Origin: Bradyrhizobium arachidis
GTDB taxonomy: Bacteria > Pseudomonadota > Alphaproteobacteria > Rhizobiales > Xanthobacteraceae
DNA length: 64,000 bases
Direction: 5' to 3'
Assembly: GCF_015291705.1 (NCBI RefSeq)
Contig: NZ_CP030050.1
Span: 2,976,001-3,040,000, forward strand
The position numbers and the translations under genes are program-made. Positions 1 through 64,000 of the stretch are shown piece after piece. The stretch's first letter is position 1. Each line of letters starts with the position of its first letter. A model generated the notes under the pieces. That model was not told where the DNA came from. It ran no database searches and saw only the letters and a list, made by a program, of their open reading frames with translations.

Positions 1-1590
1 CGCCGCGCGGTGGAATTGCGGCAGAAACTGGCGCACGACGTTGCCAGCGCACCGATTCCGCCGCATCCTCACAACGGAGATCAACAGCGCTATCCCAATG
101 CGATCGGCTCGGATACCCGTGGTCTGCCGCATGACGAGCGTGGCGAGGTCAATGCCGAGGCCTGGCGGTTGGCGAACGTGGCGTTTTCCACGCGCAGCCC
201 AGCGGACTTCGAGAAGATTCCGCTTGGTGGCGCGCGCAAGCTCGTCAATCCCGTGGGCACTCTCGCCGTTAGCCTCGACGGTCTCAACGCGTCTCAGTTC
301 CAGTTACCGGCGGCACCGGCCCTCGCAAGTCCCGCGCGTGCGGCCGATGCAGTCGAGATCTACTGGCAGTCCCTGCTGCGGGACGTGCCATTCACGGAAT
401 ATAACGAGGAGACTTCCAACCCGGATATCCGTGCTGCGGTCGACGAGCTCAACCGCATCGCCGCTTTCCAGGGACCGAAGGTGAACGGCCGCGTCACGCC
501 CCAGACGCTGTTTCGCGGCAGCGTTGCTTATGTCGATCCGGCCGACCCGAGCGGTGCGACCCCGCGATGGGTGACGCCTCCGGGCGTGATCGACGGTCCG
601 CTGGTTTCGCAATTCCTGTATCGGGATGTTCCGCTCGGCAATCAAAGCCTCTCCGCAAAAATCCGCGCCTATGCGCCGACACCGGATTTCCTGACGAAGT
701 ACGACGAATGGCTGCACGTCCAGAACGGCAATGTGCCGCGAGAGCGCATCACCTACGAATCGACGCCGCGCTACATTTCCAACGGGCGCGACCTTGGTGC
801 TTATGCGCACACGGCGCAGGCCTTCAATTTCGTCGCTAATCAACTGTTGAGCGCGCCGGAGTTTGCAGCCGAGCCGGCCTATGGCGGGATCTATCCGGCG
901 AACAAGCCGGCGACGGCTCCAGGAGATCCTTATCTGCGCTCCAAGACCCAGGGCGGAGCTTCCGGGACATTCGGGGCGGCCTACTATCAATCGATCATTG
1001 CGCTGGCTTCTTCGCTCGCAATACGGATCAACTATTACCAGAAATGGTACGAGCAGCGGATCGTGCGCCCCGAGGCGTTCTCCGGGCTGGTTCACCATCG
1101 CCTCGCCAACAAGGTCTCCGACTATCCGATCCACGACAGCTTGCTCGGTTCGCAAGCGCTGGAGCGAAGCCGGAACAAGAATGGCACGTTCCTGCTCGGT
1201 CATATCTTTCCCGAGGGAGCGCCGCTTCACTCGTCTTACCCCGGAGGCGCCGCGATCATTGCCGCGGTCACCGTGACCTTGCTGAAGGCGTTCTATGACG
1301 AGAGCCGGGAGTTTCCGAATCCCGTCCAGCCCGATCCGAAGGATCCGACGCGGCTGATTCCATACCGGGGGCCGCCGCTCACGGTCGGAGGCGAATTGAA
1401 CAAGCTCGCGCTGAATTACTCTGGTGGCCGGACCTGGGGCGGCATCCACTGGCGCTCCGACGCCGCGGCATCCTTTCCGCAAGGGGAGAATCTCGCGATC
1501 AGCCTGCTGCGCGAACAGAAGGCGACATTTGCCGAGCCGTTCGACGGATTCAGCTTCACTAGGTTCGACGGCTCGAAGATCACAGTCTGA
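1..1590 (+). CDS. Vanadium-dependent haloperoxidase-like protein (5' end cut by window edge)
   Basis: Resembles the vanadium haloperoxidase / acid phosphatase fold. The N-terminal PPHPHNGDQQRYPN stretch is typical of the algal/bacterial bromoperoxidase branch and the frame is open to base 1, so the true start is probably outside the window; a GTG at base 10 is the first start-like codon. Counting from that GTG, the vanadate-pocket residues of the family are K345 and R353 (spacing 8) in QKWYEQRIVRPE, and R474 and H480 (spacing 6) in GGRTWGGIHWRSD; H480 would be the vanadate ligand. The usual HPSYPSGHA segment reads HSSYPGGAA here, so the Ser and the acid-base His are replaced by Gly and Ala. 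Haloperoxidase activity is therefore doubtful, although the fold assignment is firm. No signal peptide is visible in the part seen. Confidence 0.8.
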   Translation, partial: RRAVELRQKLAHDVASAPIPPHPHNGDQQRYPNAIGSDTRGLPHDERGEVNAEAWRLANVAFSTRSPADFEKIPLGGARKLVNPVGTLAVSLDGLNASQFQLPAAPALASPARAADAVEIYWQSLLRDVPFTEYNEETSNPDIRAAVDELNRIAAFQGPKVNGRVTPQTLFRGSVAYVDPADPSGATPRWVTPPGVIDGPLVSQFLYRDVPLGNQSLSAKIRAYAPTPDFLTKYDEWLHVQNGNVPRERITYESTPRYISNGRDLGAYAHTAQAFNFVANQLLSAPEFAAEPAYGGIYPANKPATAPGDPYLRSKTQGGASGTFGAAYYQSIIALASSLAIRINYYQKWYEQRIVRPEAFSGLVHHRLANKVSDYPIHDSLLGSQALERSRNKNGTFLLGHIFPEGAPLHSSYPGGAAIIAAVTVTLLKAFYDESREFPNPVQPDPKDPTRLIPYRGPPLTVGGELNKLALNYSGGRTWGGIHWRSDAAASFPQGENLAISLLREQKATFAEPFDGFSFTRFDGSKITV

Positions 1591-1706
1591 AGAACTGGCT
1601 TGCTCAAGTGCTGAGGTTGCGGCGAAGAGGCGTGACAGGGGATGGCGCGTGGGCGATCATTCCGCTCGAGATGTTCAACTGGCCTCAATTTCTAGAGAGT
1701 ATCCCA

Positions 1707-2093
1707 ATGCCAAGCACACGAATCACGACGGGTCTCTGGGCACGAAACCGGGAGCAAGAGGTCATCGAGAGTGTTCAGTCGGCGCTGCTCTCGGCGCTCA
1801 GGATACCCGACTACGACCGCGATATCGTTCTGGATTTCTACGACGCTGGCGCCCGGATCGTTCCGACCGGCCGTTCGGACCACTATGTGCGCGTCGAGGT
1901 GGCGTTGTTCTCGGGGCGGTCGATTGAAGCGAAGCGCTTGCTGTACAAAACCCTCGTCGCGAACCTAGCCGCGCTCGGCGTGCCCGCGACGGAGATCAAG
2001 ATCATTCTATTCGAAGTGCCAGCGGAGAATTGGGGGTTGAGAGGTGGCTACCCAGCTTCGGAGATCGATCTCGGCTTCAAGATTGACGTTTGA
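1707..2093 (+). CDS. Tautomerase-superfamily protein
   Basis: A 128-residue protein. The start at 1707 is chosen because it gives Met-Pro: Pro1 after Met removal is the catalytic base of the 4-oxalocrotonate tautomerase superfamily. A GAGAG Shine-Dalgarno lies about 8 bases upstream. The C-terminal ENWGLRGGYPASE and GFKIDV segments are typical of the longer tautomerase family proteins with two beta-alpha-beta units. In-frame starts further upstream (1608, 1671) would bury the proline. It lies 116 bases after the haloperoxidase-like gene on the same strand. The substrate is unknown. Confidence 0.75.
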   Translation: MPSTRITTGLWARNREQEVIESVQSALLSALRIPDYDRDIVLDFYDAGARIVPTGRSDHYVRVEVALFSGRSIEAKRLLYKTLVANLAALGVPATEIKIILFEVPAENWGLRGGYPASEIDLGFKIDV

Positions 2094-2137
2094 GCATAGC
2101 GCATACGATCGCCGACTCATGGCCATAATCGCCAGGG

Positions 2138-3835
2138 CTATCTCCGGGCTCCAGGTGTCAGCATGTCATCATGGACAATGCGCCCGCCGACGATGGTGAG
2201 CCCGCAGCGCAGATTCCTGATCTCAGCTACGGGCAGCGCGGTCGGATCATCCGACAGCACGGCAAGATCTGCAGCGAAGCCTGGCTTCAAGGGTCCTTTC
2301 CAGCTCTCGTCGAAGGTCAGGCGGGCACCGTTGACGGTGAAGAGACGCAGCGCTTCCTCGACGCCGAGCTGCTGGTCGATCCCGATCACGCGGCCGCTGG
2401 TTCGCTCCTCGCGGGCGCAGGTGACCCATAGCGTGAAGAATGGATCATAAGGGATATTGTCGGTGGCGATGGCGAGCGGTATCCCGGCGTTCAAAAGACG
2501 GCGATGCGGCACGACGAGATCGCCACCGTCGGGATCGTCGAGATATTTTTCGCCGCCTTTCCAGAGGTAGTAGGTCGGGATCGTGGTGACCAGCACGCCG
2601 AGACGGGCGAGCGCCTCGATGTCGGATTGGCGGGCGCGGCCGATGTGTTCGATGACCCAGCGCCTTGGGCGCAGCGGAAAGCGCGCGTCGACCGCCTCGA
2701 GAACCGGAACGATCTCATGGAGCTTGTCGCCCACGATCGTGTGCAAGCGCAGATCGAATTCGGCGGCGAGGAAGCTGGCCTCGCGGAAGTCAGCCGGCGT
2801 CACGGCTTGCTCGACAAAGCCGCTCCAGCCGGTGTCGGGCAGATGCGCGCGGGCGCAATGTGCCACCTCGGGATCGCCGCCGTAGGCGACATGGATGCCG
2901 GAAACTCGCAGCCAGGGATCGCCGAGGCCGGCGCCACGCGCGGTGGCAAGCCAGTCCCGCATGATCCGGCGCGCCTCCGCAAGGTCTGACCAGCTCGGGC
3001 TGACCACGAGTCCGGTACGCACCGTGAGCTCGCCGAGTTCCCACAGCTTGCGATAGACCGAGATGGTCTCCGCGGCGGACCCGTGCCCCTCGTAGATGCT
3101 CGTCGTGCCCTTGGCATTGTAGAGGCGTTGGGAAAGACGAACCCCTTCGATGCGCTCCGCGAACCCAAATCGTGGGACGGCGGGTAAAAGGTCGAATTCC
3201 ACGGTCGGGCGGTTGTTGCGCTCGACGATGATGCCCGTCGGCTCTCCTCGCGCGTCTTTCTCGATTTCTAGGCCACTCAGGCGGGGTTCACTGTTGGCGT
3301 CGATGCCGTTGAGCGCGAGCGCGCGTGAATTGAGGGCGGAATGCCCGGGCGGCTTGCCCCAATTGCCGAACACGCCGGGAATGTAGACGGGGTGGTCGGG
3401 TGCGGCTTTGTCGATTGCGTAGCGGTTCGGCAACCGCTTCTCGGCTAGTGAAGCTACCCCGTCAAAAAAGAAAGGGGGCCGGCCCGCCGGCATGGTGACG
3501 ATCCACTGTCCGGGTGGCGTGCTTGCCGCGAGGTTGCGGATCACCTCGATGATGTCGGCGACCGAACGGGCTTCCGCCAGCGACGGCCGCTGGTGCTTCA
3601 GTCCCTCACGCTCCATGTGAGCATGCGTGTCGTTAAAGCCGGGAATGACACAGGCGCCCTTGAGATCGAGTTCGCGTACGCCGGGAATAGGGGGCACCTC
3701 TGCGTCGCTGCCGATCGCCGTGATCTTACCACCCTGGAGGGCGATGGCGCTCGCGCGTGGCCGAGTTTCGTCGAACGTGATGATGCTTGCGTTTCGCAAC
3801 ACCAGCGGCTCCGCCGCACCGGGCAGCGGATTCAT
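2138..3835 (-). CDS. YtcJ-like metal-dependent amidohydrolase
   Basis: A 565-residue amidohydrolase-superfamily protein close to the usual YtcJ length. It has an N-terminal beta-sandwich segment, then the HAH metal motif (H71, H73), an EHIGR segment near residue 400, ATDN near 465, and the C-terminal LKPGFAADLAVLSDDP segment in which the sandwich domain is completed. The ATG at 3835 overlaps the stop of the upstream permease by four bases (ATGA), so the two are translationally coupled. It is the last gene of a binding protein-ATPase-permease-amidohydrolase operon (6523 to 2138), which suggests that it hydrolyses the imported compound or a derivative. The start was chosen from the overlap; the same frame stays open upstream but only through the permease gene. 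Substrate unknown. Confidence 0.8.
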   Translation of the reverse strand: MNPLPGAAEPLVLRNASIITFDETRPRASAIALQGGKITAIGSDAEVPPIPGVRELDLKGACVIPGFNDTHAHMEREGLKHQRPSLAEARSVADIIEVIRNLAASTPPGQWIVTMPAGRPPFFFDGVASLAEKRLPNRYAIDKAAPDHPVYIPGVFGNWGKPPGHSALNSRALALNGIDANSEPRLSGLEIEKDARGEPTGIIVERNNRPTVEFDLLPAVPRFGFAERIEGVRLSQRLYNAKGTTSIYEGHGSAAETISVYRKLWELGELTVRTGLVVSPSWSDLAEARRIMRDWLATARGAGLGDPWLRVSGIHVAYGGDPEVAHCARAHLPDTGWSGFVEQAVTPADFREASFLAAEFDLRLHTIVGDKLHEIVPVLEAVDARFPLRPRRWVIEHIGRARQSDIEALARLGVLVTTIPTYYLWKGGEKYLDDPDGGDLVVPHRRLLNAGIPLAIATDNIPYDPFFTLWVTCAREERTSGRVIGIDQQLGVEEALRLFTVNGARLTFDESWKGPLKPGFAADLAVLSDDPTALPVAEIRNLRCGLTIVGGRIVHDDMLTPGARR

Positions 3836-4698
3836 CTCGCCCCCTCGTACCAGGGAAACAGCCATCCGGCGAGCGCGACGAAGGCACGATCGGCGAGAAA
3901 GCCGAAGATGCCGAGCAGCGCCAGGCCAATGAACATGATGTCGACGCGGAAAAGCTGATTGCCCTGCGACATCATATAGGCCACGCCGGCAGAGGCGCCC
4001 GACAGTTCGGCGGCAACCAGGACGATCAGCGAGACCGCGATCGCCTGACGTAGGCCTGAGAGGATGAAGGGTAATGCCGCGGGCAATATGACCAGGAATA
4101 GCGTGGCCAGGCGGCCCGCCCCAAGACAGGCGGCAGAGCGCAGATAGATGACGTGGACGTCGCGTACGCCGATATGGGTGGTGATCCAGATCGGGAAGAA
4201 CGCGCCCCAGGTCACGAGTGCGAGTTTGGAGGCCTCGCCAATACCGAACCAGAGAATGCACAGGGGTACGAGCGCGATGGTGGGGATCGCGCGGAAGCCG
4301 TGCAGCAGCGGCTCGAGCAGGTATTGGAAGAAGCGGACGCGCGAAGTGATCAGCCCTGCCGCGATGCCAAGGACAAACGCGAGGCCAAACCCCGTCCCGG
4401 CGCGGCGCAGGCTCACGACGATGTTGTGGCCGATCTCGCCCGACTTGAGCATCGGCCAGAACGCTTCCAGCACCTGGGATGGTGGCGGAAACAGCACTTC
4501 GTTGACCCAGTTCGACCAACGCGGGATCGCTTCCCAGGCTGCGACGAACAAGAGTACCCCGGCGGCATTCAGTGCCAACCGGAACAAGACGGCACGGCGA
4601 CGTGTGCGCCAATAGGCGGTCCGGAACTCGGCTTCGAAGCCCGGGGCCTCAGAATCCCTGGACGGCGACAAGGTTCCCTCGGATGAAGCAATGCTCAT
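3832..4698 (-). CDS. SsuC/TauC-type ABC transporter permease
   Basis: A 288-residue inner-membrane permease of the BPD_transp_1 family used for nitrate, sulfonate and taurine import. A charged N-terminal tail of about 40 residues precedes the first membrane segment (VLLFVAAWEAIP). The segment RAIPTIALVPLCILWFGIGE and the later ILPAALPFILSGLRQ loop, which contacts the ATPase, are characteristic of this subgroup. It overlaps the ATPase gene upstream and the amidohydrolase downstream by four bases each, so it is part of a tight four-gene operon. Ligand not predictable from the permease. Confidence 0.85.
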   Translation of the reverse strand: MSIASSEGTLSPSRDSEAPGFEAEFRTAYWRTRRRAVLFRLALNAAGVLLFVAAWEAIPRWSNWVNEVLFPPPSQVLEAFWPMLKSGEIGHNIVVSLRRAGTGFGLAFVLGIAAGLITSRVRFFQYLLEPLLHGFRAIPTIALVPLCILWFGIGEASKLALVTWGAFFPIWITTHIGVRDVHVIYLRSAACLGAGRLATLFLVILPAALPFILSGLRQAIAVSLIVLVAAELSGASAGVAYMMSQGNQLFRVDIMFIGLALLGIFGFLADRAFVALAGWLFPWYEGAR

Positions 4699-5465
4699 GC
4701 AGCGCTCCGCGTGCCGACGGAAAGGCTGGTGGAGATCCTGCTGTAAAGCTCGCCGAACGCAGCACTGCTGCGATCGCGCGGATAGGAAGCGTCGATGGCG
4801 ATGTCGGCGCGGATGGCGCCGGGATGAGGGCTCATGACGACGACACGCTGTGCGAGGAAGGCCGCCTCGTCGATATTATGGGTGACGAAGATCACCGAGA
4901 GCTCGCTGTTACGCCAGAGGCGTAGCAAATCCTCCTGAAGCGCCTGCCGGGTGATCGCATCGACAGCGGCGAACGGTTCGTCCATCAGCAACACGGCGGG
5001 TTTGACGACAAGCGCGCGAGCGACCGCCACGCGCTGACGCATGCCGCCGGATAGCTCGTGCGGGTATTTGTTGGCGGCGTGCGCAAGGCCGACGCGTTCG
5101 AGTGCCTCGAGCGCGCGTGCGGCGCGTATCCGTGATGGAAAACCGCGCATGCGCAGTCCGAATTCCACGTTCTGCTGGGCCGTCATCCAGGCGAACAGAG
5201 CATACTCCTGGAACACGACGCCGCGATCGGGGCTTGGTCCCGTCACCGGCGTGCCGGAGAAGCTGATGCGGCCGCGGGTCGGCGTCATGAAGCCCGCGAT
5301 CAGGTGCATCAGCGTGGTCTTGCCGCAGCCGGAGGGGCCGATCAGGCAGACGAATTCGCCCTTGCCGATGGTGAGCGAGACGTCGCGCAATGCGAAGGTG
5401 GGCGAGCCGTCGCGCGTCGCGAAAACCTGCGAAACCGACGCGACTTCGATGAGGGCATCGCTCAT
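4695..5465 (-). CDS. SsuB/TauB-type ABC transporter ATPase
   Basis: A 256-residue nucleotide-binding subunit. Walker A GPSGCGKT is at residues 43-50, the Q-loop VFQEYALF near 84-91, the ABC signature LSGGMRQR at 138-145, Walker B VLLMDEP at 158-164 and the switch His in FVTHNID near 196. Length and sequence fit the nitrate/sulfonate/taurine importer group. It energises the permease encoded immediately downstream (ATGA overlap at 4695-4698) and itself overlaps the binding-protein gene upstream by four bases. Confidence 0.88.
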   Translation of the reverse strand: MSDALIEVASVSQVFATRDGSPTFALRDVSLTIGKGEFVCLIGPSGCGKTTLMHLIAGFMTPTRGRISFSGTPVTGPSPDRGVVFQEYALFAWMTAQQNVEFGLRMRGFPSRIRAARALEALERVGLAHAANKYPHELSGGMRQRVAVARALVVKPAVLLMDEPFAAVDAITRQALQEDLLRLWRNSELSVIFVTHNIDEAAFLAQRVVVMSPHPGAIRADIAIDASYPRDRSSAAFGELYSRISTSLSVGTRSAA

Positions 5466-6523
5466 GTCAGCGTGACGCGATCGGGACGCAGGGCCTTGGT
5501 CGGCCCTTCAACAACAAGCGACCTGAGCAGCTTGGGCAAGTCGCCCTTGGGCGGCTTGGCGAGACCAGCGGCGATGGCCCATTCCGCCTGCGAGACCATG
5601 TCGTCGATGAAGCGCTGGTCGAACCCGACCTTGAACGCGAAGGTCGAGGTTGCCTGCGCAATATCGGCGGGTGGCGTCTTGATGCGCTCCGCTATCAATT
5701 GTGGCCATTCGCGGTCGGTCGTGATCCGCTCTTCGGCGGCGAACAGGGCGCTCAGCGTCGCCCTGACCAGTTCCGGCTTCTTGTCGATGACGGCTTCCGT
5801 CGTTAGCAGCAGCTGGTGACTTTGGAAATAGCGCTCGATGCCGTCGAAGGTCATCTCCGCGACCTTGCCGCCGGACTGCCGCTGAGCCACCGCCACGGTC
5901 TGACTGCTCCAGCAGAAGCCGTCGATGTCGCCGCGCGTCAACGCGGTGGCCATATTGTTGGGCGCTAGGTCGACAATGGTGACGTCGCTGGCGCTAAGGC
6001 CGGCGAGTTCCAGATATTTAGCGATCAGATATTGACCCGATGTGCCGACCCGGGTCGCGATGCGCCGGCCCTTGAGGCTGGCAGGCGTCTTGGGATCGAC
6101 GCCGCCGTCGTTCCGTACAGCAATCTTCATGTCTCGCGAATAGCGGCTGTAGTTCGCGATGGCCACCGGCCGAAGGCCGGAGAGCGCGGCAAACACCAGG
6201 GGCGTATCCGTGGACGCGGAAAAATCGGCCGAGCCGGACAGCAGCGCCTGCATCGCGTCACGGCCAGATTCGAACGAGGAAGTCGATAGCTCGACGCCCT
6301 GTTTCTTGAAGTAGCCGGCAGCTTCGGCGACGTATGGGACGGCCCAAGTGTAGCCAACACCGCCATATGCCAGCACGCCGTTCAGCCGCTGCTCCGCAAC
6401 CGCTCGCCCGCCCAGGAGGGCTGCGGCACTGGCGCCGGCTAGACCAGCGAGCATGTTGCGGCGATCGAGCAAAGGCAAGCCGGAGCGTTCTGCGGCCAAA
6501 GCAGGGTATGACGAGCGAAACAT
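5462..6523 (-). CDS. SsuA/ThiY-like ABC substrate-binding protein
   Basis: A 353-residue periplasmic binding protein of the NMT1/THI5-like (SsuA, TauA) family. The N-terminus contains a Tat-like DRRNMLAGLAGASAAALLGG segment (about residues 20-40) followed by AVAEQ, a plausible cleavage region. The core contains the family pattern YVAEAAGYFKKQGVELST and GSADFSASTDTP. First gene of the operon that continues with an ATPase, a permease and an amidohydrolase, each joined by an ATGA overlap. An ATG at 6454 is an alternative start but would cut the twin-arginine region. The ligand is probably a sulfonate-like or related small compound. Confidence 0.82.
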   Translation of the reverse strand: MFRSSYPALAAERSGLPLLDRRNMLAGLAGASAAALLGGRAVAEQRLNGVLAYGGVGYTWAVPYVAEAAGYFKKQGVELSTSSFESGRDAMQALLSGSADFSASTDTPLVFAALSGLRPVAIANYSRYSRDMKIAVRNDGGVDPKTPASLKGRRIATRVGTSGQYLIAKYLELAGLSASDVTIVDLAPNNMATALTRGDIDGFCWSSQTVAVAQRQSGGKVAEMTFDGIERYFQSHQLLLTTEAVIDKKPELVRATLSALFAAEERITTDREWPQLIAERIKTPPADIAQATSTFAFKVGFDQRFIDDMVSQAEWAIAAGLAKPPKGDLPKLLRSLVVEGPTKALRPDRVTLT

Positions 6524-6614
6524 TTAGCAACCCGTTAGCAGAGAGAGGAATTCCACTGCACTCTGGTGACTCCGCATCTTCATGGCAATTGCGGAAATCC
6601 GGGACATGAGGGAG

Positions 6615-6624
6615 CAAAATTTTG
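6615..6624. promoter_or_regulatory. AT-rich palindrome upstream of binding-protein operon
   Basis: A perfect 10-base palindrome CAAAATTTTG lies 92-101 bases before the start of the binding-protein gene. Similar AT-rich dyads occur at comparable distances before other transport operons here (9375, 29601, 31444, 36545, 43318, 61662). Possible operator or promoter element; inferred. Confidence 0.25.
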
Positions 6625-6693
6625 TGCAGTGTCGAGGATTGAGAATTACTTTCCCCGTGGCTTCGCGCGCGCTGAGGCGGAATGACAGAGTAC

Positions 6694-7491
6694 TCAGGCC
6701 TCGATGCGGGTGCGCGCAACCTGCTCGCGCAGCGTGGCAAGGATCGACCTTTTCAATTCGCCGAAGGATGGTGCGGCGATGATGTCCTGATAGGCGCGGG
6801 GACGGGGATAGGGAACGACGATCTCCTCGACGATGTGGCCCGGGCGGTGGCTCATGATTGCGATCCGGTCCGAGAGAAACAGCGCTTCCTCGATGTCATG
6901 GGTGACGAACAGGACGGTAGAGCGGCGCCGTTCGCGCGCCGTCAGCAGCAGCTCCTGCATGGCGAGCCGCGTCTGCGCGTCGAGTGCTCCGAACGGCTCA
7001 TCCATCAGCAGGAGCAGGGGTTGCGAGATCCAGGCGCGCGCAATCGAGACGCGCTGACGCATTCCGCCGGAAAGTTCGTAGACGGCGTGGTTCTCGAAGC
7101 CGCGCAGTCCCATCATCTCGATCAGCTCTTGCGCACGCGGCCGGTACTCGGCGACAGGCAGTCCAGAAAGACGTGATGCAAACGTGATGTTGTCGATGAC
7201 CGACAGCCAGGGGAATAGCGTCGCTTCCTGGAACACGATGCCGCGGTCGGGAGAGGGGCGCCCGACCGGCTTGCCATCGATCGTCACGCTGCCACGGGTC
7301 GGCCGTTCGAAGCCTGCGAGCAGGTCAAGAACGGTGGATTTGCCGCAGCCGCTTGGTCCGAGCAGGCATACGAACTCGCCCTCGGCGACACTGAGCGAGA
7401 GGCCTTCGAGCGCGACGGTCGCGCGCCGCGCGCGCTTGTCCTCGAAGCGCTTCTCGACGTTCTCGATCACAATCCGTTGAGAAGCCGTCAT
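6694..7491 (-). CDS. SsuB/TauB-type ABC transporter ATPase
   Basis: A 265-residue ATPase subunit. Walker A GPSGCGKS is at residues 45-52, the Q-loop in VFQEATLFPW near 87-96, signature LSGGMRQR at 140-147, Walker B LLLMDEP near 160-166 and the switch His in FVTHDIEEA near 198. Last gene of a second nitrate/sulfonate-type set (binding protein, permease, ATPase) transcribed to the left; only one base separates it from the permease gene. Paralogous to the ATPase ending at 4695 but clearly divergent, so this is not a recent duplication. Confidence 0.87.
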   Translation of the reverse strand: MTASQRIVIENVEKRFEDKRARRATVALEGLSLSVAEGEFVCLLGPSGCGKSTVLDLLAGFERPTRGSVTIDGKPVGRPSPDRGIVFQEATLFPWLSVIDNITFASRLSGLPVAEYRPRAQELIEMMGLRGFENHAVYELSGGMRQRVSIARAWISQPLLLLMDEPFGALDAQTRLAMQELLLTARERRRSTVLFVTHDIEEALFLSDRIAIMSHRPGHIVEEIVVPYPRPRAYQDIIAAPSFGELKRSILATLREQVARTRIEA

Positions 7492-7492
7492 C

Positions 7493-8263
7493 TCACGCGC
7501 GTCCCGCCCACGGGGCTACCCAGCGCTGCAATCCGACGAGAACGAGATCCAGTGCGTAGCCGGTGCCACCCAGCAGCACGATGCCGAGCATTACGATATC
7601 CGTGCGCAAATAGGCACCGGCATTGACGACCATCCAGCCGATCCCTGCGTCCGATGCGATCATCTCGGCGGCGATCAGCGTTGTCCAGCCGATCCCGAAC
7701 GACAGGCGCAGGGTCACGAACAGTTCGGGAAGGATATGAGGCAGGATCACGTAGCGGAACAGTGCGAGGCCGTGGGCTCCGAGCGCCTGTCCGGCGCGGA
7801 TCCGCTGTCGCTGCACGGTGCCGACCGCGGCCGCCGTTCCGACAATGATACTGAGCGCGGCCGAGATGAAGATCAGCAAGACCTTCGAAGTCTCGCCAAT
7901 GCCGAACCAGAGGATGACGAGAGGGATCAACGCGAGTTTCGGCAGAGGGCGCAGGAATTGGACGAACGGATCGATCACGGCGCCGAAGCTCGGTGCTGTT
8001 CCCATGGCAAGGCCCAAGGGCACGCCGATCAGGGTGGCGACAGCAAACGCGCCCAGGGCGCGGGCGAGGCTGAGCGCCAGATGCTCCCAGAGCGGAGTGC
8101 CGCGATAGCCGTCGCGCAGCAGGTCGAATGCCGTCGTCAGGATTTCCGACGGTGGCGGAAGCAGCAACGGCTCGACGAGATGGGTCCGCCCGGCGATCTC
8201 CCACACCAGCGTAACGCTGGCGACCGCCGAAAGCCCGATGAGAAAACGTAGAGACCCGCTCAA
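7493..8263 (-). CDS. SsuC/TauC-type ABC transporter permease
   Basis: A 256-residue membrane permease with about six hydrophobic segments, starting with FLIGLSAVASVTLVWEIAG. It has the family block FLRPLPKLALIPLVILWFGI and the ATPase-contact loop around VILPHILPELFVTLRLSFG. The ATG overlaps the stop of the binding-protein gene by four bases, and the ATPase gene follows after one base. Part of a compact three-gene importer operon. Confidence 0.86.
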   Translation of the reverse strand: MSGSLRFLIGLSAVASVTLVWEIAGRTHLVEPLLLPPPSEILTTAFDLLRDGYRGTPLWEHLALSLARALGAFAVATLIGVPLGLAMGTAPSFGAVIDPFVQFLRPLPKLALIPLVILWFGIGETSKVLLIFISAALSIIVGTAAAVGTVQRQRIRAGQALGAHGLALFRYVILPHILPELFVTLRLSFGIGWTTLIAAEMIASDAGIGWMVVNAGAYLRTDIVMLGIVLLGGTGYALDLVLVGLQRWVAPWAGRA

Positions 8264-9312
8264 GACCGGAACGCGCGCCGCAGCAGTGCGTAATTGACCG
8301 CCGGGACAAACGAGGCCGGAACGTCGTCACGCTTGATCTCGCCCGTCTCGGCCAGGAACGCGGCGGCATCGCCGAGTGCCTTGATCAGCGGAGCGTCCTT
8401 AGCGGCGCCAGGCCCGTCGCCCCAGTATTTCGGGCCGAGCTGATCGTGGAACGTGGGATAGCGCAGCCCGGCCAGCGTATCGCGCACGGCTTCGAACGGC
8501 GCACCGAAATCCTTGGCCAGGATGCGCGATACGCCTTCCGGATCGGCGCGATAACGGTCGAACTGCGTCTGAACCGTTTGCAGCCACGCGATCACGCTGT
8601 CGGGATAACGTTCGGCGAACTCGGCGCGCACGACGGCACTGTTCCAGACATAGACGCCTGCAGGCTGTAATTGCTCCGAGACCAGCAATTGCCGACCGCC
8701 ATCGGCCAGGAGCTCGGCCCAGAACGGACCGTTGATATAGGTCGCATCGATGTCGCCGCGCTTCCAGGCCGCGATCGTATCCGGCTGGTTCAGCGGCAGG
8801 CGCTTGATCTTGCTGGCATCGAGCTTGTTGATCCGGATCAGCGCCTCGAGCGCAAAGGCCATCGTCGAGGAGGGCGCAACCGCGATGCGCTTGCCTTCGA
8901 GATCCTTGAGGCTGGCAAGGCCCGGTTTCGCGACCAGCCGCTCGCTGGTGGCGACGATCTCCGGTGATCCCAGGATCTGAATCGGGAGTTTGCGCGAAAG
9001 CCCGGCGACGATCGGGGTGTTGCCGAAGATTGCGAAGTCGATCTGCTTTGCGGCAAGCAGGGACAGGGCGGGCCCTCCCGACGGGAAGGGCACCCATTCG
9101 ATCCTGGTGCCGAGGGCCTTGTCGAAACTGCCGTCGGTTTTGCCGATCACCCAGGCGCGTGCCGCCGTGAGATAGCCGATGCGGACGACATCCGGCTTCG
9201 CTGTCGCCTGTGCCCGGCTGCGTCCCGCGGCGAGTGACAACGCTCCGGCGCCCAAGCCGAGGCGGAGCACGTCACGCCGTCCGAGCTTTCCCTTGCGAAT
9301 GTCTGTTGTCAT
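8260..9312 (-). CDS. SsuA-like ABC substrate-binding protein
   Basis: A 350-residue aliphatic sulfonate/taurine-type binding protein. The start at 9312 is preferred over upstream in-frame codons because it has an AGG Shine-Dalgarno and puts the Tat-like signal KLGRRDVLRLGLGAGALSLA right at the N-terminus, ending in ...GRSRAQA. The core has KQIDFAIFGNTP and LEGKRIAVAPSSTMAFALEA, typical of SsuA relatives. First gene of the operon with a permease and an ATPase. Confidence 0.82.
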   Translation of the reverse strand: MTTDIRKGKLGRRDVLRLGLGAGALSLAAGRSRAQATAKPDVVRIGYLTAARAWVIGKTDGSFDKALGTRIEWVPFPSGGPALSLLAAKQIDFAIFGNTPIVAGLSRKLPIQILGSPEIVATSERLVAKPGLASLKDLEGKRIAVAPSSTMAFALEALIRINKLDASKIKRLPLNQPDTIAAWKRGDIDATYINGPFWAELLADGGRQLLVSEQLQPAGVYVWNSAVVRAEFAERYPDSVIAWLQTVQTQFDRYRADPEGVSRILAKDFGAPFEAVRDTLAGLRYPTFHDQLGPKYWGDGPGAAKDAPLIKALGDAAAFLAETGEIKRDDVPASFVPAVNYALLRRAFRS

Positions 9313-9637
9313 GGTGCACCTGCCTGATGAGGCGCGCAGATCGTCAGCTCGACCGCAGCAAGTCAATCCGGGCTGCGAAATAAGATTTTCATTTCCGCTC
9401 ATACCGCGCGAGCGCAACAAATTTCGTTTGAGTGCGACACCCGGCAAGAGCTTCATCCTTCGAGACGATGAGTGCAATCGCCGGCGGCTTTGGTTGTAGG
9501 TGTGGCAGCTGAATCATTCTCAATCGGCGGATCTCTTTGGAATTGACGACGATTGGCGTGAATGCCGAAATGCAACGAGCCTCAGTCTTGCAGGGTTTCG
9601 ATGCAAGGCAACGTGTCTCGCGCCTAGGGAATTTCAG
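9313..9637. other. Divergent intergenic region (325 bases)
   Basis: It separates the binding-protein operon (left) from the alpha/beta-hydrolase gene (right) and must hold promoters for both. I see an imperfect AT-rich dyad at 9375-9398 and an AGGGA ribosome site just before the hydrolase start, but no convincing gene of its own. Confidence 0.5.
9375..9398. promoter_or_regulatory. AT-rich imperfect inverted repeat
   Basis: GCGAAAT, nine bases, then ATTTCCGC: a dyad with one bulged base, 63-86 bases upstream of the binding-protein start. It contains the minus-strand word TGAAAATCT also seen upstream of the monooxygenase operon at 31535. Candidate operator. Confidence 0.25.
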
Positions 9638-10639
9638 ATGAAGCGCTTGTTGTTGTCGTCGCTGTTGCTGTCGATTTCGGCCGCGTGGCTGCCGGCATGG
9701 TCGAAAGAGCCACGACAGCTCGTGGCGCAAGACTTTCATGTCGCCTCCACAACGCCGGGTGTTCAGATCTTTCTGCGAAACAAGCGTCCGAAGGATCTCG
9801 AAAATTTCGATGCCTCCCGCACCGTGCTCTATGTCCACGGCTCGACCCAGCCATCGGAAACCGTATTCGATCTGGCTGTGGGGCATGGATCGTGGGCCGA
9901 TTACATCGCATCGCAAGGCTACGACGTCTGGCTGGTCGATGTCCGGGGCTATGGCGGCTCACGTCCGCCTGCGGATCAGTCGAAGCCGTTTGCCACGACC
10001 AAGGAGGCGGTTGAGGATCTCACTGCCGCGGTTGACCATATTCTAGCCCAGCGCAAACTTTCAAAATTGCAACTGATCGGATGGTCGTGGGGAACCCTGA
10101 TCACCGGCAGCTACGCGGCTGCGAAGCCGCAACATGTCGCCGGCCTGGTTCTGCTCGCGCCGCCCTGGCTTTCGTCTGCGGGCGGCAAGATCCCGGAAGC
10201 CGCATGGCAGGAATGGACGGCCGACGCGGCGCTCAAGCGCCTTCAGACCGGCGTACCGGAAGGACAGGCCGAAACGATCTTTCCGCCGGCCTGGAAGACG
10301 ATCTGGGAGCAGGCCCTTCTGGCGACTCAACCTGATGCCAAGGCGCATAATCCACCTCGTTTCCGCTCGCCGACGGGCGTCGTGGCCGATGGCGCCGAAT
10401 ATTGGAACGCCAACAAGGCGATCTACGATCCTGGCAAGATCTCGGCGCCGACGCTCATCATTCGCGGAGAATGGGACGAACTGACGCCGCTCAGCCAATC
10501 ACAGGCGCTGTTCGCGCTTCTGCGCAATGCACCCGTGCGCCATCTGATCGAGATTCCGCGAGCCACCCATTTCGTCGAGGTCGAGACGGGGCGCGACCTG
10601 CTCTTCCGCGAGGTCCAGAACTTTCTGGATCGCAATTGA
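9638..10639 (+). CDS. Exported alpha/beta-fold hydrolase
   Basis: A 333-residue alpha/beta hydrolase with a clear signal peptide (MKRLLLSSLLLSISAAWLPA). The nucleophile elbow is GWSWG with S150, the oxyanion segment is LYVHGS near residue 64, the acid is probably the Asp of GEWDELTP near 284 and the His is in ATHFVEVE near 311. The start at 9638 was chosen because the signal peptide begins there and an AGGGA site lies 7 bases upstream; the open frame from 9500 has no such features. It stands alone between a divergent importer operon and a convergent oxidoreductase. Substrate (ester, lactone or amide) unknown. Confidence 0.78.
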   Translation: MKRLLLSSLLLSISAAWLPAWSKEPRQLVAQDFHVASTTPGVQIFLRNKRPKDLENFDASRTVLYVHGSTQPSETVFDLAVGHGSWADYIASQGYDVWLVDVRGYGGSRPPADQSKPFATTKEAVEDLTAAVDHILAQRKLSKLQLIGWSWGTLITGSYAAAKPQHVAGLVLLAPPWLSSAGGKIPEAAWQEWTADAALKRLQTGVPEGQAETIFPPAWKTIWEQALLATQPDAKAHNPPRFRSPTGVVADGAEYWNANKAIYDPGKISAPTLIIRGEWDELTPLSQSQALFALLRNAPVRHLIEIPRATHFVEVETGRDLLFREVQNFLDRN

Positions 10640-10721
10640 TTGCGCGGGTGGCTCGCCGCGACAGTTTTGGTGTCTCTGACAGGAGCGATCAGCAGGCATG
10701 ACGCCTTGCATGACAATGATA

Positions 10722-11696
10722 TCATGGAACGAGAATGATCTTGCCCTGCGATGATCGGCTCTCCATCCTGCGGTGCGCCTTGGCGACGTCGTCCAATGAA
10801 TAGGTCTCGTCGATGAGCACGTTCAGCGCGCCTGTCGACGAAAGGTCGAACAGGTAAGCGAGGTCGGTCTGTAGCGCGTCAGGGGCAAGCAACGGAAGAA
10901 GCGCGAAGCCGTTGATTGATTGATTTCGTTCGGCCATGCTTTCGAGATCCAGGTGGGTGAATGTTATTCGTCCGAGCGCACCGGATACCAGGATCCCACC
11001 CTGCTTGAGCAGGGGAAGGCAATCCGAACCGATCTTCCCGCCAACGAAATCGTAAACGATGTCGATGCCGTGGCCGTGTGTTGCATCTTTCGCGGCCTCG
11101 CTCCATCGATCGTCCGCGTAGTTGACGGCAATATCGGCACCGAGAGAGAGTGCCAGATCCAGCTTCTCGCGCTTGCTCGCTGCGGCGATGATCTTCGCAG
11201 CTCCCATCTGCCTCAAGAGCTGTACCAGCAGGGTGCCAACCCCACCTGCGGCGGCTGTCACAAGCACGGTCTTGCCTGCGAGCGGGTATCGCCGGGCTGC
11301 GCGCAACGCCGTGAGGCCCTGAATGAGCAGGGCGACAGCGACCCCGGATGATACCCGGTCCGGAATCGGAACCGCTGCGGCCGCATCGACCGCGACATAT
11401 TCTGCGTAACCGCCGCTGGCTCCTACAGCAAAGAGGGGAATTGCTACTCTTGTGCCGATCGCAGACTCTGCTCCACGACCGGCCGCTTCCACCACCCCTG
11501 CTACTTCGACGCCGAGCAGCAACGGCAACGCCGGTGTGACGGCGTAGCGATCCGCACGCATGAGCGCTTCGAAGTAATTGACGCCGGCAGCCTCAACCCG
11601 GACCAGGATCTGTCCGTCACCGGGGATCGGTTCGGGGATTTGGACAACCTCCAGAACGTCTGGTTCGCCAAACCGGCTCAATCTTACGGCTTTCAT
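10722..11696 (-). CDS. Zinc-independent quinone oxidoreductase (MDR family)
   Basis: A 324-residue medium-chain dehydrogenase/reductase of the NADPH:quinone reductase (QOR) branch. The N-terminal GroES-like domain has VRVEAAGVNYFEAL with none of the cysteine/histidine zinc ligands of alcohol dehydrogenases. The nucleotide-binding motif VTAAAGGVGTLLVQLL is near residues 145-160. Divergent from an HxlR-family regulator with about 100 bases between the starts, an arrangement often seen for reductases induced by quinones or reactive electrophiles. Likely cytosolic and NADPH dependent. Confidence 0.82.
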   Translation of the reverse strand: MKAVRLSRFGEPDVLEVVQIPEPIPGDGQILVRVEAAGVNYFEALMRADRYAVTPALPLLLGVEVAGVVEAAGRGAESAIGTRVAIPLFAVGASGGYAEYVAVDAAAAVPIPDRVSSGVAVALLIQGLTALRAARRYPLAGKTVLVTAAAGGVGTLLVQLLRQMGAAKIIAAASKREKLDLALSLGADIAVNYADDRWSEAAKDATHGHGIDIVYDFVGGKIGSDCLPLLKQGGILVSGALGRITFTHLDLESMAERNQSINGFALLPLLAPDALQTDLAYLFDLSSTGALNVLIDETYSLDDVAKAHRRMESRSSQGKIILVP

Positions 11697-11797
11697 GACT
11701 TATCCCGGTGCAAGAAGACGATCGCGCTGCTTCTCTATCTCGGGCTCTTTGCGCTACGCTATTGACAAATTGCTCCCATAGGAACCGGTCGGTAACC

Positions 11798-12217
11798 ATG
11801 AAAATGCCGTCGAAGAAGCTTCCTGCCCTGCCGATCGAACGCGCGCTCAAGGTGATATCCGGGCGCTGGAAGGCGGTGATCCTCTATCATCTGCTCGGAG
11901 GACCGAAGCGGCTCACCGAACTAAGAAGGTTGGTGCCGCGCGTCAGCCAGAAGGTTCTGGTCCAGCAACTGCGTGAACTCGAGCAGCACGGGCTCGTTCG
12001 CCGCGAGATATTTCGGCAAGTCCCGCCCCGCGTGGACTATTCCGCGACACAGCTCGGCCTGACTCTCCAGCCCCTCATGCTGGCTCTCTGCGAATGGGGA
12101 CAATTTCATGCCATGCAGCAGAACGAGTTCGATGGTTTGGCGGATTGCGTCATAAGACCGGTCGTCGCAAACGGCAGCTCGTCCAGAGGCGTCGGGCGCC
12201 ATCGGCCAACCCACTGA
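11798..12217 (+). CDS. HxlR-family transcriptional regulator
   Basis: A 139-residue winged-helix protein. The HxlR pattern IERALKVISGRWKAVILYHLL, then LTELRRLVPRVSQKVL and LRELEQHGLVRRE, occupies residues 14-75. The start at 11798 fits the family length. Many redox-sensing HxlR proteins carry a Cys just before the first helix; here that position reads LPIER with no Cys, and the only cysteines are near the C-terminus (LALCEWG, DCVIRP). Probably regulates the divergent quinone oxidoreductase gene; the effector is unknown. Confidence 0.82.
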   Translation: MKMPSKKLPALPIERALKVISGRWKAVILYHLLGGPKRLTELRRLVPRVSQKVLVQQLRELEQHGLVRREIFRQVPPRVDYSATQLGLTLQPLMLALCEWGQFHAMQQNEFDGLADCVIRPVVANGSSSRGVGRHRPTH

Positions 12218-12369
12218 TGCTGGCGGTAAACAAGGACCGGCGCGCTTGCCGCCGACCGAGCACGCAATCTGTATTGTAGTGTCAGGGTCGAGAGAGAAGC
12301 GGCAGACGTATCCGCTAGTTCGAGCCGACCGGTGAAAGTGGCGTATCGCCAAGCCACCGCTCGTTCAGT

Positions 12370-12879
12370 CTATTGCGTTGCAAGGAACGGGATCGGCAAT
12401 GCGGTAACGGACTTGATCTTTTCCATGGCGGAGCGCGACGTGACGTTCTTGAGTGGCACGGCGTGGATCAGCCTCTTGTAAAATACGTCGTAGCTTTGCA
12501 TGTCGGCGACCACGACGCGGAGCATGTAGTCGACGTCGCCAGCCATCCGGTAGATTTCCACTACCTCCGGCATCGCGCTGATCGTCTCTGCGAAGCGATT
12601 CAGCCACGCGTTCGAATGATCGGCGCTCTTGACGGAGACAAATACCGAGAGATCGAGGCCGATCTTGTTCTGGTCGACCAGCGCAACGCGCTTCTGGATG
12701 ACGCCGTCGGCCTCCAGCCGTTGAATTCGCTTCCAGCAGGGCGTGGACGACAGGCCGACCCGGTCACCGATCTCAGCAACCGAAAGCGAGGCGTCTTGCT
12801 GAAGGACCGCCAGGATCTTGCGGTCGACGATATCGAGTCGACGACCCGTATCGGCCAGCTGCAACGCAACGTCGGTCAT
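12370..12879 (-). CDS. Lrp/AsnC-family regulator, copy 1
   Basis: A 169-residue regulator: winged helix (residues about 15-65; KILAVLQQDASLSVAEIGDR, LSSTPCWKRIQRLEADGVI) followed by the RAM ligand/oligomerisation domain (SVKSADHSNAWLNRF, MPEVVEIYRMAGDVDYMLRV). It is very similar along its whole length to the second copy at 45881-46390. Preceded 53 bases upstream by a 47-residue ORF that is also duplicated. Lrp-type proteins often sense amino acids and regulate themselves; the ligand here is unknown. Confidence 0.87.
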   Translation of the reverse strand: MTDVALQLADTGRRLDIVDRKILAVLQQDASLSVAEIGDRVGLSSTPCWKRIQRLEADGVIQKRVALVDQNKIGLDLSVFVSVKSADHSNAWLNRFAETISAMPEVVEIYRMAGDVDYMLRVVVADMQSYDVFYKRLIHAVPLKNVTSRSAMEKIKSVTALPIPFLATQ

Positions 12880-12932
12880 GTCTGGTACCTCAGGATTATG
12901 GGAGTTGGGCGAGAGAAGTGCGCCTCGTGTCG

Positions 12933-13076
12933 TCAGGCATAAGGTCCGAAGAGAGAGATCTCGTACAGATCATCTCTCGTCGCGCCAGTCCGAAGCTGCC
13001 GCGAGCCTAGAAGCCATCTGTATGCCTGTTCTATCCAGCCGGCGAAGCTTGAGTGCAGCGAGGTCACGTAGCTCAT
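12933..13076 (-). CDS. Small conserved leader ORF upstream of Lrp copy 1
   Basis: A 47-residue ORF beginning MSYVTSLHSSFAGWIEQA and ending DDLYEISLFGPYA. I have not assigned it to a family. Support for coding comes from the paralogous locus at 46447-46611, where a 54-residue ORF begins MSYVISLHSCFASWLEQA and ends DDLYEIFLFGPHG: start, stop region and both ends of the protein are conserved while the middle varies. Both sit 53-56 bases upstream of an Lrp gene on the same strand. It may be a co-expressed small protein or a regulatory leader peptide. Confidence 0.6.
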   Translation of the reverse strand: MSYVTSLHSSFAGWIEQAYRWLLGSRQLRTGATRDDLYEISLFGPYA

Positions 13077-13184
13077 GTCCATTCCAACAACGAGTGTGAG
13101 TGGAGGCCCAAGGCTATCACGGCCGAGACGGCGTTGAACATGACCGGCAGATGGCGGTAACTAATTTGGTTGGATTGTGCTGAG
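13077..13184 (-). promoter_or_regulatory. Conserved upstream region of leader-Lrp copy 1
   Basis: The DNA just upstream of this leader ORF matches that upstream of the second copy (46612-46723). CAAGGCTATCACG (13109-13121) and TTTGGTTGGAT (13165-13175) are identical in both. Their distances to the leader ATG differ by four bases between the loci, so this is not a conserved reading frame. Likely a promoter plus operator, possibly an Lrp self-binding site. Confidence 0.45.
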
Positions 13185-13775
13185 CTCGCCTGGGGCTTGA
13201 GTGGAAAATTCCCCGGTCTCGTTCTTTGGTGACGGATTTCTACGCTTTCGGCAAGCGAGCCTTGAGGCGGGTGGTAACGCTGTCGGCCGTGGGCAAGGCA
13301 AGCAACTAGGCTAGTTTGGGGCAAGTCGGCGTTGATGTCAGCCTCGAACATCGCGGCACCGGAACGCCATCTGAGCACGGAGACTTGGGACTGATCATGC
13401 CGACGCGTCGTCGCCCAGAATTCCGCGCAGGCGCGCGATTAGGTCACGATTCGCGGGATCGTCGCGACGCCGTGGTCGCGGCGTATCGATTGCAATCGAG
13501 GCGGCAAGGCGGCCCGGCTGATGCAGCCAGTGGCCGACCCCGAATGGCCTCGTGCGTTCAAGCGTCATTGCGGGACGTCCAGATCCTCGCGCCGGCACCC
13601 GGTAGAAACCTTCCGTCACCCGTGATCCGGCAGGAAGCTTCATCTCTTCCGACGCAGATATCCGAAATTGCCAGAGGCGTCGTCTCGCGCGATCTTCCTT
13701 GCTGTATCGCGAATGAAACGCTGGCCGCGCCGAGAAGCTATCGAGCGTGCCAGTGAACGATCGGAAAGGGTGATC
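13185..13775. other. Gene-poor stretch between the Lrp locus and the DszC-like gene
   Basis: About 590 bases. The only sizeable frame on the minus strand (13395-13643, 82 codons) has no convincing ribosome site and no recognisable domain, and the overlapping plus-strand frames look like shadows. The right end must carry the promoter of the DszC-like gene; GGAAAGGG just before 13776 is its ribosome site. Confidence 0.4.
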
Positions 13776-14999
13776 ATGTCTCAGATCGATCTCGCCTGGG
13801 GCGGCGGACCTTCAGGGCGTTATGAAGCACTCGCCGCACCGTTCCGTCCGCTGTTCAAGTCGATCAGAGAGGGAGCGGTCTCGCGAGACGTGGAACGTCG
13901 CCTGCCTTACGACGAGATCAAGGCGTTACGGGACGCAGGCTTCACGTCGGTCCGCGTGTCGCGGGATTTTGGCGGTGCAGCAGCGAACCTTCCCGAACTA
14001 TTCAACCTGTTGATCGAATTGTCGGAGGCCGATTCAAACGTGACGAACTCCGTCCGGGCGCATTTCGGCTTCACGGAGGACGTCGTCAATTCGCCAGATC
14101 CCGAGCGACGCGAGCTTTGGTTGCGCCGGATCGGCGCGAAGACGTTCTTCGGGAACGGGCACAGCGAGATCGGGGACGCCAAGCTCCAGGCCTTCTCGAC
14201 GACAGTGTCGAGCAAGGGCGGTCAATTGATTCTGAACGGCAAGAAGTACTACACGACCGGTACGCTCTTTGCCGACTGGATCAACGTAGCGGCCCAGCAC
14301 GAGAATGGGGATCCGGTCAGTGTGGTCGTTTCGCGCCATTCGCCGGGTGTTGAGGTTCTTGACGACTGGGACGGCTTCGGGCAGGCTTTGACCGCGAGCG
14401 GAACGGCTCTGTTCAAGGACGTTCCCGTTGAGGGCAATCGGGTCGTCGAGGTTGCTGAACGCTTCAAATATTCCAATCCGTTCTATCAACTCTTCCATCT
14501 TGCCACGCTCGCCGGCATCGCACGCGCGGCGGCCAACGACGTGGCGGCGCTGGTGAGGAAGAGAACGCGGGTCTTCAGTCATGGCAACGCGAGTAGCGCC
14601 GCGGCCGACCCGCAGATTCTCCAGGTGATCGGACGGGTGCGCGGAAACGCGTACGCGGCCGGCGCAATTGTCCTCAAGGTTGCCGAAGCGCTGCAACGGG
14701 CGCATGAGGCGCAACTGGCCGGTGACCCCGATCGCACAGCCGCCGCGATCGCGATCGCCGAGATCGAGCTCGATCAGTCCGTAACCGTCATCTCGGATCT
14801 CGTTCTGGAGGCAACAACGATCATCTTCGACGCGCTCGGTGCGTCTTCGACGGCAAGAAATCTCGGGCTCGACCGGTACTGGCGGAATGCCAGGACCATC
14901 GTGACGCACAACCCGCGCGTCTATCGCGATCGCATCGTCGGCGATTTTGCTGTCAACGGAACGCCGCCGCCGGGCCAATACCGGATCGGGACGCCATAG
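13776..14999 (+). CDS. Acyl-CoA-dehydrogenase-fold flavin monooxygenase (DszC/SfnB-like)
   Basis: A 407-residue protein with the acyl-CoA dehydrogenase fold, of the subgroup that includes DszC (dibenzothiophene monooxygenase) and SfnB. Features include IKALRDAGFTSVRVSRDFGG (N-terminal helices), GNGHSEIGDAKLQ and LNGKKYYTTGTLFADWI (beta domain), DDWDGFGQALTASGTALF, and the C-terminal GLDRYWRNARTIVTHNP segment shared by the group. The start at 13776 follows a strong GGAAAGGG site. Relatives use FMNH2 and oxygen on sulfur compounds; that role is inferred here. It precedes the DUF3088 gene and groESL on the same strand. Two paralogues are at 26699 and 57680. Confidence 0.78.
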   Translation: MSQIDLAWGGGPSGRYEALAAPFRPLFKSIREGAVSRDVERRLPYDEIKALRDAGFTSVRVSRDFGGAAANLPELFNLLIELSEADSNVTNSVRAHFGFTEDVVNSPDPERRELWLRRIGAKTFFGNGHSEIGDAKLQAFSTTVSSKGGQLILNGKKYYTTGTLFADWINVAAQHENGDPVSVVVSRHSPGVEVLDDWDGFGQALTASGTALFKDVPVEGNRVVEVAERFKYSNPFYQLFHLATLAGIARAAANDVAALVRKRTRVFSHGNASSAAADPQILQVIGRVRGNAYAAGAIVLKVAEALQRAHEAQLAGDPDRTAAAIAIAEIELDQSVTVISDLVLEATTIIFDALGASSTARNLGLDRYWRNARTIVTHNPRVYRDRIVGDFAVNGTPPPGQYRIGTP

Positions 15000-15078
15000 C
15001 TCGATACGACTAGATCTCAGCCGCGTTCGTATGGATCAGGCAAGTTGCGGGTGGTGCTGAACATGTTGGAGAACGGTG

Positions 15079-15426
15079 ATGAGTGGTGATCGCCTCTTCC
15101 TCCTGAAGCCGGGATTTGAGGACCCGGCACAACCGGGCCGGTTCTTCGTGTGCCCACATTGCAACGCAATTGAGGGCTTGCTGGCGTCCTTCCCCGGACT
15201 GGCAACGCAGGTCGAGGTGCACCGGCTTCCGTTCCTGCGGCCAAGAGACGGGATTGTCGAGGTACTCGGCGAGCAGCATCAATCGCTGCCGGTCCTGGTC
15301 TTCGATCAAAACCATCCAGTGCCTGAGGACGTGGACGTCGCCAACGGCTGGCGTTTCATCGATTCGTCAGAGCGAATACTCCACTATCTGGCCAATCGCT
15401 ATACCTTTCCCTATGTCCATTATTGA
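15079..15426 (+). CDS. DUF3088-family protein
   Basis: A 115-residue protein that I match to DUF3088 by LFLLKPGFEDP, FFVCPHCNAIEGLL and QSLPVLVFD. The CPHC motif and overall pattern suggest a thioredoxin/glutaredoxin-like fold, but no activity is known to me. The start at 15079 has GGAG seven bases upstream; a GTG three bases earlier is in frame. It lies 79 bases after the DszC-like gene and may share its transcript. Confidence 0.72.
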   Translation: MSGDRLFLLKPGFEDPAQPGRFFVCPHCNAIEGLLASFPGLATQVEVHRLPFLRPRDGIVEVLGEQHQSLPVLVFDQNHPVPEDVDVANGWRFIDSSERILHYLANRYTFPYVHY

Positions 15427-15618
15427 AGCCGCGCGGGCCGATCGAAACGTTTTTCAGGCCGCTTTTGCTCTGCAGGAATCGTCTATTTTCGTAGTTCAAT
15501 TTGCCATGGACACGATGTGGTCGCGGCCATAGCTTTTTGCAGTTACCTTCGGCCGCGTAGGGAAGCGAAGTCGTCGGTGCTCAAGAGTCAACGCAAGAAT
15601 CTTTCGAGGTAGGTTCAG

Positions 15619-15906
15619 ATGAGTTTTCGTCCATTGCATGATCGCGTGGTGATCCGCCGGATCGAAGAGAGCAACAAGACGAAGGGCGGAATTATCATTC
15701 CCGACACGGCCAAGGAGAAGCCGCAGGAAGGCGAGGTTGTGGCAGTCGGCAGCGGTGCCCGCGACGAGACTGGGAAACTCCTGCCGCTCGACGTCAAGAA
15801 AGGTGACCGCGTTCTCTTCGGGAAGTGGTCCGGAACGGAAGTGAAGATCAATGGCGAGGACCTGCTGATCGCCAAGGAATCCGACATTCTGGGCGTGATC
15901 GCCTAG
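15619..15906 (+). CDS. groES: Co-chaperonin GroES
   Basis: A 95-residue Gro[18 protein letters not shown] at the start, the mobile loop region [40 protein letters not shown], and the C-terminal [10 protein letters not shown]. It forms the heptameric lid of GroEL. An AGG-type site (GAGGTAGGT) lies upstream. No CIRCE element (TTAGCACTC-N9-GAGTGCTAA) is visible upstream, so HrcA control is not apparent. It looks like one of several groESL copies of the genome and sits among sulfur-metabolism genes. Confidence 0.97.
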
Positions 15907-15981
15907 CTTCTCGACCCCAATCGTATTTGTTCAACGTGCTGTAGCTCGCGCGCAAGCGTGAGGCGGAGCACTTTTGTCTGA

Positions 15982-17619
<1,638 letters not shown>

Positions 17620-17658
17620 GCCGGCGGACCCGTTGCGGGGCGGTCTGTCGATCGGAAC

Positions 17659-17718
17659 GGCTGTCGCGTGAGCGCACGACCGGATGGCGGTCTGCGCTGT
17701 GCGTCTCACGCGACAGCC
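17659..17718 (+). terminator. Long hairpin after groEL
   Basis: A perfect 14-base inverted repeat, GGCTGTCGCGTGAG (17659-17672) and CTCACGCGACAGCC (17705-17718), with further internal pairing (GACCG 17678-17682 with CGGTC 17688-17692, loop GATGG). It lies 40 bases after the groEL stop. No T-tract follows, so it may be a non-canonical terminator, an mRNA-stabilising end or an attenuator before the binding-protein gene at 17806. Confidence 0.5.
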
Positions 17719-17805
17719 AACTCGACGGAGTCAGCGCAGAACGGAAGCGATCCATGCGGACGCCATGAGTTCTTCGTCAGTTGCCGCGGATTTTAGGAAT
17801 AACTC

Positions 17806-19398
17806 ATGACTCTGATGTCCAGACGAAGCTTCGTTGCGACGACCGCAGCTGCGCTTGCCGTCTCGACCTCCACGCGAGCCCAGGAGGAAGCGCCGCGTGC
17901 CGGAGGACGGCTCTCCTTCGTCATTCACCCCGAGCCGACCACGCTCGTTTGTTTCAACACGACGGAAGGGCCGGCAATCCAGGCGAGCACCAAGGTCGTC
18001 GAAGGTCTTCTCAGCTACGACTTCGATCTCAATCCCAGGCCACAGCTCGCAACAGCCTGGAGCGTCAGCGAGGGCGGCCTGCAATATCGTTTCGAGCTGC
18101 GTCGGAACGTGAAATGGCACGACGGGCGACCCTTTAGCGCAGCGGACGTGGTCTATTCGGTCGGCCTGCTGAAGTCGGCGCATCCGCGTGGGCGCACGAC
18201 ATTCACGAATCTTCTTGAGGCGACGGCCGTGGACGAGCACACGGTCGTCCTGAAACTCTCCAAGCCGGCGCCATATCTGCTTTATGCGCTCGCGGCGGGA
18301 GAGTCCCCCATCGTTCCGCGGCACGTCTATGAGGGCAAGGGCGATCCGCTGCAAAATCCCAACAACCGTGCGCCGATCGGGACGGGCCCATTCGTTTTCA
18401 AGGAGTGGGTACTCGGCAACTATGTTAGCTATGTCCGCAACCCGAACTACTGGGATAGCCCGAAACCCTATCTCGAAGCGTTGCTGGTCCGCGTCATCCC
18501 GGATGGCGCGGCCCGCGCGGTGGCCTTCGAGACCAGTGAGCTCGATCTCGGCGGCTCGACCCCGGTTTCGCCGCTGGATCTCGAGCGCTTCCAGCAAGTT
18601 CCGCATCTCGGCCTCGAAACGCGCGGCTACGAATACTCGCCGACGCTGTATGGCCTCGAGTTCAATCTCGATCACCCGATTCTCAGCAACATTAAGGTGC
18701 GCAGGGCGATTGCCCATGCGGTCGATCCGGCGATCATCCTGAATGTGGCCTGGTACGGTCTCGGTGAGCGAACGGTCAGCATCGTCAGCCCGACCTTGAA
18801 GCGGTTCTACAACTCCAAAGTCCCCACCTATGGTTACGACACGAAGGCAGCGGCGCTATTGCTCGACGAGGCCGGCTTCCCACTGAAGGGACGATGGCGC
18901 TTTGCGCTCACGCACGACTTCCAGCCCTTCGGCGAGAATTTCAGGCGCAGCGGCGAAGCCCTCAAGAGCGCGCTGGCTACGGTCGGCATCGATGTGACCG
19001 TCCGCGGACAGGATTTTCCGAGCTATCTCAAGCGCGTCTATACCGACCGCGACTACGACTTCACGTTCCATCCCTTCACCAACATGTTCGATCCGACCGT
19101 CGGCCTGCAACGCTTCTATACCAGCGACAATTACCGGAAGGGCGTCGCCTTCACCAATGCGAGCCATTATGCCAATCCGGAAATCGACAGGCTGTTTGCC
19201 GAGATCGCGGTGGAGGCCGATGCGGTGAAGCGCAAAGCGGCGATCGACCGCTTCCAGGAGATCGTGGCGGACGAGCTCCCGGTGCTTCCGTTGATGCTGA
19301 GCAAGCCGGTGACCGTCTACAACAAGCGTGTCGTCGGTCACACCGTCGACAGCGCCGGGCCGCAAGGCAATTTCGCCGGCGTGTGGCTGCGGACCTGA
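17806..19398 (+). CDS. Peptide/nickel-type ABC substrate-binding protein (SBP_bac_5)
   Basis: A 530-residue DppA/OppA-type periplasmic binding protein. Tat-like signal SRRSFVATTAAALAVS at residues 5-20. Family blocks: VVEGLLSYDFDLNPRPQLA, FELRRNVKWHDGRPFSAADV, APIGTGPFVFKEW and VRRAIAHAVDP. AGGA lies about 8 bases before the ATG at 17806. It has no permease or ATPase beside it on this strand; the DppBCDF-like genes start about 4.5 kb away and are transcribed towards it. It resembles the other two peptide-type binding proteins (27903, 29776), so all three may feed that transporter. Confidence 0.85.
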   Translation: MTLMSRRSFVATTAAALAVSTSTRAQEEAPRAGGRLSFVIHPEPTTLVCFNTTEGPAIQASTKVVEGLLSYDFDLNPRPQLATAWSVSEGGLQYRFELRRNVKWHDGRPFSAADVVYSVGLLKSAHPRGRTTFTNLLEATAVDEHTVVLKLSKPAPYLLYALAAGESPIVPRHVYEGKGDPLQNPNNRAPIGTGPFVFKEWVLGNYVSYVRNPNYWDSPKPYLEALLVRVIPDGAARAVAFETSELDLGGSTPVSPLDLERFQQVPHLGLETRGYEYSPTLYGLEFNLDHPILSNIKVRRAIAHAVDPAIILNVAWYGLGERTVSIVSPTLKRFYNSKVPTYGYDTKAAALLLDEAGFPLKGRWRFALTHDFQPFGENFRRSGEALKSALATVGIDVTVRGQDFPSYLKRVYTDRDYDFTFHPFTNMFDPTVGLQRFYTSDNYRKGVAFTNASHYANPEIDRLFAEIAVEADAVKRKAAIDRFQEIVADELPVLPLMLSKPVTVYNKRVVGHTVDSAGPQGNFAGVWLRT

Positions 19399-19425
19399 GC
19401 TGTATCTCGACTGAGCTGTGTATCC

Positions 19426-19444
19426 GCACGATGGCCGGTCGTGC
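19426..19444. terminator. Possible bidirectional terminator hairpin
   Basis: GCACGA and TCGTGC form a 6-base stem around a 7-base loop, between the convergent ends of the binding-protein gene and the DUF1330 gene. Short stem and no T-tract, so support is weak. Confidence 0.3.
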
Positions 19445-19455
19445 TGTGGGGCGCT

Positions 19456-19752
19456 TTAAATCCCGTCCATGAAGAACGTCATGTCGTTCTCACTTTGACA
19501 AGCCTTGCGTAGTTCAATTAGGGGCTGGTACTCGGGAGAAGCGTACCAGGCCTTGATCGCTGCCATATTCGGAAACTCTATGACCACGACGCGCTCCGGT
19601 ACCCAATGGCTACCTTCGGGCATCTCGAGATTTTCGCCCCGTGTGAGATACCGGCCGCCATATTGCGCCACCATCGGCCCAATCTTGGCCTTGTACTCCT
19701 CGAACTTGGACGGGTTCGTAATCTGGTGCAGCCCGACCACATAAGCTGGCAT
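19456..19752 (-). CDS. DUF1330-family protein
   Basis: A 98-residue protein of the DUF1330 (dimeric alpha/beta barrel, ferredoxin-like) family. Diagnostic segments are AYVVGLHQITNPSKFEEYK, YGGRYLTRGENLEMPEG and VVVIEFPNMAAIKAWYASPE. Function unknown; relatives are small cytosolic dimers. It ends convergent with the upstream binding-protein gene and is separated from dppF-like by about 190 bases, so it is probably not part of that operon's regulation. Confidence 0.8.
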   Translation of the reverse strand: MPAYVVGLHQITNPSKFEEYKAKIGPMVAQYGGRYLTRGENLEMPEGSHWVPERVVVIEFPNMAAIKAWYASPEYQPLIELRKACQSENDMTFFMDGI

Positions 19753-19941
19753 CTACCATCCCTCCAAATCGATTGCATCGATACGCTTTGATCAGATGGT
19801 GATTGGTGCGTCGGGGACAACCTTTCGATAAGGCAGCCGAAGATTGGGCACCCGATCGCGTCAGCGGTTGAGCGAAAGACAACGGTGGCTCCAAATCATG
19901 AGCCTCGGCTGCCGAGCGAGTTCAGTCAAACCATAGCTATG

Positions 19942-20904
19942 TTAATTCGGCGGTGCCGGACTCGCCTGGAAATTGGCGTGATGACAAGCCACACTCTGGC
20001 CCGACGGGCTCTTGCGCAACTCGGGATCCTGCTGTGCGCACAGCTCCGTCGCCAGCGGGCAGCGCGGCTGAAAACGGCAGCCTCTGCCCGCGCTGCGAGG
20101 GTCCGGCAGGTCGCCCGGCAAGGGCGCCGCGTACCGTCTGCGCGCCGGGTCCGGCACGGCATCGATCAGGGCGCGGGTGTAGGGGTGCAGCGGAGTCTTC
20201 CAGATCTGCTCGTGGCTACCGCTTTCCACGATCCGGCCCAGATACATCACCAGAACACGGTCCGAGAGATATCGCACCACGGAAAGGTCGTGCGAAATGA
20301 ATAGCAACGACAGATTCAGCCTGCGCTTGATGTCGGCCAGCAGGTTCAGGACCTGAGCCTGCACGGACAGATCGAGCGCGGACACCGGTTCGTCGCAGAT
20401 GATGAGATCGGGCCCCAGGATCAGCGCTCGTGCAATGCCAATTCGCTGGCGTTGGCCGCCCGAGAACTCGTGAGGATATCGCGATGCCGAATCCTCCGGC
20501 AGGCCCACCTGCGAAAGGATCTCCCCAACCCGCTGCCGCCGCTCGCTGCGCGAGCCGACACGATGGACGTCCAGCGGTGCGCCGAGGATGTCCCCGATCG
20601 TCTGCCGCGGGTTGAGCGATGCGAAGGGGTCCTGAAACACCATCTGGAGCCTGCGGCGGTAGGCGCGCAGGTGCTGATCCGGCAGCTTCGTGAGATCCGT
20701 TCCGTCAAATGTGATCCGGCCCGCAGAGGGTTCGACCAGCCGCAGAATGGTCTTGCCGAGTGTGGACTTGCCGCAACCGGACTCGCCGACCAGGCCCACG
20801 GTCTCGCCGGGAGCGATGTCGAACGAGACGCCGTCGACGGCATGGACCGGCGTCGATCCCGAGCGATAGGTCGTCTTGAGGTCAGAGACTGACAGCAGCG
20901 TCAT
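19942..20904 (-). CDS. DppF/OppF-type ABC ATPase
   Basis: A 320-residue ATPase of the oligopeptide importer class. Walker A GESGCGKS is at residues 40-47, with [20 protein letters not shown] and [14 protein letters not shown] following the Walker B region (LIICDEP). The C-terminal [15 protein letters not shown] cysteine cluster is typical of DppF/OppF. The start at 20904 overlaps the preceding dppD-like gene by 23 bases; the open frame extends upstream but only as a shadow of dppD. Last gene of the B-C-D-F set. Confidence 0.86.
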
Positions 20905-21886
20905 GGATCGTTCCGTGAGAGGCGTGAGCAGGTTCGGCGTGACAGGCCACGCGGCGGCCGGGCTCCGCCTGCCGTTCGGGTGGGAATTGGGTTCGGCAAG
21001 GTGAGAGCCGCTCGGGACAACGCGGGCCGAACGGGCAGCCTTGTTGGGCGGCGGCAGAGGCAATGCTGCCGGGAATTTCGGACAGTCTGGCGTTGCGATA
21101 GTGCAGCCGGTCATGCAGGCGCGGCGATGCCGCCAGAAGACCGCGCGTATAGGGATGTAGGGGACGCTCGAACAGCTTGCCTGGCGAGGCTTCCTCGACC
21201 TTTCGCCCCGCATACATCACGACGACGCGATCTGCCCATTGGCCCACCAGGCCGAGGTCATGGGTGATGAGCAGCAGTGACAGTGATAGTTCACGGCGCA
21301 GCCGGTCGAGCAGTTCGAGCACCTGCGCCTGAATGGTCACGTCGAGCGCTGTCGTCGGTTCATCGGCAATCAGAACCTTAGGCTGGCAAGCCACCGCAAT
21401 GGCAATCATGACGCGCTGTCGCATCCCGCCGGAGAGACGGTGCGGATAATCATCGAGGCAGGCTTCCGGATTCGGTATTCGAACGAGGTCGAGCAGCGCG
21501 GCCGCTTCGCGGTGCGCCTGCGCCTTGGTCAGCCCGCGATGCAAATAGAGCACCTCCTTGATCTGCCGCCCGATCGTCAGCACCGGATTGAGCGACGTCA
21601 TCGGCTCCTGGAAGATCATCGCGATATCGCGGCCGCGTCGCCGCCGCATCTCGGTCTCGGACAGCGCGAGGAGATCTTCGCCGCCGAGCTGAATACGCCC
21701 GGACGCAATGCGTGCCGTCTTCGGCAACAGCTGCATCAGCGCCAGCGCGGTCAGAGACTTGCCGGAGCCGGACTCGCCGACGACGGCGAGCGTCTCCGAC
21801 GGCGCAACGCTGAAGCTGAGATTCCGGACCGGCGTGGCGCCCGGAAAGCCGATGGTGAGGTCCTGGATATCGAGCAGAGCGGTCAC
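20882..21886 (-). CDS. DppD/OppD-type ABC ATPase
   Basis: A 334-residue ATPase. Walker A GESGSGKS is at residues 37-44; [20 protein letters not shown] is the Q-loop region, LSGGMRQRV the signature, and [20 protein letters not shown] the Walker B/D-loop, all classical for OppD/DppD. The C-terminal [15 protein letters not shown] cluster is present. It forms a heterodimer with the DppF-like subunit downstream and starts one base after the permease gene ends. Confidence 0.87.
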
Positions 21887-21887
21887 A

Positions 21888-22865
21888 TCAACGCTCCCGG
21901 CTGAAACGAGGATTGAGCACGTCGGTCAAGCCGTCGCCGATCAGGTTCAGCGACAGCACGGTCAGGACGATGACGACACCGGGAAGGGCGGTGAGATACC
22001 ACGCCGTCCTGATCAGTTCGCGCCCGGAGCCGATCATGCTGCCCCAGCTCACGACGTTGGGATCGCCGAGGCCCAGAAACGATAGCGCCGCCTCCATCAG
22101 GATGGCGGAGGCGACCATGACCGACGCCGTGACGATGATCGCGGGCAGGGCGTTGGGCAGGATTTCACGGAAGACGATCCGCGCATGGCCGAAGCCGAGG
22201 CTCCGGGCCGCCATGACGAATTCCTTCTCGCGCAGCACCCTGAACTCGGCGCGGACGAGACGGGCAATGGTCGGCCATGTGACAAGACCAATAGCCCAGG
22301 TCACCGTGACGATGGACGGCTGGGCGATCGCTACGAGGACGACGAGCAGGATGAAGCTCGGGACCGTCTGGAACAGCTCGATGACGCGAACGAGAATGTC
22401 GTCGACGCGTCCGCCGCGATATCCCGCAGTCGCGCCGATGAGGATACCGACCGTGAGCCCGATCGTGGTGGCGACAAATCCGATCAGCAGCGAAACACGC
22501 GCACCATGCATCAGGCCGGCAGCTACGTCGCGACCGAGCGAGTCCGTTCCAAGCGGATATGCCAGATCCTGCCCCGGCCAGAGCAGCGGCCGTGCCACCA
22601 TCCCCAGAGGATCGGCCGGATAGAGCACGGGCGCCAGGGTCGCTGCGACAACGATAGACAGCAGGAGCAGGCCACCGGCGATGACGGATGGGTTTTGCCT
22701 GAGACGGCGGACCAAGTGAGGTCGCGCACGCTCCAGATCGGGGGCAACGACATGCGTGTCCGCAGCATGGATGTTGGGCCAGTCGCTCTGGTCCGGTACG
22801 GGAGCTGGAGCGCCGGCGGCGCCTCGCTGGGTCGATGCGGTGGATTGAAGGATGGTATCGGTCAT
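21888..22865 (-). CDS. DppC/OppC-type ABC permease
   Basis: A 325-residue permease with a long cytoplasmic N-terminus, then VIAGGLLLLSIVVAATLAP and the DppC hallmark YPLGTDSLGRDVAAGLMHGA. The ATPase-contact loop LGFGHARIVFREILPNALP is near residue 220. The ATG at 22865 lies just after the TGA of dppB-like (TGATCATG); an in-frame TTG at 22871 is less likely. The N-terminal extension of about 50 residues is longer than usual. Confidence 0.86.
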   Translation of the reverse strand: MTDTILQSTASTQRGAAGAPAPVPDQSDWPNIHAADTHVVAPDLERARPHLVRRLRQNPSVIAGGLLLLSIVVAATLAPVLYPADPLGMVARPLLWPGQDLAYPLGTDSLGRDVAAGLMHGARVSLLIGFVATTIGLTVGILIGATAGYRGGRVDDILVRVIELFQTVPSFILLVVLVAIAQPSIVTVTWAIGLVTWPTIARLVRAEFRVLREKEFVMAARSLGFGHARIVFREILPNALPAIIVTASVMVASAILMEAALSFLGLGDPNVVSWGSMIGSGRELIRTAWYLTALPGVVIVLTVLSLNLIGDGLTDVLNPRFSRER

Positions 22866-22867
22866 GA

Positions 22868-23854
22868 TCAACGGGTCTCGATACGAGGGTCGAGCCAGGC
22901 CTGGACGAGATCGACCGTCATGTTGGCGATGATCACGAGCAGGGATGACAGGAGGAGAATGCCGAGCAGCACGCTGAAATCGCGGCTCATGACGGCCTCG
23001 AAGGCGAGACGGCCAAGCCCCGGCCAGCTATAGACCGTCTCGACGACAACGGCGCCGCCGAGCAGGCCGCCGAAATGCATGCCGGCAACAGTGGTGACGG
23101 GCAGCAGCGCGTTGCGCAGCACGTGGCGCACCGTGATTGCGAGCGGCGACAGGCCCTTGGCCGCAGCCGTGCGCACATAGTCCTGCGCCTGGGCCTCGAG
23201 CATGGCGGCGCGCGCCAGCCTCGAATAGATCGCGATGTAGAACAGCGAGAGCGACAATGCGGGCAGAACCATGTAGCGCGCCCGGTCGAGCACGAGACCA
23301 ATTCCGCCGACGGTTGAACCGATCGTCGTGGAGCCTCCGCTCGGCAACCATCCGAGTTTGACCGAGAACAACAGGATCAGCATCAGGCCGATCCAGAAGC
23401 CGGGGATCGAGTAGAACAGCGTGACGACGATCGAAATCACCCGGTCCGGCCATCGTCCGGCGAAGGTCGCCATGACGATGCCGAGAGCGATGCCGCCGGC
23501 GAGCGCGATGACGAGAGCGGTTGCCATCAGGGCGACCGTGCCGGGCAGGCGCTGGCCGATGATGTCGGCGACAGGCAGATTGTAGCGCGGCGAGTAGCCG
23601 AGGCTGAAGTGAGCGAGATTGTCTAGGTAGGCCACGAGCTGGATCAGCACGGGCTGATCGAGCCCGAAGCGAGCCCGCAAGGCCGCGACCGTCTCCATCG
23701 TCGCGGATCCCGACTCTCCGGCCAGAACGTCCGCGGCGTCGCCGGGAGCGAGTTGAAGCAGAAAAAAATTGATGATGATGATCCCGATCACTGTTGGGAC
23801 CGCCTGCCACAACGTACGACGAAAAGTCTTTGCGATGCGCGCAATGCTCGACAT
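22868..23854 (-). CDS. DppB/OppB-type ABC permease
   Basis: A 328-residue permease with the N-terminal membrane segment (VPTVIGIIIINFFLLQLAPGD), the DppB pattern LRARFGLDQPVLIQ, and the contact loop DYVRTAAAKGLSPLAITVRH. The start at 23854 matches the family start; the frame stays open upstream into the divergent gene region. First gene of the dppBCDF-like operon. Relatives import di/oligopeptides, nickel or glutathione; in this setting a sulfur-containing solute is plausible. Confidence 0.85.
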   Translation of the reverse strand: MSSIARIAKTFRRTLWQAVPTVIGIIIINFFLLQLAPGDAADVLAGESGSATMETVAALRARFGLDQPVLIQLVAYLDNLAHFSLGYSPRYNLPVADIIGQRLPGTVALMATALVIALAGGIALGIVMATFAGRWPDRVISIVVTLFYSIPGFWIGLMLILLFSVKLGWLPSGGSTTIGSTVGGIGLVLDRARYMVLPALSLSLFYIAIYSRLARAAMLEAQAQDYVRTAAAKGLSPLAITVRHVLRNALLPVTTVAGMHFGGLLGGAVVVETVYSWPGLGRLAFEAVMSRDFSVLLGILLLSSLLVIIANMTVDLVQAWLDPRIETR

Positions 23855-24047
23855 GATTTTTCTAACTTCCGTGGTTCGTCGACAAAATGCTGTTGGGCCC
23901 GGTGTTGCGCGATTGCGCGGACGAGTCTGCACGGTCGCCGTCGCTCGGTTGACAACGGCAATATGCATCAGCAACGTCGATGCATTCGCGTGCAGCTGCA
24001 TGAGTGCTGTGAACTGTCAGCAGAATGCGCGCCTCATCACGACGGAC

Positions 24048-25256
24048 ATGATCATGACGATAGTGCACAAGCCGGGCGAAATCGTTGGCTGGCCGGTCTT
24101 CCCGAGCCCCGCGCAATATCCCGACAGTCCTTTGGCGAAATCGCTGAAGCAGCCGTTGCTGCTCGGCCTGTTTCTTCCGATCCAGGCGGGCGGCTGGAGC
24201 GCTTCGACCTTGCCGCGTTCGACGACCTGGACGTTCGACTACAACCGCGATCTGACACTCATTGCCGAAGCACTGGGATTCGATCTCGTCTTTGCGCTGT
24301 CGCAATGGCTGCCGAAGGGCGGCTATGGCGGCGTGTTCACGGGCCAGGCGCTGGACTCCTTCATCACCACGGCCTCGCTCGCCGCCGTGACGTCGCGGAT
24401 CATGCTGATCTCGACCATTCACGTTCTCTACGGCCCGATCCATCCGCTGCATCTCGCCAAGTACGGCGCCACGCTCGATCACATTGCGGGCGGCCGCTGG
24501 GGCATCAACGTCGTGACTGGTCACCGCGCCGTCGAGCACGAAGCGTTTGGCTGGAACCAGATCGAGCACGACCGGCGCTATGAGCTGGCTGCCGAGTTCC
24601 TGGAAGTGCTCCAGCGGCTCTGGAACGACCACGAGAATTTCTCCTTCTCCGGTCAGTCGCCCTGGAAGCTCAGCAATGCCTTCGTGACGCCCAAGCCGCA
24701 GTTTGGCCGTCCCATCCTGGTCAACGCCACCGGGTCCGATGCCGGGATCGCATTCGCCGGCCGCTATTCCGATATCGTGTTCGTCACCAGCCCGGCCGGC
24801 TCGTCCTTCGACAGCGCGATCGAGGCTCTTCCGGCGCATACGCAGCGCGTCAAACAGTCGGCTATCGACGTCGGCCGCGAGGTCCGCACCCTGCTGAACC
24901 CCATGGTCATCTGTCGGGAGACCGAGCGGGAGACCTGGCAGTATCACGATGCCATCGTCGCCCATATCGACCCCAAGGCCAGCATGCAGAACTTTGCCAG
25001 CGATGCGCATGCCTGGAAGGGACGCGTCGGCGTCGATGCGCAGAAGCGGCGCGCCATCGGCGGCAACATCGAGGTGATCGGCACGCCGGAGCAAGTGGTG
25101 GAGCAATTCGTGCAGCTCAAGAAGGCCGGTGTCGACGGACTTCAATTGAGCTTCTTCGACTTCAAGCCCGACCTGGACTTCTTCGGCCGTCGCGTGCTGC
25201 CCCTGATGGAGCGGGCCGGGCTGCGCCATGCCGTGCCGAGATTGCAGGGCGGTTGA
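24048..25256 (+). CDS. LLM-class flavin monooxygenase (SfnG/SsuD-like)
   Basis: A protein of about 402 residues with the bacterial luciferase-like TIM-barrel fold. FDYNRDLTLIAEALGFDLVF and ALSQWLP resemble dimethylsulfone monooxygenase SfnG and alkanesulfonate monooxygenase SsuD, as do LDHIAGGRWGINVVTGHR and VIGTPEQVVEQFVQLKKAGV. These enzymes use FMNH2 from a separate reductase and O2 to break C-S bonds. The start is uncertain: ATGs at 24048 and 24054 are in frame, and upstream extension would overlap the divergent dppB-like gene. It is divergent from dppBCDF and convergent with the next LLM gene. Confidence 0.78.
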   Translation: MIMTIVHKPGEIVGWPVFPSPAQYPDSPLAKSLKQPLLLGLFLPIQAGGWSASTLPRSTTWTFDYNRDLTLIAEALGFDLVFALSQWLPKGGYGGVFTGQALDSFITTASLAAVTSRIMLISTIHVLYGPIHPLHLAKYGATLDHIAGGRWGINVVTGHRAVEHEAFGWNQIEHDRRYELAAEFLEVLQRLWNDHENFSFSGQSPWKLSNAFVTPKPQFGRPILVNATGSDAGIAFAGRYSDIVFVTSPAGSSFDSAIEALPAHTQRVKQSAIDVGREVRTLLNPMVICRETERETWQYHDAIVAHIDPKASMQNFASDAHAWKGRVGVDAQKRRAIGGNIEVIGTPEQVVEQFVQLKKAGVDGLQLSFFDFKPDLDFFGRRVLPLMERAGLRHAVPRLQGG

Positions 25257-25273
25257 AAGCGGACGCATGACGT

Positions 25274-26674
25274 TCAGGCGGACGTGGGTTCGCGCTGCGG
25301 TTCGACCGCCGCGTGATGGCGAAAGCGCGCCGCCGGATGCGACGACGGCAGCCGCGCCTGACCGGGGCCGAATATCTTCTCGCGCAGGGTGCCCTTGGCG
25401 TACCCGGTCTTGTAGACACCACGCCGTTGCAGCTCCGGTACGACGAGCTCGGCAAAATCCTGGTAGCCGCCGGGCGTCACGGCGTAGCTGAGATTGAAGC
25501 CGTCGATGTCGGTCTCGGCGACCCAGGCCTGGAGCTGATCGGCGACTTCGGTCGGCGATCCCACGATCACGGGGCCGCGGCCGCCGATGCCGTTGTGCTC
25601 GATGATCTCGCGGATCGTCCAGGGGCGCTCGCTGCGCGAGAACGAGTCGATCATCGACGTGACGGCATTGTCCTTCTTCACCGTCGGGAACGGGTCGTCC
25701 AGGCTGTAGCGGGACAAGTCGATCCCGGTCCAGCCGGATAGCAGGGCGAGCGAGCCCTTTGGGTCGATATAGCGCTGGTAGTCGCGGTACTTTGCTTCCG
25801 CCTCGGCATGGGTCTCGCCGACGATGACGGTCAGGAGGGCGTAGAAGCGGATGTCCCGGCCATCGCGACCGAACGCGCGCGCGCGGGCCCGGGTTTCTGC
25901 GACATTCGCCGCGGTCGGGGCCTTCGAATGCTCGCCCAGGAAGACCGCTTCCGCGTGCCGGGCCGCAAAATCCTTGCCGCGGTTGGAAGCGCCGGCCTGG
26001 AACAGGAAGGGCGTTCGTTGCAGCGAGGGATGGACCAGATGGATCGCATCGATCTTGAAGTGCGCGCCGTGGTGATGGACCTTGCGAATGCGCGAGGGGT
26101 CCGCAATGACACCGCGGATCGGGTCGACGACGACGGCTTCATCGTCCCAGCTGCCTTCCCAGAGCGCATAGACGGCATCGAGGAATTCGTCGGCAAGATC
26201 ATAGCGCGGGTCATGCGCCATGATGCTGTCGCGGCCGACCGCGCGCGACGCCGTGTTGGAATAGCCCGTGACGATATTCCAGGCGATGCGCCCCTTGCTC
26301 AGATGATCCAATGTCGAGAAGCGGCGCGCCAGGGTGAAGGGGGGCTCGTATGAGACGGGAGCGGTGACCCCCAGGCCCAGATGCTCGGTGACGTGGGCCA
26401 TGGCGGAGACCAGCAGCATCGGATCGAGCTTCGGGATCTGCGCGCCGGTGTTGAGCGCCGCATCGGCCGTGCCGGCGTAGACGTCGTGGATCCCGATTCC
26501 GTCGGCGATGAAGATGGAATCGAACTTGCCGGCCTCGAGGATTTTCGCCACGTCGGTCCAGTAGTCGAGCGTGGAGAAATCAAGCGAGCGGTCGTCCGGA
26601 TGGCGCCACAGCCCCGGCGAGAGATGGACCGGGCTGAAGATGGCAAAGCCATTGACCTGGATGAGCTTGGACAC
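25274..26674 (-). CDS. LLM-class flavin monooxygenase (NtaA/SnaA/DszA family)
   Basis: A 466-residue flavin-dependent monooxygenase of the family containing nitrilotriacetate monooxygenase and DszA. N-terminal GFAIFSPVHLSPGLWRHP, the diagnostic RIAWNIVTGYSNTASRAVGR, and VVPELQRRGVYKTGYAKGTL near the end. It uses a GTG start (MSKL). DszA cleaves a sulfone C-S bond using FMNH2; the substrate here is unknown. Transcribed with a DszC-like gene and a peptide-type binding protein upstream (29522 to 25274), a pairing that mirrors the DszC then DszA order of thioether oxidation. Confidence 0.82.
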   Translation of the reverse strand: MSKLIQVNGFAIFSPVHLSPGLWRHPDDRSLDFSTLDYWTDVAKILEAGKFDSIFIADGIGIHDVYAGTADAALNTGAQIPKLDPMLLVSAMAHVTEHLGLGVTAPVSYEPPFTLARRFSTLDHLSKGRIAWNIVTGYSNTASRAVGRDSIMAHDPRYDLADEFLDAVYALWEGSWDDEAVVVDPIRGVIADPSRIRKVHHHGAHFKIDAIHLVHPSLQRTPFLFQAGASNRGKDFAARHAEAVFLGEHSKAPTAANVAETRARARAFGRDGRDIRFYALLTVIVGETHAEAEAKYRDYQRYIDPKGSLALLSGWTGIDLSRYSLDDPFPTVKKDNAVTSMIDSFSRSERPWTIREIIEHNGIGGRGPVIVGSPTEVADQLQAWVAETDIDGFNLSYAVTPGGYQDFAELVVPELQRRGVYKTGYAKGTLREKIFGPGQARLPSSHPAARFRHHAAVEPQREPTSA

Positions 26675-26698
26675 GGCAGGATCTCGCGAGAACGATCG

Positions 26699-27880
26699 TT
26701 ACTGGAATGCAGAGGGATCGGGATGGGCGCCGGTCAGAAACCAGCTGCCGACGTTACGCGTCTTGTATTCCGCGGGATTGTGCAGCGTGTGGATGCGCAC
26801 GTTGCGCCAGAAGCGGTCATAGCCGTTGGCGATCGTGGTGGAGCGCGCGCCCATCACCTCGAAGATCCGGCTGGTGACATCCAGCGCAACCTCACCGGCA
26901 TGAGCGTTGGCGCCGGCGATCACCACAGAGGCCTCGCCGCGTTCCCGTGCTGTCAGGTCACGGCCGCGCGACCACACCCAGTCGAGCGTCGCCGCAGCCT
27001 CGTCGGCGAGCAGCGTCGCCGCCTTCACGCGCGTATAGAGCTCGCCGTAGACGCGCTTGATCCAGGGATCGTCGGTATGTTTCTCGACGCCGGAATGAAT
27101 CCAAGGCCGAGACTTGTCGCGCGTATAGTCGCGTGCGGTGATCAGCGCGCCCTGCGCACTGCCGACGAAGACATTCAGCAGCGTGGATTGTTGCAGGAAC
27201 GGCGTGATGGTCTGGTAGGGGCGGCCGCCATCCGGCTTGTGCTCAAGCACTTCGTTCCGATGGACGCGGACATTCGTGTAGGTGACGCGGCCGCTGCCGG
27301 TCTGGCGCTGCCCGAACCCGTCCCAGTCGTTTTCAGCCCGGATGCCCTCGCGGTTGGCTGGAATGGCGGCGAAGCCGCGCACGTTGGTTTCGTGGTCCTC
27401 CCAAGCAACCTGGAGATAGTTGGCAATGTGCGACCCTGACGTGAAGGGACGAAAGCCGTCGAGGACGACCCCTTCGCTGTCCTTGCGGCCGAACAGGCTC
27501 TTCGAAAAGCTGTTGGCGGTGTTTCCCCAGAACCAGTTGCCTGCCGCCGACCGCCGGAAGATATCCGTGGCCTGCTCCGTGGTGCCGCGTAGATGCACCG
27601 CATGCTGCGAGCCGAAATGATAGCCATAGAGATGACCGAGTGCGCCATCCACCTTGGCGAATTCGCGGACGATCTTGAGAGCGGTTGACCAGCGCTCGCC
27701 GGAGCCTCCGAACTCCTGCGGGATCAGAAGATTGAGCAGGCCACTGGCCTTGAGATGGGCCAGCTGTTCAAGCGGCTTTCCGCCGGCGCGGTCGCGCTCC
27801 GCGGCGTCCCGGGCGAAGATCTCGCGCAGGTCGACGGCCTTGGCGAAATGCGGATTGGATGTGTCGAGATCAAAGCTCAT
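26699..27880 (-). CDS. Acyl-CoA-dehydrogenase-fold monooxygenase (DszC/SfnB-like)
   Basis: A 393-residue member of the DszC/SfnB subgroup. ASGLLNLLIPQEFGGSGE, VDGALGHLYGYHFGSQHAV, NDWDGFGQRQTGSGRVTYTN and GYDRFWRNVRIHTLHNP match the subgroup; the last motif is shared with the copies at 13776 and 57680. It probably uses reduced flavin to oxidise a sulfur atom rather than acting on acyl-CoA; this is inference. It lies 24 bases upstream of the NtaA/DszA-like gene and 22 bases downstream of the binding-protein gene, in one operon. Confidence 0.8.
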   Translation of the reverse strand: MSFDLDTSNPHFAKAVDLREIFARDAAERDRAGGKPLEQLAHLKASGLLNLLIPQEFGGSGERWSTALKIVREFAKVDGALGHLYGYHFGSQHAVHLRGTTEQATDIFRRSAAGNWFWGNTANSFSKSLFGRKDSEGVVLDGFRPFTSGSHIANYLQVAWEDHETNVRGFAAIPANREGIRAENDWDGFGQRQTGSGRVTYTNVRVHRNEVLEHKPDGGRPYQTITPFLQQSTLLNVFVGSAQGALITARDYTRDKSRPWIHSGVEKHTDDPWIKRVYGELYTRVKAATLLADEAAATLDWVWSRGRDLTARERGEASVVIAGANAHAGEVALDVTSRIFEVMGARSTTIANGYDRFWRNVRIHTLHNPAEYKTRNVGSWFLTGAHPDPSAFQ

Positions 27881-27902
27881 TCGGCGATGCCTTGTATGTT
27901 GA

Positions 27903-29522
27903 TCAGGCCTCCAGCCAGACGTCGGCGAAGTTCGCCGACGGGCCGTCGATGGTCGCGGTGTGGTTCCGCAGCTTGCGGTTGGCGATCGTCAGGTTGGCGC
28001 TCGTCACCAGATTGATGTCGGGCAGGTCGGTGGCGATGATCATCTGGAAGGCACGGAACAGCTCGCGCCGCTTGGCGGGATCGCTCTCGACGGCGGCGGC
28101 TTCCAGCAGCCGGTCGACCTCTGGATTGCTGTAGCCCGAGCCGTTTGAGAAGGGCACGCCGGGCTTGAAGTTCTTTGACCAGTAGAGCCGCTGCACGCCG
28201 ACCGTGGGGTCGAAGGAATGGCTCATCCCATTGCTCATGAAATCGAAGTCGCGATTGGTATAGGTGCGCTTGAACCAGGTCGGCACGTCCTGCGCCCGCA
28301 GAGTGACGCCGATGCCGATATTGGCGAGCGCCTGGCGCGTATAGGCGCCGAGCTGCTGATAAGTCTCGCTATAGGGCATGTAGTCGTGGAATACCTTGAA
28401 GCGCGTGCCGTCGGGGCCGCGCGGCAGCCCTGCTGCGTCGAGGATCGCTTCGGCTTTCTTCGGGTCGAAGTCGTGCCGGGGGATATCCGGATTGTGGAAC
28501 TGCTTCAGCGCGGGGCTGATGGCGGCGGGCGCATTCTTGCTCCAGCCATAGAAGACGACGCGATTGATGGCCTCGCGATCGATAGCGTGCGCCACGGCGC
28601 GACGGACCTCGGGTCGCGAGAAATAGGGATTGGCGAGATTGAACTCGAGCCGATAGACGATCGGCTGGTAGTCGTAGCCACGTGTCTCGATCACGAGGTT
28701 GGGGTTGGCCTTGAGCGTCTCGATTTGCCCGAGCGGCACCGGCGTGTCCGGCGCGAAGTGAACTTCTCCGGTTTCAAGCGCAACGGCGCGGGCATTGGCG
28801 TCGGCAATGAAGCGGATGACCACGCGGTCGAGATACGGCTTGCCCGGATCCCAATAGTTCGGATTGCGCTCCAGCAGGATGTGGCTGCCTTGCTTCCACT
28901 CCTTGAAGACGAAAGGGCCGGTCCCGATCGGCGCGCGGCCATTGGGATTGGCGAGTGGATCAGAGCCCTCGTAGACATGCCGCGGCACGATGGGCGATTC
29001 TGAGCCCGTCAGCGCGGCCAGCAGATACGGCGCCGGCTTGTCGAGCACGATCTCCGCAATATGCGGATCGGGTGTGAGGACTTCCCGTACCGAAGAGAGG
29101 GTGCCGCGGCCGCGCGGGTGATGCTGCCTAAGAAGCTCGATGGAATAGGCGACGTCGGCCGAGGTGAAGTCCCGTCCGTCATGCCACTTCACGCCGCGCC
29201 GCAGCTCGAACCGATAGCGTAGCCCGTCTTCCCTGATGTGCCAGGCTGTCGCCAATTGAGGCCGCGGATTGAAGTCGAGATCGAAGGTCAGCAGTCCTTC
29301 CGTGACTTTCGGGCTGACGCGTGTGGTGGGCCCGGCGGTGTGGGTGAGGCTGACCAGAATCGGCGGCTCGGGCTGAATGACGATGTTCAGCGTGCCGCCG
29401 CGCTTGATCTCCTCGGCCGCACGGATGGGGTTCGGCGCAAGACCGCCGGCGATAGCTCCGGATGTGAGCAGGAGCGCCTTGGTAATCTGTCGGCGTGTCG
29501 GTTCGTTCATCGCGGGTCGCAT
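27903..29522 (-). CDS. Peptide-type ABC substrate-binding protein (SBP_bac_5)
   Basis: A DppA/OppA-like periplasmic protein of about 539 residues. Tat-like signal PTRRQITKALLLTSGAIAGG; family blocks FELRRGVKWHDGRDFTSADV, APIGTGPFVFKEWKQGS and VRRAVAHAIDREAINRV. The start is uncertain: 29543, 29522 and 29510 are all in frame; 29522 has a GAG ribosome-site match. It leads the operon with the DszC-like and DszA-like monooxygenases, so it probably captures their substrate. It has no permease partner in the operon; the DppBCDF-like genes 4 kb away are candidates. Confidence 0.83.
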   Translation of the reverse strand: MRPAMNEPTRRQITKALLLTSGAIAGGLAPNPIRAAEEIKRGGTLNIVIQPEPPILVSLTHTAGPTTRVSPKVTEGLLTFDLDFNPRPQLATAWHIREDGLRYRFELRRGVKWHDGRDFTSADVAYSIELLRQHHPRGRGTLSSVREVLTPDPHIAEIVLDKPAPYLLAALTGSESPIVPRHVYEGSDPLANPNGRAPIGTGPFVFKEWKQGSHILLERNPNYWDPGKPYLDRVVIRFIADANARAVALETGEVHFAPDTPVPLGQIETLKANPNLVIETRGYDYQPIVYRLEFNLANPYFSRPEVRRAVAHAIDREAINRVVFYGWSKNAPAAISPALKQFHNPDIPRHDFDPKKAEAILDAAGLPRGPDGTRFKVFHDYMPYSETYQQLGAYTRQALANIGIGVTLRAQDVPTWFKRTYTNRDFDFMSNGMSHSFDPTVGVQRLYWSKNFKPGVPFSNGSGYSNPEVDRLLEAAAVESDPAKRRELFRAFQMIIATDLPDINLVTSANLTIANRKLRNHTATIDGPSANFADVWLEA

Positions 29523-29600
29523 GTCACTCGAGAATATCTTCATACCAATAGTTCACCGAAGGATCGGACAATCAATCCCGCGACGCGCCCGATCGCATAA

Positions 29601-29610
29601 TGAAAATTTT
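29601..29610. promoter_or_regulatory. AT-rich element between divergent binding-protein genes
   Basis: TGAAAATTTT, containing the palindrome AAAATTTT, lies 79-88 bases before the left gene and about 166 before the right gene. It resembles elements upstream of other operons here. Candidate operator or promoter part. Confidence 0.22.
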
Positions 29611-29775
29611 GCTGCTGTACGCGTGGCGGCCTGTGCAAGCGAACGCGCGTCGTCGCTTCAAACAACAAAAGCAAATTCTCTGCGAACCATGCCTAACATT
29701 GCGGCGGTTGGGGATCGCGCCGAGTCATCGGGCGAATGCCGCATTGTGACGAATTGGAAGAGGCGGAGTGACGTG

Positions 29776-31374
29776 ATGGGGATCAATCGTCGAACGTTCA
29801 ATCGCGGCATGCTCGCCTCCGGCGCCGTCACGCTGCTGCCTTCCGCGAGGACCGTTGCGGCGGAGGCGCGCCCGGTCTCGGGCGGTACGCTGAATTGGGT
29901 CTATTACCCCGATCCGTCGGCGATCATCGCGATTAATACGTCGTCCGGCACCGGCCAGTCGATCGGCACCAAGATCAACGAGGGGCTGCTGGCCTACGAC
30001 TACGACCTCAATCCGCGGCCGGTGCTGGCGACATCCTGGACCATCAGCGAGGACGGGAAGCGTTACACGTTCCGGCTCAGGCCCGGCGTCAAATGGTCCG
30101 ACGGCAAGGAATTCACCTCGGCCGACGTCGCGTTCTCGATCGAGCGCCTGAAGATCGCCCATCCGCGTGGCCGGATCACGTTCGCGAATGTCGAGACTAT
30201 CGAAACACCTGATGCGCTGACGGCTGTGATCGTGCTGTCGAAGCCGGCGCCGTACCTCATCACGGCATTGGCGGGTGCGGAATCTCCGATCGTGCCGAAG
30301 CATATCTATACGGCGCTGAAACCGGACGAGCAGCCCAAGCTGGAACAGACGATCGGTACGGGCCCGTTCATCCTTCGCGAGTGGGTTCCCGGAAGCCATC
30401 TTCTGTTCGTCCGCAATCCCAATTATTGGGACGCGCCAAAACCCTATGTCGACCGCCTCGTGCTCAAGGTGATTCTCGATCCGGCCGCGCGGGCGGCGGC
30501 ACTCGAGGCGGGAGAGGTCGATATCGGTGCGACCCCGGTGCCCTATGGCGACATCGAGCGGTTCAAGCGCGACAAGCGCTTCGTGGTCGATACCGCGACT
30601 TACGGCTATTCCGGCCCGCAGCAGCAGCTCTTCTTCAATTACGACACGCAGCTTTTGCGGGATCGCCGCGTGCGCAAGGCGATCGCTCACGCAATCGATC
30701 TGAAGGCGCTGGTGAACGTCGTCTTCTTTGGCTACGCGCTCGTTTCTCCGTCGCCGGTCAGCACGGCGCTGCCGAAGTTCTATGATCCCAAGATCCAGGC
30801 GTGGCCATTTGATCCGAAGGCAGCGGAACAGTTGCTGGACGAGGCCGGCATCAAGCGTGGCGCAGGTGGCGTCCGCGCCAAGTTGAGGTTGACGCAGAAT
30901 CCGTTCTTGCCCGCAAGTCTCTCGGATTTCTTGCGCAATTCACTGCGCCAGATCGGTCTCGACATCGAGATTCAACGATACGATCTCGCGACCTACCTGA
31001 ACGTCGTCTATCGCGATCGGGCATTCGACCTCACGGCCGAGAGCCTGTCGAACACGTTCGACCCGAGTCTCGGTATCCAGCGCGCGTACTGGTCGAAGAA
31101 TTTCCGGATCGGGTTGCCGTTCTCGAATGCCGCGCATTACGACAACGCCGAGGTCGATCAGCTGCTGGAGGCCGCGGCGATCGAGCCGAACGTCGAGAAG
31201 CGCCGCGATATCTGGTGGAAGTTCCAGTCGACGATCCACGAGGAAGTTGCCTCCGTCGACCTTGTCGCCGCCGGAGGCGTGATCATCGCCAACAAGAAGG
31301 TCCGCAATTTCGCGCCGGGCGGGGAGGGGCTGAACGGCAGCTTCGCCGATCTGTGGATCGACCCGTCGGCGTGA
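29776..31374 (+). CDS. Peptide-type ABC substrate-binding protein (SBP_bac_5)
   Basis: A 532-residue DppA/OppA-like protein. Tat-like signal NRRTFNRGMLASGAVTLLP; blocks INEGLLAYDYDLNPRPVLA, FRLRPGVKWSDGKEFTSADV, TIGTGPFILREWVPGSH and VRKAIAHAIDLKALVNV. The start at 29776 has GGAG 7 bases upstream and places the signal at the N-terminus; the longer open frame overlaps the divergent gene. It is divergent from a similar protein and precedes the LLM gene at 31535. Third peptide-type binding protein in the region. Confidence 0.84.
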   Translation: MGINRRTFNRGMLASGAVTLLPSARTVAAEARPVSGGTLNWVYYPDPSAIIAINTSSGTGQSIGTKINEGLLAYDYDLNPRPVLATSWTISEDGKRYTFRLRPGVKWSDGKEFTSADVAFSIERLKIAHPRGRITFANVETIETPDALTAVIVLSKPAPYLITALAGAESPIVPKHIYTALKPDEQPKLEQTIGTGPFILREWVPGSHLLFVRNPNYWDAPKPYVDRLVLKVILDPAARAAALEAGEVDIGATPVPYGDIERFKRDKRFVVDTATYGYSGPQQQLFFNYDTQLLRDRRVRKAIAHAIDLKALVNVVFFGYALVSPSPVSTALPKFYDPKIQAWPFDPKAAEQLLDEAGIKRGAGGVRAKLRLTQNPFLPASLSDFLRNSLRQIGLDIEIQRYDLATYLNVVYRDRAFDLTAESLSNTFDPSLGIQRAYWSKNFRIGLPFSNAAHYDNAEVDQLLEAAAIEPNVEKRRDIWWKFQSTIHEEVASVDLVAAGGVIIANKKVRNFAPGGEGLNGSFADLWIDPSA

Positions 31375-31443
31375 CCCGGAAATCATATTCTTCCGCGTCC
31401 GATTGCTTCTGCAGAAGAGACGTAGCGCCGGACGCTGCAAGAA

Positions 31444-31452
31444 TGAAAATCT
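31444..31452 (+). promoter_or_regulatory. AT-rich element upstream of the monooxygenase-importer operon
   Basis: TGAAAATCT lies 83-91 bases before the ATG at 31535. The same word occurs on the minus strand within the dyad at 9375-9398. Possible shared regulatory element; weak on its own. Confidence 0.2.
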
Positions 31453-31534
31453 GTGAGATTGCGCAAAGCGAAAAGCAATCGTCATATCGGCTAACGATCG
31501 CGCATCTCAATATTGATCATCGAAGGACCATTGC

Positions 31535-32887
31535 ATGTCGCGTCGCAAGGAGAAGCTGTCTCTCGGCGCCTTTCTGCTGTTCACCGGTCACCACGTCGCT
31601 GCGTGGCGCTCGCCGGAGGCCTCCGACAGCCAGTCTTTAGCGGATTTCGTGCAGTTCGCCCGGATCGCAGAGGACGCCAAGTTCGACGCCATTTTTCTGG
31701 CGGACATGGTCGGCGTACGAGTCGATCGCATCGAAGGCGCCAGCCACAAGGCCCACAGTGGGGTGTATCCGTTCGAGCCGCTCACGCTGCTGTCGGCGCT
31801 CGCTGCCGTTACATCCCGGATTGGTCTCGTCGCCACGGTTTCGACCAGCTACAGCGAGCCGTTCAACGTCGCGCGGCAATTCGGCTCGCTCGATCGTTTG
31901 AGCGGCGGTCGATCCGGCTGGAATCTCGTCACATCGACAGAGGCTTCGGCCGCGTTGAACTTCAATCATGACGGCCTCGTCGCCCACGCCGAGCGCTATG
32001 CCCGGGCGGAAGAGTTCGCCGACGTGGTTCTCGGTCTGTGGGACAGCTGGGATCACGATGCCTTTGAGCGCGACCGCGCAAGCGGTCGCTATTTCGATCC
32101 CGACAAGCTGCACCTCCTCAACCATCAGGGGCGGCACTTTAGGGTGCGCGGCCCCCTCAATATCCCGCCGTCGCCGCAGGGGCGCCCGGTCCTGGTGCAG
32201 GCAGGCTCGAGCGGACCCGGCAAGGAGCTGGCGGCGCGAACGGCGGAAGCCATCTTCACTGCGCAGCAGACGCTCGAAGACGCCGTCTCATTCTATTCCG
32301 ACGTCAAGGGCAGGCTCCACAAATATGGCCGGGACGCGGACGAGTTGAAAATTCTGCCTGGCATCTTTCCCGTTGTGGCGGAGACCGAAAGCGAAGCGAA
32401 GGAGAAGTTCGACGAATTGCAGTCGCTCATCCTGCCTCAGGTCGGGCTCGATCTGCTCGCCGGCTTCCTCGGTGCGCCCGAGATCGTTCATGCCGATCCG
32501 AACGGCCCCATTCCGGCCCTCAAGGAGACCGAGGGCGGCAAGAGCAGGCAAGCGCTCCTGCTCGAGCTGGCACGCCGGGAAGGACTGACGGTTCGCGATC
32601 TCTATCTCCGCATCGCCGGCGCGCGGGGGCACTGGCAACTGGTCGGAACGCCCGTGCAGATCGCGGACCAGCTCGAGGAGCGCTTCCAGAATTACGGGGC
32701 CGATGGTTTCAACATCATGGCGCCGACCCTGCCGGGCGGTCTGACCGACTTCATCCGGCTGGTGGTCCCCGAGTTGCGCCGCCGCGGCCTGTTCCGCGAC
32801 GAGTACGAGGGAACGACCTTGCGCGACCACCTCGGCCTGCGCCGCCCTCAGCCGGCGCGCCGATCCGCGGCTGAGGCCGCCGAATAA
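31535..32887 (+). CDS. LLM-class flavin monooxygenase (NtaA/SnaA/DszA family)
   Basis: A 450-residue flavin monooxygenase. The family motif GGRSGWNLVTSTEASAALNF is near residues 125-145; ARYFDPDKLHLLNHQGRHF-type and NIPPSPQGRPVLVQAGSSG segments follow, and the C-terminus has YGADGFNIMAPTLPGG, RRGLFRDEYEGTTLRDHLGL. GAAGGA precedes the ATG. First gene of an operon that continues with a binding protein, an ATPase and two permeases, so the oxidised compound is probably imported by that system. Needs an external flavin reductase; the only one seen here is at 57061. Confidence 0.85.
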   Translation: MSRRKEKLSLGAFLLFTGHHVAAWRSPEASDSQSLADFVQFARIAEDAKFDAIFLADMVGVRVDRIEGASHKAHSGVYPFEPLTLLSALAAVTSRIGLVATVSTSYSEPFNVARQFGSLDRLSGGRSGWNLVTSTEASAALNFNHDGLVAHAERYARAEEFADVVLGLWDSWDHDAFERDRASGRYFDPDKLHLLNHQGRHFRVRGPLNIPPSPQGRPVLVQAGSSGPGKELAARTAEAIFTAQQTLEDAVSFYSDVKGRLHKYGRDADELKILPGIFPVVAETESEAKEKFDELQSLILPQVGLDLLAGFLGAPEIVHADPNGPIPALKETEGGKSRQALLLELARREGLTVRDLYLRIAGARGHWQLVGTPVQIADQLEERFQNYGADGFNIMAPTLPGGLTDFIRLVVPELRRRGLFRDEYEGTTLRDHLGLRRPQPARRSAAEAAE

Positions 32888-32913
32888 TTCGAAATGCACG
32901 AGGAAATCACGCC

Positions 32914-33999
32914 ATGATCGGAATACGCACGCTGTTCCGCCATTTGCTCGCGGGAGCAGGACTCTTGATCGCGGCGTCGTCGCCGGGCTCGGCCGCCGAT
33001 ACGATCACGGTCAGGATCGGGTTTGCCTCGGTCGGCTCGGATAACCGCCAGTTCTCGGGCGGTTCATCCGCCGGGGTCGCGCACTCCGAGCACTATCTGG
33101 ATCGCGAGTTCAGTGACCGGCCGGATGTGAAGATCGAATGGTTCTTCTTCAAGGGGGCCGGTCCGGCGGTCAACGAAGCCTTCGCCAACAACCAGCTCGA
33201 TTTTGCGATCCAGGGCGATCTGCCGGAGATCATCGGCCGGGCGAACGGCTTGAAGACGAAGATTCTGCTGGCGTCGGGCGCGCATGCGCCGATCTATCTC
33301 GCGGTGCCCGTGGGCTCGCCGGTCCGCAAGGTCGCGGATCTGCGTGGCAAGAAGGTCTCGATCTTCAGGGGCACCAACAATCACCTTGCCGCCGTGAAGG
33401 TGCTCGCCGGCAACGGCCTTCAGGAGAAGGATGTGCAGGTGATCAACATGGACACCGCGACGACCAATGCCGCGTTGACCTCCAAGGATATCGATGCCGC
33501 CTTCGGCAATTTCCCGCTGGCGGGCCTCGCCGAGAAGAACATCGTCGAGATCATCTATACGACCAAGGGCGACAACCCGGCCTATGAGCGCCATTCCACG
33601 CTGATCGGGCAGGAGGCCTTCATCAAGGCGCATCCTGATGTCACGCAGAAGATCGTCTCTGCGATCGTGAAGGCCGCGCGCTGGTCGTCGGAGGAAGCCA
33701 ATCGGGAAGCTTTCTTCGAGTTCTCGGCGCGTACCGGCTTTCCGGCCTCGGGCTACAGGTTTGACTTCTCAAATCAGGAGCTGAAGTACCGTAACACGCC
33801 GATCGTCGATGCCTCGATCATCGAGAGCTACCGGGTGCAGGCAAAGCAGGCAAAGGAGTTTGGCCTCCTGCGTCGAGACGTCGACATCGACGGATGGTTC
33901 GATCGCTCGTTCCTCGATGCGGCGCTCAAGCAGCAGGGATTGGTGGGCTATTGGCAGGAATACGATGCGAGCGGCAAGCCGCTGGCGGCAGGACAATGA
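32914..33999 (+). CDS. SsuA-like ABC substrate-binding protein
   Basis: A 361-residue aliphatic-sulfonate-type binding protein. The signal peptide covers about residues 1-28 (LLAGAGLLIAASSPGSAAD). Core features: NEAFANNQLDFAIQGDLPE, DLRGKKVSIFRGTNNHLA and NMDTATTNAALTSKDIDAAF. An unusual insertion-like stretch SDNRQFSGGSSAGVAHSEHY follows the first strand. It begins 26 bases after the LLM gene and overlaps the ATPase gene by four bases. Probably a sulfonate or sulfone binder. Confidence 0.82.
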   Translation: MIGIRTLFRHLLAGAGLLIAASSPGSAADTITVRIGFASVGSDNRQFSGGSSAGVAHSEHYLDREFSDRPDVKIEWFFFKGAGPAVNEAFANNQLDFAIQGDLPEIIGRANGLKTKILLASGAHAPIYLAVPVGSPVRKVADLRGKKVSIFRGTNNHLAAVKVLAGNGLQEKDVQVINMDTATTNAALTSKDIDAAFGNFPLAGLAEKNIVEIIYTTKGDNPAYERHSTLIGQEAFIKAHPDVTQKIVSAIVKAARWSSEEANREAFFEFSARTGFPASGYRFDFSNQELKYRNTPIVDASIIESYRVQAKQAKEFGLLRRDVDIDGWFDRSFLDAALKQQGLVGYWQEYDASGKPLAAGQ

Positions 34000-34841
34000 C
34001 CGCGTTGGCGCAGGTCGAACCGGCTTTATCTGCGAGCGCCGATCGGAGTGGCGCTCGTCTGGACATTCGCAATGTGTCGAAATCGTTCGTCGTCAACGGC
34101 GCAGCGGTCGAGGCGTTGAAGGACGTGTCGCTGGATGTTGCAGCAGGTGAGTTCGTGGTCCTGCTCGGCCCGAGCGGATGCGGAAAATCGACCCTGCTGC
34201 GGCTCGTCGCCGGGCTCGATCGCGATTTTCGCGGAAGCATCAGCCAGGATGGCGAGCCGGTTGCGGGGACCAGCCTCGATCGCGGCATCGTGTTCCAGGA
34301 GCCGCGGTTGTTCCCATGGGCAACGGTCACCCAGAATATCGCCCTCGGTCTCAAGAATGCGCCGCTCAGCGAGCGCGCGAAAAGGGAAACGATTGCGGCA
34401 CATATCTCGCTGGTCGGCCTGGACGGGTTTGCGGAGGCCTACCCACACCAGCTTTCCGGCGGCATGGCGCAACGGGCGGCCATCGCCCGCGGTCTCGTCA
34501 ACCGTCCGCGGTTGCTTCTGCTCGACGAGCCGTTCGGTGCGCTTGATGCATTGACGCGCGCGCGGCTCCAGCTCGAGCTTCAGCGCATCTGGGCCCATGA
34601 GAAGATCAGCATGATCCTCGTGACCCATGATGTCGACGAGGCCGTGCTGCTCGGCGATCGCATCATCGTGCTCGCGCCCCGACCGGGCCGGGTTGCACGC
34701 ATCTTCGATGTGACGGTCCCGCGGCCAAGATCCCGGAGCAGTGACGACCTTGTCCGTACCCGCAACGAAATCTTGAGGACGCTCGGCGAAGGCGATGGTG
34801 GCACGGTCGCGCAAGGGCTCCCGAGCGGAGCAGACGCATGA
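33996..34841 (+). CDS. SsuB/TauB-type ABC transporter ATPase
   Basis: A 281-residue ATPase. Walker A GPSGCGKS near residues 58-65, Q-loop VFQEPRLFPWATV, signature LSGGMAQRAA, Walker B LLLLDEPFGALDA and LVTHDVDEAVLL. The ATG at 33996 overlaps the binding-protein stop (ATGA) and its own stop overlaps the first permease start in the same way. N-terminal and C-terminal extensions of about 25 residues are poorly conserved. Energises the two permeases that follow. Confidence 0.87.
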   Translation: MTALAQVEPALSASADRSGARLDIRNVSKSFVVNGAAVEALKDVSLDVAAGEFVVLLGPSGCGKSTLLRLVAGLDRDFRGSISQDGEPVAGTSLDRGIVFQEPRLFPWATVTQNIALGLKNAPLSERAKRETIAAHISLVGLDGFAEAYPHQLSGGMAQRAAIARGLVNRPRLLLLDEPFGALDALTRARLQLELQRIWAHEKISMILVTHDVDEAVLLGDRIIVLAPRPGRVARIFDVTVPRPRSRSSDDLVRTRNEILRTLGEGDGGTVAQGLPSGADA

Positions 34842-35698
34842 CCGACGCCGCAATTCGAACCTCAGCCGGCCCACGCGCCTCATGGCATCTTGCTCTTCGC
34901 CGCATCGTCTCCGGTTCTGCGGGGCAGGCGGTGTTGTGGCGTCTAGCGGCCTTCGGTTGGCTGCTGGTGTTGCCGGCGGTGGCCCTCCCGATCTGGATCA
35001 TCGGGACGGATCGTGGCTGGCTGGCGGAACAGATCCTGCCGAGGCCAGGCGACGTCCTGCATACGCTGCGGGACATGGTCGTGAGCGGAGAGCTCGCGCA
35101 GCATGCCGGCTACAGTTTGCGGCGTGTCGCTTATGGCTTCGTTGTCGGCGCGGGTGCAGGCCTCGTAGTCGGTTCCGCCATGGGCCTGTCGCGCCGCGTG
35201 GACGAGTATGTGCGGCCGCTGTTCACGGCGATCGCGCAGGTGCCGGCGCTTGCCTGGATCCCGCTGGCGATGTTGCTGCTCGGTATCGGCGAGGGGCTCA
35301 AGATCGTGGTGATCGCCAAGGCGGCGTTCGTGCCCGTCGTCATGAACACCAGCGCAGGCATTGCCAACGTGCCGAAGGCGTTCGTCGAGGTCGGCGAGAC
35401 CTTTCGCTTCACGCCGTTACAGATGTTGCGCCATATCGTGCTGCCGGGAGCGGTGCCGCCGATCTTCACCGGCCTGCGCTACGGCCTGACCCATGCCTGG
35501 ATCGCGCTGGTCAGCGTGGAGCTGCTGGCCTCGTCCGAAGGGCTGGGCTATCTCCTGGTCTGGGGCCGCCAGATGTTCTGGCTCGACACGGTGCTGGTCG
35601 CGATGATCGTCATTGGCGTCATCGGCTTTGTCAGCGACAAGGCGCTGGCGATAGTGGAAGCCCGGCTGCAACGCTGGCGGATCGATCGTGTCCGATAG
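34838..35698 (+). CDS. SsuC/TauC-type ABC permease, first of two
   Basis: A 286-residue permease with a soluble N-terminus of about 35 residues and several membrane helices. Family block FTAIAQVPALAWIPLAMLLL and contact loop RFTPLQMLRHIVLPGAVPPI. It overlaps both neighbours: ATGA with the ATPase, and 11 bases with the second permease. Having two different permeases in one sulfonate-type operon suggests a heterodimeric channel. Confidence 0.86.
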   Translation: MTDAAIRTSAGPRASWHLALRRIVSGSAGQAVLWRLAAFGWLLVLPAVALPIWIIGTDRGWLAEQILPRPGDVLHTLRDMVVSGELAQHAGYSLRRVAYGFVVGAGAGLVVGSAMGLSRRVDEYVRPLFTAIAQVPALAWIPLAMLLLGIGEGLKIVVIAKAAFVPVVMNTSAGIANVPKAFVEVGETFRFTPLQMLRHIVLPGAVPPIFTGLRYGLTHAWIALVSVELLASSEGLGYLLVWGRQMFWLDTVLVAMIVIGVIGFVSDKALAIVEARLQRWRIDRVR

Positions 35699-36455
35699 CG
35701 CCGCGTTCAGGACCATCGGCCGCGGGTTGGTTCTTCCGCTCGGCTTGCTCGTGCTCTGGGAGTTCGCAAGCCATTCCGGCCTCGTGAACCGGCAGTTTCT
35801 GCCGCCACTCGAGCACGTCGGAGTCAGTTTCTGGGAGGAGTTGCGCAGTGGCGAGCTCACCCAGTCGCTTGCGGCCAGCCTGCGCCGAGATCTGCTGGGA
35901 TTTGCGCTCGGCTCTGGCATCGGTATCCTGGTCGGACTGTTGCTCGGCCTGTCCCGCATTGCCGATCGCATCTTCACGACGTGGTTCAATGGACTGAAGC
36001 AGATAGCTTTGTTGGCCTGGATTCCGTTGATCTCACTGTGGTTCGGGTTCGACGAGACCGCCAAGATCGTGTTCATCGCGCTGGCGGCGGCGATACCGGT
36101 CATTCTCAATCTCGTCGAGGGCGTGCATGCGACCTCGGAAAAGCTGGTCGAAGTCGGCGACGTCTTTCGCTTCAATCGCCTCCAGTTCGTCGTCTACGTC
36201 TATTTTCCGGCCGCGTTGCCCTCGCTTCTGACGGGTCTCCACCTCGCGCTCATCTACGCGTGGCTCGCCACGATCGGCGCCGAATACTTTATGGCGGCTG
36301 GGCCCGGCATCGGTGGGCTCATCATCGCGGGCCGCGAGCGTTTCGACATGGACCTGGTCATGCTCGGCATCCTGGTTGTGGGCACGGTGGGCTTCGTCAT
36401 CGACCGGGGCGCGGCATGGCTCGAACGGAGACTCATTCCGTGGCGCAAGGAATAG
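35688..36455 (+). CDS. SsuC/TauC-type ABC permease, second of two
   Basis: A 255-residue permease starting at a GTG inside the end of the preceding permease gene. It has FNGLKQIALLAWIPLISLWF, RFNRLQFVVYVYFPAALPSL and GAEYFMAAGPGIGGLI, close to SsuC. Divergent from its neighbour, so it is a distinct subunit rather than a tandem copy. Last gene of the LLM-SBP-ATPase-permease-permease operon. Confidence 0.84.
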   Translation: MSDSAAFRTIGRGLVLPLGLLVLWEFASHSGLVNRQFLPPLEHVGVSFWEELRSGELTQSLAASLRRDLLGFALGSGIGILVGLLLGLSRIADRIFTTWFNGLKQIALLAWIPLISLWFGFDETAKIVFIALAAAIPVILNLVEGVHATSEKLVEVGDVFRFNRLQFVVYVYFPAALPSLLTGLHLALIYAWLATIGAEYFMAAGPGIGGLIIAGRERFDMDLVMLGILVVGTVGFVIDRGAAWLERRLIPWRKE

Positions 36456-36544
36456 GGATTCACGTCGTCGCGTGTCTTCAGTCTCGTTTCAGTACGGCTA
36501 TTTCCGCCGCGCCGTGCGTCGCGACATGAACGCACTAGCTCAGC

Positions 36545-36556
36545 GCAAATCTTTGC
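36545..36556. promoter_or_regulatory. Short AT-rich inverted repeat upstream of frameshifted binding-protein gene
   Basis: GCAAATCTTTGC, arms GCAAA and TTTGC around TC, located 84-95 bases before the ATG at 36640. The position matches other AT-rich dyads in the window. Candidate operator. Confidence 0.22.
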
Positions 36557-36639
36557 AATCGACCCGACCTACAGCGATCTCTAGCATCTGAGGCCAGCGT
36601 CGCCGTTACGCGAACGGCAAGGGCATTCGGGAGATCTTC

Positions 36640-37736
36640 ATGACATTAGATCGACGCGATACCTGGTCCCGGCGTGGGGTGCTCGGGCTGGCGGGGCTCG
36701 CCGGTGTGACTGCGCCGTTCGGCCTGATGCAGGCCGCGCGTGCATTTCCGGCGCTTGGTCTGGGCCAGATCGCCGATCCCTTGAGCGGCGCGCCAATCTG
36801 CAAGATCGCGAGCACGGAGGAGACCCCGAAAGGCCGCCGCGCCATATTCGCTTTGCCTATAACGGCACCGGCATCTGTACGGCAGCGGTGCCGGTCGCGC
36901 TGCACCGGGGATTTTTCGCGCGTCACAATCTGGACGTCGAGTTCCTGCAGCTCGCGGGCAATATTGACCAGATGCTCCAGGCGCTCGCGACCGACAAGGT
37001 GGATGCGGGCTCGAGCATGCTGCTCAACTGGCTCAAGCCGCTGGAGCAGGGCATCGACGTCAAGCTGACGACAGGCCTCCATGGCGGCTGCACCCGCCTG
37101 TTCGTGCGGAAGGAGTCCGGTTTCCAGGACATCAAGGATCTCAAGGGAAAGACGATCGGCGTGTCCAGCATTTCGGGGCCGCCGCGCAACTTCTTCGCGA
37201 TTCTGCTGTCGGACAATGGGCTGGACCCGCAGACCGACGTTCAGTGGCGCGAATTTCCGGCCGACCTGCAGTTGATCGCCCTGCAACGCGGGGAGATTCA
37301 GGCGATCGCCGATTCCGATCCGAACGCCTGGCTGACCGAGCGGCGTGCCAACGGCGACATCGTCGAGATCGCGTCGAACCTCAGCGATGACTACGCCAAT
37401 CTGTCGTGCTGCACCCTCGGAGTACGCAGCTCGCTTTGGGCGTCAGACCCTGCCGCCGTGAAATCGCTGACCTACGCGATTCGCGAGGCGGCCCATCACG
37501 TCGCCGAGAATGCCGATGACGCTGCCGAGATCTTCGCGCCCTACACGCCCAAGGTCGCGGTGGCCGACCTCGCGGCGATGCTCCGCAGCCATACCCACGG
37601 GCATCATCCGTCGGGCGCAGAGCTGCGGAAGGAGGTCGTGAAGATCACGTCCGATCTAAAACGTGCGACGATCATCAAGCCCAACACGGATCCGGCAAAG
37701 CTTGCCAATCGCGTCGTGGTTGACGTCGAAGCGTGA
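36640..37736 (+). pseudogene. SsuA-like binding-protein gene with a frameshift
   Basis: The gene begins with a good Tat-like signal (DTWSRRGVLGLAGLAGVTAP, frame of 36640) and continues to about ...CKIASTEETP. The rest of a normal binding protein continues in the frame of 36888: HIRFAYNGTGICTAAVPVAL, KESGFQDIKDLKGKTIGVSS, up to VVVDVEA. The switch lies between about 36820 and 36845 (around CCCCGAAAGGCCGCCGCG) and equals a one-base loss. No classical slippery heptamer is present, so it is either a real inactivating mutation or a sequencing error. Without the shift the protein would be about 365 residues. It follows the two-permease operon by about 180 bases and may be a spare ligand binder for it. 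Confidence 0.7.
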
Positions 37737-37961
37737 GATGCGGGTAGTTGCGGACCTCTCGGACGCCGGTGAAGGGGGCCGAGGGCAAGCGGCGAACAAA
37801 AGCTAGGCAGAAGCGCGCCGCTCTGCACGAGGCCGCGGCGAGAAATCTTTGCTACGTCGTCGGGCTTTACAGGACACGTGTTGTTTTGTTCTGCGAGAGC
37901 TTGTCGGCGATCCCGGTGGAACTAGGATGTTGAATGTGACAACAGAAGGCGGATCGAACAG

Positions 37962-38180
37962 GTGACCGAGAGTACGAATTCGGCGCGGATCATTGATCTC
38001 GATGCCTATCGGCTGAAGAGGCGCCAGCAGGCGTCCGAAGCTGTGATCGGGCCGCAGCAGAACGCCGCCGGCAACCCGTCTTTTGGCGGGGCCATGCCGC
38101 TGCTCTGGTTCTGGCCGACCTGGGTTTGGGTTGCGGTACCCGTCCCAGCGGTATCGGCCGTGCAGTGGGATGCTTCATGA
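37962..38180 (+). CDS. Small hypothetical protein coupled to XRE-cupin regulator
   Basis: A 72-residue ORF with a GTG start. The N-terminus ARIIDLDAYRLKRRQQASE is charged and the C-terminus PLLWFWPTWVWVAVPVPAVS is tryptophan-rich and hydrophobic, possibly a short membrane segment. The TGA overlaps the ATG of the regulator gene (ATGA), which supports real translation. No family recognised. It might anchor or modulate the regulator, or simply serve to couple translation. Confidence 0.55.
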   Translation: MTESTNSARIIDLDAYRLKRRQQASEAVIGPQQNAAGNPSFGGAMPLLWFWPTWVWVAVPVPAVSAVQWDAS

Positions 38181-38800
38181 GCGACGGCAGCGTCGCTCCA
38201 TCCTCGGACACGAACCTTCCATCGCCTACTGACCTGGAGTTGCCGCTCGTCCTTGGGCGCAACCTGCGGCGCCTGCGAACCAGCCGCGGCCACTCCCTCG
38301 AGCGGCTTGCGAAGCAGTCAGGCGTCAGCCGTGCCATGCTGGGCCAGATCGAGACAGGAAAGAGCGTCCCGACCATTGCATTGCTGTGGAAGGTCGCGAA
38401 CGCGCTTCACGTTCCCTTCGCCAACCTTTTGCAGACAGACGCGGCGCGAGGACCAGTGGTCTTGCGGCGCGGCGATGCCAAGCTGCTCTCCTCGAGTCAG
38501 GGACAGTTCACGTCGCGGGCACTGTTTCCATTCGATGGTAATCATCAGGTCGAGTTCTACGAGCTAAAAATGGGTCCTCTCCATCGCGAGGCGGCCGAGC
38601 CACATGCGGCAGGCACCCGTGAAAATCTGTTCGTCGCAAAGGGGGCGGTCGAGATCACCGTTGGCCTCGAAAAACCACAGACCTTGATGGAAGGCGATGC
38701 CATTCTGTTCGAGGCCGACGTGCCCCACGTTTACAAGAATCTGGTCGCCAGCGAGGCCACTCTTTACCTGGTCGTGACCTGCGCGGAGGACGTCGTCTAA
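38177..38800 (+). CDS. XRE-family regulator with C-terminal cupin domain
   Basis: A 207-residue protein: helix-turn-helix at about residues 27-80 (NLRRLRTSRGHSLERLAKQS, VSRAMLGQIETGKSVPTIAL), then a cupin_2 sensor domain around 130-195 (EPHAAGTRENLFVAKGAVEI, GDAILFEADVPHVYKNL). This PuuR/SutR-like architecture is common for metabolite-responsive repressors; SutR of E. coli regulates sulfur use. The start at 38177 overlaps the small upstream ORF. The target and ligand are unknown. Confidence 0.85.
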   Translation: MSDGSVAPSSDTNLPSPTDLELPLVLGRNLRRLRTSRGHSLERLAKQSGVSRAMLGQIETGKSVPTIALLWKVANALHVPFANLLQTDAARGPVVLRRGDAKLLSSSQGQFTSRALFPFDGNHQVEFYELKMGPLHREAAEPHAAGTRENLFVAKGAVEITVGLEKPQTLMEGDAILFEADVPHVYKNLVASEATLYLVVTCAEDVV

Positions 38801-38860
38801 CGCAAACGGGCCGGCGAAAGCCGACCCGAAGCAACCGTCCGTCCTTGCGAGGATCGCGGC

Positions 38861-39154
38861 TCAGGCAGCTTTCATCGGCATGCACATCATCATCATGCCG
38901 CCGCAGCACATCATCATGGGCATGCCCATCTGCATCATGTTGGTCATGCTCTCGCAGCACTTCATGAACATGTCCTTCATGGACGGATCCATCGGCGTCA
39001 TCTCGCAGGTCATGCCGGTGGGGGTCATGGTGTACTTCATCTGGCAGGGCATCATCATCGGCATGCCCATCATGTTCATCATCGGCATCATGTTGCCGGC
39101 CATGGCGGGGCTCATCATCATCGGCATGGGCATCATCTTCATCGCGGTGTTCAT
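38861..39154 (-). CDS. Extremely methionine-rich small protein
   Basis: A 97-residue protein with 41 Met and 7 Cys, so about half of its residues contain sulfur. It has runs such as MMPMMNMMGMPMMM, a less biased middle (TPTGMTCEMTPMDPSMKDMF) and a Cys/Met-rich end (KCCESM, MMMCCGGMMMMCMP). The start at 39154 has GGAG with a 7-base spacer; an ATG at 39160 is too close to that site. No signal peptide. Met/Cys motifs could bind Cu(I) or Ag(I); alternatively, given the organosulfur setting, it could store sulfur. No family assigned. An opposite-strand frame is open here only because of the ATG repeats. Confidence 0.65.
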   Translation of the reverse strand: MNTAMKMMPMPMMMSPAMAGNMMPMMNMMGMPMMMPCQMKYTMTPTGMTCEMTPMDPSMKDMFMKCCESMTNMMQMGMPMMMCCGGMMMMCMPMKAA

Positions 39155-39388
39155 TGTCATTCTCCGGGGACCAAGTAGGAAGCACTCATTTGCGCTGCCA
39201 AAGGAGATAAAATGAACTGCACGGGAAGTGAATCGGGAAATGTTTGTCTCGTTCGCTTTCATCCAAGAAAATGGAAACGCTGTCGAACCTGAAGGCTGGA
39301 TCTACCAATATAACAGATATGAATCTTTTATATTGGAGATGCGGCGGACTCGGACTTGGGATCGCGTCGATCCGTCGCCGAGCAATAT

Positions 39389-40294
39389 TCAAACGTCCTG
39401 CTCACCTTGCACGGGCTTGGTCATCCAACGGCGAAAAGCCTGTACCGCGGGAAAACGGCTTCGATTGACTGGGTAGACTAACCAGTACGCGCGCGGGGTC
39501 ATGTCAGTGACGATCGGGAAAGGTTGGACGAGCCGTCCTTCCTGTATCTCGTGCGCGTAAAGGGCTGGAGAGAGCAGGGCGACGCCATGTCCTCGCAGCG
39601 CGGCCTCGGCACATAGATTTCGGCAATCGAGACTGAGCTCGGCCTTGGTGGGAAGATCGACGTTTGGCATGCCGCTCCTCGCGAACCACGAGGGCCAATA
39701 AGGGTCTGACTTCTGAATCATCGGCACGCGAAGCAGATCGTGGGGCGACTTCAGCGGTCCGAACTGCTTGACGAAGGCCGGGCTGCATAGAGGCGTCAGC
39801 GCAAATGGTAGCAGCTTGTGAATGCGCAGTCCCGGCCAGACGCCGCCGCCACTGCGCAGCCCGACATCGAAACCGTGCCGTTCGAGGTCGACGATCTCGC
39901 GCGACGTTTCGAACCTCACCTCGATGTCCGGGTGCCTGCGGCGAAAGCCGTCCAGTCTCGGCAGAATCCATCCCGGAGCAAGGCTCGTCAGTGCCGTGAC
40001 GGAGAGAACCGTGCGGCGTTTCGCGTCCAAATGCGCGAATGCTTCCGCCATCGAATCGAACATTCGGTGGAGGACCGGAGCGAGCTCGATCCCTACAGGC
40101 GTGAGCTCTATGAATCGATTTCGCCGCACGAACAGAGCGTGGCCAATCTGGTCTTCGAGAGTCTTGACGTGATGACTGATCGAAGACTGCGTGGTGCCCA
40201 ATTCCTCCGCGGCGCGGGTGAAGCTGCCTTGTCGCGCAGCGACTTCGAATGCACGGATTGCAGCCAGCGAAGGAAGCTTTCGGGACGTTGCCAT
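39389..40294 (-). CDS. LysR-family regulator (GcvA-like)
   Basis: A 301-residue LysR-type regulator. The N-terminal winged helix covers residues 8-65 (LAAIRAFEVAARQGSFTRAA, LGTTQSSISHHVKTLE) and the effector domain begins with VLSVTALTSLAPGWILPRLD, typical of the GcvA/AmpR branch. It is flanked by the Met-rich gene (left) and a small ORF (right, divergent). Targets cannot be assigned; LysR proteins such as CysB and Cbl control sulfur genes, but this one is closer to GcvA. Confidence 0.87.
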   Translation of the reverse strand: MATSRKLPSLAAIRAFEVAARQGSFTRAAEELGTTQSSISHHVKTLEDQIGHALFVRRNRFIELTPVGIELAPVLHRMFDSMAEAFAHLDAKRRTVLSVTALTSLAPGWILPRLDGFRRRHPDIEVRFETSREIVDLERHGFDVGLRSGGGVWPGLRIHKLLPFALTPLCSPAFVKQFGPLKSPHDLLRVPMIQKSDPYWPSWFARSGMPNVDLPTKAELSLDCRNLCAEAALRGHGVALLSPALYAHEIQEGRLVQPFPIVTDMTPRAYWLVYPVNRSRFPAVQAFRRWMTKPVQGEQDV

Positions 40295-40398
40295 CGAAAT
40301 GACTCATGCGAAACTAGTCAAATCCATTTTGTCAGTTGAGCGCAAAGCAGTCCAGTGTCGGCGCCAGGAGCCCACTGCTCTTGGTGGAAGATCGACCT

Positions 40399-40587
40399 AT
40401 GGGACTTCGCTGGTGGTTCAGTGCCGCGAAAGCGGCATGGCAATGCATTTCGCTGCTGGGACGGCCCGAAAGGGTCGACAGCTATCCTGACTGGCTACGG
40501 CAGGACCTCGGTCTGATGGACGGTGATGGCCAATCGAGGTCTGAGCGACTTGATCAGATCCGGCGACATCACGCCGGATGGATCTAG
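40399..40587 (+). CDS. Small DUF1127-like protein
   Basis: A 62-residue ORF: MGLRWWFSAAKAAWQCISLL followed by YPDWLRQDLGLMDG. The second part loosely resembles the YjiS/DUF1127 pattern of small basic proteins. GGAAG lies about 9 bases upstream. Divergent from the LysR gene. The C-terminus ends convergent with the GlxA-like gene. Assignment is tentative. Confidence 0.45.
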   Translation: MGLRWWFSAAKAAWQCISLLGRPERVDSYPDWLRQDLGLMDGDGQSRSERLDQIRRHHAGWI

Positions 40588-40607
40588 CGCCTCTTGCCCT
40601 TCATCAC

Positions 40608-41615
40608 TTATCGGCCGGCAAGATCACCATGCGCAGGTTGGCGAAAAGCCGCCCGATAGAGTGCGGGGCTTGTGCCGAGACGCGCCCTGAAATGATGCCT
40701 CATCGCGTCTGCGGAGCCGAATCCCGTTTCGGTCGCAACGCTCTCGATCGGAAGACGCGTTCCCTCCAGCAGTTCGCGTGCCTTGGCCACGCGCGCCTGC
40801 ACCACCCACTCGCCCGGCGATAGGCCGGTGGCGTCCTCGAACCGGCGGATGAAGGTGCGACGGCTCATTCCGGCCTGCGACGCCAGGCTGGCAATGGTCA
40901 GGTCGCGGTCGAGATGGCGCTGGGCCCAGACGAAAACCGCGGCGAGAGCGTCGCCTTCGGCCTTTCGCACTGGCTGAGGAATGAACTGGGCCTGACCACC
41001 GTCGCGATGCGGTGCAATCACGAGCCGCTGGGCGATACGATTGGCGATCTCGGAGCCGAAATCCCGGCGCACGATGTGGAGGCATAGATCGAGTCCGGCG
41101 GCGCGGCCGGCCGAACTCATGATGTTGCCGTCCTCCACATAAAGCACGTTGGCGTCGACCCGCGTGCGCGGAAATCGCCGCGCAAGGGTCTCGGTATGCG
41201 CCCAATGCGCGGTGGCGCGCCGGCCGTCGAGGAGTCCGGCTGCGGCAAGGATGAAGGCGCCGGCACAGATCGAAGCCACCCGTGCGCCACGCTTGTGCGC
41301 GCGCCTGAGTGCTTCGAGCAGCGCAGGAGGTGGGCTATCCAGGATATCGAGCGAACCCGGCACGATGATCGTGTCGGCGCGGGATAAGGCCCGAAGGCCG
41401 CCGTCGACAACGACCTTGAGGCCGTTGTTGGCTTTCAGGGGCTGTCGCGGCCGTTCCGAGCAGATCACGACGCGATACCAGTCCGTCGCCATGCCGAAGA
41501 CCTCGACCGCGAGGCCGAGCTCGAATGCGTTGACCCCGTCATAGGCGAGCACGGCCACGGCCTGCTTGCGCCGAGGCGTACCGGACTTGCGGGAAGGGAA
41601 CCCTTGGTTTGGCAT
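40608..41615 (-). CDS. GlxA/FtrA-like AraC-family regulator with DJ-1/PfpI domain
   Basis: A regulator of about 335 residues. The N-terminal DJ-1/PfpI-like domain has VLAYDGVNAFELGLAVEVFG and the nucleophile-elbow segment VASICAGAFILAAAGLLDGR. The C-terminal AraC domain has two helix-turn-helix units (LASQAGMSRRTFIRRFEDAT, IESVATETGFGSADAMRHHF). The start is taken at 41615; an upstream in-frame codon at 41645 is possible. Divergent from the flavoprotein gene at 41703 and perhaps its regulator. Confidence 0.85.
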   Translation of the reverse strand: MPNQGFPSRKSGTPRRKQAVAVLAYDGVNAFELGLAVEVFGMATDWYRVVICSERPRQPLKANNGLKVVVDGGLRALSRADTIIVPGSLDILDSPPPALLEALRRAHKRGARVASICAGAFILAAAGLLDGRRATAHWAHTETLARRFPRTRVDANVLYVEDGNIMSSAGRAAGLDLCLHIVRRDFGSEIANRIAQRLVIAPHRDGGQAQFIPQPVRKAEGDALAAVFVWAQRHLDRDLTIASLASQAGMSRRTFIRRFEDATGLSPGEWVVQARVAKARELLEGTRLPIESVATETGFGSADAMRHHFRARLGTSPALYRAAFRQPAHGDLAGR

Positions 41616-41702
41616 TATCTTCACGATAGGCGGCATCCGTGCCACTGGTCAATCGGTCGAACAAGCCTCAGCTTCGTTTCCGTTCAGGGAGCTTGTCATT
41701 CG

Positions 41703-42329
41703 ATGTTCGACGATCTGACATATCTTGTCGGGGCCGACGAATTGCGGCCGCTCTATGCGCAGGCGTCCGCCCTGGTTCGTGCCAAGCAGCTCGACCGGCT
41801 CGACGCCCATTGCCGCCGCTTCATCGAAAAGTCCCCGCTGGTGATCATCGGTTCGTCCCATCCCCGCCGTGGCCACGACGTAAGCCCGCGCGGCGATGCG
41901 CCAGGTTTCGTCCGCATCCTCGATTCCCAGTATCTGGCCATTCCCGATCGGCCCGGAAACAATCGTCTCGACACGATCGAAAATCTCTTCGCCGATGCCT
42001 CCATCGGACTGTTGTTCATCATTCCCGGCATCGATGAGCTGCTTCGCGTCAACGGAACGGCACGCCTGACGCGGTCGCAGCTGCTGCTGGACCAGATGGC
42101 AGTGCGTGACAGGGCGCCGAAGCTCGCGATCGTCGTCGAGGTGCAGGAAGCATTTCTCCATTGCAGCAAGGCATTCAAGCGCGCGCGGCTGTGGAGCGAC
42201 GAGTATCGGCTCGACCGCGCCGAACTTCCGACGCTCGGCCGGATGCTGGCCGACCAGACGGGGTCGGGTATCAGCGTTGCCGATATCGAGGCTCGCATCG
42301 AGGCCGATGCGCGCAACAACCTCTACTGA
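41703..42329 (+). CDS. PPOX-type FMN-binding flavoprotein (MSMEG_1061-like)
   Basis: A 208-residue split-barrel flavoprotein of the pyridoxamine-phosphate-oxidase-like group. PLVIIGSSHPRRGHDVSPRG, LAIPDRPGNNRLDTIENLF and IDELLRVNGTARLTR match the MSMEG_1061 type. The start at 41703 removes an upstream shadow extension and has AGGGAG about 12 bases away. The MBL-fold gene follows 11 bases later, so the two form an operon. Probably cytosolic and FMN or F420 dependent; the reaction is unknown. Confidence 0.78.
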   Translation: MFDDLTYLVGADELRPLYAQASALVRAKQLDRLDAHCRRFIEKSPLVIIGSSHPRRGHDVSPRGDAPGFVRILDSQYLAIPDRPGNNRLDTIENLFADASIGLLFIIPGIDELLRVNGTARLTRSQLLLDQMAVRDRAPKLAIVVEVQEAFLHCSKAFKRARLWSDEYRLDRAELPTLGRMLADQTGSGISVADIEARIEADARNNLY

Positions 42330-42340
42330 AGGAAACGACG

Positions 42341-43105
42341 ATGAAGTTCAGGCTCCTGCGCAACGCGACTCTGAAGCTGGACATTCTGGACAGGTCGGTG
42401 CTGATCGATCCGTTCTTCGCACCGAAAGGCTCACGGCCGTCCTTTACCGGGCGTGCCCCAAATCCGCTGGTCGAGCTGCCAGTCGGCCCGGAGGAGATCC
42501 TCGATGGTGTCGAGCTCGTCGTCGTGTCGCACCTCCACGCCGACCATTTCGATCCCGTCGCGCAGGAGCTGGTGCCGAAACATCTGCCGTTGATCTGCCA
42601 GCCCGGCGATGAAGACAAGATCCGTTCCTACGGCTTTGGCAACGTCACGCCGCTTGCCGACGCATACGTCTGGCAGGACATCCGGTTCCAGCGACGTGTG
42701 GGCAGCCATGGCCTGGGACCGGTCGTGCAGAAGATGGGCTCGGTGATGGGCTTCACGATCACGGCGAAGGACGAGCCGTCGCTTTACTGGGCCGGCGACA
42801 CCGTGCTGTATCCCGCGGTCGAGGCCAACATCGCGGGAAGCCGGCCGGACGTCATCGTCATCCATCCCTGCGGAGCGAAATGGGACGGCGATCTCATCAC
42901 GATGGATGCGGCGCAGGCGGTCGAGACCTGCCGGCTCGCGCCCGACGCGGTGGTGATTGCGACACATATGGACTCCCTTGATCATGCGACCGTGAGCCGG
43001 ATCGATCTGCAACAAACCGCCCAGGATCAAGGGATCGGACCGCAGCAGCTTCTGATCCCGCAGGACGGCGATCTTCTGTCTTTGACGGCTGGCCAGCTCA
43101 AGTGA
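42341..43105 (+). CDS. MBL-fold metal-dependent hydrolase
   Basis: A 254-residue metallo-beta-lactamase-fold protein of the UlaG/RNase-Z-like small hydrolase type. The metal motif is HLHADHFD near residues 66-73, with further ligands in LYWAGDTVLYP (Asp), VIHPCGAKWDG and ATHMDSLDH (His). The start follows AAGGAAACG. Co-transcribed with the PPOX flavoprotein. The substrate, perhaps a lactone or phosphodiester, is unknown. Confidence 0.8.
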   Translation: MKFRLLRNATLKLDILDRSVLIDPFFAPKGSRPSFTGRAPNPLVELPVGPEEILDGVELVVVSHLHADHFDPVAQELVPKHLPLICQPGDEDKIRSYGFGNVTPLADAYVWQDIRFQRRVGSHGLGPVVQKMGSVMGFTITAKDEPSLYWAGDTVLYPAVEANIAGSRPDVIVIHPCGAKWDGDLITMDAAQAVETCRLAPDAVVIATHMDSLDHATVSRIDLQQTAQDQGIGPQQLLIPQDGDLLSLTAGQLK

Positions 43106-43429
43106 CGCGCGGCCTGCGGCTATGATCGATGGTCGGAGCCGTATCGCTCGCATTCGTCTTGTTGTTAGGCCATGCCGCATCATTCGCCGTGCCGGCGATA
43201 GCAAACGATTGTGTGCAATCACGCCGAGGCCGTTCCGATTGAGAGTAGCCGGAATGGCGTTTCAGCTTCGCGCTATTCTGCGGAGATGCATTGCTCAATT
43301 GCGTGCGAAAGCAACATGAATTTTCTTAATTCTCCAGCGTCATTGACTCGCGCAAGATCATGCGACGAAGTCGGATCGTTACAACGATCTGCTGATCGAT
43401 AATTTTCGTCGAGATGGCCGGAGAAATTG
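43106..43429. other. Intergenic region (324 bases) before binding-protein gene
   Basis: No credible gene. It contains the dyad GAATT-ttctt-AATTC at 43318-43332 and a GGAG ribosome site at 43420-43423 for the binding-protein gene. Confidence 0.45.
43318..43332. promoter_or_regulatory. AT-rich inverted repeat
   Basis: GAATT, five bases, AATTC: a perfect 5-base dyad 98-112 bases before the start at 43430, in line with similar dyads before other transport genes in the window. Candidate operator. Confidence 0.25.
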
Positions 43430-44446
43430 ATGTCCAAGCAGCGGTATCCTGAAGTTTCAGAAGACTCGGTGAACCTGTTGCGTCGCCGCTTGCTCCAGGG
43501 GCTTGCAGTCGGGTCCGCAGCATTCGCGCCGGGAACGATCTTCGCGCAGAATGCGGCGGTCGAGAATCGTGGTGCCAGGCCCAAGGAAATTCGCTTCGCT
43601 TATCAGCGCGGTGGGATTCTCGTTGTCGCGCAGCAGCAGAAAGTACTCGAGAAGTTCTTTCAGCCGCGGGGGAGTGAGATCGTCTGGAAACTATTCTCTT
43701 ACGGCAATCCCGCGCTCGAAGCCGTCAATGTCGGCAGCATGGACTTTTCGTCGTCGGGAAACACACCGATCATCTTTGCGCAAGCCGCTGGTTTCGATGT
43801 CCAGTACATCGCCGCGCAGCGGTCCGGCGATGGCGGAGAGGGGATCGTCGTTCTTCCGCAGTCGGGCATCAAGCACGTTGGGGAATTGAAGGGCAAGAAG
43901 GTTGCTGTCGCGAAGGGAACCAGTTCGCATTACTTCCTCGTTGCCGCGCTTCAGAAGGCTGGCCTTGGATACGAGGACGTGACCGCGGTATTCTTGGCGC
44001 CTTCCGACGCGCCCGGGGCGCTTTCGCGAGGCGATGTCAGCGCGTGGGTCGTTTGGGACCCCTATCTCGCCCTGGCCGAGCAGAAGTTCAACGGGCGCGT
44101 GATTGCGTCATTGGGAGCGGATATCAAATCCTACAATTTTTTGGTCGTCCGGCGCGGTTTCGTGAATGAGAACCCGCAGGCCGTCAACGAGGTGTTGGCG
44201 CAACTCCGGCCGATCGGATCATGGGCGCAGGATCACCGGGGCGAGATCGCCCAGCAACTCGCCGAGATCACCGGGATTGAACTTGAGACCCAACGATTGG
44301 CGGCAGAGCGCGCGAATTATGCGATTGCGCCGGTTACGGACGACGTGATTGAGAGTCAGCAGGAGGTGGCCGATCTGTTCTTCAAGCTGGGTCTCATTCC
44401 CAAGGCCATCAAGATTCGCGATGCGGTGTGGAACTGGCAGGCGTGA
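43430..44446 (+). CDS. SsuA-like ABC substrate-binding protein (orphan)
   Basis: A 338-residue aliphatic sulfonate binding protein with a signal region LLRRRLLQGLAVGSAAFAPG ending near FAQNA. Core: KEIRFAYQRGGILVVAQQQK, NVGSMDFSSSGNTPIIFAQA, LKGKKVAVAKGTSSHYFLVA and SRGDVSAWVVWDPYLALAEQ are close to SsuA. The ATG at 43430 follows GGAG by 6 bases. No ATPase or permease follows; an amidohydrolase gene does (64 bases). It may use a transporter encoded elsewhere in the window. Confidence 0.86.
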   Translation: MSKQRYPEVSEDSVNLLRRRLLQGLAVGSAAFAPGTIFAQNAAVENRGARPKEIRFAYQRGGILVVAQQQKVLEKFFQPRGSEIVWKLFSYGNPALEAVNVGSMDFSSSGNTPIIFAQAAGFDVQYIAAQRSGDGGEGIVVLPQSGIKHVGELKGKKVAVAKGTSSHYFLVAALQKAGLGYEDVTAVFLAPSDAPGALSRGDVSAWVVWDPYLALAEQKFNGRVIASLGADIKSYNFLVVRRGFVNENPQAVNEVLAQLRPIGSWAQDHRGEIAQQLAEITGIELETQRLAAERANYAIAPVTDDVIESQQEVADLFFKLGLIPKAIKIRDAVWNWQA

Positions 44447-44510
44447 TGCGCACCAGCCGAAGCCATTCCGGCCTGCGTCGTGAAACAGGGAAGCTTCTTG
44501 CGGAACGATC

Positions 44511-45488
44511 ATGATCATCGACAGTCACGTTCACGTCGGAACATTCCCCTCGGTCGAGAGCGCCGGTCACTTGCTGTCCACCGTGCCCGATGTCGTCGCA
44601 TTTCGGACCCGCCATCGCGAGCTCTACGAGCGATTCGCGCGTGAGGAGCCGCTCGACAACGGAGAGGCGCTTCTCAAGGATATGGACAAGTTTGGGGTCG
44701 AGAAAGCCATCGTTCAAAGCCGGCCTGGTATCAGCAATGATTTCGTGGCGGCGATCGCGGCTCGCCATCCCGAGCGGCTAATTCCTATCGCCGTCCCGAC
44801 CCCTTGGCCGACGCCGGCTGACGATCCGCGCGACAAGGGGAGGATGATGTCTCCGCGGGACGTCGCGGAGGAGCTGGAGCGATGTATCACTGAACTTGGA
44901 ATGATCGGTGTAGGCGAGATCTTTCTAAGGCGGCTGACTCGGAAACTTCATCCCGAAGATATTGCCGACGATTTGGCGCCGATGATGGAGGTGATTGCCG
45001 CTCACGAAACCAGTGTCCAGATTCCAACCGCCTGGACTCAGCTTCCCGGCGGTCTCTACTATGGGGATCCGATATGGGTAGATGAGGTGGCGAACCGGCA
45101 TCCTTCGGCGCGCATCATTCTGACCAAGATGGGCAGAGAGATAGATCACCTTTTCGAGAATTGCCTGTCGGTCGCTATGCGAAATGAGAATGTCTATTTG
45201 GAGGTTTCAGGCTCGTCCTCGAACCATTTGAGACGGGCTCTGCAGGTGATTGGGCCGAGTAGACTGCTCTTTGGCACGGATTGGTCTCCTGTGTGGAGAT
45301 TTGTGCGCGATCCCGCACCGGTAGTGCTGAAGTCGATTCGAAATGTCGAGGAGGCAACCGATGACTCGGGGATTCGACGGCAGTTGTTCAGTTCGACCGC
45401 ATTGAATCTATACAACGTCCCAATCTCGAGGTGGGCAAGGCATGCACGAGAACGCCGGGAGTTGAGCCATCATAGGGATGATCGATGA
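44511..45488 (+). CDS. Amidohydrolase_2-family (ACMSD-like) hydrolase or decarboxylase
   Basis: A 325-residue TIM-barrel protein of the amidohydrolase_2 family. The N-terminal metal motif is DSHVHVG (H6, H8); LLKDMDKFGVEKAIVQSRPG, IGVGEIFLRR and LLFGTDWSPV (Asp ligand) are typical. The usual His near the end of strand 5 is not obvious: the barrel reads VQIPTAWTQLP at that point. Follows the orphan sulfonate-type binding protein on the same strand, so it probably processes the imported compound. GGAA lies 7 bases before the ATG. Confidence 0.75.
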   Translation: MIIDSHVHVGTFPSVESAGHLLSTVPDVVAFRTRHRELYERFAREEPLDNGEALLKDMDKFGVEKAIVQSRPGISNDFVAAIAARHPERLIPIAVPTPWPTPADDPRDKGRMMSPRDVAEELERCITELGMIGVGEIFLRRLTRKLHPEDIADDLAPMMEVIAAHETSVQIPTAWTQLPGGLYYGDPIWVDEVANRHPSARIILTKMGREIDHLFENCLSVAMRNENVYLEVSGSSSNHLRRALQVIGPSRLLFGTDWSPVWRFVRDPAPVVLKSIRNVEEATDDSGIRRQLFSSTALNLYNVPISRWARHARERRELSHHRDDR

Positions 45489-45880
45489 CCACCGGCAGTT
45501 TTCGGCGCTGTCGCTTGTCGATACCACCGAGTGAGGTGAGTTGGCGCCGTTCCTAGAAAGTGTTGCGTCGGTCTCAGAAGCCCATACGCTGCACGACCCG
45601 GTGCGATGGAAGTATCATTTGATCGGCATTACGTGCTGAGCGATAAGAGGCCGCCGCTTCACAATTGGGCCTAGGAGCGCAGGAGCGAGCCTAACGACCG
45701 CTCTTCGAGTAAGCCGCGCGATGTCTGAGAGCCGGGGGATATGTGGCGTCGCGACATGCGATGGCAGCTCTCTGCTGATATGGATTACCAAAAATCGGAG
45801 TGAAGGGGGGCGTAAGTTGGGGACATTTCGATCCGATATCGGCAATTCGTCGCGTGTGTAGGTTCGCCGTTCCTTAACAC
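45489..45880. other. Intergenic region (392 bases), nothing recognised
   Basis: Between convergent amidohydrolase and Lrp genes. No supported gene, repeat or clear terminator; short open frames here lack ribosome sites and recognisable content. Confidence 0.5.
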
Positions 45881-46390
45881 TTATTCCACCAGGATGAGCG
45901 GCACCGGCAGGGCCGTGATCGACTTGATCTTCTCCATCGCAAAGCGCGAGGTGACGTTCTTGAGCGGGACGGCGTGGATCAGCTTCTTGTAGAACACGTC
46001 GTAGCTCTGCATATCCGGGATCACGACGCGCAGCATGTAGTCGACGTCGCCGGCCATCCGGTAGAATTCCATCACCTCAGGCATGGCGCTGACCGCCGCG
46101 GCGAAGCGTTTCAGCCAGGCATCGGAGTGATCGGAGCTTTCTACCGACACGAACACTGAGAGGCCTAGGCCGATCTTGTTCTGGTCGACCAACGCGACGC
46201 GCTTCAGGATCACGCCGTCCGCCTCGAGCCGCTGGATGCGTTTCCAGCACGGCGTCGACGACAGGCCGACCCGGTCGCCGATCTCGGCCACCGACAGCGA
46301 GGCGTCTTCCTGAAGCACCGTCAGGATCTTGCGGTCGATGGTATCGAGGCGGCGGCCTGTCTCGGCGAGCTGCAAGGCAGCGTCGGTCAT
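45881..46390 (-). CDS. Lrp/AsnC-family regulator, copy 2
   Basis: A 169-residue Lrp-type regulator with a winged helix (KILTVLQEDASLSVAEIGDR, CWKRIQRLEADGVILKR) and the RAM domain (MPEVMEFYRMAGDVDYMLRV, KNVTSRFAMEKIKSITALPV). Nearly the same as copy 1 at 12370-12879, differing in scattered positions. It has the same 54-residue leader ORF arrangement upstream, so the whole locus is duplicated. Next to a MetQ-like binding protein and an LLM monooxygenase. Confidence 0.87.
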   Translation of the reverse strand: MTDAALQLAETGRRLDTIDRKILTVLQEDASLSVAEIGDRVGLSSTPCWKRIQRLEADGVILKRVALVDQNKIGLGLSVFVSVESSDHSDAWLKRFAAAVSAMPEVMEFYRMAGDVDYMLRVVIPDMQSYDVFYKKLIHAVPLKNVTSRFAMEKIKSITALPVPLILVE

Positions 46391-46446
46391 GTCGGATTAC
46401 CTCTGTGTCAGGGGGAAGCTTGGGGGCCGGCGTTTGGGCGAAATTG

Positions 46447-46611
46447 TCAGCCGTGGGGCCCGAACAGGAAGATCTCGTAAAGGTCGTCCTGATGGCCGCC
46501 CTGGTCATCGTTCGGGCCGCCCGTCTGTGGCCGCAGTGAGTGCCGGAACCATCCGCGTGCCTGTTCGAGCCAACTGGCGAAGCATGAATGCAGCGAGATG
46601 ACGTAGCTCAT
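46447..46611 (-). CDS. Small conserved leader ORF upstream of Lrp copy 2
   Basis: A 54-residue ORF (MSYVISLHSCFASWLEQARG ... DDLYEIFLFGPHG). Paralogue of the ORF at 12933-13076; ends conserved, middle longer by 7 residues. It ends 56 bases before the Lrp start on the same strand. No known domain. Possible small partner protein or leader peptide. Confidence 0.6.
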   Translation of the reverse strand: MSYVISLHSCFASWLEQARGWFRHSLRPQTGGPNDDQGGHQDDLYEIFLFGPHG

Positions 46612-46723
46612 GTTCACTCCGGACAACGGTGTAGGGCGAGAACCCGACAAGGCTATCACGAGCGGTAACACGTTGAATATCGCCAGCCGCTGGCCACGAT
46701 CAGTTTGGTTGGATCGCACTGAG
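46612..46723 (-). promoter_or_regulatory. Conserved upstream region of leader-Lrp copy 2
   Basis: Counterpart of 13077-13184. Identical words CAAGGCTATCACG (46648-46660) and TTTGGTTGGAT (46704-46714) lie four bases further from the leader ATG than in copy 1, arguing for conserved non-coding DNA such as a promoter and operator. Confidence 0.45.
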
Positions 46724-46810
46724 ACCGTCATCTGTTCGAGCAGAAAATTCCATGGCGCCGTTTCGCAAGGAACGATTTTCATGCGGTGTAAGGAGCGCGG
46801 AGGCGTTGGA

Positions 46811-47137
46811 TCAGTCGTTCGCGAGCAGCGCGAGAACGTCAGCGTGCCGCAGCTGCTGTGTGGAACCGGTGTTCAACGGTCTGCGGCAGGAGTCCGGCAC
46901 CATCGGCAGCATGGGCATTCCCATGCTGCCGAACGATGCATACAAAAGGCTCCGGTCGGCTCGCTCATGCAGGTGCGCCCCCGTCACCAGGCCGAGTACG
47001 AACAGGAACGCGATCAGCAGCACTAGCGGGAAAATCAATGCCTCATGCCTTCCGATGCGATCGGTCACCGCTCGCGCGTCGTTCGCCCGCTCGGCGGGAG
47101 AACGGAGGCCGGTCCATTCCAGGGTGAATTCGAACAT
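46811..47137 (-). CDS. Hypothetical single-pass membrane protein
   Basis: A 108-residue ORF with one strong hydrophobic segment (ALIFPLVLLIAFLFVLGLVT, about residues 33-52) after a soluble N-terminus MFEFTLEWTGLRSPAERAND. No ribosome site stands out and no family is recognised. It ends 199 bases before the second Lrp leader and lies 30 bases downstream of the MetQ-like gene on the same strand, so it could be the last gene of that operon. Confidence 0.4.
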   Translation of the reverse strand: MFEFTLEWTGLRSPAERANDARAVTDRIGRHEALIFPLVLLIAFLFVLGLVTGAHLHERADRSLLYASFGSMGMPMLPMVPDSCRRPLNTGSTQQLRHADVLALLAND

Positions 47138-47167
47138 GCCGTGTGTCGCTGTTGGTTCGCGATCCCT

Positions 47168-47983
47168 TCACTTCATGTAGTCAGGCAGGGTGAAGCCGTC
47201 ATAGAAATGGTCCGCCCGGATCGCCGTCTTGAACGTCGGCGATTTGTAGCCGGCCACGATGTCCTGGGCCCATTCGGCATTGGCGTTCGCCTTCTTCACC
47301 GCGAGCACGTTGATGTAGGGCGTCGTCATCTTCTCCAGCGCGAAGGCATTGGTCAGCTTCAGCCCGCTGAAGATCGCGAAATTGCCCTGGATGGCGGCGA
47401 AATCGACGTCGTCGAGCGCGCGCGGCGCCTGCGCGGCCTCGAGCGGGACCAGCTTGATACCGCCGGGATTCTTGATGACATCGAGCTCGGTGACGTCGAC
47501 CGGCTTGCTGTCGCGGATCTCGATCAGGCCTAGATCGCGCAGCACCCACAGCGCGCGCTGCAGATTGACGGGATCGTTCGGCACCGCGACGCTGGAGCCC
47601 GGCTTGATCGGCGTGCCCAGCGGGTGCTTCTTCGAATAGAGGCCCATCGGGGGCGTCGGGACGTGGACGATGCCGACGAGATCGGTCTTCTGGCGCTCGT
47701 TATAGGACTCCAGGAAGACCGTGTGCTGCATCACATTGGCATCGATCTCGGACTTGAACACCGCGTTGTTGGCTTCAAGGCCCGTCGAGAATTCGACGTA
47801 GCGGATCTTGTAGCCCTTCTGCTTCAGCTCGGGCTCGACGCCGATCTTGAACTCATCGATGTACGGCCCCGGCACGAAACCGACCCGCAGCTCGGGCTTT
47901 GCGGGTTGCTGTGCCAAAGAATTTCCGGCGGCGAACGGGGAAAGAGCCAGAAGGCCCGAGAGGAGAAACAACGCTATCTTCAT
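47168..47983 (-). CDS. MetQ/NlpA-family substrate-binding protein
   Basis: A 271-residue NlpA-type protein (methionine-binding MetQ family). Segments LRVGFVPGPYIDEFKIGVEP, NVMQHTVFLESYNERQKTDL, SSVAVPNDPVNLQRALWVLR and the end KTAIRADHFYDGFTLPDY are typical. The signal peptide (MKIALFLLSGLLALSPFAAG) has no lipobox cysteine, unlike most MetQ proteins. No MetN ATPase or MetI permease is nearby. Located 45 bases downstream of an LLM monooxygenase gene, so it may bind a sulfur compound related to methionine. Confidence 0.82.
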   Translation of the reverse strand: MKIALFLLSGLLALSPFAAGNSLAQQPAKPELRVGFVPGPYIDEFKIGVEPELKQKGYKIRYVEFSTGLEANNAVFKSEIDANVMQHTVFLESYNERQKTDLVGIVHVPTPPMGLYSKKHPLGTPIKPGSSVAVPNDPVNLQRALWVLRDLGLIEIRDSKPVDVTELDVIKNPGGIKLVPLEAAQAPRALDDVDFAAIQGNFAIFSGLKLTNAFALEKMTTPYINVLAVKKANANAEWAQDIVAGYKSPTFKTAIRADHFYDGFTLPDYMK

Positions 47984-48028
47984 GTCTTCTTACTGATCTC
48001 GAGTCTGGACGGGAGTGCGGATGCGGTG

Positions 48029-49372
48029 TCAGGCGATCGCCTTGACCTGGTTGGAGTAGATGCTGGCGGGGCGGGCGAGGCCGTAATGCTCGCGCAACGT
48101 CGTGCCGGTGTAGCCCTCGCGGAACAGGCCGCGCTTGCGCAGGATCGGGACGACCTGCTCGGCAAAGACATCGAAGCCGCCGGGCAGCCAAGGCGGCATC
48201 ACGTTGAAGCCGTCGGCCGCGCCGCCCTCGAACCAGGCCTGGATGTTGTCGGCGATCTTTTCTGGCGTGCCGGCAATGACCCAATGGCCGCGCGCGCCGG
48301 CGAGGCGCTGCACCAGTTGCCGGATTGTCGGCTTCTCGCGATCGACGATGTCGACCACGAGCTTGAAGCGGCTGGCGACGCCGCGTGCGCTCGCGGTGTC
48401 GATCAAATGGCGGGGAACGGGACCGTCGAGATCGTAGCCGGTGAGATCGACGCCGATCATCTGGCGCAGCTGCGTCAGGGAATATTCCGGCTGGATCAGC
48501 TCGTTGAACTCCTCCTGGAGCCGGTCGGCCTCGGCTTGCGTGCTGCCGATGAAGGGGCTGATGCCGGGCAGGATCTTGATCTCGTCGGGGCCGCGATCGA
48601 AGCTGCGGGCCTGTCGCTTGATGTCCGCGTAAAAAGCCTTGGCGGAGTCCAGCGTCTGGTGCGCCGTGAAGATCGCTTCCGCGAAGCGGGCAGCGAAGGC
48701 CCGACCGTCATCGGAGGAGCCGGCCTGCACATAGACCGGCCGGCCCTGCGGTGTGCGCGAGATGTTCAGCGGGCCGCGAACGCGAAAATGCTTGCCGACA
48801 TGGTCGAGCGTGTGGATCTTGCTGGTCTCGGCGAAGACGCCGGAAGCGGGATCGTTGACGAGCGCGTCGTCCTCCCAGCTGTCCCAAAGCCGCGAGATCA
48901 CGTCGAGATATTCGCGGGCGCGCTCGTAGCGCTCATGGTGGGGCGGATGCTCGGGCAATCCAAAGTTTTGCGCGGCCTGCGGCGCGCTGGTCGTCACGAT
49001 ATTCCAGCCGGCCCGACCCTTGCTCAGATGGTCGAGCGAGGCGAACAGGCGCGCGAGATTGTAGGGCTCGGTATAGGTGGTCGATGCCGTTGCGATCAGG
49101 CCGATGCGCTTGGTCACCGCGGCGATCGCAGCCAGCCAGGTGATCGGTTCGAAACGAAAACGCTGGGCGAAGCGGACGTTGTCGGCCAGCGCCGGCCCGT
49201 CGGCGAAGAAGATAGCGTCGAACTTGCTGGCCTCGGCGCGCTGCGCCAGCTCCTGGTAATAGGTGATGTCGAGAATGCGCTCCGCCGACGACCCCTTGTA
49301 GCGCCACGCGGCTTCGTGATGGCCGCCGGGATAGATGAAGAGGTTGAGAACAAGCTGCCGTGGGTTGCTCAT
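48029..49372 (-). CDS. LLM-class flavin monooxygenase (NtaA/SnaA/DszA family)
   Basis: A 447-residue family member. Features: HHEAAWRYKG near the start, ASKFDAIFFADGPALADNV, ITWLAAIAAVTKRIGLIATA, GRAGWNIVTTSAPQAAQNFG, NISRTPQGRPVYVQAGSSDD and the C-terminal RRGLF-type end KRGLFREGYTGTTLREHYGL. GGAAG lies 8 bases before the ATG. In one operon with a methyltransferase (upstream) and a MetQ-like binding protein (downstream). Confidence 0.86.
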   Translation of the reverse strand: MSNPRQLVLNLFIYPGGHHEAAWRYKGSSAERILDITYYQELAQRAEASKFDAIFFADGPALADNVRFAQRFRFEPITWLAAIAAVTKRIGLIATASTTYTEPYNLARLFASLDHLSKGRAGWNIVTTSAPQAAQNFGLPEHPPHHERYERAREYLDVISRLWDSWEDDALVNDPASGVFAETSKIHTLDHVGKHFRVRGPLNISRTPQGRPVYVQAGSSDDGRAFAARFAEAIFTAHQTLDSAKAFYADIKRQARSFDRGPDEIKILPGISPFIGSTQAEADRLQEEFNELIQPEYSLTQLRQMIGVDLTGYDLDGPVPRHLIDTASARGVASRFKLVVDIVDREKPTIRQLVQRLAGARGHWVIAGTPEKIADNIQAWFEGGAADGFNVMPPWLPGGFDVFAEQVVPILRKRGLFREGYTGTTLREHYGLARPASIYSNQVKAIA

Positions 49373-49417
49373 GGTTCGAACTTCCAGATGCGAAGGCCGG
49401 GGAGGAGGCCGGAGCGG

Positions 49418-50254
49418 CTACGAGATGGAAGAGGTGGCTTGTGATCCCAGCTTCCGCGCGAAAGCGAAGCGCAGGTATCGTTCGAGGCGGAGGCCCTCCG
49501 GCGTGCGCTTCGTCTCGACCAGCGCGGCAAAGGCGGCGTCGATCGCTGCCCGTTCCGCTGGCGAGAAGCCGCCGAGGAAGTTGCCGAAGGCGCTCGCCTC
49601 GGACCATCCGAGCACCGAAGTCACGTCGCCGTGCAGATCGACCAGCGAACGAAGGTCACTTCGGTAATCGACGAAGCCGGTCTCGGCGAACAGCGTCTTG
49701 AGCTCGTCGTCCGTCGCGCCGAGCACGCGATGCGACTCGCTGCTTCTCGCGCCGAACCCGGCCTGTTCGATGGCCTCACGAAGCAGGGTTCGCGACTCGT
49801 GAGGCTTGGTCGGATCCTGCACATTCAGCCCGATCCGGCCGTCCGGCTTGAGGACCCGTTCGATCTCACGCAGCGCCTGCCGCTTGTCCGCGATCCAGTG
49901 GAAGACGCTGTTGAGGTAGACGGCGTCGAATTCCGCAGGCCCGAAGCGCGAAAGGTCCTCGGCACGGCCGACATCGAAGGTCAGGGTCTGCGATGCGCGC
50001 AGCCGCGCGATGGTGATCCGGTTCTCCAGTGGATCGATGCCGACCACGCGGCCGGTCGGGCCGACAAGTCCCGCAACGAATTCGGTCAGGCGGCCGGTGC
50101 CGGCACCGATATCGAGCACGTGATCACCGGCCTTCAAAGCCAGCGGCCCGATGAGGAATTTGCCATGGTGAAACTGGAGGATGCCAGCCTGTTCGTAGGT
50201 GCGTGCAAGCTCAGGCGTGTCCCGTTCGAGGCTGATGACGCCGGCGGTCAACAT
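49418..50254 (-). CDS. SAM-dependent methyltransferase
   Basis: A class I methyltransferase of about 278 residues. Motif I is VLDIGAGTGRLTEFVA, motif II VVGIDPLENR, and AEFDAVYLNSVFHWIADK with LREIERVLKPDGRIGLN covers motifs post-II and III of the ubiquinone/menaquinone-methyltransferase-like group. The ATG at 50254 has GGAAAG 5 bases upstream; a TTG at 50275 is in frame but less likely. It is 45 bases upstream of the LLM monooxygenase on the same strand. The acceptor is unknown; S-methylation is possible in this setting. Confidence 0.77.
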   Translation of the reverse strand: MLTAGVISLERDTPELARTYEQAGILQFHHGKFLIGPLALKAGDHVLDIGAGTGRLTEFVAGLVGPTGRVVGIDPLENRITIARLRASQTLTFDVGRAEDLSRFGPAEFDAVYLNSVFHWIADKRQALREIERVLKPDGRIGLNVQDPTKPHESRTLLREAIEQAGFGARSSESHRVLGATDDELKTLFAETGFVDYRSDLRSLVDLHGDVTSVLGWSEASAFGNFLGGFSPAERAAIDAAFAALVETKRTPEGLRLERYLRFAFARKLGSQATSSIS

Positions 50255-50628
50255 CGTACTTTCCAAAATCTCCAACGCGCCGTCGAGACGGCTTGATCGA
50301 GACGAACTCTATGTTGTCGGGGCGAGAAAAGTCGATGAAATGGATTTACGTTGTTCGGTGCGACGCGAGCATGAATCTAGCGATGGGAGCGCACTAAGGA
50401 GATGATGTTGCGAACCGACCATCTCAACTGAAGGCGGCGTGGCGATCGAATGTCCCGTCGCCCGCCCTGGCTCACTTCGCGCAGTCGAAGCAAATCTTTC
50501 AACGCGCCGTGACCCGGCGGTGGGTTCGTTGTTCGTGCCGCCAAACAAAACCCAATCCATTTCATTGACTGAATGTCGCCGGCTTCTACGATTTGGTCGC
50601 ATCTGATGCCGACAAATCCGGGTGCAAC
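50255..50628. other. Divergent intergenic region (374 bases)
   Basis: Between the methyltransferase operon (left) and the FAD-oxidoreductase gene (right). No convincing gene. Must hold promoters for both directions; I see no clear operator. Confidence 0.4.
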
Positions 50629-52068
50629 ATGTTTCAATCTGATGTCGACGCCGCAGCTTGTGAGACCTTGCGTCTGCTTGGTCCCGACCCGCAGAACTGG
50701 GTCCCGGATCGTCACGGGGTTGACCACAACGTCGCCATCGTCGGGGGCGGCCAATCCGGAAGCGCTTTTGCCTTCGCACTGCGCCGTGCTGGCATCGGCA
50801 AGATCACGGTGATCGATGCTGCAAGCGATGCCGCTTCGTCGGGCCCATGGCTGAGCAGTGCGCGCATGCACAAGCTGCGGACGCCGAAGGGCTTGCCCGG
50901 ACCCGAGCTCGGTTTGCCGGGGTTGAGTTTTCGGGCGTGGTATGAAGCCCGCAATGGCGCGGCCGCCTACGAAGCGGTCGATCGTATTTCCCGCGTCGAT
51001 TGGGCGGCCTATCTTGACTGGTATCGCAAGACGCTCGGCATCGAGGTGCGCTACCGGACGAAGCTTCTTCGCATCGAGCCGGCAGCGGATCACTTGCGGC
51101 TTCATCTCGACGTCGCCGGCGAGGCAAGGGTCGAAACCGCCCGCAAGATCATCCTCGCCAGTGGTTTCCCAAGCAACGGCGGTCCGTCCGTTCCCGACGT
51201 GCTCTCGCGCAATCTGCCTAAGGAGCTTTACGCGCATACGTTGGAGGCGATCGATTTCGGAAAACTGCGCGACAAGTCGGTCGCAGTGCTGGGCAGTGCG
51301 GCCTCCGCGTTCGATGCGGCGGCGGTTGCGCTCGAGGCCGGTGCAAGGGAGGTGCACCTGTTCGCACGGCGCGATAAGCTGGCCTCGGAGCCCGTGATCA
51401 GGACGCGCGGATATCCGGGCGCATATGACAATTATGGGGCGCTCCCGGACGCGGTCCGCTGGCATCAGGCCATCCGCTTTCGTCGCGCGGGGTCGACGCC
51501 GCCGCCCGACGCGATCGCGCGCGCGGTCAAATTCCCCAACTTCCACCTTCATCTGGCGGCGCCGTGGACCTCAGCCAAGCCATTCGGGCGGCGACTACTT
51601 GCAACCACGCCGCAAGGCGATATCGCGTTCGATTTCGTCATCGCGGGGACGGGCTACCAGGTCGATCTCGCAAAGCGGCTGGAGCTCGCTGCCTTCTCGA
51701 ACGAGATCCTGCTATGGCGCGACCGCTATTCTCCGGCAGCGAGCGAGCAGGATGAGGCCTTGGGTGCGCATCCTTATCTCGGCGCGGGGCATGAATTCCT
51801 GGAGAAGGAGCCCGGCCGCGCGCCGTACTTGCGGAACATCCATGTGTTCAATCCCGCGGCGTTCGTCAGCTTCGGCCTGCCGATTGGAGACGTGCCGAGC
51901 TTCAAGCGCGATATTCCGGGCGTCGTCGCGCGGATCAGCAGGGATCTGTTTCTTGACGACCTCCCTGCGCATGAGACCCGGATCAACGGGCCGATCGCGG
52001 ACGATTTCGAGCCGTCACTTTATGCGTCGGCCGTTTGGCGTTCGCCCTACATCGTCGCTGCGGAGTAG
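50629..52068 (+). CDS. FAD-dependent NAD(P)-binding oxidoreductase (flavin-monooxygenase-like)
   Basis: A 479-residue protein with two dinucleotide-binding motifs: VAIVGGGQSGSAFAFALRRA (about residues 35-55) and VAVLGSAASAFDAAAVAL (about 220-240), plus the ATG-type motif IAGTGYQVDLA. This is the layout of class B flavin monooxygenases and ornithine/lysine hydroxylases. The start at 50629 is the first ATG consistent with the fold; the ribosome site is weak. It stands alone between two operons. A role in oxidising a sulfur or nitrogen atom is plausible but not shown. Confidence 0.72.
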   Translation: MFQSDVDAAACETLRLLGPDPQNWVPDRHGVDHNVAIVGGGQSGSAFAFALRRAGIGKITVIDAASDAASSGPWLSSARMHKLRTPKGLPGPELGLPGLSFRAWYEARNGAAAYEAVDRISRVDWAAYLDWYRKTLGIEVRYRTKLLRIEPAADHLRLHLDVAGEARVETARKIILASGFPSNGGPSVPDVLSRNLPKELYAHTLEAIDFGKLRDKSVAVLGSAASAFDAAAVALEAGAREVHLFARRDKLASEPVIRTRGYPGAYDNYGALPDAVRWHQAIRFRRAGSTPPPDAIARAVKFPNFHLHLAAPWTSAKPFGRRLLATTPQGDIAFDFVIAGTGYQVDLAKRLELAAFSNEILLWRDRYSPAASEQDEALGAHPYLGAGHEFLEKEPGRAPYLRNIHVFNPAAFVSFGLPIGDVPSFKRDIPGVVARISRDLFLDDLPAHETRINGPIADDFEPSLYASAVWRSPYIVAAE

Positions 52069-52366
52069 ATCAGAGCGCAAGTAGCAACTGGACACGCCAT
52101 GACCGCGGATGCGTCTGTTTCTCAACTGCCTCGAACTTTGGAAGCTATTTCCGAAGCCCTTGAGTTAGCATCTTGTGACTGAACAAGAGGCTGCATTGAT
52201 GCAGCCTCCCACGGAAGATCCCGCCAGACGCGATTGCCGTCAGAGCAGACGGCAGTCCTGCAAGAGGATCGATCGCAACATCACTGTCTTTCACTCCGCC
52301 GTCGCAGCAGCGATCGGCGCACGGCGGAGCCTTGTCCAAACGGATCGCGGTCTTGGGGAAGATGAC
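52069..52366. other. Intergenic region before tauD-like gene (298 bases)
   Basis: Holds the 22-base inverted repeat at 52187-52208 and a GGGGAAG ribosome site at about 52355. No gene supported; a frame open from 52175 is in phase with the dioxygenase but lacks a ribosome site and family similarity. Confidence 0.45.
52187..52208. promoter_or_regulatory. Perfect 22-base inverted repeat
   Basis: GAGGCTGCAT, two bases TG, ATGCAGCCTC. It lies 159-180 bases before the dioxygenase start and about 120 after the preceding stop. No T-tract follows, so an operator is at least as likely as a terminator. Confidence 0.45.
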
Positions 52367-53293
52367 ATGACTGACGGAATCACCATCGACAACGTCATTC
52401 CGCGCGCGGATATCGTCAAGCGATCGGCGCGTATCGGCGCGGAGATCAGGAACATCAAGCTGTCCGGTGATCTTCCGGATCGGACGATTGCCGCCATCAA
52501 CCAGGTGCTGCTCGAGCACAAGGTCATCTTCTTCCGTGACCAGGATCATCTCGACGATGCCGAGCAGGAGCGCTTTGCCCATCGGCTCGGCAGGCTGGTG
52601 CCGCATCCGACGGTCGGCGCCACCAAGGGCACGGCCTCGATCCTCGAACTCGACTCCGCGCGCGGAGGCGGCCGCGCCGACCAGTGGCACACCGATGTCA
52701 CCTTCGTCGACGCTTATCCGAAGATCTCGGTTCTGCGCGGGGTGGTAATCCCTGAGTACGGCGGTGACACGATCTGGTCGAACACGGCCACGTCCTATCT
52801 CGATCTGCCGGCACCGCTGCGCAAGCTCGCGGACGAGCTCTGGGCGGTACACAGCAATGCCTATGACTATGCGGTCAAGACCCGAGCGAGTGAGGCCGAC
52901 CGGAAGCAATTCGATGAGGTCTTCACGGCGACGGTCTACGAGACCGAGCATCCCGTCGTTCGCGTCCATCCCGAAACCGGCGAACGCACGCTGGTGCTCG
53001 GCAACTTCGTCCAGCGATTCGTCGGCCTGTCGAAATACGACAGCCAGAAGCTGTTTGATCTCTTCCAGTCGCACATCACCGCGCCGGAGAACACCGTGCG
53101 CTGGAGCTGGCGGCAAGGGGACGTGGTGATCTGGGACAACCGCGCGACCCAGCACTACGCCGTGAACGACTATGGCGACCAGCACCGCGTGGTCCGGCGC
53201 GCCACCATCGACGGCGAAGTGCCGGTCAGCATCGACGGCCGGAGCAGCGTCACTCGCGTCAAGGTGGCGAAGCCGCAGGCAAAGGCCGCCTGA
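52367..53293 (+). CDS. TauD/TfdA-family alpha-ketoglutarate dioxygenase
   Basis: A 308-residue Fe(II)/2-oxoglutarate dioxygenase. The facial triad is H108 and D110 (QWHTDVTF) and H263 (QHYAVND); R274 of HRVVRR is positioned to bind 2-oxoglutarate. HKVIFFRDQDHLDDAEQERF near residue 50 is the TauD opening block. Enzymes of this group release sulfite from taurine and alkyl sulfonates or sulfates. The start at 52367 follows GGGGAAG. First gene of an operon with a binding protein, ATPase and permease (23 bases to the next gene), a layout like tauABCD. Confidence 0.86.
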   Translation: MTDGITIDNVIPRADIVKRSARIGAEIRNIKLSGDLPDRTIAAINQVLLEHKVIFFRDQDHLDDAEQERFAHRLGRLVPHPTVGATKGTASILELDSARGGGRADQWHTDVTFVDAYPKISVLRGVVIPEYGGDTIWSNTATSYLDLPAPLRKLADELWAVHSNAYDYAVKTRASEADRKQFDEVFTATVYETEHPVVRVHPETGERTLVLGNFVQRFVGLSKYDSQKLFDLFQSHITAPENTVRWSWRQGDVVIWDNRATQHYAVNDYGDQHRVVRRATIDGEVPVSIDGRSSVTRVKVAKPQAKAA

Positions 53294-53316
53294 AAACGAG
53301 CGATGGAGTGAACACA

Positions 53317-54375
53317 ATGAGAATCGCTATCTCCGCTCTGCGCCGGCTGGTTGCCGGGCTCCGTGCAAGACGTCGGCAACTTGGCCTCGCCGCCCTCGGT
53401 CTGACAGGGCTCTTCGGAAGTGCTATGGCCGAGCCGCAGCTCGAGAAGACCGAGATCCGCTACCAGGGCTGGGCTGGGCAGGTGACCTTCATCGAGCTGG
53501 CTGACGACCTCGGCTATCTCGCGCCGCTCAAGCTCAAATGGGTCGGCAACACTATCAGCGGACCGCAGGACATCCAGACCGTCGTCACCGGCGATATCGA
53601 CATCGGTGGCGCTTTCTACGGCGCGATCATCAAGCTGATCGCCGCCAAGGCGCCGATCAAGGCAGTGGTCGGCTATTACGGCTCGGACGACAACACCTAC
53701 AGCGGCTACTACGTGAAGGAGGATAGTCCGATCAAGACCGCGCGGGACCTGATCGGCAAGAAGGTCGCGGTCAATACGCTGGGAGCGCACCATGAATTCG
53801 TGCTGCGCGAGTACCTGGCTCGCAACGGCCTGACGCCGGCGGACGCGAAGCAGGTGACGCTGGTTGCGATCCCGCCGGTCACGGGTGAGCAGGCGCTGCG
53901 GCAGGGGCAGGTCGAGCTTAGCACGCTCGGCGGCGTCCTGCGTGACAAGGCACTCGAGCGCGGCGGCATTCGGCGGCTGTTTGCGGATACGGACGTCTTC
54001 GGGAACTTCACCGGAGGGGCCTATGTGCTGCGGGACAAGTTCATCAAGGACAATCCGAACACGTCCCGCAAGCTGATCGAGGGCGTGTCTCGTGCCATCG
54101 ACTGGGCTCAGACAACGTCGCCGGAGGAGGTCCGCGCCCGCTTCGAACGCATCGTCGCGGATCGCAAGCGCAACGAGGACGCCACCCCGATCAAGTACTG
54201 GAAGAGCACGGGCGTCGCGACCAAGGGCGGCGTGATCGGCGATGCCGAGCTCCAGGTCTGGATCGACTGGCTGGTCAGGGATGGCTTGCTGAAGCAGGAC
54301 CAGCTCAAGCCGTCGGATCTCTACACCAACGAGTTCAACTATTTCCGCCCGGGCAAGACCGCGGAGGCCAAATGA
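53317..54375 (+). CDS. SsuA/TauA-like ABC substrate-binding protein
   Basis: A 352-residue periplasmic binding protein. The N-terminus has a long basic region (LRRLVAGLRARRRQ) before the hydrophobic core LGLAALGLTGLFGSAMA and a likely AMA-EP cleavage site. Core: EIRYQGWAGQVTFIELADDL, VTGDIDIGGAFYGAIIKLIA and DLIGKKVAVNTLGAHHEFVL. The ATG at 53317 has GGAG with 8-base spacing (GTG at 53308 overlaps that site). Its stop overlaps the ATPase start (ATGA). Likely delivers the substrate of the adjacent TauD-type dioxygenase. Confidence 0.82.
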   Translation: MRIAISALRRLVAGLRARRRQLGLAALGLTGLFGSAMAEPQLEKTEIRYQGWAGQVTFIELADDLGYLAPLKLKWVGNTISGPQDIQTVVTGDIDIGGAFYGAIIKLIAAKAPIKAVVGYYGSDDNTYSGYYVKEDSPIKTARDLIGKKVAVNTLGAHHEFVLREYLARNGLTPADAKQVTLVAIPPVTGEQALRQGQVELSTLGGVLRDKALERGGIRRLFADTDVFGNFTGGAYVLRDKFIKDNPNTSRKLIEGVSRAIDWAQTTSPEEVRARFERIVADRKRNEDATPIKYWKSTGVATKGGVIGDAELQVWIDWLVRDGLLKQDQLKPSDLYTNEFNYFRPGKTAEAK

Positions 54376-55232
54376 CGACGGCCAAGATCCGCTTCGAACA
54401 TGTCCGCAAGGAGTTCCTGGTCCGCGGCAAGGACGGCGGACCGGCGCAGCGCTTCACCGCGCTCGACGACATCACGCTCGATGTGCGTGCAGGCGAATTC
54501 CTTGCGCTGGTCGGGCCGAGCGGCTGCGGCAAGTCGACCCTGCTGGACCTGCTCGGGGGCCTGACGACGCCGAGCAGCGGCCGCATCCTGCTCGATGGCA
54601 AGGTCATCGAGGGACCGGCGCGCGACCGCGGCATCGTGTTCCAGCAATATGCGCTGTTTCCATGGCGCACGGCTGCGCAGAATGTCGAGTTTGGGCTCGA
54701 CATTGCCGGCCTGAAAGCCAGGGAGCGGCGGGAGACGGCGCTGTATTATCTCGACCTGGTCGGTCTGTCCGGCTTCGCCGACCGGTATCCGCACGAGCTC
54801 TCCGGCGGCATGAAGCAGCGCGTCGCGATCGCCCGCAGCCTTGCCTACGATCCGGAGGTGCTGCTGATGGACGAGCCGTTCGCGGCGCTCGATGCACAGA
54901 CGCGAGAGACTCTCCAGGGAGAGCTGCTGCGGATCTGGCGCCGCACCGGAAAGACCATTCTGTTCATCACCCACGGTATCGACGAAGCCGTGGTCCTGGG
55001 CCAGCGCGTGGCGGTGATGACCTCGCGCCCCGGCCGCATCAAGCAGGTCATCGATATTCCCGATGAGCTGCACAGCGAGACCGAGGATGTACGATCGCTG
55101 CCCGGGTTCGGGCATGTCAGGCACGAGGTGTGGTCCTTGCTGCGCGACGAGGTCTTGAAGGCGCAAGGCTCCCAGGCCGCGATCTCGGACGGCGAGCGGA
55201 TCGCAAAGGCGAAGGAGCTTGCTCATGTCTAA
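54372..55232 (+). CDS. SsuB/TauB-type ABC transporter ATPase
   Basis: A 286-residue ATPase: Walker A GPSGCGKS near residues 52-59, Q-loop VFQQYALFPW, signature LSGGMKQRVA, Walker B VLLMDEPFAALDA and FITHGIDEAVVLG (switch His followed by Gly rather than Asp). A C-terminal extension of about 40 residues is poorly conserved. ATGA overlap with the binding-protein gene and 8-base overlap with the permease gene. Confidence 0.87.
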   Translation: MTTAKIRFEHVRKEFLVRGKDGGPAQRFTALDDITLDVRAGEFLALVGPSGCGKSTLLDLLGGLTTPSSGRILLDGKVIEGPARDRGIVFQQYALFPWRTAAQNVEFGLDIAGLKARERRETALYYLDLVGLSGFADRYPHELSGGMKQRVAIARSLAYDPEVLLMDEPFAALDAQTRETLQGELLRIWRRTGKTILFITHGIDEAVVLGQRVAVMTSRPGRIKQVIDIPDELHSETEDVRSLPGFGHVRHEVWSLLRDEVLKAQGSQAAISDGERIAKAKELAHV

Positions 55233-56091
55233 TCTGGAGATCTTGACGCTGCTGGAGCTGGCCGAGGGAAGCCCGAAGGATCGGGCCGCGCAGCGCGGCG
55301 GCGCGATCACGGCGGTCACGGGCGGCCTGGTACGATGGTTCGCCATCTTCGGGCAACGATCCCTGCTGCTGCTGCTGTTCCTCGCCGTCTGGGAAACGGC
55401 GCCGCGCTTCGGTCTCATCGACGTGACCTTCCTGCCGCCGTTCTCCGAGGTGATCGTCGCGGGCTGGCAGCTTGCACAGAGTGGGGAGCTCTATGACGAC
55501 GTCGGTGCCAGTCTGCTTCGGGCCCTGAGCGGTTTCCTGATCGCCATCGTCCTGTTCGTGCCGTTGGGTGTGCTGACGGGGTGGTACGCCCGGCTTGGCG
55601 ATATCCTGAACCAGATCATCGAGATCGCGCGTAACACGGCGCCGCTTGCGCTGCTGCCGGTCTTCATCCTGTTGCTCGGGATCGGCGAACTGTCGAAGGT
55701 CACCATGGTGGTCTACAGCTGCGCCTGGCCGCTGCTGCTCAATACGATCGCGGCGGTCCGCCAGGTCGATCCGCTTCTGGTCAAGTCGGCGCGGACGATG
55801 GGGGCGACGCCGAGCCAGTTGTTCCGGAAGGTGATCCTGCCGGCGTCGCTGCCGACGATCTTCGTCGGCATCCGCCTGGCCAGCGCCTCGGCGATGCTGG
55901 TGCTGGTCGCGTCCGAGATGGTGGGCGCGAAATCCGGGCTCGGCTATCTCATCATCAACAGCCAGTACAGTTTCCTGATCCCTCAGATGTATTTCGGCAT
56001 CCTCGGAATCACCGTGATCGGCCTCGCCTTCAACGCAATCCTCGAGGCGCTGGAGCGTCGCCTGATGCGCTGGAAGGCGCCGGCTGTCTAG
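55225..56091 (+). CDS. SsuC/TauC-type ABC permease
   Basis: A 288-residue permease with a soluble N-terminal region of about 40 residues, then LLLLLFLAVWETAPRFG. Family blocks: RNTAPLALLPVFILLLGIGE and TPSQLFRKVILPASLPTIFV. The ATG at 55225 has AGGAG 8 bases upstream. Last gene of the TauD operon; its stop codon overlaps the end of the convergent serine acetyltransferase gene by four bases. Confidence 0.86.
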   Translation: MSNLEILTLLELAEGSPKDRAAQRGGAITAVTGGLVRWFAIFGQRSLLLLLFLAVWETAPRFGLIDVTFLPPFSEVIVAGWQLAQSGELYDDVGASLLRALSGFLIAIVLFVPLGVLTGWYARLGDILNQIIEIARNTAPLALLPVFILLLGIGELSKVTMVVYSCAWPLLLNTIAAVRQVDPLLVKSARTMGATPSQLFRKVILPASLPTIFVGIRLASASAMLVLVASEMVGAKSGLGYLIINSQYSFLIPQMYFGILGITVIGLAFNAILEALERRLMRWKAPAV

Positions 56092-57014
56092 CCTTGCTTA
56101 TTGCGGACCGTGGCCTGGGTCACGATGCTGTTCGGCGGCACAGTCTGGGTCAGCCAGACATTGCCGCCGATCGTCGATCCGCGACCGATGGTGATCCGGC
56201 CCAAAATCGTAGCGCCGGCATAGATGACGACGTCGTCTTCCACGATCGGATGGCGGGCGTCGCCCTTGATCAAACTGCCATCGTCGTCGGTCGGAAAGTG
56301 ACGGGCGCCGAGCGTGACGGCCTGATAGACGCGGACGTTGTCGCCTATGATTGCCGTCTCGCCGATGACCACGCCGGTGCCGTGGTCGATGAAGAAGCCC
56401 GAACCGATGCTCGCGCCGGGGTGAATGTCGATCCCGGTGCGGGTATGCGCGATCTCGGCGATCAGGCGAGCGATAAGCCGGGCACCCAGCCCGTGCAGGA
56501 TGTGGGCGAGGCGGTGATGAATGATCGCTGTCATCCCGGGATAGCCGATCAGGATCTCGGGGAAATTGCGGGCGGCGGGGTCTCCGACGAAGGCGGCCCT
56601 GAGGTCATTGATGAGGAGCCCGCGCACGATCGGCAGTCGCGAGCCGAATGTCCGGGTCAGTTCTATGGCGTCCTCGCGGCGGAAGCCGGCGGTGAGTTCG
56701 TCGCCGATGAAGAGGGCGCCGCGATGGATCTGGTCGCACAACGAGTCCAGGGCGACGCTGAGGGTATTTCCGACAAAATAGTCGATATTCTCGCCGTCGA
56801 GCTCAGAGCGACCGTAATGCCGTGGAAACAGTGCTGCCGTGAGGCCATCGAGGACCGCCTCCAGCGCTTCGCGCGATGGGGCCTGGCGGGCTTCGCCATC
56901 CCTGCGAATGCTGTGTGTCTCCTCCCGGGAGACACGTAGCTCGGCCACGATCCGGTCGAGCTGCCACCGCCTGGAAGTGGGCTCCAGGTCCGAGGTCGGG
57001 ATTTCGCGTTTCAT
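56088..57014 (-). CDS. cysE: Serine O-acetyltransferase (EpsC/CysE type)
   Basis: A 308-residue enzyme that makes O-acetylserine from serine and acetyl-CoA, the acceptor for sulfide in cysteine synthesis. After a helical N-terminal domain of about 190 residues come hexapeptide repeats of the left-handed beta-helix: DIHPGASIGSGFFIDHGTGV, VIGETAIIGDNVRVYQAVTL and IVEDDVVIYAGATILGRITI. The two His of IHPGAS and IDHGTG are the family's active-site residues. The start at 57014 follows GAGGG. The long N-terminus resembles EpsC-type proteins. Last gene of the minus-strand operon that starts at 61564. Confidence 0.88.
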   Translation of the reverse strand: MKREIPTSDLEPTSRRWQLDRIVAELRVSREETHSIRRDGEARQAPSREALEAVLDGLTAALFPRHYGRSELDGENIDYFVGNTLSVALDSLCDQIHRGALFIGDELTAGFRREDAIELTRTFGSRLPIVRGLLINDLRAAFVGDPAARNFPEILIGYPGMTAIIHHRLAHILHGLGARLIARLIAEIAHTRTGIDIHPGASIGSGFFIDHGTGVVIGETAIIGDNVRVYQAVTLGARHFPTDDDGSLIKGDARHPIVEDDVVIYAGATILGRITIGRGSTIGGNVWLTQTVPPNSIVTQATVRNKQG

Positions 57015-57060
57015 GCTGCCCTCGTTTGATGCGGGAGCTCGAGAAGCTGCAGGAGTGCTC

Positions 57061-57633
57061 CTACCTGACATGCGCCAGAGGGATGCTGATCTCGGCGAGC
57101 AAGTCCAGATCGAAATCGTGCTTTATCTCGATGTATTGACCGTTCCAGTATACCAGTCCCGACAACTGGGGCGACAGTTCGAAGCTCAAGATGCTGCCGA
57201 CGATGATCCCATGCGAATACCGCTCGATGATCTCCTCCACTTGGCACTCGACTGTCGCCAGTGAATTGCCAAGCAGGGGGACGCCGGATAGCCCAGCCGT
57301 CCAGGCGACGCCTTCATACCGCTGCGCCCCCTTGAGTCTGCCATTGCTGAATCGGTTCGCGAGCTCCTGCTGGTCGGATCCGAGGATGTTGACCCCGAAC
57401 ACCCTGTGACGCTCAATCGGGGCAAAGGACGAAGCCTGCCGATTGACGCTGACCAGCACGCGCGGCGGGCTCGCGCTCAGCGAGGTCAGCGACGTGACCG
57501 TCATCCCCGTGATGTCGTCATCGCGGCCGGCCGTGATGATGCTGACGCCGCCGGCGAGGCGGCGCATCACGGTGCGGAACTGGTGCTCGATCTCATTGCT
57601 GTCAGTGACCAGATGGATGTCCGACTTTCCCAT
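57061..57633 (-). CDS. Flavin reductase-like domain protein
   Basis: A 190-residue flavin reductase (FMN-binding split barrel). FRTVMRRLAGGVSIITAGRD, GMTVTSLTSLSASPPRVLVS and NRQASSFAPIERHRVFGVNI are the hallmark blocks. It probably supplies FMNH2 to the flavin monooxygenases of the region; it is the only clear flavin reductase in the window. AAGGAGAG precedes the ATG at 57633. It sits between the SfnB-like gene and cysE in the operon. Confidence 0.88.
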   Translation of the reverse strand: MGKSDIHLVTDSNEIEHQFRTVMRRLAGGVSIITAGRDDDITGMTVTSLTSLSASPPRVLVSVNRQASSFAPIERHRVFGVNILGSDQQELANRFSNGRLKGAQRYEGVAWTAGLSGVPLLGNSLATVECQVEEIIERYSHGIIVGSILSFELSPQLSGLVYWNGQYIEIKHDFDLDLLAEISIPLAHVR

Positions 57634-57679
57634 GTCTGTCTCTCCTTGCATCGGACCATCGAATGCGGCGCCATCTTGC

Positions 57680-58912
57680 CTAGAAGAAGCCCTTCGCCGG
57701 CAGGGGCGTGCCGCTGATCTCGTACTGGCCGATCGAGCGCGCCTTGTAGGTCGTCGGATTGTGCGAGGACAGCGTCCGCGCATTGCGCCAGTGGCGATCG
57801 AAATTGGTAACCTTCTTGGTCGCGGAAGCGCCGCCGACGTCGAACAGCAGGCTGCCGCCGCGGATCGCGAAATCGTCGGCGACGATCTTGGCCTTGGCCG
57901 AGAGCAGCGCGGCGGTGTGGGCGGCCTCCGCGGCGTTCGCTGCGCCCGCGTCGAAGGCGTCGGTTGCAACGTCCAGCGCCTCGGCAGCCGCCAGCACCAC
58001 GGTTTCGGCCGCAAACGCACCGCTTGCGATCTGGCCGACGGTCTGCTGAAGCAGGGGGTCGTCGGTCGGAATTTCGGTCGGCGCGTAATAGAAGGTGCGC
58101 TTGCGCGATTGGATCAGGGCAGTGGCGTCACGCAGGGTCGCCCGCGCGATGCCGGCAACGACCGCAGTCAGGAACAGCTGGGCGAACGTGTTGGAGTAGG
58201 CAACGCCGTAGCCCGTGTCGGGCGTGTCGAAGACGATCTCCTGGCGTTTGACCTTGACGTTACGGAAATGCGTTGTGCCGGTTGCAGTGAGCCGCTGTCC
58301 GAGCCCATCCCAGTCGTCGACCAGCTCGATGCCGTCGCGCTTGATCGGAACGATGGTCGCGCCGCTGGTGCCATCAGGATCGGCGGCGCGGACGAGGACG
58401 TAATCTGAATACAGTGTGCCGGTGCTGTAATATTTGGTCCCGTTCAGGAAGTAGTCGCCGTTTCCGTCAGGCGTGAAGGTCGTCCCCGGCGTGACATTGC
58501 CGACGCGGGGGCTTTCGAGCTCGGTGGTGGCGAGCCCGATGATGGCGCCTTCGGCGACCGCCTTCTGCCACGCGCGGCTCTGCTCGTCCTTGGGCGTACG
58601 CACCAGCCGTTCCACCACGCTGAAATGGTTGCGCAGGATATGCGCGACATTGGCGTCGGCCTCGCCGAGGCGAATCACGAAAGCGAAGAGATCGCGGATC
58701 GTGCTGCCCGCGCCGCCGGCGTTCACCGGAAGCCGCAAGGCGCCGAGACGGGCGCGGCGGATGAGATCGATGACATCGAAGGGCAGCACGCGGTCGCGTT
58801 CGCGCGCGCTTGCCCCCTCGGCGATCTGGTTGAGCAACGCCTCCAGCTCCGGCGAGGCGGTCTTGAGCGGCTCCGATGTGCCGAGGGAGGGAGCGGATAC
58901 GGTCTTGTTCAT
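57680..58912 (-). CDS. Acyl-CoA-dehydrogenase-fold monooxygenase (SfnB/DszC-like)
   Basis: A 410-residue DszC/SfnB subgroup protein: IDLIRRARLGALRLPVNAGG, LGEADANVAHILRNHFSVVE, LNGTKYYSTGTLYSDYVLVR, DDWDGLGQRLTATGTTHFRN and FDRHWRNARTLSSHNPTTYK. It lies 22 bases downstream of the binding-protein gene and 46 bases upstream of the flavin reductase gene, so a monooxygenase plus reductase pair is likely. Natural substrate unknown; SfnB/SfnC-type proteins belong to dimethylsulfone and methanesulfonate use. Confidence 0.83.
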   Translation of the reverse strand: MNKTVSAPSLGTSEPLKTASPELEALLNQIAEGASARERDRVLPFDVIDLIRRARLGALRLPVNAGGAGSTIRDLFAFVIRLGEADANVAHILRNHFSVVERLVRTPKDEQSRAWQKAVAEGAIIGLATTELESPRVGNVTPGTTFTPDGNGDYFLNGTKYYSTGTLYSDYVLVRAADPDGTSGATIVPIKRDGIELVDDWDGLGQRLTATGTTHFRNVKVKRQEIVFDTPDTGYGVAYSNTFAQLFLTAVVAGIARATLRDATALIQSRKRTFYYAPTEIPTDDPLLQQTVGQIASGAFAAETVVLAAAEALDVATDAFDAGAANAAEAAHTAALLSAKAKIVADDFAIRGGSLLFDVGGASATKKVTNFDRHWRNARTLSSHNPTTYKARSIGQYEISGTPLPAKGFF

Positions 58913-58934
58913 GATTGGCCTGTTGGTCGCGTTC

Positions 58935-59939
58935 TCAGAGCTGGGCGAGATGGTCGGTCACCTTGACCGGCTCGGGCAAAACCTTGCGGGCGACGAGCCA
59001 GTCGGCAGCCTTTTGCAGCTCGCTGATGAAGCGCTCGTCGTTGACGCCGAAGTAGCGATACTGGCGCTTCAGCGCGATGAACTGGTCGCGAACCTCGTCG
59101 CTGTACTTGCCCGCTTTCTGGGCAATGTACTCGGCGTCCTTGCCGTTCTCCGAGATCCACTTGCCTTCGGCGCGGAACGTATCGTTTACGGCGCGGACGA
59201 GGGCAGGGTTGTCGGTCGCGAATTTGCGGGTGGTGAGGTAAGACGTGTAGTCGATCTGGAAGTCGAGATCGCGACCCTCAAGGAAGATGTCGTGCGCCTT
59301 GTATTCAAGCCGGGCAATGTCGACGCCGGGGCTCCACATCGACCAGGCGTCGACCTTGCCCGAGGCGAGGGCGGGCGCCGCATCGGGCGGATTGAGATAG
59401 ACGAACTTGACTTTGGACCGGTCGACCTTGTGCTTCTCGAGCGCTGCGACCAGCAGGAATTCGCCGAGGCCGGAGCGGTTGACCGCGACCGACTTGCCGA
59501 CGAGGTCCTCGATCTTGTCGATGCCGGAACCGTCCTTGGCGATGATTGCCGTGGTGCGCGGCTCGTAGACCACGAACTGGGTGAACACCAGCGGTGAGCC
59601 CGCGATGATCGCGGCCAGCGCCGGCGTCGTGCTGCCGCCGAAGCTGAAGTCGGCGCTGCCGCCGGTGACCGCCTGCAAGGTCGGGGCGTGGTTCGGGAAG
59701 GGCCCGAGCCATTCGACCTTGATGCCGTCCTTGGCCAGCATTTTCTCGAACTCGCCGCGCTCCTTGGCGATCAGATTGAGGCCGCTCAGGCCCCAGGTCA
59801 GGCGAACGGTGTCGGTGGTCCGGCCAGGCGCGGCCTGGGCGAATTCGCTGATATTCATGCCGGCGAGCGCGCCAATTCCGAAGGCTGCGGAGCCGAGAAA
59901 GCTGCGCCGGGATGGTTTGGCGATTGAGTAGTCGGACAT
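58935..59939 (-). CDS. SsuA-like ABC substrate-binding protein
   Basis: A 334-residue aliphatic sulfonate binding protein. Signal: PSRRSFLGSAAFGIGALAGM, Tat-like. Core: LIAKERGEFEKMLAKDGIKV, GGSADFSFGGSTTPALAAII, LVGKSVAVNRSGLGEFLLVA and ASGKVDAWSMWSPGVDIARL follow SsuA closely. GGAAGG is 6 bases before the ATG. It is 18 bases downstream of the ATPase gene. Confidence 0.87.
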   Translation of the reverse strand: MSDYSIAKPSRRSFLGSAAFGIGALAGMNISEFAQAAPGRTTDTVRLTWGLSGLNLIAKERGEFEKMLAKDGIKVEWLGPFPNHAPTLQAVTGGSADFSFGGSTTPALAAIIAGSPLVFTQFVVYEPRTTAIIAKDGSGIDKIEDLVGKSVAVNRSGLGEFLLVAALEKHKVDRSKVKFVYLNPPDAAPALASGKVDAWSMWSPGVDIARLEYKAHDIFLEGRDLDFQIDYTSYLTTRKFATDNPALVRAVNDTFRAEGKWISENGKDAEYIAQKAGKYSDEVRDQFIALKRQYRYFGVNDERFISELQKAADWLVARKVLPEPVKVTDHLAQL

Positions 59940-59957
59940 ATTTGCCTTCCGGATGAA

Positions 59958-60686
59958 CTAATTGGGAGAGTGGGAAACCACGCCAAGCTCGCCGAGGAGC
60001 TCGGCGCGCGAGATGGGTATCGAGCCGTCACGCCCGGCGCGATGCTCGAAAGCGATGGCGCCGTTCCGCATCACCAGGATACGGTCGGCGAGCGCAATTG
60101 CCTCATCGACGTCGTGCGTGACGAGCAGAACGCCCGGCTGATGGTTGGCGACGAGCTCGCGAACGAGTTCATGCATGCGGATGCGGGTGAGCGCGTCCAA
60201 TGCGGCAAACGGCTCGTCGAGCAGCAGAAGCTCGGGCTGCTGGACCAGCGCGCGGGCAAGCGCGACGCGCTGGGCCTGTCCGCCGGAAAGATTACGCGGC
60301 CAATCGTCGAGACGGTCGCCGAGGCCGACCTCTGTCAGCGCTTCGGCCGCGCGTTCGCGCGCGTCCGGCACCCGCAGGCCAAGCGAGACGTTGCGCCAGA
60401 GGCTGTCCCAGGGCAGGAGCCGGTGCTCCTGGAACACTACCGCCGGCCGCCGCGGCGCGACGATGCGGCCGCCTTGAATCGAATCGAGACCCGCGAGCGC
60501 CCGCAATAGCGTGGTCTTGCCGCAGCCGCTCTCGCCAAGCAACGCAACGAACTCGCCTCGCTCGATGCGCAGGTTCAGCTTTTCGATCACGGCGCGGCTG
60601 CCGTAGCTGCGCACGAGATTGCTGACAACGACGGCGGGTCCGGCTTCGAATGAGGCAGCCGACAGCGGAGCGACGTGCGCGTTCAT
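59958..60686 (-). CDS. SsuB-type ABC transporter ATPase
   Basis: A 242-residue ATPase close to SsuB: Walker A GESGCGKT (about residues 52-59), VVFQEHRLLPWDSLWRNVSL, signature LSGGQAQRVALARALVQQPE, Walker B LLLLDEPFAALDALTRIRMH and VTHDVDEAIALADRILVM. The ATG at 60686 overlaps the permease stop (ATGA). The combination LLPWDSLW and short length fits E. coli SsuB better than the other ATPases of this window. Confidence 0.88.
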   Translation of the reverse strand: MNAHVAPLSAASFEAGPAVVVSNLVRSYGSRAVIEKLNLRIERGEFVALLGESGCGKTTLLRALAGLDSIQGGRIVAPRRPAVVFQEHRLLPWDSLWRNVSLGLRVPDARERAAEALTEVGLGDRLDDWPRNLSGGQAQRVALARALVQQPELLLLDEPFAALDALTRIRMHELVRELVANHQPGVLLVTHDVDEAIALADRILVMRNGAIAFEHRAGRDGSIPISRAELLGELGVVSHSPN

Positions 60687-61564
60687 CGTGCTGCTCCGTA
60701 GTTCGGATGCCAGGCGAGCAGGCGCCGTTCGAGGAAGCGCGCGATGCCGTCGGCTGCGACGCCAATCAGCGCATAAATCACGATCGTCAGCATGATCACG
60801 TCGGTGCGCAGGAATTCGCGCGCGTCCATGGCAAGAAAACCGATACCCGACTGCGCGCCGATGGTTTCGGCTACGACCAGCGCAAGCCATGCCGTCGCCA
60901 GCGCATAGCGGACCCCGGTCAGGATCGACGGTAATGCGCCGGGAAGGATGATCCGTCGGATCAGCTGGATAGAGCTCAGGCCTTGGACGCGGCCGAGCTC
61001 GAGCAGTTTTGGGTCGACCTGGCGGATACCGAGGACCGTGTTGATGTAGATCGGGAAGGTGACGCCGAGGGCCACAAGGAAGATTTTTTGCGTCTCACCA
61101 ACGCCAAGCCAGACGATGACCAGGGGTAGGGCTGCGAGGAACGGAATGGCCCTGATCATCTGCACGCTGCGGTCGATTGCGGCTTCGGCAATCTTTGAGA
61201 AGCCGACGAGAATGCCAAGGCCGCCACCGACGGCCGTGCCGATCGCGAATCCCGCCGCCGCCCGCAGCAAGCTCACGCCGAGGTCGTTGAGCAGTGTCCC
61301 CGTGGTCGCAAGCTTGAACGCGGTCCGGATCACCTTGCTCGGCGCGGGCAGGACTTGCGGCGAGAGCCATCCCGCCTGCGCCAGCCATTCCCAGATGACG
61401 ACAAGCACGACCGGGGCGAACCACGACAGAAGCTGAAGGCCGCGAGCGCCAAGCTTGCTTTTCGGAGCGGTCGGAGCGAGTGCGTTGTCGCCGCCTTGCG
61501 ACGACGGCGCGCTGTCCGCACCGATCACGGTGCGGTAGATGCCGCTCAGTTCGATATTGCTCAA
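60683..61564 (-). CDS. SsuC-type ABC permease
   Basis: A permease of about 293 residues: LLSWFAPVVLVVIWEWLAQA, QMIRAIPFLAALPLVIVWLG and contact loop SSIQLIRRIILPGALPSILT. I place the start at a TTG (61564) with GAGG 8 bases upstream; the open frame extends to 61681, but that part has no permease character. First gene of a six-gene operon (permease, ATPase, binding protein, SfnB-like, flavin reductase, cysE). Divergent from the SsuD-like monooxygenase. Confidence 0.82.
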   Translation of the reverse strand: MSNIELSGIYRTVIGADSAPSSQGGDNALAPTAPKSKLGARGLQLLSWFAPVVLVVIWEWLAQAGWLSPQVLPAPSKVIRTAFKLATTGTLLNDLGVSLLRAAAGFAIGTAVGGGLGILVGFSKIAEAAIDRSVQMIRAIPFLAALPLVIVWLGVGETQKIFLVALGVTFPIYINTVLGIRQVDPKLLELGRVQGLSSIQLIRRIILPGALPSILTGVRYALATAWLALVVAETIGAQSGIGFLAMDAREFLRTDVIMLTIVIYALIGVAADGIARFLERRLLAWHPNYGAAR

Positions 61565-61661
61565 GACGCGAGACCTCGTTTTACGCGCTGCATTCGATGC
61601 ATGCGATGTGACGCCAATCACTTGCCGTCTCGACAAAATGTCCCACGAAATCGAGCTCACA

Positions 61662-61679
61662 GAAATAGAGCGGTATTTC
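61662..61679. promoter_or_regulatory. Perfect AT-rich inverted repeat between divergent sulfur operons
   Basis: GAAATA, six bases, TATTTC: a perfect 6-base dyad, 98-115 bases before the permease start and 142-159 before the divergent monooxygenase start. Good candidate operator for coordinate control of both directions. Confidence 0.35.
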
Positions 61680-61820
61680 AATTGTCGTCAGATCCGGAGT
61701 GATCTGCTGTCGTCGCCGCGTGGATGCGCGACAAAGAAAATCTTTTGATGCAGGTCTGCTTGAACTTGCGCCAGCCATTGGCGAGAACGCTCAAAGTCGA
61801 GAGAGTTACGGGAGAGCATA

Positions 61821-62912
61821 ATGACGGCTGCACCTCTTCGCTTCGGCATCTGGGCGCTGGTGCATGGCCCACGTGCGGCGCATCAGGACCCGGAAGAGCC
61901 CTACGATGCCTCTTGGGAGCGCAATCGTGATCTCATCCTTGCTGCCGAGGACCTCGGGTATGATTCGACGCTGATCGCGCAGCACACGATCAATCCGCAT
62001 CGGGAGGATCTCGATCAGCTCGAAGCTTGGAGCGCTGCCGCTGCGATCGCCGCGCTGACGCAGCGCATCGAGATCATCGCCGCGATCAAGCCGTATCTCT
62101 ATCACCCCGTGGTGCTCGCCAAGCTGGCGCTCGGCATCGAGAACATCAGCCGAGGCCGGTTCGCGATCAATCTGGTCAATGCCTGGAATCGCCCGGAACT
62201 GGAGAAGGCCGGGATCGGCTTTCCGGAGCACGATGCGCGTTATGCGTATGGCCGCGAATGGATATCCGTCGTCTCGCGCCTGATGGAGGGCGAGCGCCTC
62301 ACCTATGCTGGCGAACACTTCAACGTCACCGACTATGCGCTGCGCCCGGCCGGCCTATATCGCAGGCGTCCGCTCATCTATGTCGGCGGCGAGTCCGAGC
62401 CGGCGCGCGATCTCGTCGCCGGCCATGGCGATGTCTGGTTCATCAACGGCCAGCCGCTCGACGATGTAGCCGGCCTGATCGCGGATGTCGCGGCGCGGCC
62501 GCGAGGTTCGGCGCCGCCGCTGCGTTTCGGCTTGTCCGCCTTTGTCGTCGCGCGCGAGACCCGAGAGCAGGCGCAGGCCGCGTATGAGCGATTGCTCAGC
62601 CTCGCCGCAAAGGATGCACCGATGAAAGCCATTCAGAAGCAGAATACCGATCCCAAGGTCGTGATGATGCAGACCATGCAGAAGACGCCGCGGGTCGGCA
62701 GCAACGGCGGCACGGCCGCCGGGCTGGTCGGGAGTTACGACGAGGTCGCGGCGCGCATCGAGGCGTTCCATGCCGCGGGCATCGAACTGTTCATGCTGCA
62801 ATTCCAGCCATTCGAAGCCGAGATGCGGCGTTTTGCGCTCGAGGTGATTCCCCGTGTGCGGGCGACGCAATCGACTGGGCCCTCCGAGGGGCTGGCCCAG
62901 TCCTTGGGGTAG
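61821..62912 (+). CDS. LLM-class flavin monooxygenase (SsuD/SfnG-like)
   Basis: A 363-residue luciferase-fold enzyme resembling alkanesulfonate/dimethylsulfone monooxygenases. Features: LILAAEDLGYDSTLIAQHTI, RIEIIAAIKPYLYHPVVLAK, ISRGRFAINLVNAWNRPELE, YVGGESEPARDLVAGHGDVW and the end GIELFMLQFQPFEAEMRRFA. GGGAG lies about 9 bases before the ATG. Divergent from the SsuABC-type operon that contains the flavin reductase, its probable FMNH2 source. Confidence 0.84.
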   Translation: MTAAPLRFGIWALVHGPRAAHQDPEEPYDASWERNRDLILAAEDLGYDSTLIAQHTINPHREDLDQLEAWSAAAAIAALTQRIEIIAAIKPYLYHPVVLAKLALGIENISRGRFAINLVNAWNRPELEKAGIGFPEHDARYAYGREWISVVSRLMEGERLTYAGEHFNVTDYALRPAGLYRRRPLIYVGGESEPARDLVAGHGDVWFINGQPLDDVAGLIADVAARPRGSAPPLRFGLSAFVVARETREQAQAAYERLLSLAAKDAPMKAIQKQNTDPKVVMMQTMQKTPRVGSNGGTAAGLVGSYDEVAARIEAFHAAGIELFMLQFQPFEAEMRRFALEVIPRVRATQSTGPSEGLAQSLG

Positions 62913-62913
62913 G

Positions 62914-64000
62914 TCAGGCGGACGCAACTTCCGGCGCCCGCTTGGCGAAGCGACTCGCCGGTCGCGCAAGACCAAAATGATCGCGAAGCGTTGTGCCGGT
63001 GTATTCGGTCCGGAACAGGCCGCGCTTGTGAAGGATCGGCACGACTGTGTCGACGAAGGTCTCCAACCCCGTTGGCAGAACATCCGGCATCAGGTTGAAG
63101 CCGTCCGCGGCGCCTGCCTTGAACCAGGCCTCGATATCGTCCGCGATCCACTCCGGCGTGCCGACGATGATGCGATGGCCAACGCCGCCTCCGAGCGCGC
63201 GTATCAACTGGCGGACGGTGAGATTTCCGCGCCGGGCAAGATTCACGGTACCCTGGAACATCGTGTGGTTGGCGTTGACCGGCAGTGGCAGCGGATCGGG
63301 CAGGGGCTTGTCGAGTTCAAGCAGCGTAGGGTCGATCTGGAGCGTGCCAGCCAGCCGCGCCAGGCTGTATTCGATCGGCACCAGCTCCCAGAGCTCGTCT
63401 TGCCGCCGTTTTGCCTCGGCCTCGGTACTGCCGATGACGATGGCGAGTCCCGGCAGAATGACGATGGAATCACCGGAGCGTCCGTAAGCTGCAGCACGCG
63501 TGCGCACATCGCGCGCATAGGCGACGCCTTCCTCGATCGATTGCGCCAGTGTGAACACAGCCTCCGCATAGGCGGCGGCGAAGTCGCGGCCGTCATCTGA
63601 GCCGCCCGCCTGCACCGTCACCGGTCGTCCCTGCGGCGAGCGTGGCACGTTCAGGGGGCCGGCGACTGAATAATGCGGGCCGCGGTGGGCGATTGGATGT
63701 ACTTTCGACGTATCGACGAACCTGGCGCTCGCCTTGTCACCGACGAAGGCGTCGTCCTCCCAACTGTCGAACAGCGCGTGGACGACCTCCGTGAATTCCT
63801 TGGCGCGCTCGTAGCGGGCCTTGTGCTCCGTCACCGCTGAGAGACCGAAGTTGCGGCCTGACGCGGCATCTGCGGTGGTGACGGCGTTCCATCCTGAACG
63901 TCCACCGCTCGCGTGGTCGAGCGTCACGAAGCGGCGCGCGATGTTGTAGGGCTCGTTGTAGGTCGTCGACACCGTGCCGATCAGGCCGATATGCGTTGTC
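62914..64000 (-). CDS. LLM-class flavin monooxygenase (NtaA/SnaA/DszA family), cut by window edge
   Basis: The C-terminal 360 or so residues of a family member of about 450; the frame runs off the right edge, where it reads HIGLIGTVSTTYNEPYNIAR, which aligns with residue 100 of the homologue at 48029. Features: GGRSGWNAVTTADAASGRNF, NVPRSPQGRPVTVQAGGSDD, GAADGFNLMPDVLPTGLETF and KRGLFRTEYTGTTLRDHFGL. The ATG at 63972 is internal, not the real start. Convergent with the SsuD-like gene, with one base between their stops. Confidence 0.85.
   Translation of the reverse strand, partial: TTHIGLIGTVSTTYNEPYNIARRFVTLDHASGGRSGWNAVTTADAASGRNFGLSAVTEHKARYERAKEFTEVVHALFDSWEDDAFVGDKASARFVDTSKVHPIAHRGPHYSVAGPLNVPRSPQGRPVTVQAGGSDDGRDFAAAYAEAVFTLAQSIEEGVAYARDVRTRAAAYGRSGDSIVILPGLAIVIGSTEAEAKRRQDELWELVPIEYSLARLAGTLQIDPTLLELDKPLPDPLPLPVNANHTMFQGTVNLARRGNLTVRQLIRALGGGVGHRIIVGTPEWIADDIEAWFKAGAADGFNLMPDVLPTGLETFVDTVVPILHKRGLFRTEYTGTTLRDHFGLARPASRFAKRAPEVASA

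Follow-up and report, generated by a model that had tools for sequence, protein, structure and literature searches.

A methionine-rich protein paired with an XRE-cupin regulator in Bradyrhizobium and other soil bacteria: a candidate sulfur reserve

Introduction

Bacterial reserves exist for carbon, nitrogen and phosphorus, some bacteria store elemental sulfur, and a paper of 2024 reportedly describes the storage of elemental sulfur in an encapsulin. We know of no bacterial protein that is made to hold methionine. Whether such a protein might exist is the question raised by a short frame in a 9.87-Mb Bradyrhizobium genome, in which 41 of 97 residues are methionine and 7 are cysteine. If the reading proposed below is true, this protein evolved to bear sulfur on about half of its residues, and some soil bacteria may possess a protein-based sulfur reserve of an undescribed kind. 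The window is the whole stretch of 64,000 nucleotides that was analysed (C1:2976001-3040000), and positions are counted from its first base. An initial annotation, made from the letters of the window alone, had proposed a real gene that might encode a sulfur store, a Cu(I)/Ag(I) binder or a target of methionine oxidation.

Coding Status of the Met-Rich Frame

The frame lies on the minus strand at 38861..39154, with its stop codon at 38861-38863. The coordinates and composition given at the outset (97 residues, 41 Met, 7 Cys) were borne out; the protein also contains 11 Pro and lacks Leu, Ile, Val, Trp, His and Arg altogether, and among the 270 open frames of at least 60 residues in the window the one that includes the gene has the highest methionine content. 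All 41 of its ATG triplets fall in the coding phase, as had been claimed, against a maximum of 26 ATGs per frame (mean 16.4) in 5,000 dinucleotide-preserving shuffles of the same stretch. The ribosome-binding site that had been recognised, GGAGA at 39161..39165 (minus strand), stands 6 bases 5' of the ATG, and its position is kept in all 14 aligned Bradyrhizobium/Tardiphaga upstream regions. An alternative start at an in-frame ATG two codons further 5' (39160) is possible, and the frame stays open up to an ATG at 39262, an extension that is absent from some relatives.

The initial annotation had named conservation of the reading frame in related genomes as one of the points on which the gene would stand or fall, and the frame is conserved. 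Over the core, 14 Bradyrhizobium/Tardiphaga orthologues give a pN/pS of 0.146; variable sites number 10, 13 and 26 at the first, second and third codon positions. A profile of 37 sequences retrieves 415 protein clusters at E≤1e-3. This pattern of substitution indicates that the Met-rich frame is a real gene whose core is under purifying selection. A low-complexity artefact was ruled out by the conservation of the frame, and a simple repeat, the reading against which the gene had originally been argued, by the conserved core at residues 37-91.

A GC-rich hairpin, terminator-like for the Met gene by consensus match only, lies at 38807..38828 (minus strand), between its stop codon and that of the neighbouring regulator gene, and similar hairpins separate the two genes in most of the related loci inspected. 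In Rhizobium and Shinella plasmids (loci L119-L122), a 'hypothetical protein' is annotated on the strand opposite the Met gene, and this was the case in 4 of the 8 annotated plasmid loci inspected. Because annotation sometimes draws the gene on the wrong strand in this way, the family is partly hidden in databases.

Protein Architecture

The N-terminal third of the protein (residues 1-36; 39047..39154, minus strand) is a tail of Met with Pro, Gly, Asn and Ala, whose sequence and length vary among relatives. It is predicted to be disordered, and the AlphaFold2 pLDDT is below 50 for nearly all of residues 1-33. The remainder (residues 37-97; 38864..39046, minus strand) is the conserved core, for which a strand-strand-helix-strand-strand arrangement is predicted over residues 37-91. 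In the core, pLDDT is about 80 over residues 41-70 and declines to 73 and then 59 over the two following blocks of ten; for the whole model, mean pLDDT is 62 and pTM 0.38. Searches with this model in Foldseek and VIA-align returned no convincing known fold, an absence that does not prove a new one. No signal peptide was apparent on inspection by eye.

The motifs CxMxC, GMxC, CC and GMPMMMxCGGM are conserved in the core across the family. All of 83 relatives have G47, P79 and M87; among the cysteines, C50, C67 and C84 are present in 98, 95 and 99%, and C37, C41 and C66 in 81, 83 and 73%. Mean methionine content in the same 83 relatives is 40% (range 24 to 46%), and Leu, Ile, Val and Trp together account for 2%. 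Both the composition and particular positions are thus conserved in the family. The extreme composition is conserved across taxa although Met has displaced nearly all aliphatic residues, which shows that such a composition is selectable; a predicted ordered core almost devoid of Leu, Ile and Val also raises a question of folding.

Three copies, L064 and L065 (genomes G041 and G460) and L118 (Mesorhizobium AR10), have lost the Met-rich tail and have no operator-like site, and retain most of the core as well as the regulator. They are either decaying genes or a core-only form.

Distribution of the Family

A single-sequence search with the Met-rich protein found 51 relatives at E≤0.01. The source names attached to these relatives and to the 120 listed matches of the larger profile search include Bradyrhizobium, Rhizobium, Rhodoplanes, Chelatococcus, Microvirga, Devosia, Polyangium and Sorangium. 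By sequence likeness, relatives are present in Bradyrhizobium, in other Alphaproteobacteria and in another lineage of the phylum, and, going by the submitted names, in myxobacteria too. In whole genomes, the Met gene is uncommon and patchily distributed, being found in 15 of 265 from the genus Bradyrhizobium, 11 of 397 from the order and 8 of 398 from a sample of the phylum. Since only 15 of the 265 Bradyrhizobium genomes carry it, the gene is dispensable. A double-length form with two cores occurs in 5 of the 8 carriers from the phylum sample, all from one family outside the order. On plasmids, the gene was found in 44 records (38 Rhizobium, 5 Shinella and 1 Mesorhizobium), and two Microvirga plasmids additionally carry it; the plasmid records held no match to the two-domain form (P0051 as query).

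The initial annotation knew of no family with this composition, and no named family matched the protein here: NCBIfam gave 0 families at E≤1, PHROGs gave no match, and Pfam and PDB sequences gave nothing beyond noise. Two Pfam matches were judged to be noise, PF07685 (GATase_3; E 0.12) and PF23189 (3 of 83 members, best E 0.0062). A riboswitch or other RNA element was likewise rejected, all Rfam matches being below their gathering scores (best E 0.00087); these sub-threshold matches were mostly to snoRNA models over the ATG-rich stretch. A viral or phage origin was considered and dropped: viral contigs contained 113 pattern matches, yet tblastn found zero relatives there, and no Met-rich relative was found in phage records with the relative P0030 as query. 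In the open-access literature, covered through the titles and abstract openings of the best-ranked papers, neither the family nor a bacterial methionine store was recognised.

A Convergent Pair with an XRE-Cupin Regulator

Tail-to-tail with the Met gene lies a gene for an XRE-cupin transcription regulator (38177..38800, plus strand). Its product has the layout of that family, an N-terminal HTH_3 domain (51.6 bits; cut-off 23) and a C-terminal Cupin_2 domain (34.1 bits; cut-off 27.2). Neighbourhoods were compared over 34 loci that remained after 9 of 43 fetched were removed as same-genome copies; some of these depend on one another, Bradyrhizobium supplying most of the first 15. Clustering of open reading frames placed the regulator near the Met gene in 30 of the 34, and tblastn added L061, L076 and L080, giving 33; in the remaining one, L077, only about 100 bases of contig are left beyond the Met gene. 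Each of the 33 loci has the two genes in convergent orientation, and the pairing is therefore not explicable by a shared operon. ABC-transporter clusters apart, no second neighbour is common to most of the 34 loci. The XRE-cupin link noticed at the outset is thus stronger than could be known from the window alone, the regulator adjoining the Met gene in 33 of 34 loci; a LysR regulator, also mentioned there, is near the gene in only a few of the 34.

Whole genomes give the same picture, in counts that scored at most 11 or 7 initial candidates from each genome and may leave weaker relatives uncounted. The 15 of 265 Bradyrhizobium genomes with the regulator at E≤1e-40 are the same 15 that hold the Met gene, and in the order it was found at E≤1e-35 in all 11 Met-positive genomes. 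A further 11 genomes of the order, all from one family, hold a regulator relative (42-55% identity) with no Met-rich frame within 1.5 kb. Of the 44 plasmid records with the Met gene, 42 have the regulator next to it and on the other strand, once across the origin of the record. On plasmid CP050551 the regulator is split over frames beside the Met gene; R. lentis NZ_CP071457 has lost it, and there the Met gene too is broken at its end. Thirteen further plasmid records have the regulator: 2 (Microvirga) hold the Met gene and 11 are from Azospirillum, and in the 5 of these 11 that were examined no Met gene lies within 6 kb of it. In a regulator tree of 53 rows, the label 'Met-linked' needs 3 changes where shuffles need 13.9 (none of 500 reached so low a number), a signal that near-copies inflate.

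Comparison of these sequences indicates that the Met gene and the regulator are a conserved convergent two-gene unit. Since the pair keeps together in differing surroundings, its movement as one unit is probable. A role in defence was not retained, PADLOC returning generic HTH matches only. Among PDB entries, the regulator is closest to 1Y9Q of Vibrio cholerae (E 4.6e-23); passages of a study of Pseudomonas XRE-cupin proteins state that the cupin pocket of 1Y9Q contains D-methionine, and that the Pseudomonas proteins are inhibitors of their neighbours and are exchanged together with them (PMC7901475).

A Candidate Operator and a Second Leader Element

An operator-like palindrome lies upstream of the Met gene at 39309..39332 (no strand assigned), within a longer palindrome at 39305-39336; the ATG and the far end of the site are 178 bases apart. 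The form common to the upstream regions is TATAACGGA-N6-TCCGTTATA. At up to 4 mismatches, every one of the 13 full-length Bradyrhizobium loci has it at one place 5' of the Met gene, as do L018 and L119-L122. A weight matrix built from ten sites was run over 39 loci, with distances counted from a script-chosen start codon, and its best locus-wide hit fell at -168 to -180 in 22 of the 39. These 22 comprise 11 of the 11 training-site loci and 11 of the 28 others, including Rhodovulum (L008) and Kaistia (L019). Weaker hits occur at the same place in L067 and L075, and weak ones at -187 in L125 and L126. With this matrix the palindrome was not found in 13 of the 39 loci, among them the 5'-truncated L064, L065 and L118 and all of the two-domain loci. 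Sites of such a score occur at a rate of at most 0.0006 per 13-base slot, true sites included.

The regulator may be the protein that binds this palindrome. A search of the genome of the window (G000) at up to 3 mismatches to the pattern gave this site alone, and if the palindrome is the site of the regulator, the regulator may have no target there other than the Met gene. Locus L055 has an additional site at -42 of the Met gene. Autoregulation through the palindrome was set aside, as the site was not seen before the regulator gene in most loci; the exceptions are the close relatives L019 and L075, with a like site 218 and 213 bases before it. A second conserved leader element, TCCATTTTCTTGGATGAAAGCGAA, lies at 39252..39275 (minus strand) and was recognised by its conservation in related upstream regions. 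Its general form, TCCATTTT(C/G)TTGGAtGAAAgCgAA, stands at a fixed distance 3' of the palindrome in Bradyrhizobium loci and is less well kept elsewhere.

Sulfur Genes and Other Neighbours

Close to the pair in the window is a gene for an SsuA-family (sulfonate) substrate-binding protein (36888..37736, plus strand; NMT1 E 5.1e-17; SsuA_fam E 1.7e-21, below the curated cut-off). Further SsuA-family matches lie at 5660-6346, 8329-9186, 33061-33915, 43613-44434 and 58944-59774, and beyond. Of the best 20 of the 35 SsuA-family matches in this genome, 11 fall within 2.92-3.07 Mb. By these family matches the window belongs to an island of sulfonate-uptake genes.

The organosulfur surroundings that had been noticed in the window recur in related loci, where genes of sulfonate, taurine and methionine metabolism lie near the Met gene. 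NCBIfam scans of 30 hand-chosen neighbours, up to about 8 kb from the gene, identified above curated cut-offs SsuA (L064), TauA (L068, L069), SsuD (L075), a MetY-type sulfhydrylase (L059), a MetQ-family protein (L019) and MsrB (L072), the last about 1.2 kb upstream of the Met gene with one gene between. Below cut-off, best or nearly best matches were SsuA-family proteins (L052, L064, L067, L078), cystathionine beta-synthase (L071, L008) and cystine permease (L072), and members of the mercaptopyruvate sulfurtransferase family, also below cut-off, lie about 3 to 5 kb from the gene in L067 and L081. Plasmid annotation near the pair includes msuE, tauA, ssuD, cysE, a sulfonate transporter and gamma-glutamylcyclotransferase. 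With a limit of 20 kb, chosen after the coordinates were known, an SsuA-family gene is near the Met gene in at least 9 of 14 genomes (at most 1.6 expected; P 1.9e-6), in at least 4 of 9 when Bradyrhizobium is counted once (P 0.007), and in at least 3 of 8 without Bradyrhizobium (P 0.03); in 5 of the 14, there is none within 20 kb among the matches listed.

The pair is found in other contexts as well, with TonB receptors and nitrogenase-like genes. One plasmid has a tyrosinase and a PpoB2 copper-chaperone-family gene 3.6-5.9 kb from the pair, and another an SCO gene about 3.5 kb away. Downstream of the regulator in L070 are NifD/NifE/NifK-type nitrogenase-like genes, below every curated cut-off, and clustered counterparts of these stand beside the pair in L074. 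Upstream of the Met gene in L057, L061 and L063 are a 4Fe-4S ferredoxin and a conserved flavoprotein of the fumarate-reductase/L-aspartate-oxidase type, which also resembles adenylylsulfate reductase, though less closely.

Relatives of the Regulator without the Met Gene

Nine of the 11 unpaired regulator relatives in the order adjoin a sulfate permease gene. CysT scored above cut-off in 7 of the 7 neighbours tested, and the neighbour was judged by eye in L111 and L113; L115 and L117 are the relatives without it. The cysT-linked relatives have no palindrome. In A. brasilense, the regulator relative follows a gene for a sulfate-binding protein, and in Azospirillum an msrB gene is annotated 4.5 kb from one. 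In Azospirillum sp. B510, the relative is one gene away from the type 2A encapsulin SrpI (PF19307, E 1.8e-107), whose cysteine desulfurase cargo was identified above cut-off (NF041166). According to passages of an encapsulin paper, SrpI is induced by sulfur starvation (PMC8049743). The regulator is probably a switch that follows sulfur status.

Operator-like sites precede the SrpI gene of Azospirillum sp. B510 (score 21.6) and a lactonase-family gene of A. thermophilum (score 22.5), both near unpaired regulator relatives (L131:2533-3741 and L128:3187-3210), hinting at a wider regulon there. The idea that SrpI and the Met gene exclude each other was abandoned: SrpI was found in 0 of 136 Bradyrhizobium genomes, control genomes were likewise negative, and nothing follows from the count.

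A Sulfur Reserve and Its Rivals

Much of the initial annotation stood, namely the real gene, the organosulfur surroundings, the XRE-cupin link and the lack of a named family. As to function, the reading we favour, tentatively and at slightly under an even chance, is that the Met-rich protein is a sulfur-controlled reserve of methionine and cysteine within a probably mobile two-gene unit of sulfur homeostasis. The regulator would bind the palindrome and silence the Met gene; on sensing a sulfur metabolite (methionine or one of its derivatives) through the cupin domain, it would allow expression. The product of the gene would be a cytosolic protein with Met in place of nearly all aliphatic residues, in which a small fold bearing Cys is joined to a Met-rich tail whose length is free. 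Peptide-bound Met and Cys could then keep reduced sulfur and methyl groups until proteolysis frees them, somewhat as cyanophycin serves for nitrogen. Such a reserve would explain the composition, the free tail, the scarcity of aliphatic residues, the optional presence of the gene and its sulfur setting. That this is the first dedicated protein-based Met or sulfur reserve in bacteria, with a methionine-sensing XRE-cupin switch of its own and exchanged among soil bacteria together with that switch, is a claim we make with rather more reserve.

A reserve leaves the near-invariant cysteines without explanation. Since C50, C67, C84, G47 and P79 are near-invariant and a pure store needs none of them, more than bulk composition has been selected. 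Metal buffers and sulfur carriers account for the cysteines but not for 40% Met, and for this reason the reserve is put forward with restraint and its rivals are kept. The absence of the palindrome in 13 of 39 loci and beside the cysT-linked regulator relatives, its weakness in 4 loci, the 5 of 14 genomes with no SsuA-family gene within 20 kb among the matches listed, the existence of non-sulfur contexts and the dispensability of the gene also count against the reserve. An unlikely, though still serious, candidate is a cytosolic buffer of soft metals, Cu(I)/Ag(I) or Hg and Cd, with the Met clusters and conserved Cys as ligands: the CxMxC, CC and MxM-type patterns, the cysteines at 95-99%, and the tyrosinase, PpoB2-family and SCO genes of two plasmids fit it, but no copper family appeared among the 30 chosen neighbours scanned, the regulator is an XRE-cupin protein with relatives adjoining sulfate-uptake genes, and 40% Met far exceeds the need of a binding site.

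Rather improbable is a carrier of sulfane sulfur or persulfide, in which the conserved cysteines would accept sulfur and the Met richness would protect them or set solubility. No sulfurtransferase or desulfurase is a fixed partner across the 34 loci, since only the regulator and ABC-transporter clusters are common to most of them, and the 40% Met would be left unexplained; near-invariant Cys within a small predicted fold, the mercaptopyruvate-sulfurtransferase-family genes near L067 and L081, and the regulator relative one gene from SrpI and its desulfurase speak for it. Quite improbable, too, is a sacrificial scavenger whose Met would absorb hypochlorite or peroxide and be reduced by Msr enzymes, as is reported for the Met-rich peptides MrpX and BcrX. 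MsrB near the gene in L072 and msrB near an Azospirillum regulator relative agree with this idea, but MsrB was identified in 1 of 34 loci among the neighbours scanned, neither msrPQ nor an ECF sigma pair was seen among neighbours scanned or annotated, and the protein has neither an MXKDX-family match nor a signal peptide apparent by eye. A chance non-coding frame, or a toxin-antitoxin addiction module, is very improbable indeed. Some annotators do put the gene on the opposite strand, and gene pairs with an HTH member can be addiction modules; against this stand the pN/pS of 0.146, the third-position variation, the conserved ribosome-binding site and a composition kept across families, as well as the orientation of the genes, which face each other in 33 of 33 loci and are not in the co-directional operon typical of type II systems, and PADLOC matches that are generic HTH only. 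Of the functions considered for the Met-rich protein, a reserve would fit sequence and context best, and the paired regulator and single palindrome render the function testable.

Comparison with Known Systems

Several known systems share features with the pair. Small Met-rich bacterial proteins with a dedicated neighbouring regulator are found in MrpX and BcrX, of the MXKDX-repeat kind, from Azospira and Brucella. Published accounts place both beside yedYZ/msrPQ-type reductases together with an ECF sigma/anti-sigma pair, and describe MrpX as periplasmic. In contrast, the protein described here has no family match, an XRE-cupin regulator, sulfur-uptake neighbours and conserved Cys. NCBIfam includes an MXKDX model; for the MXKDX-repeat family, the search with the Met-rich protein gave 0 NCBIfam families at E≤1 and only noise in Pfam. 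The Ctr1 tails, CusF and Csp are Met-rich or Cys-rich copper proteins with clusters suited to Cu(I), and the conserved Met and Cys of the present family would allow Cu(I) binding. It differs from them in its much higher Met content, in the absence of a family match (nothing beyond noise for copper storage or chaperone families in NCBIfam, Pfam and PDB sequences) and in that no consistent copper neighbourhood was seen.

Among storage systems, excerpts from the literature present plant sulfur-rich seed proteins, such as delta-zein, as Met-rich storage proteins; they are eukaryotic and unrelated to the Met-rich protein. Their Met content is lower than that found here. The type 2A encapsulin SrpI is, like the pair, a sulfur-regulated protein system, and a regulator relative lies one gene from it in Azospirillum sp. 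B510, but it consists of a shell and an enzyme, and the Met-rich protein has no sequence match to it (P0002 gave no match to the shell-protein family PF19307).

On the side of the regulator, PauR, PsdR and ErfA of Pseudomonas and SutR/YdcN of Escherichia coli are local repressors that combine an HTH and a cupin domain and are encoded beside their likely target. SutR is an XRE-cupin protein, and, as excerpts of published work indicate, it shares a link to sulfur with the regulator of the Met gene. The neighbours of the Pseudomonas regulators mostly encode enzymes and transporters, according to passages of the work on them, whereas the partner here is a Met-rich protein without a known family. 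The novelty lies in the Met-rich protein and in the pairing; the regulator half is of a known kind.
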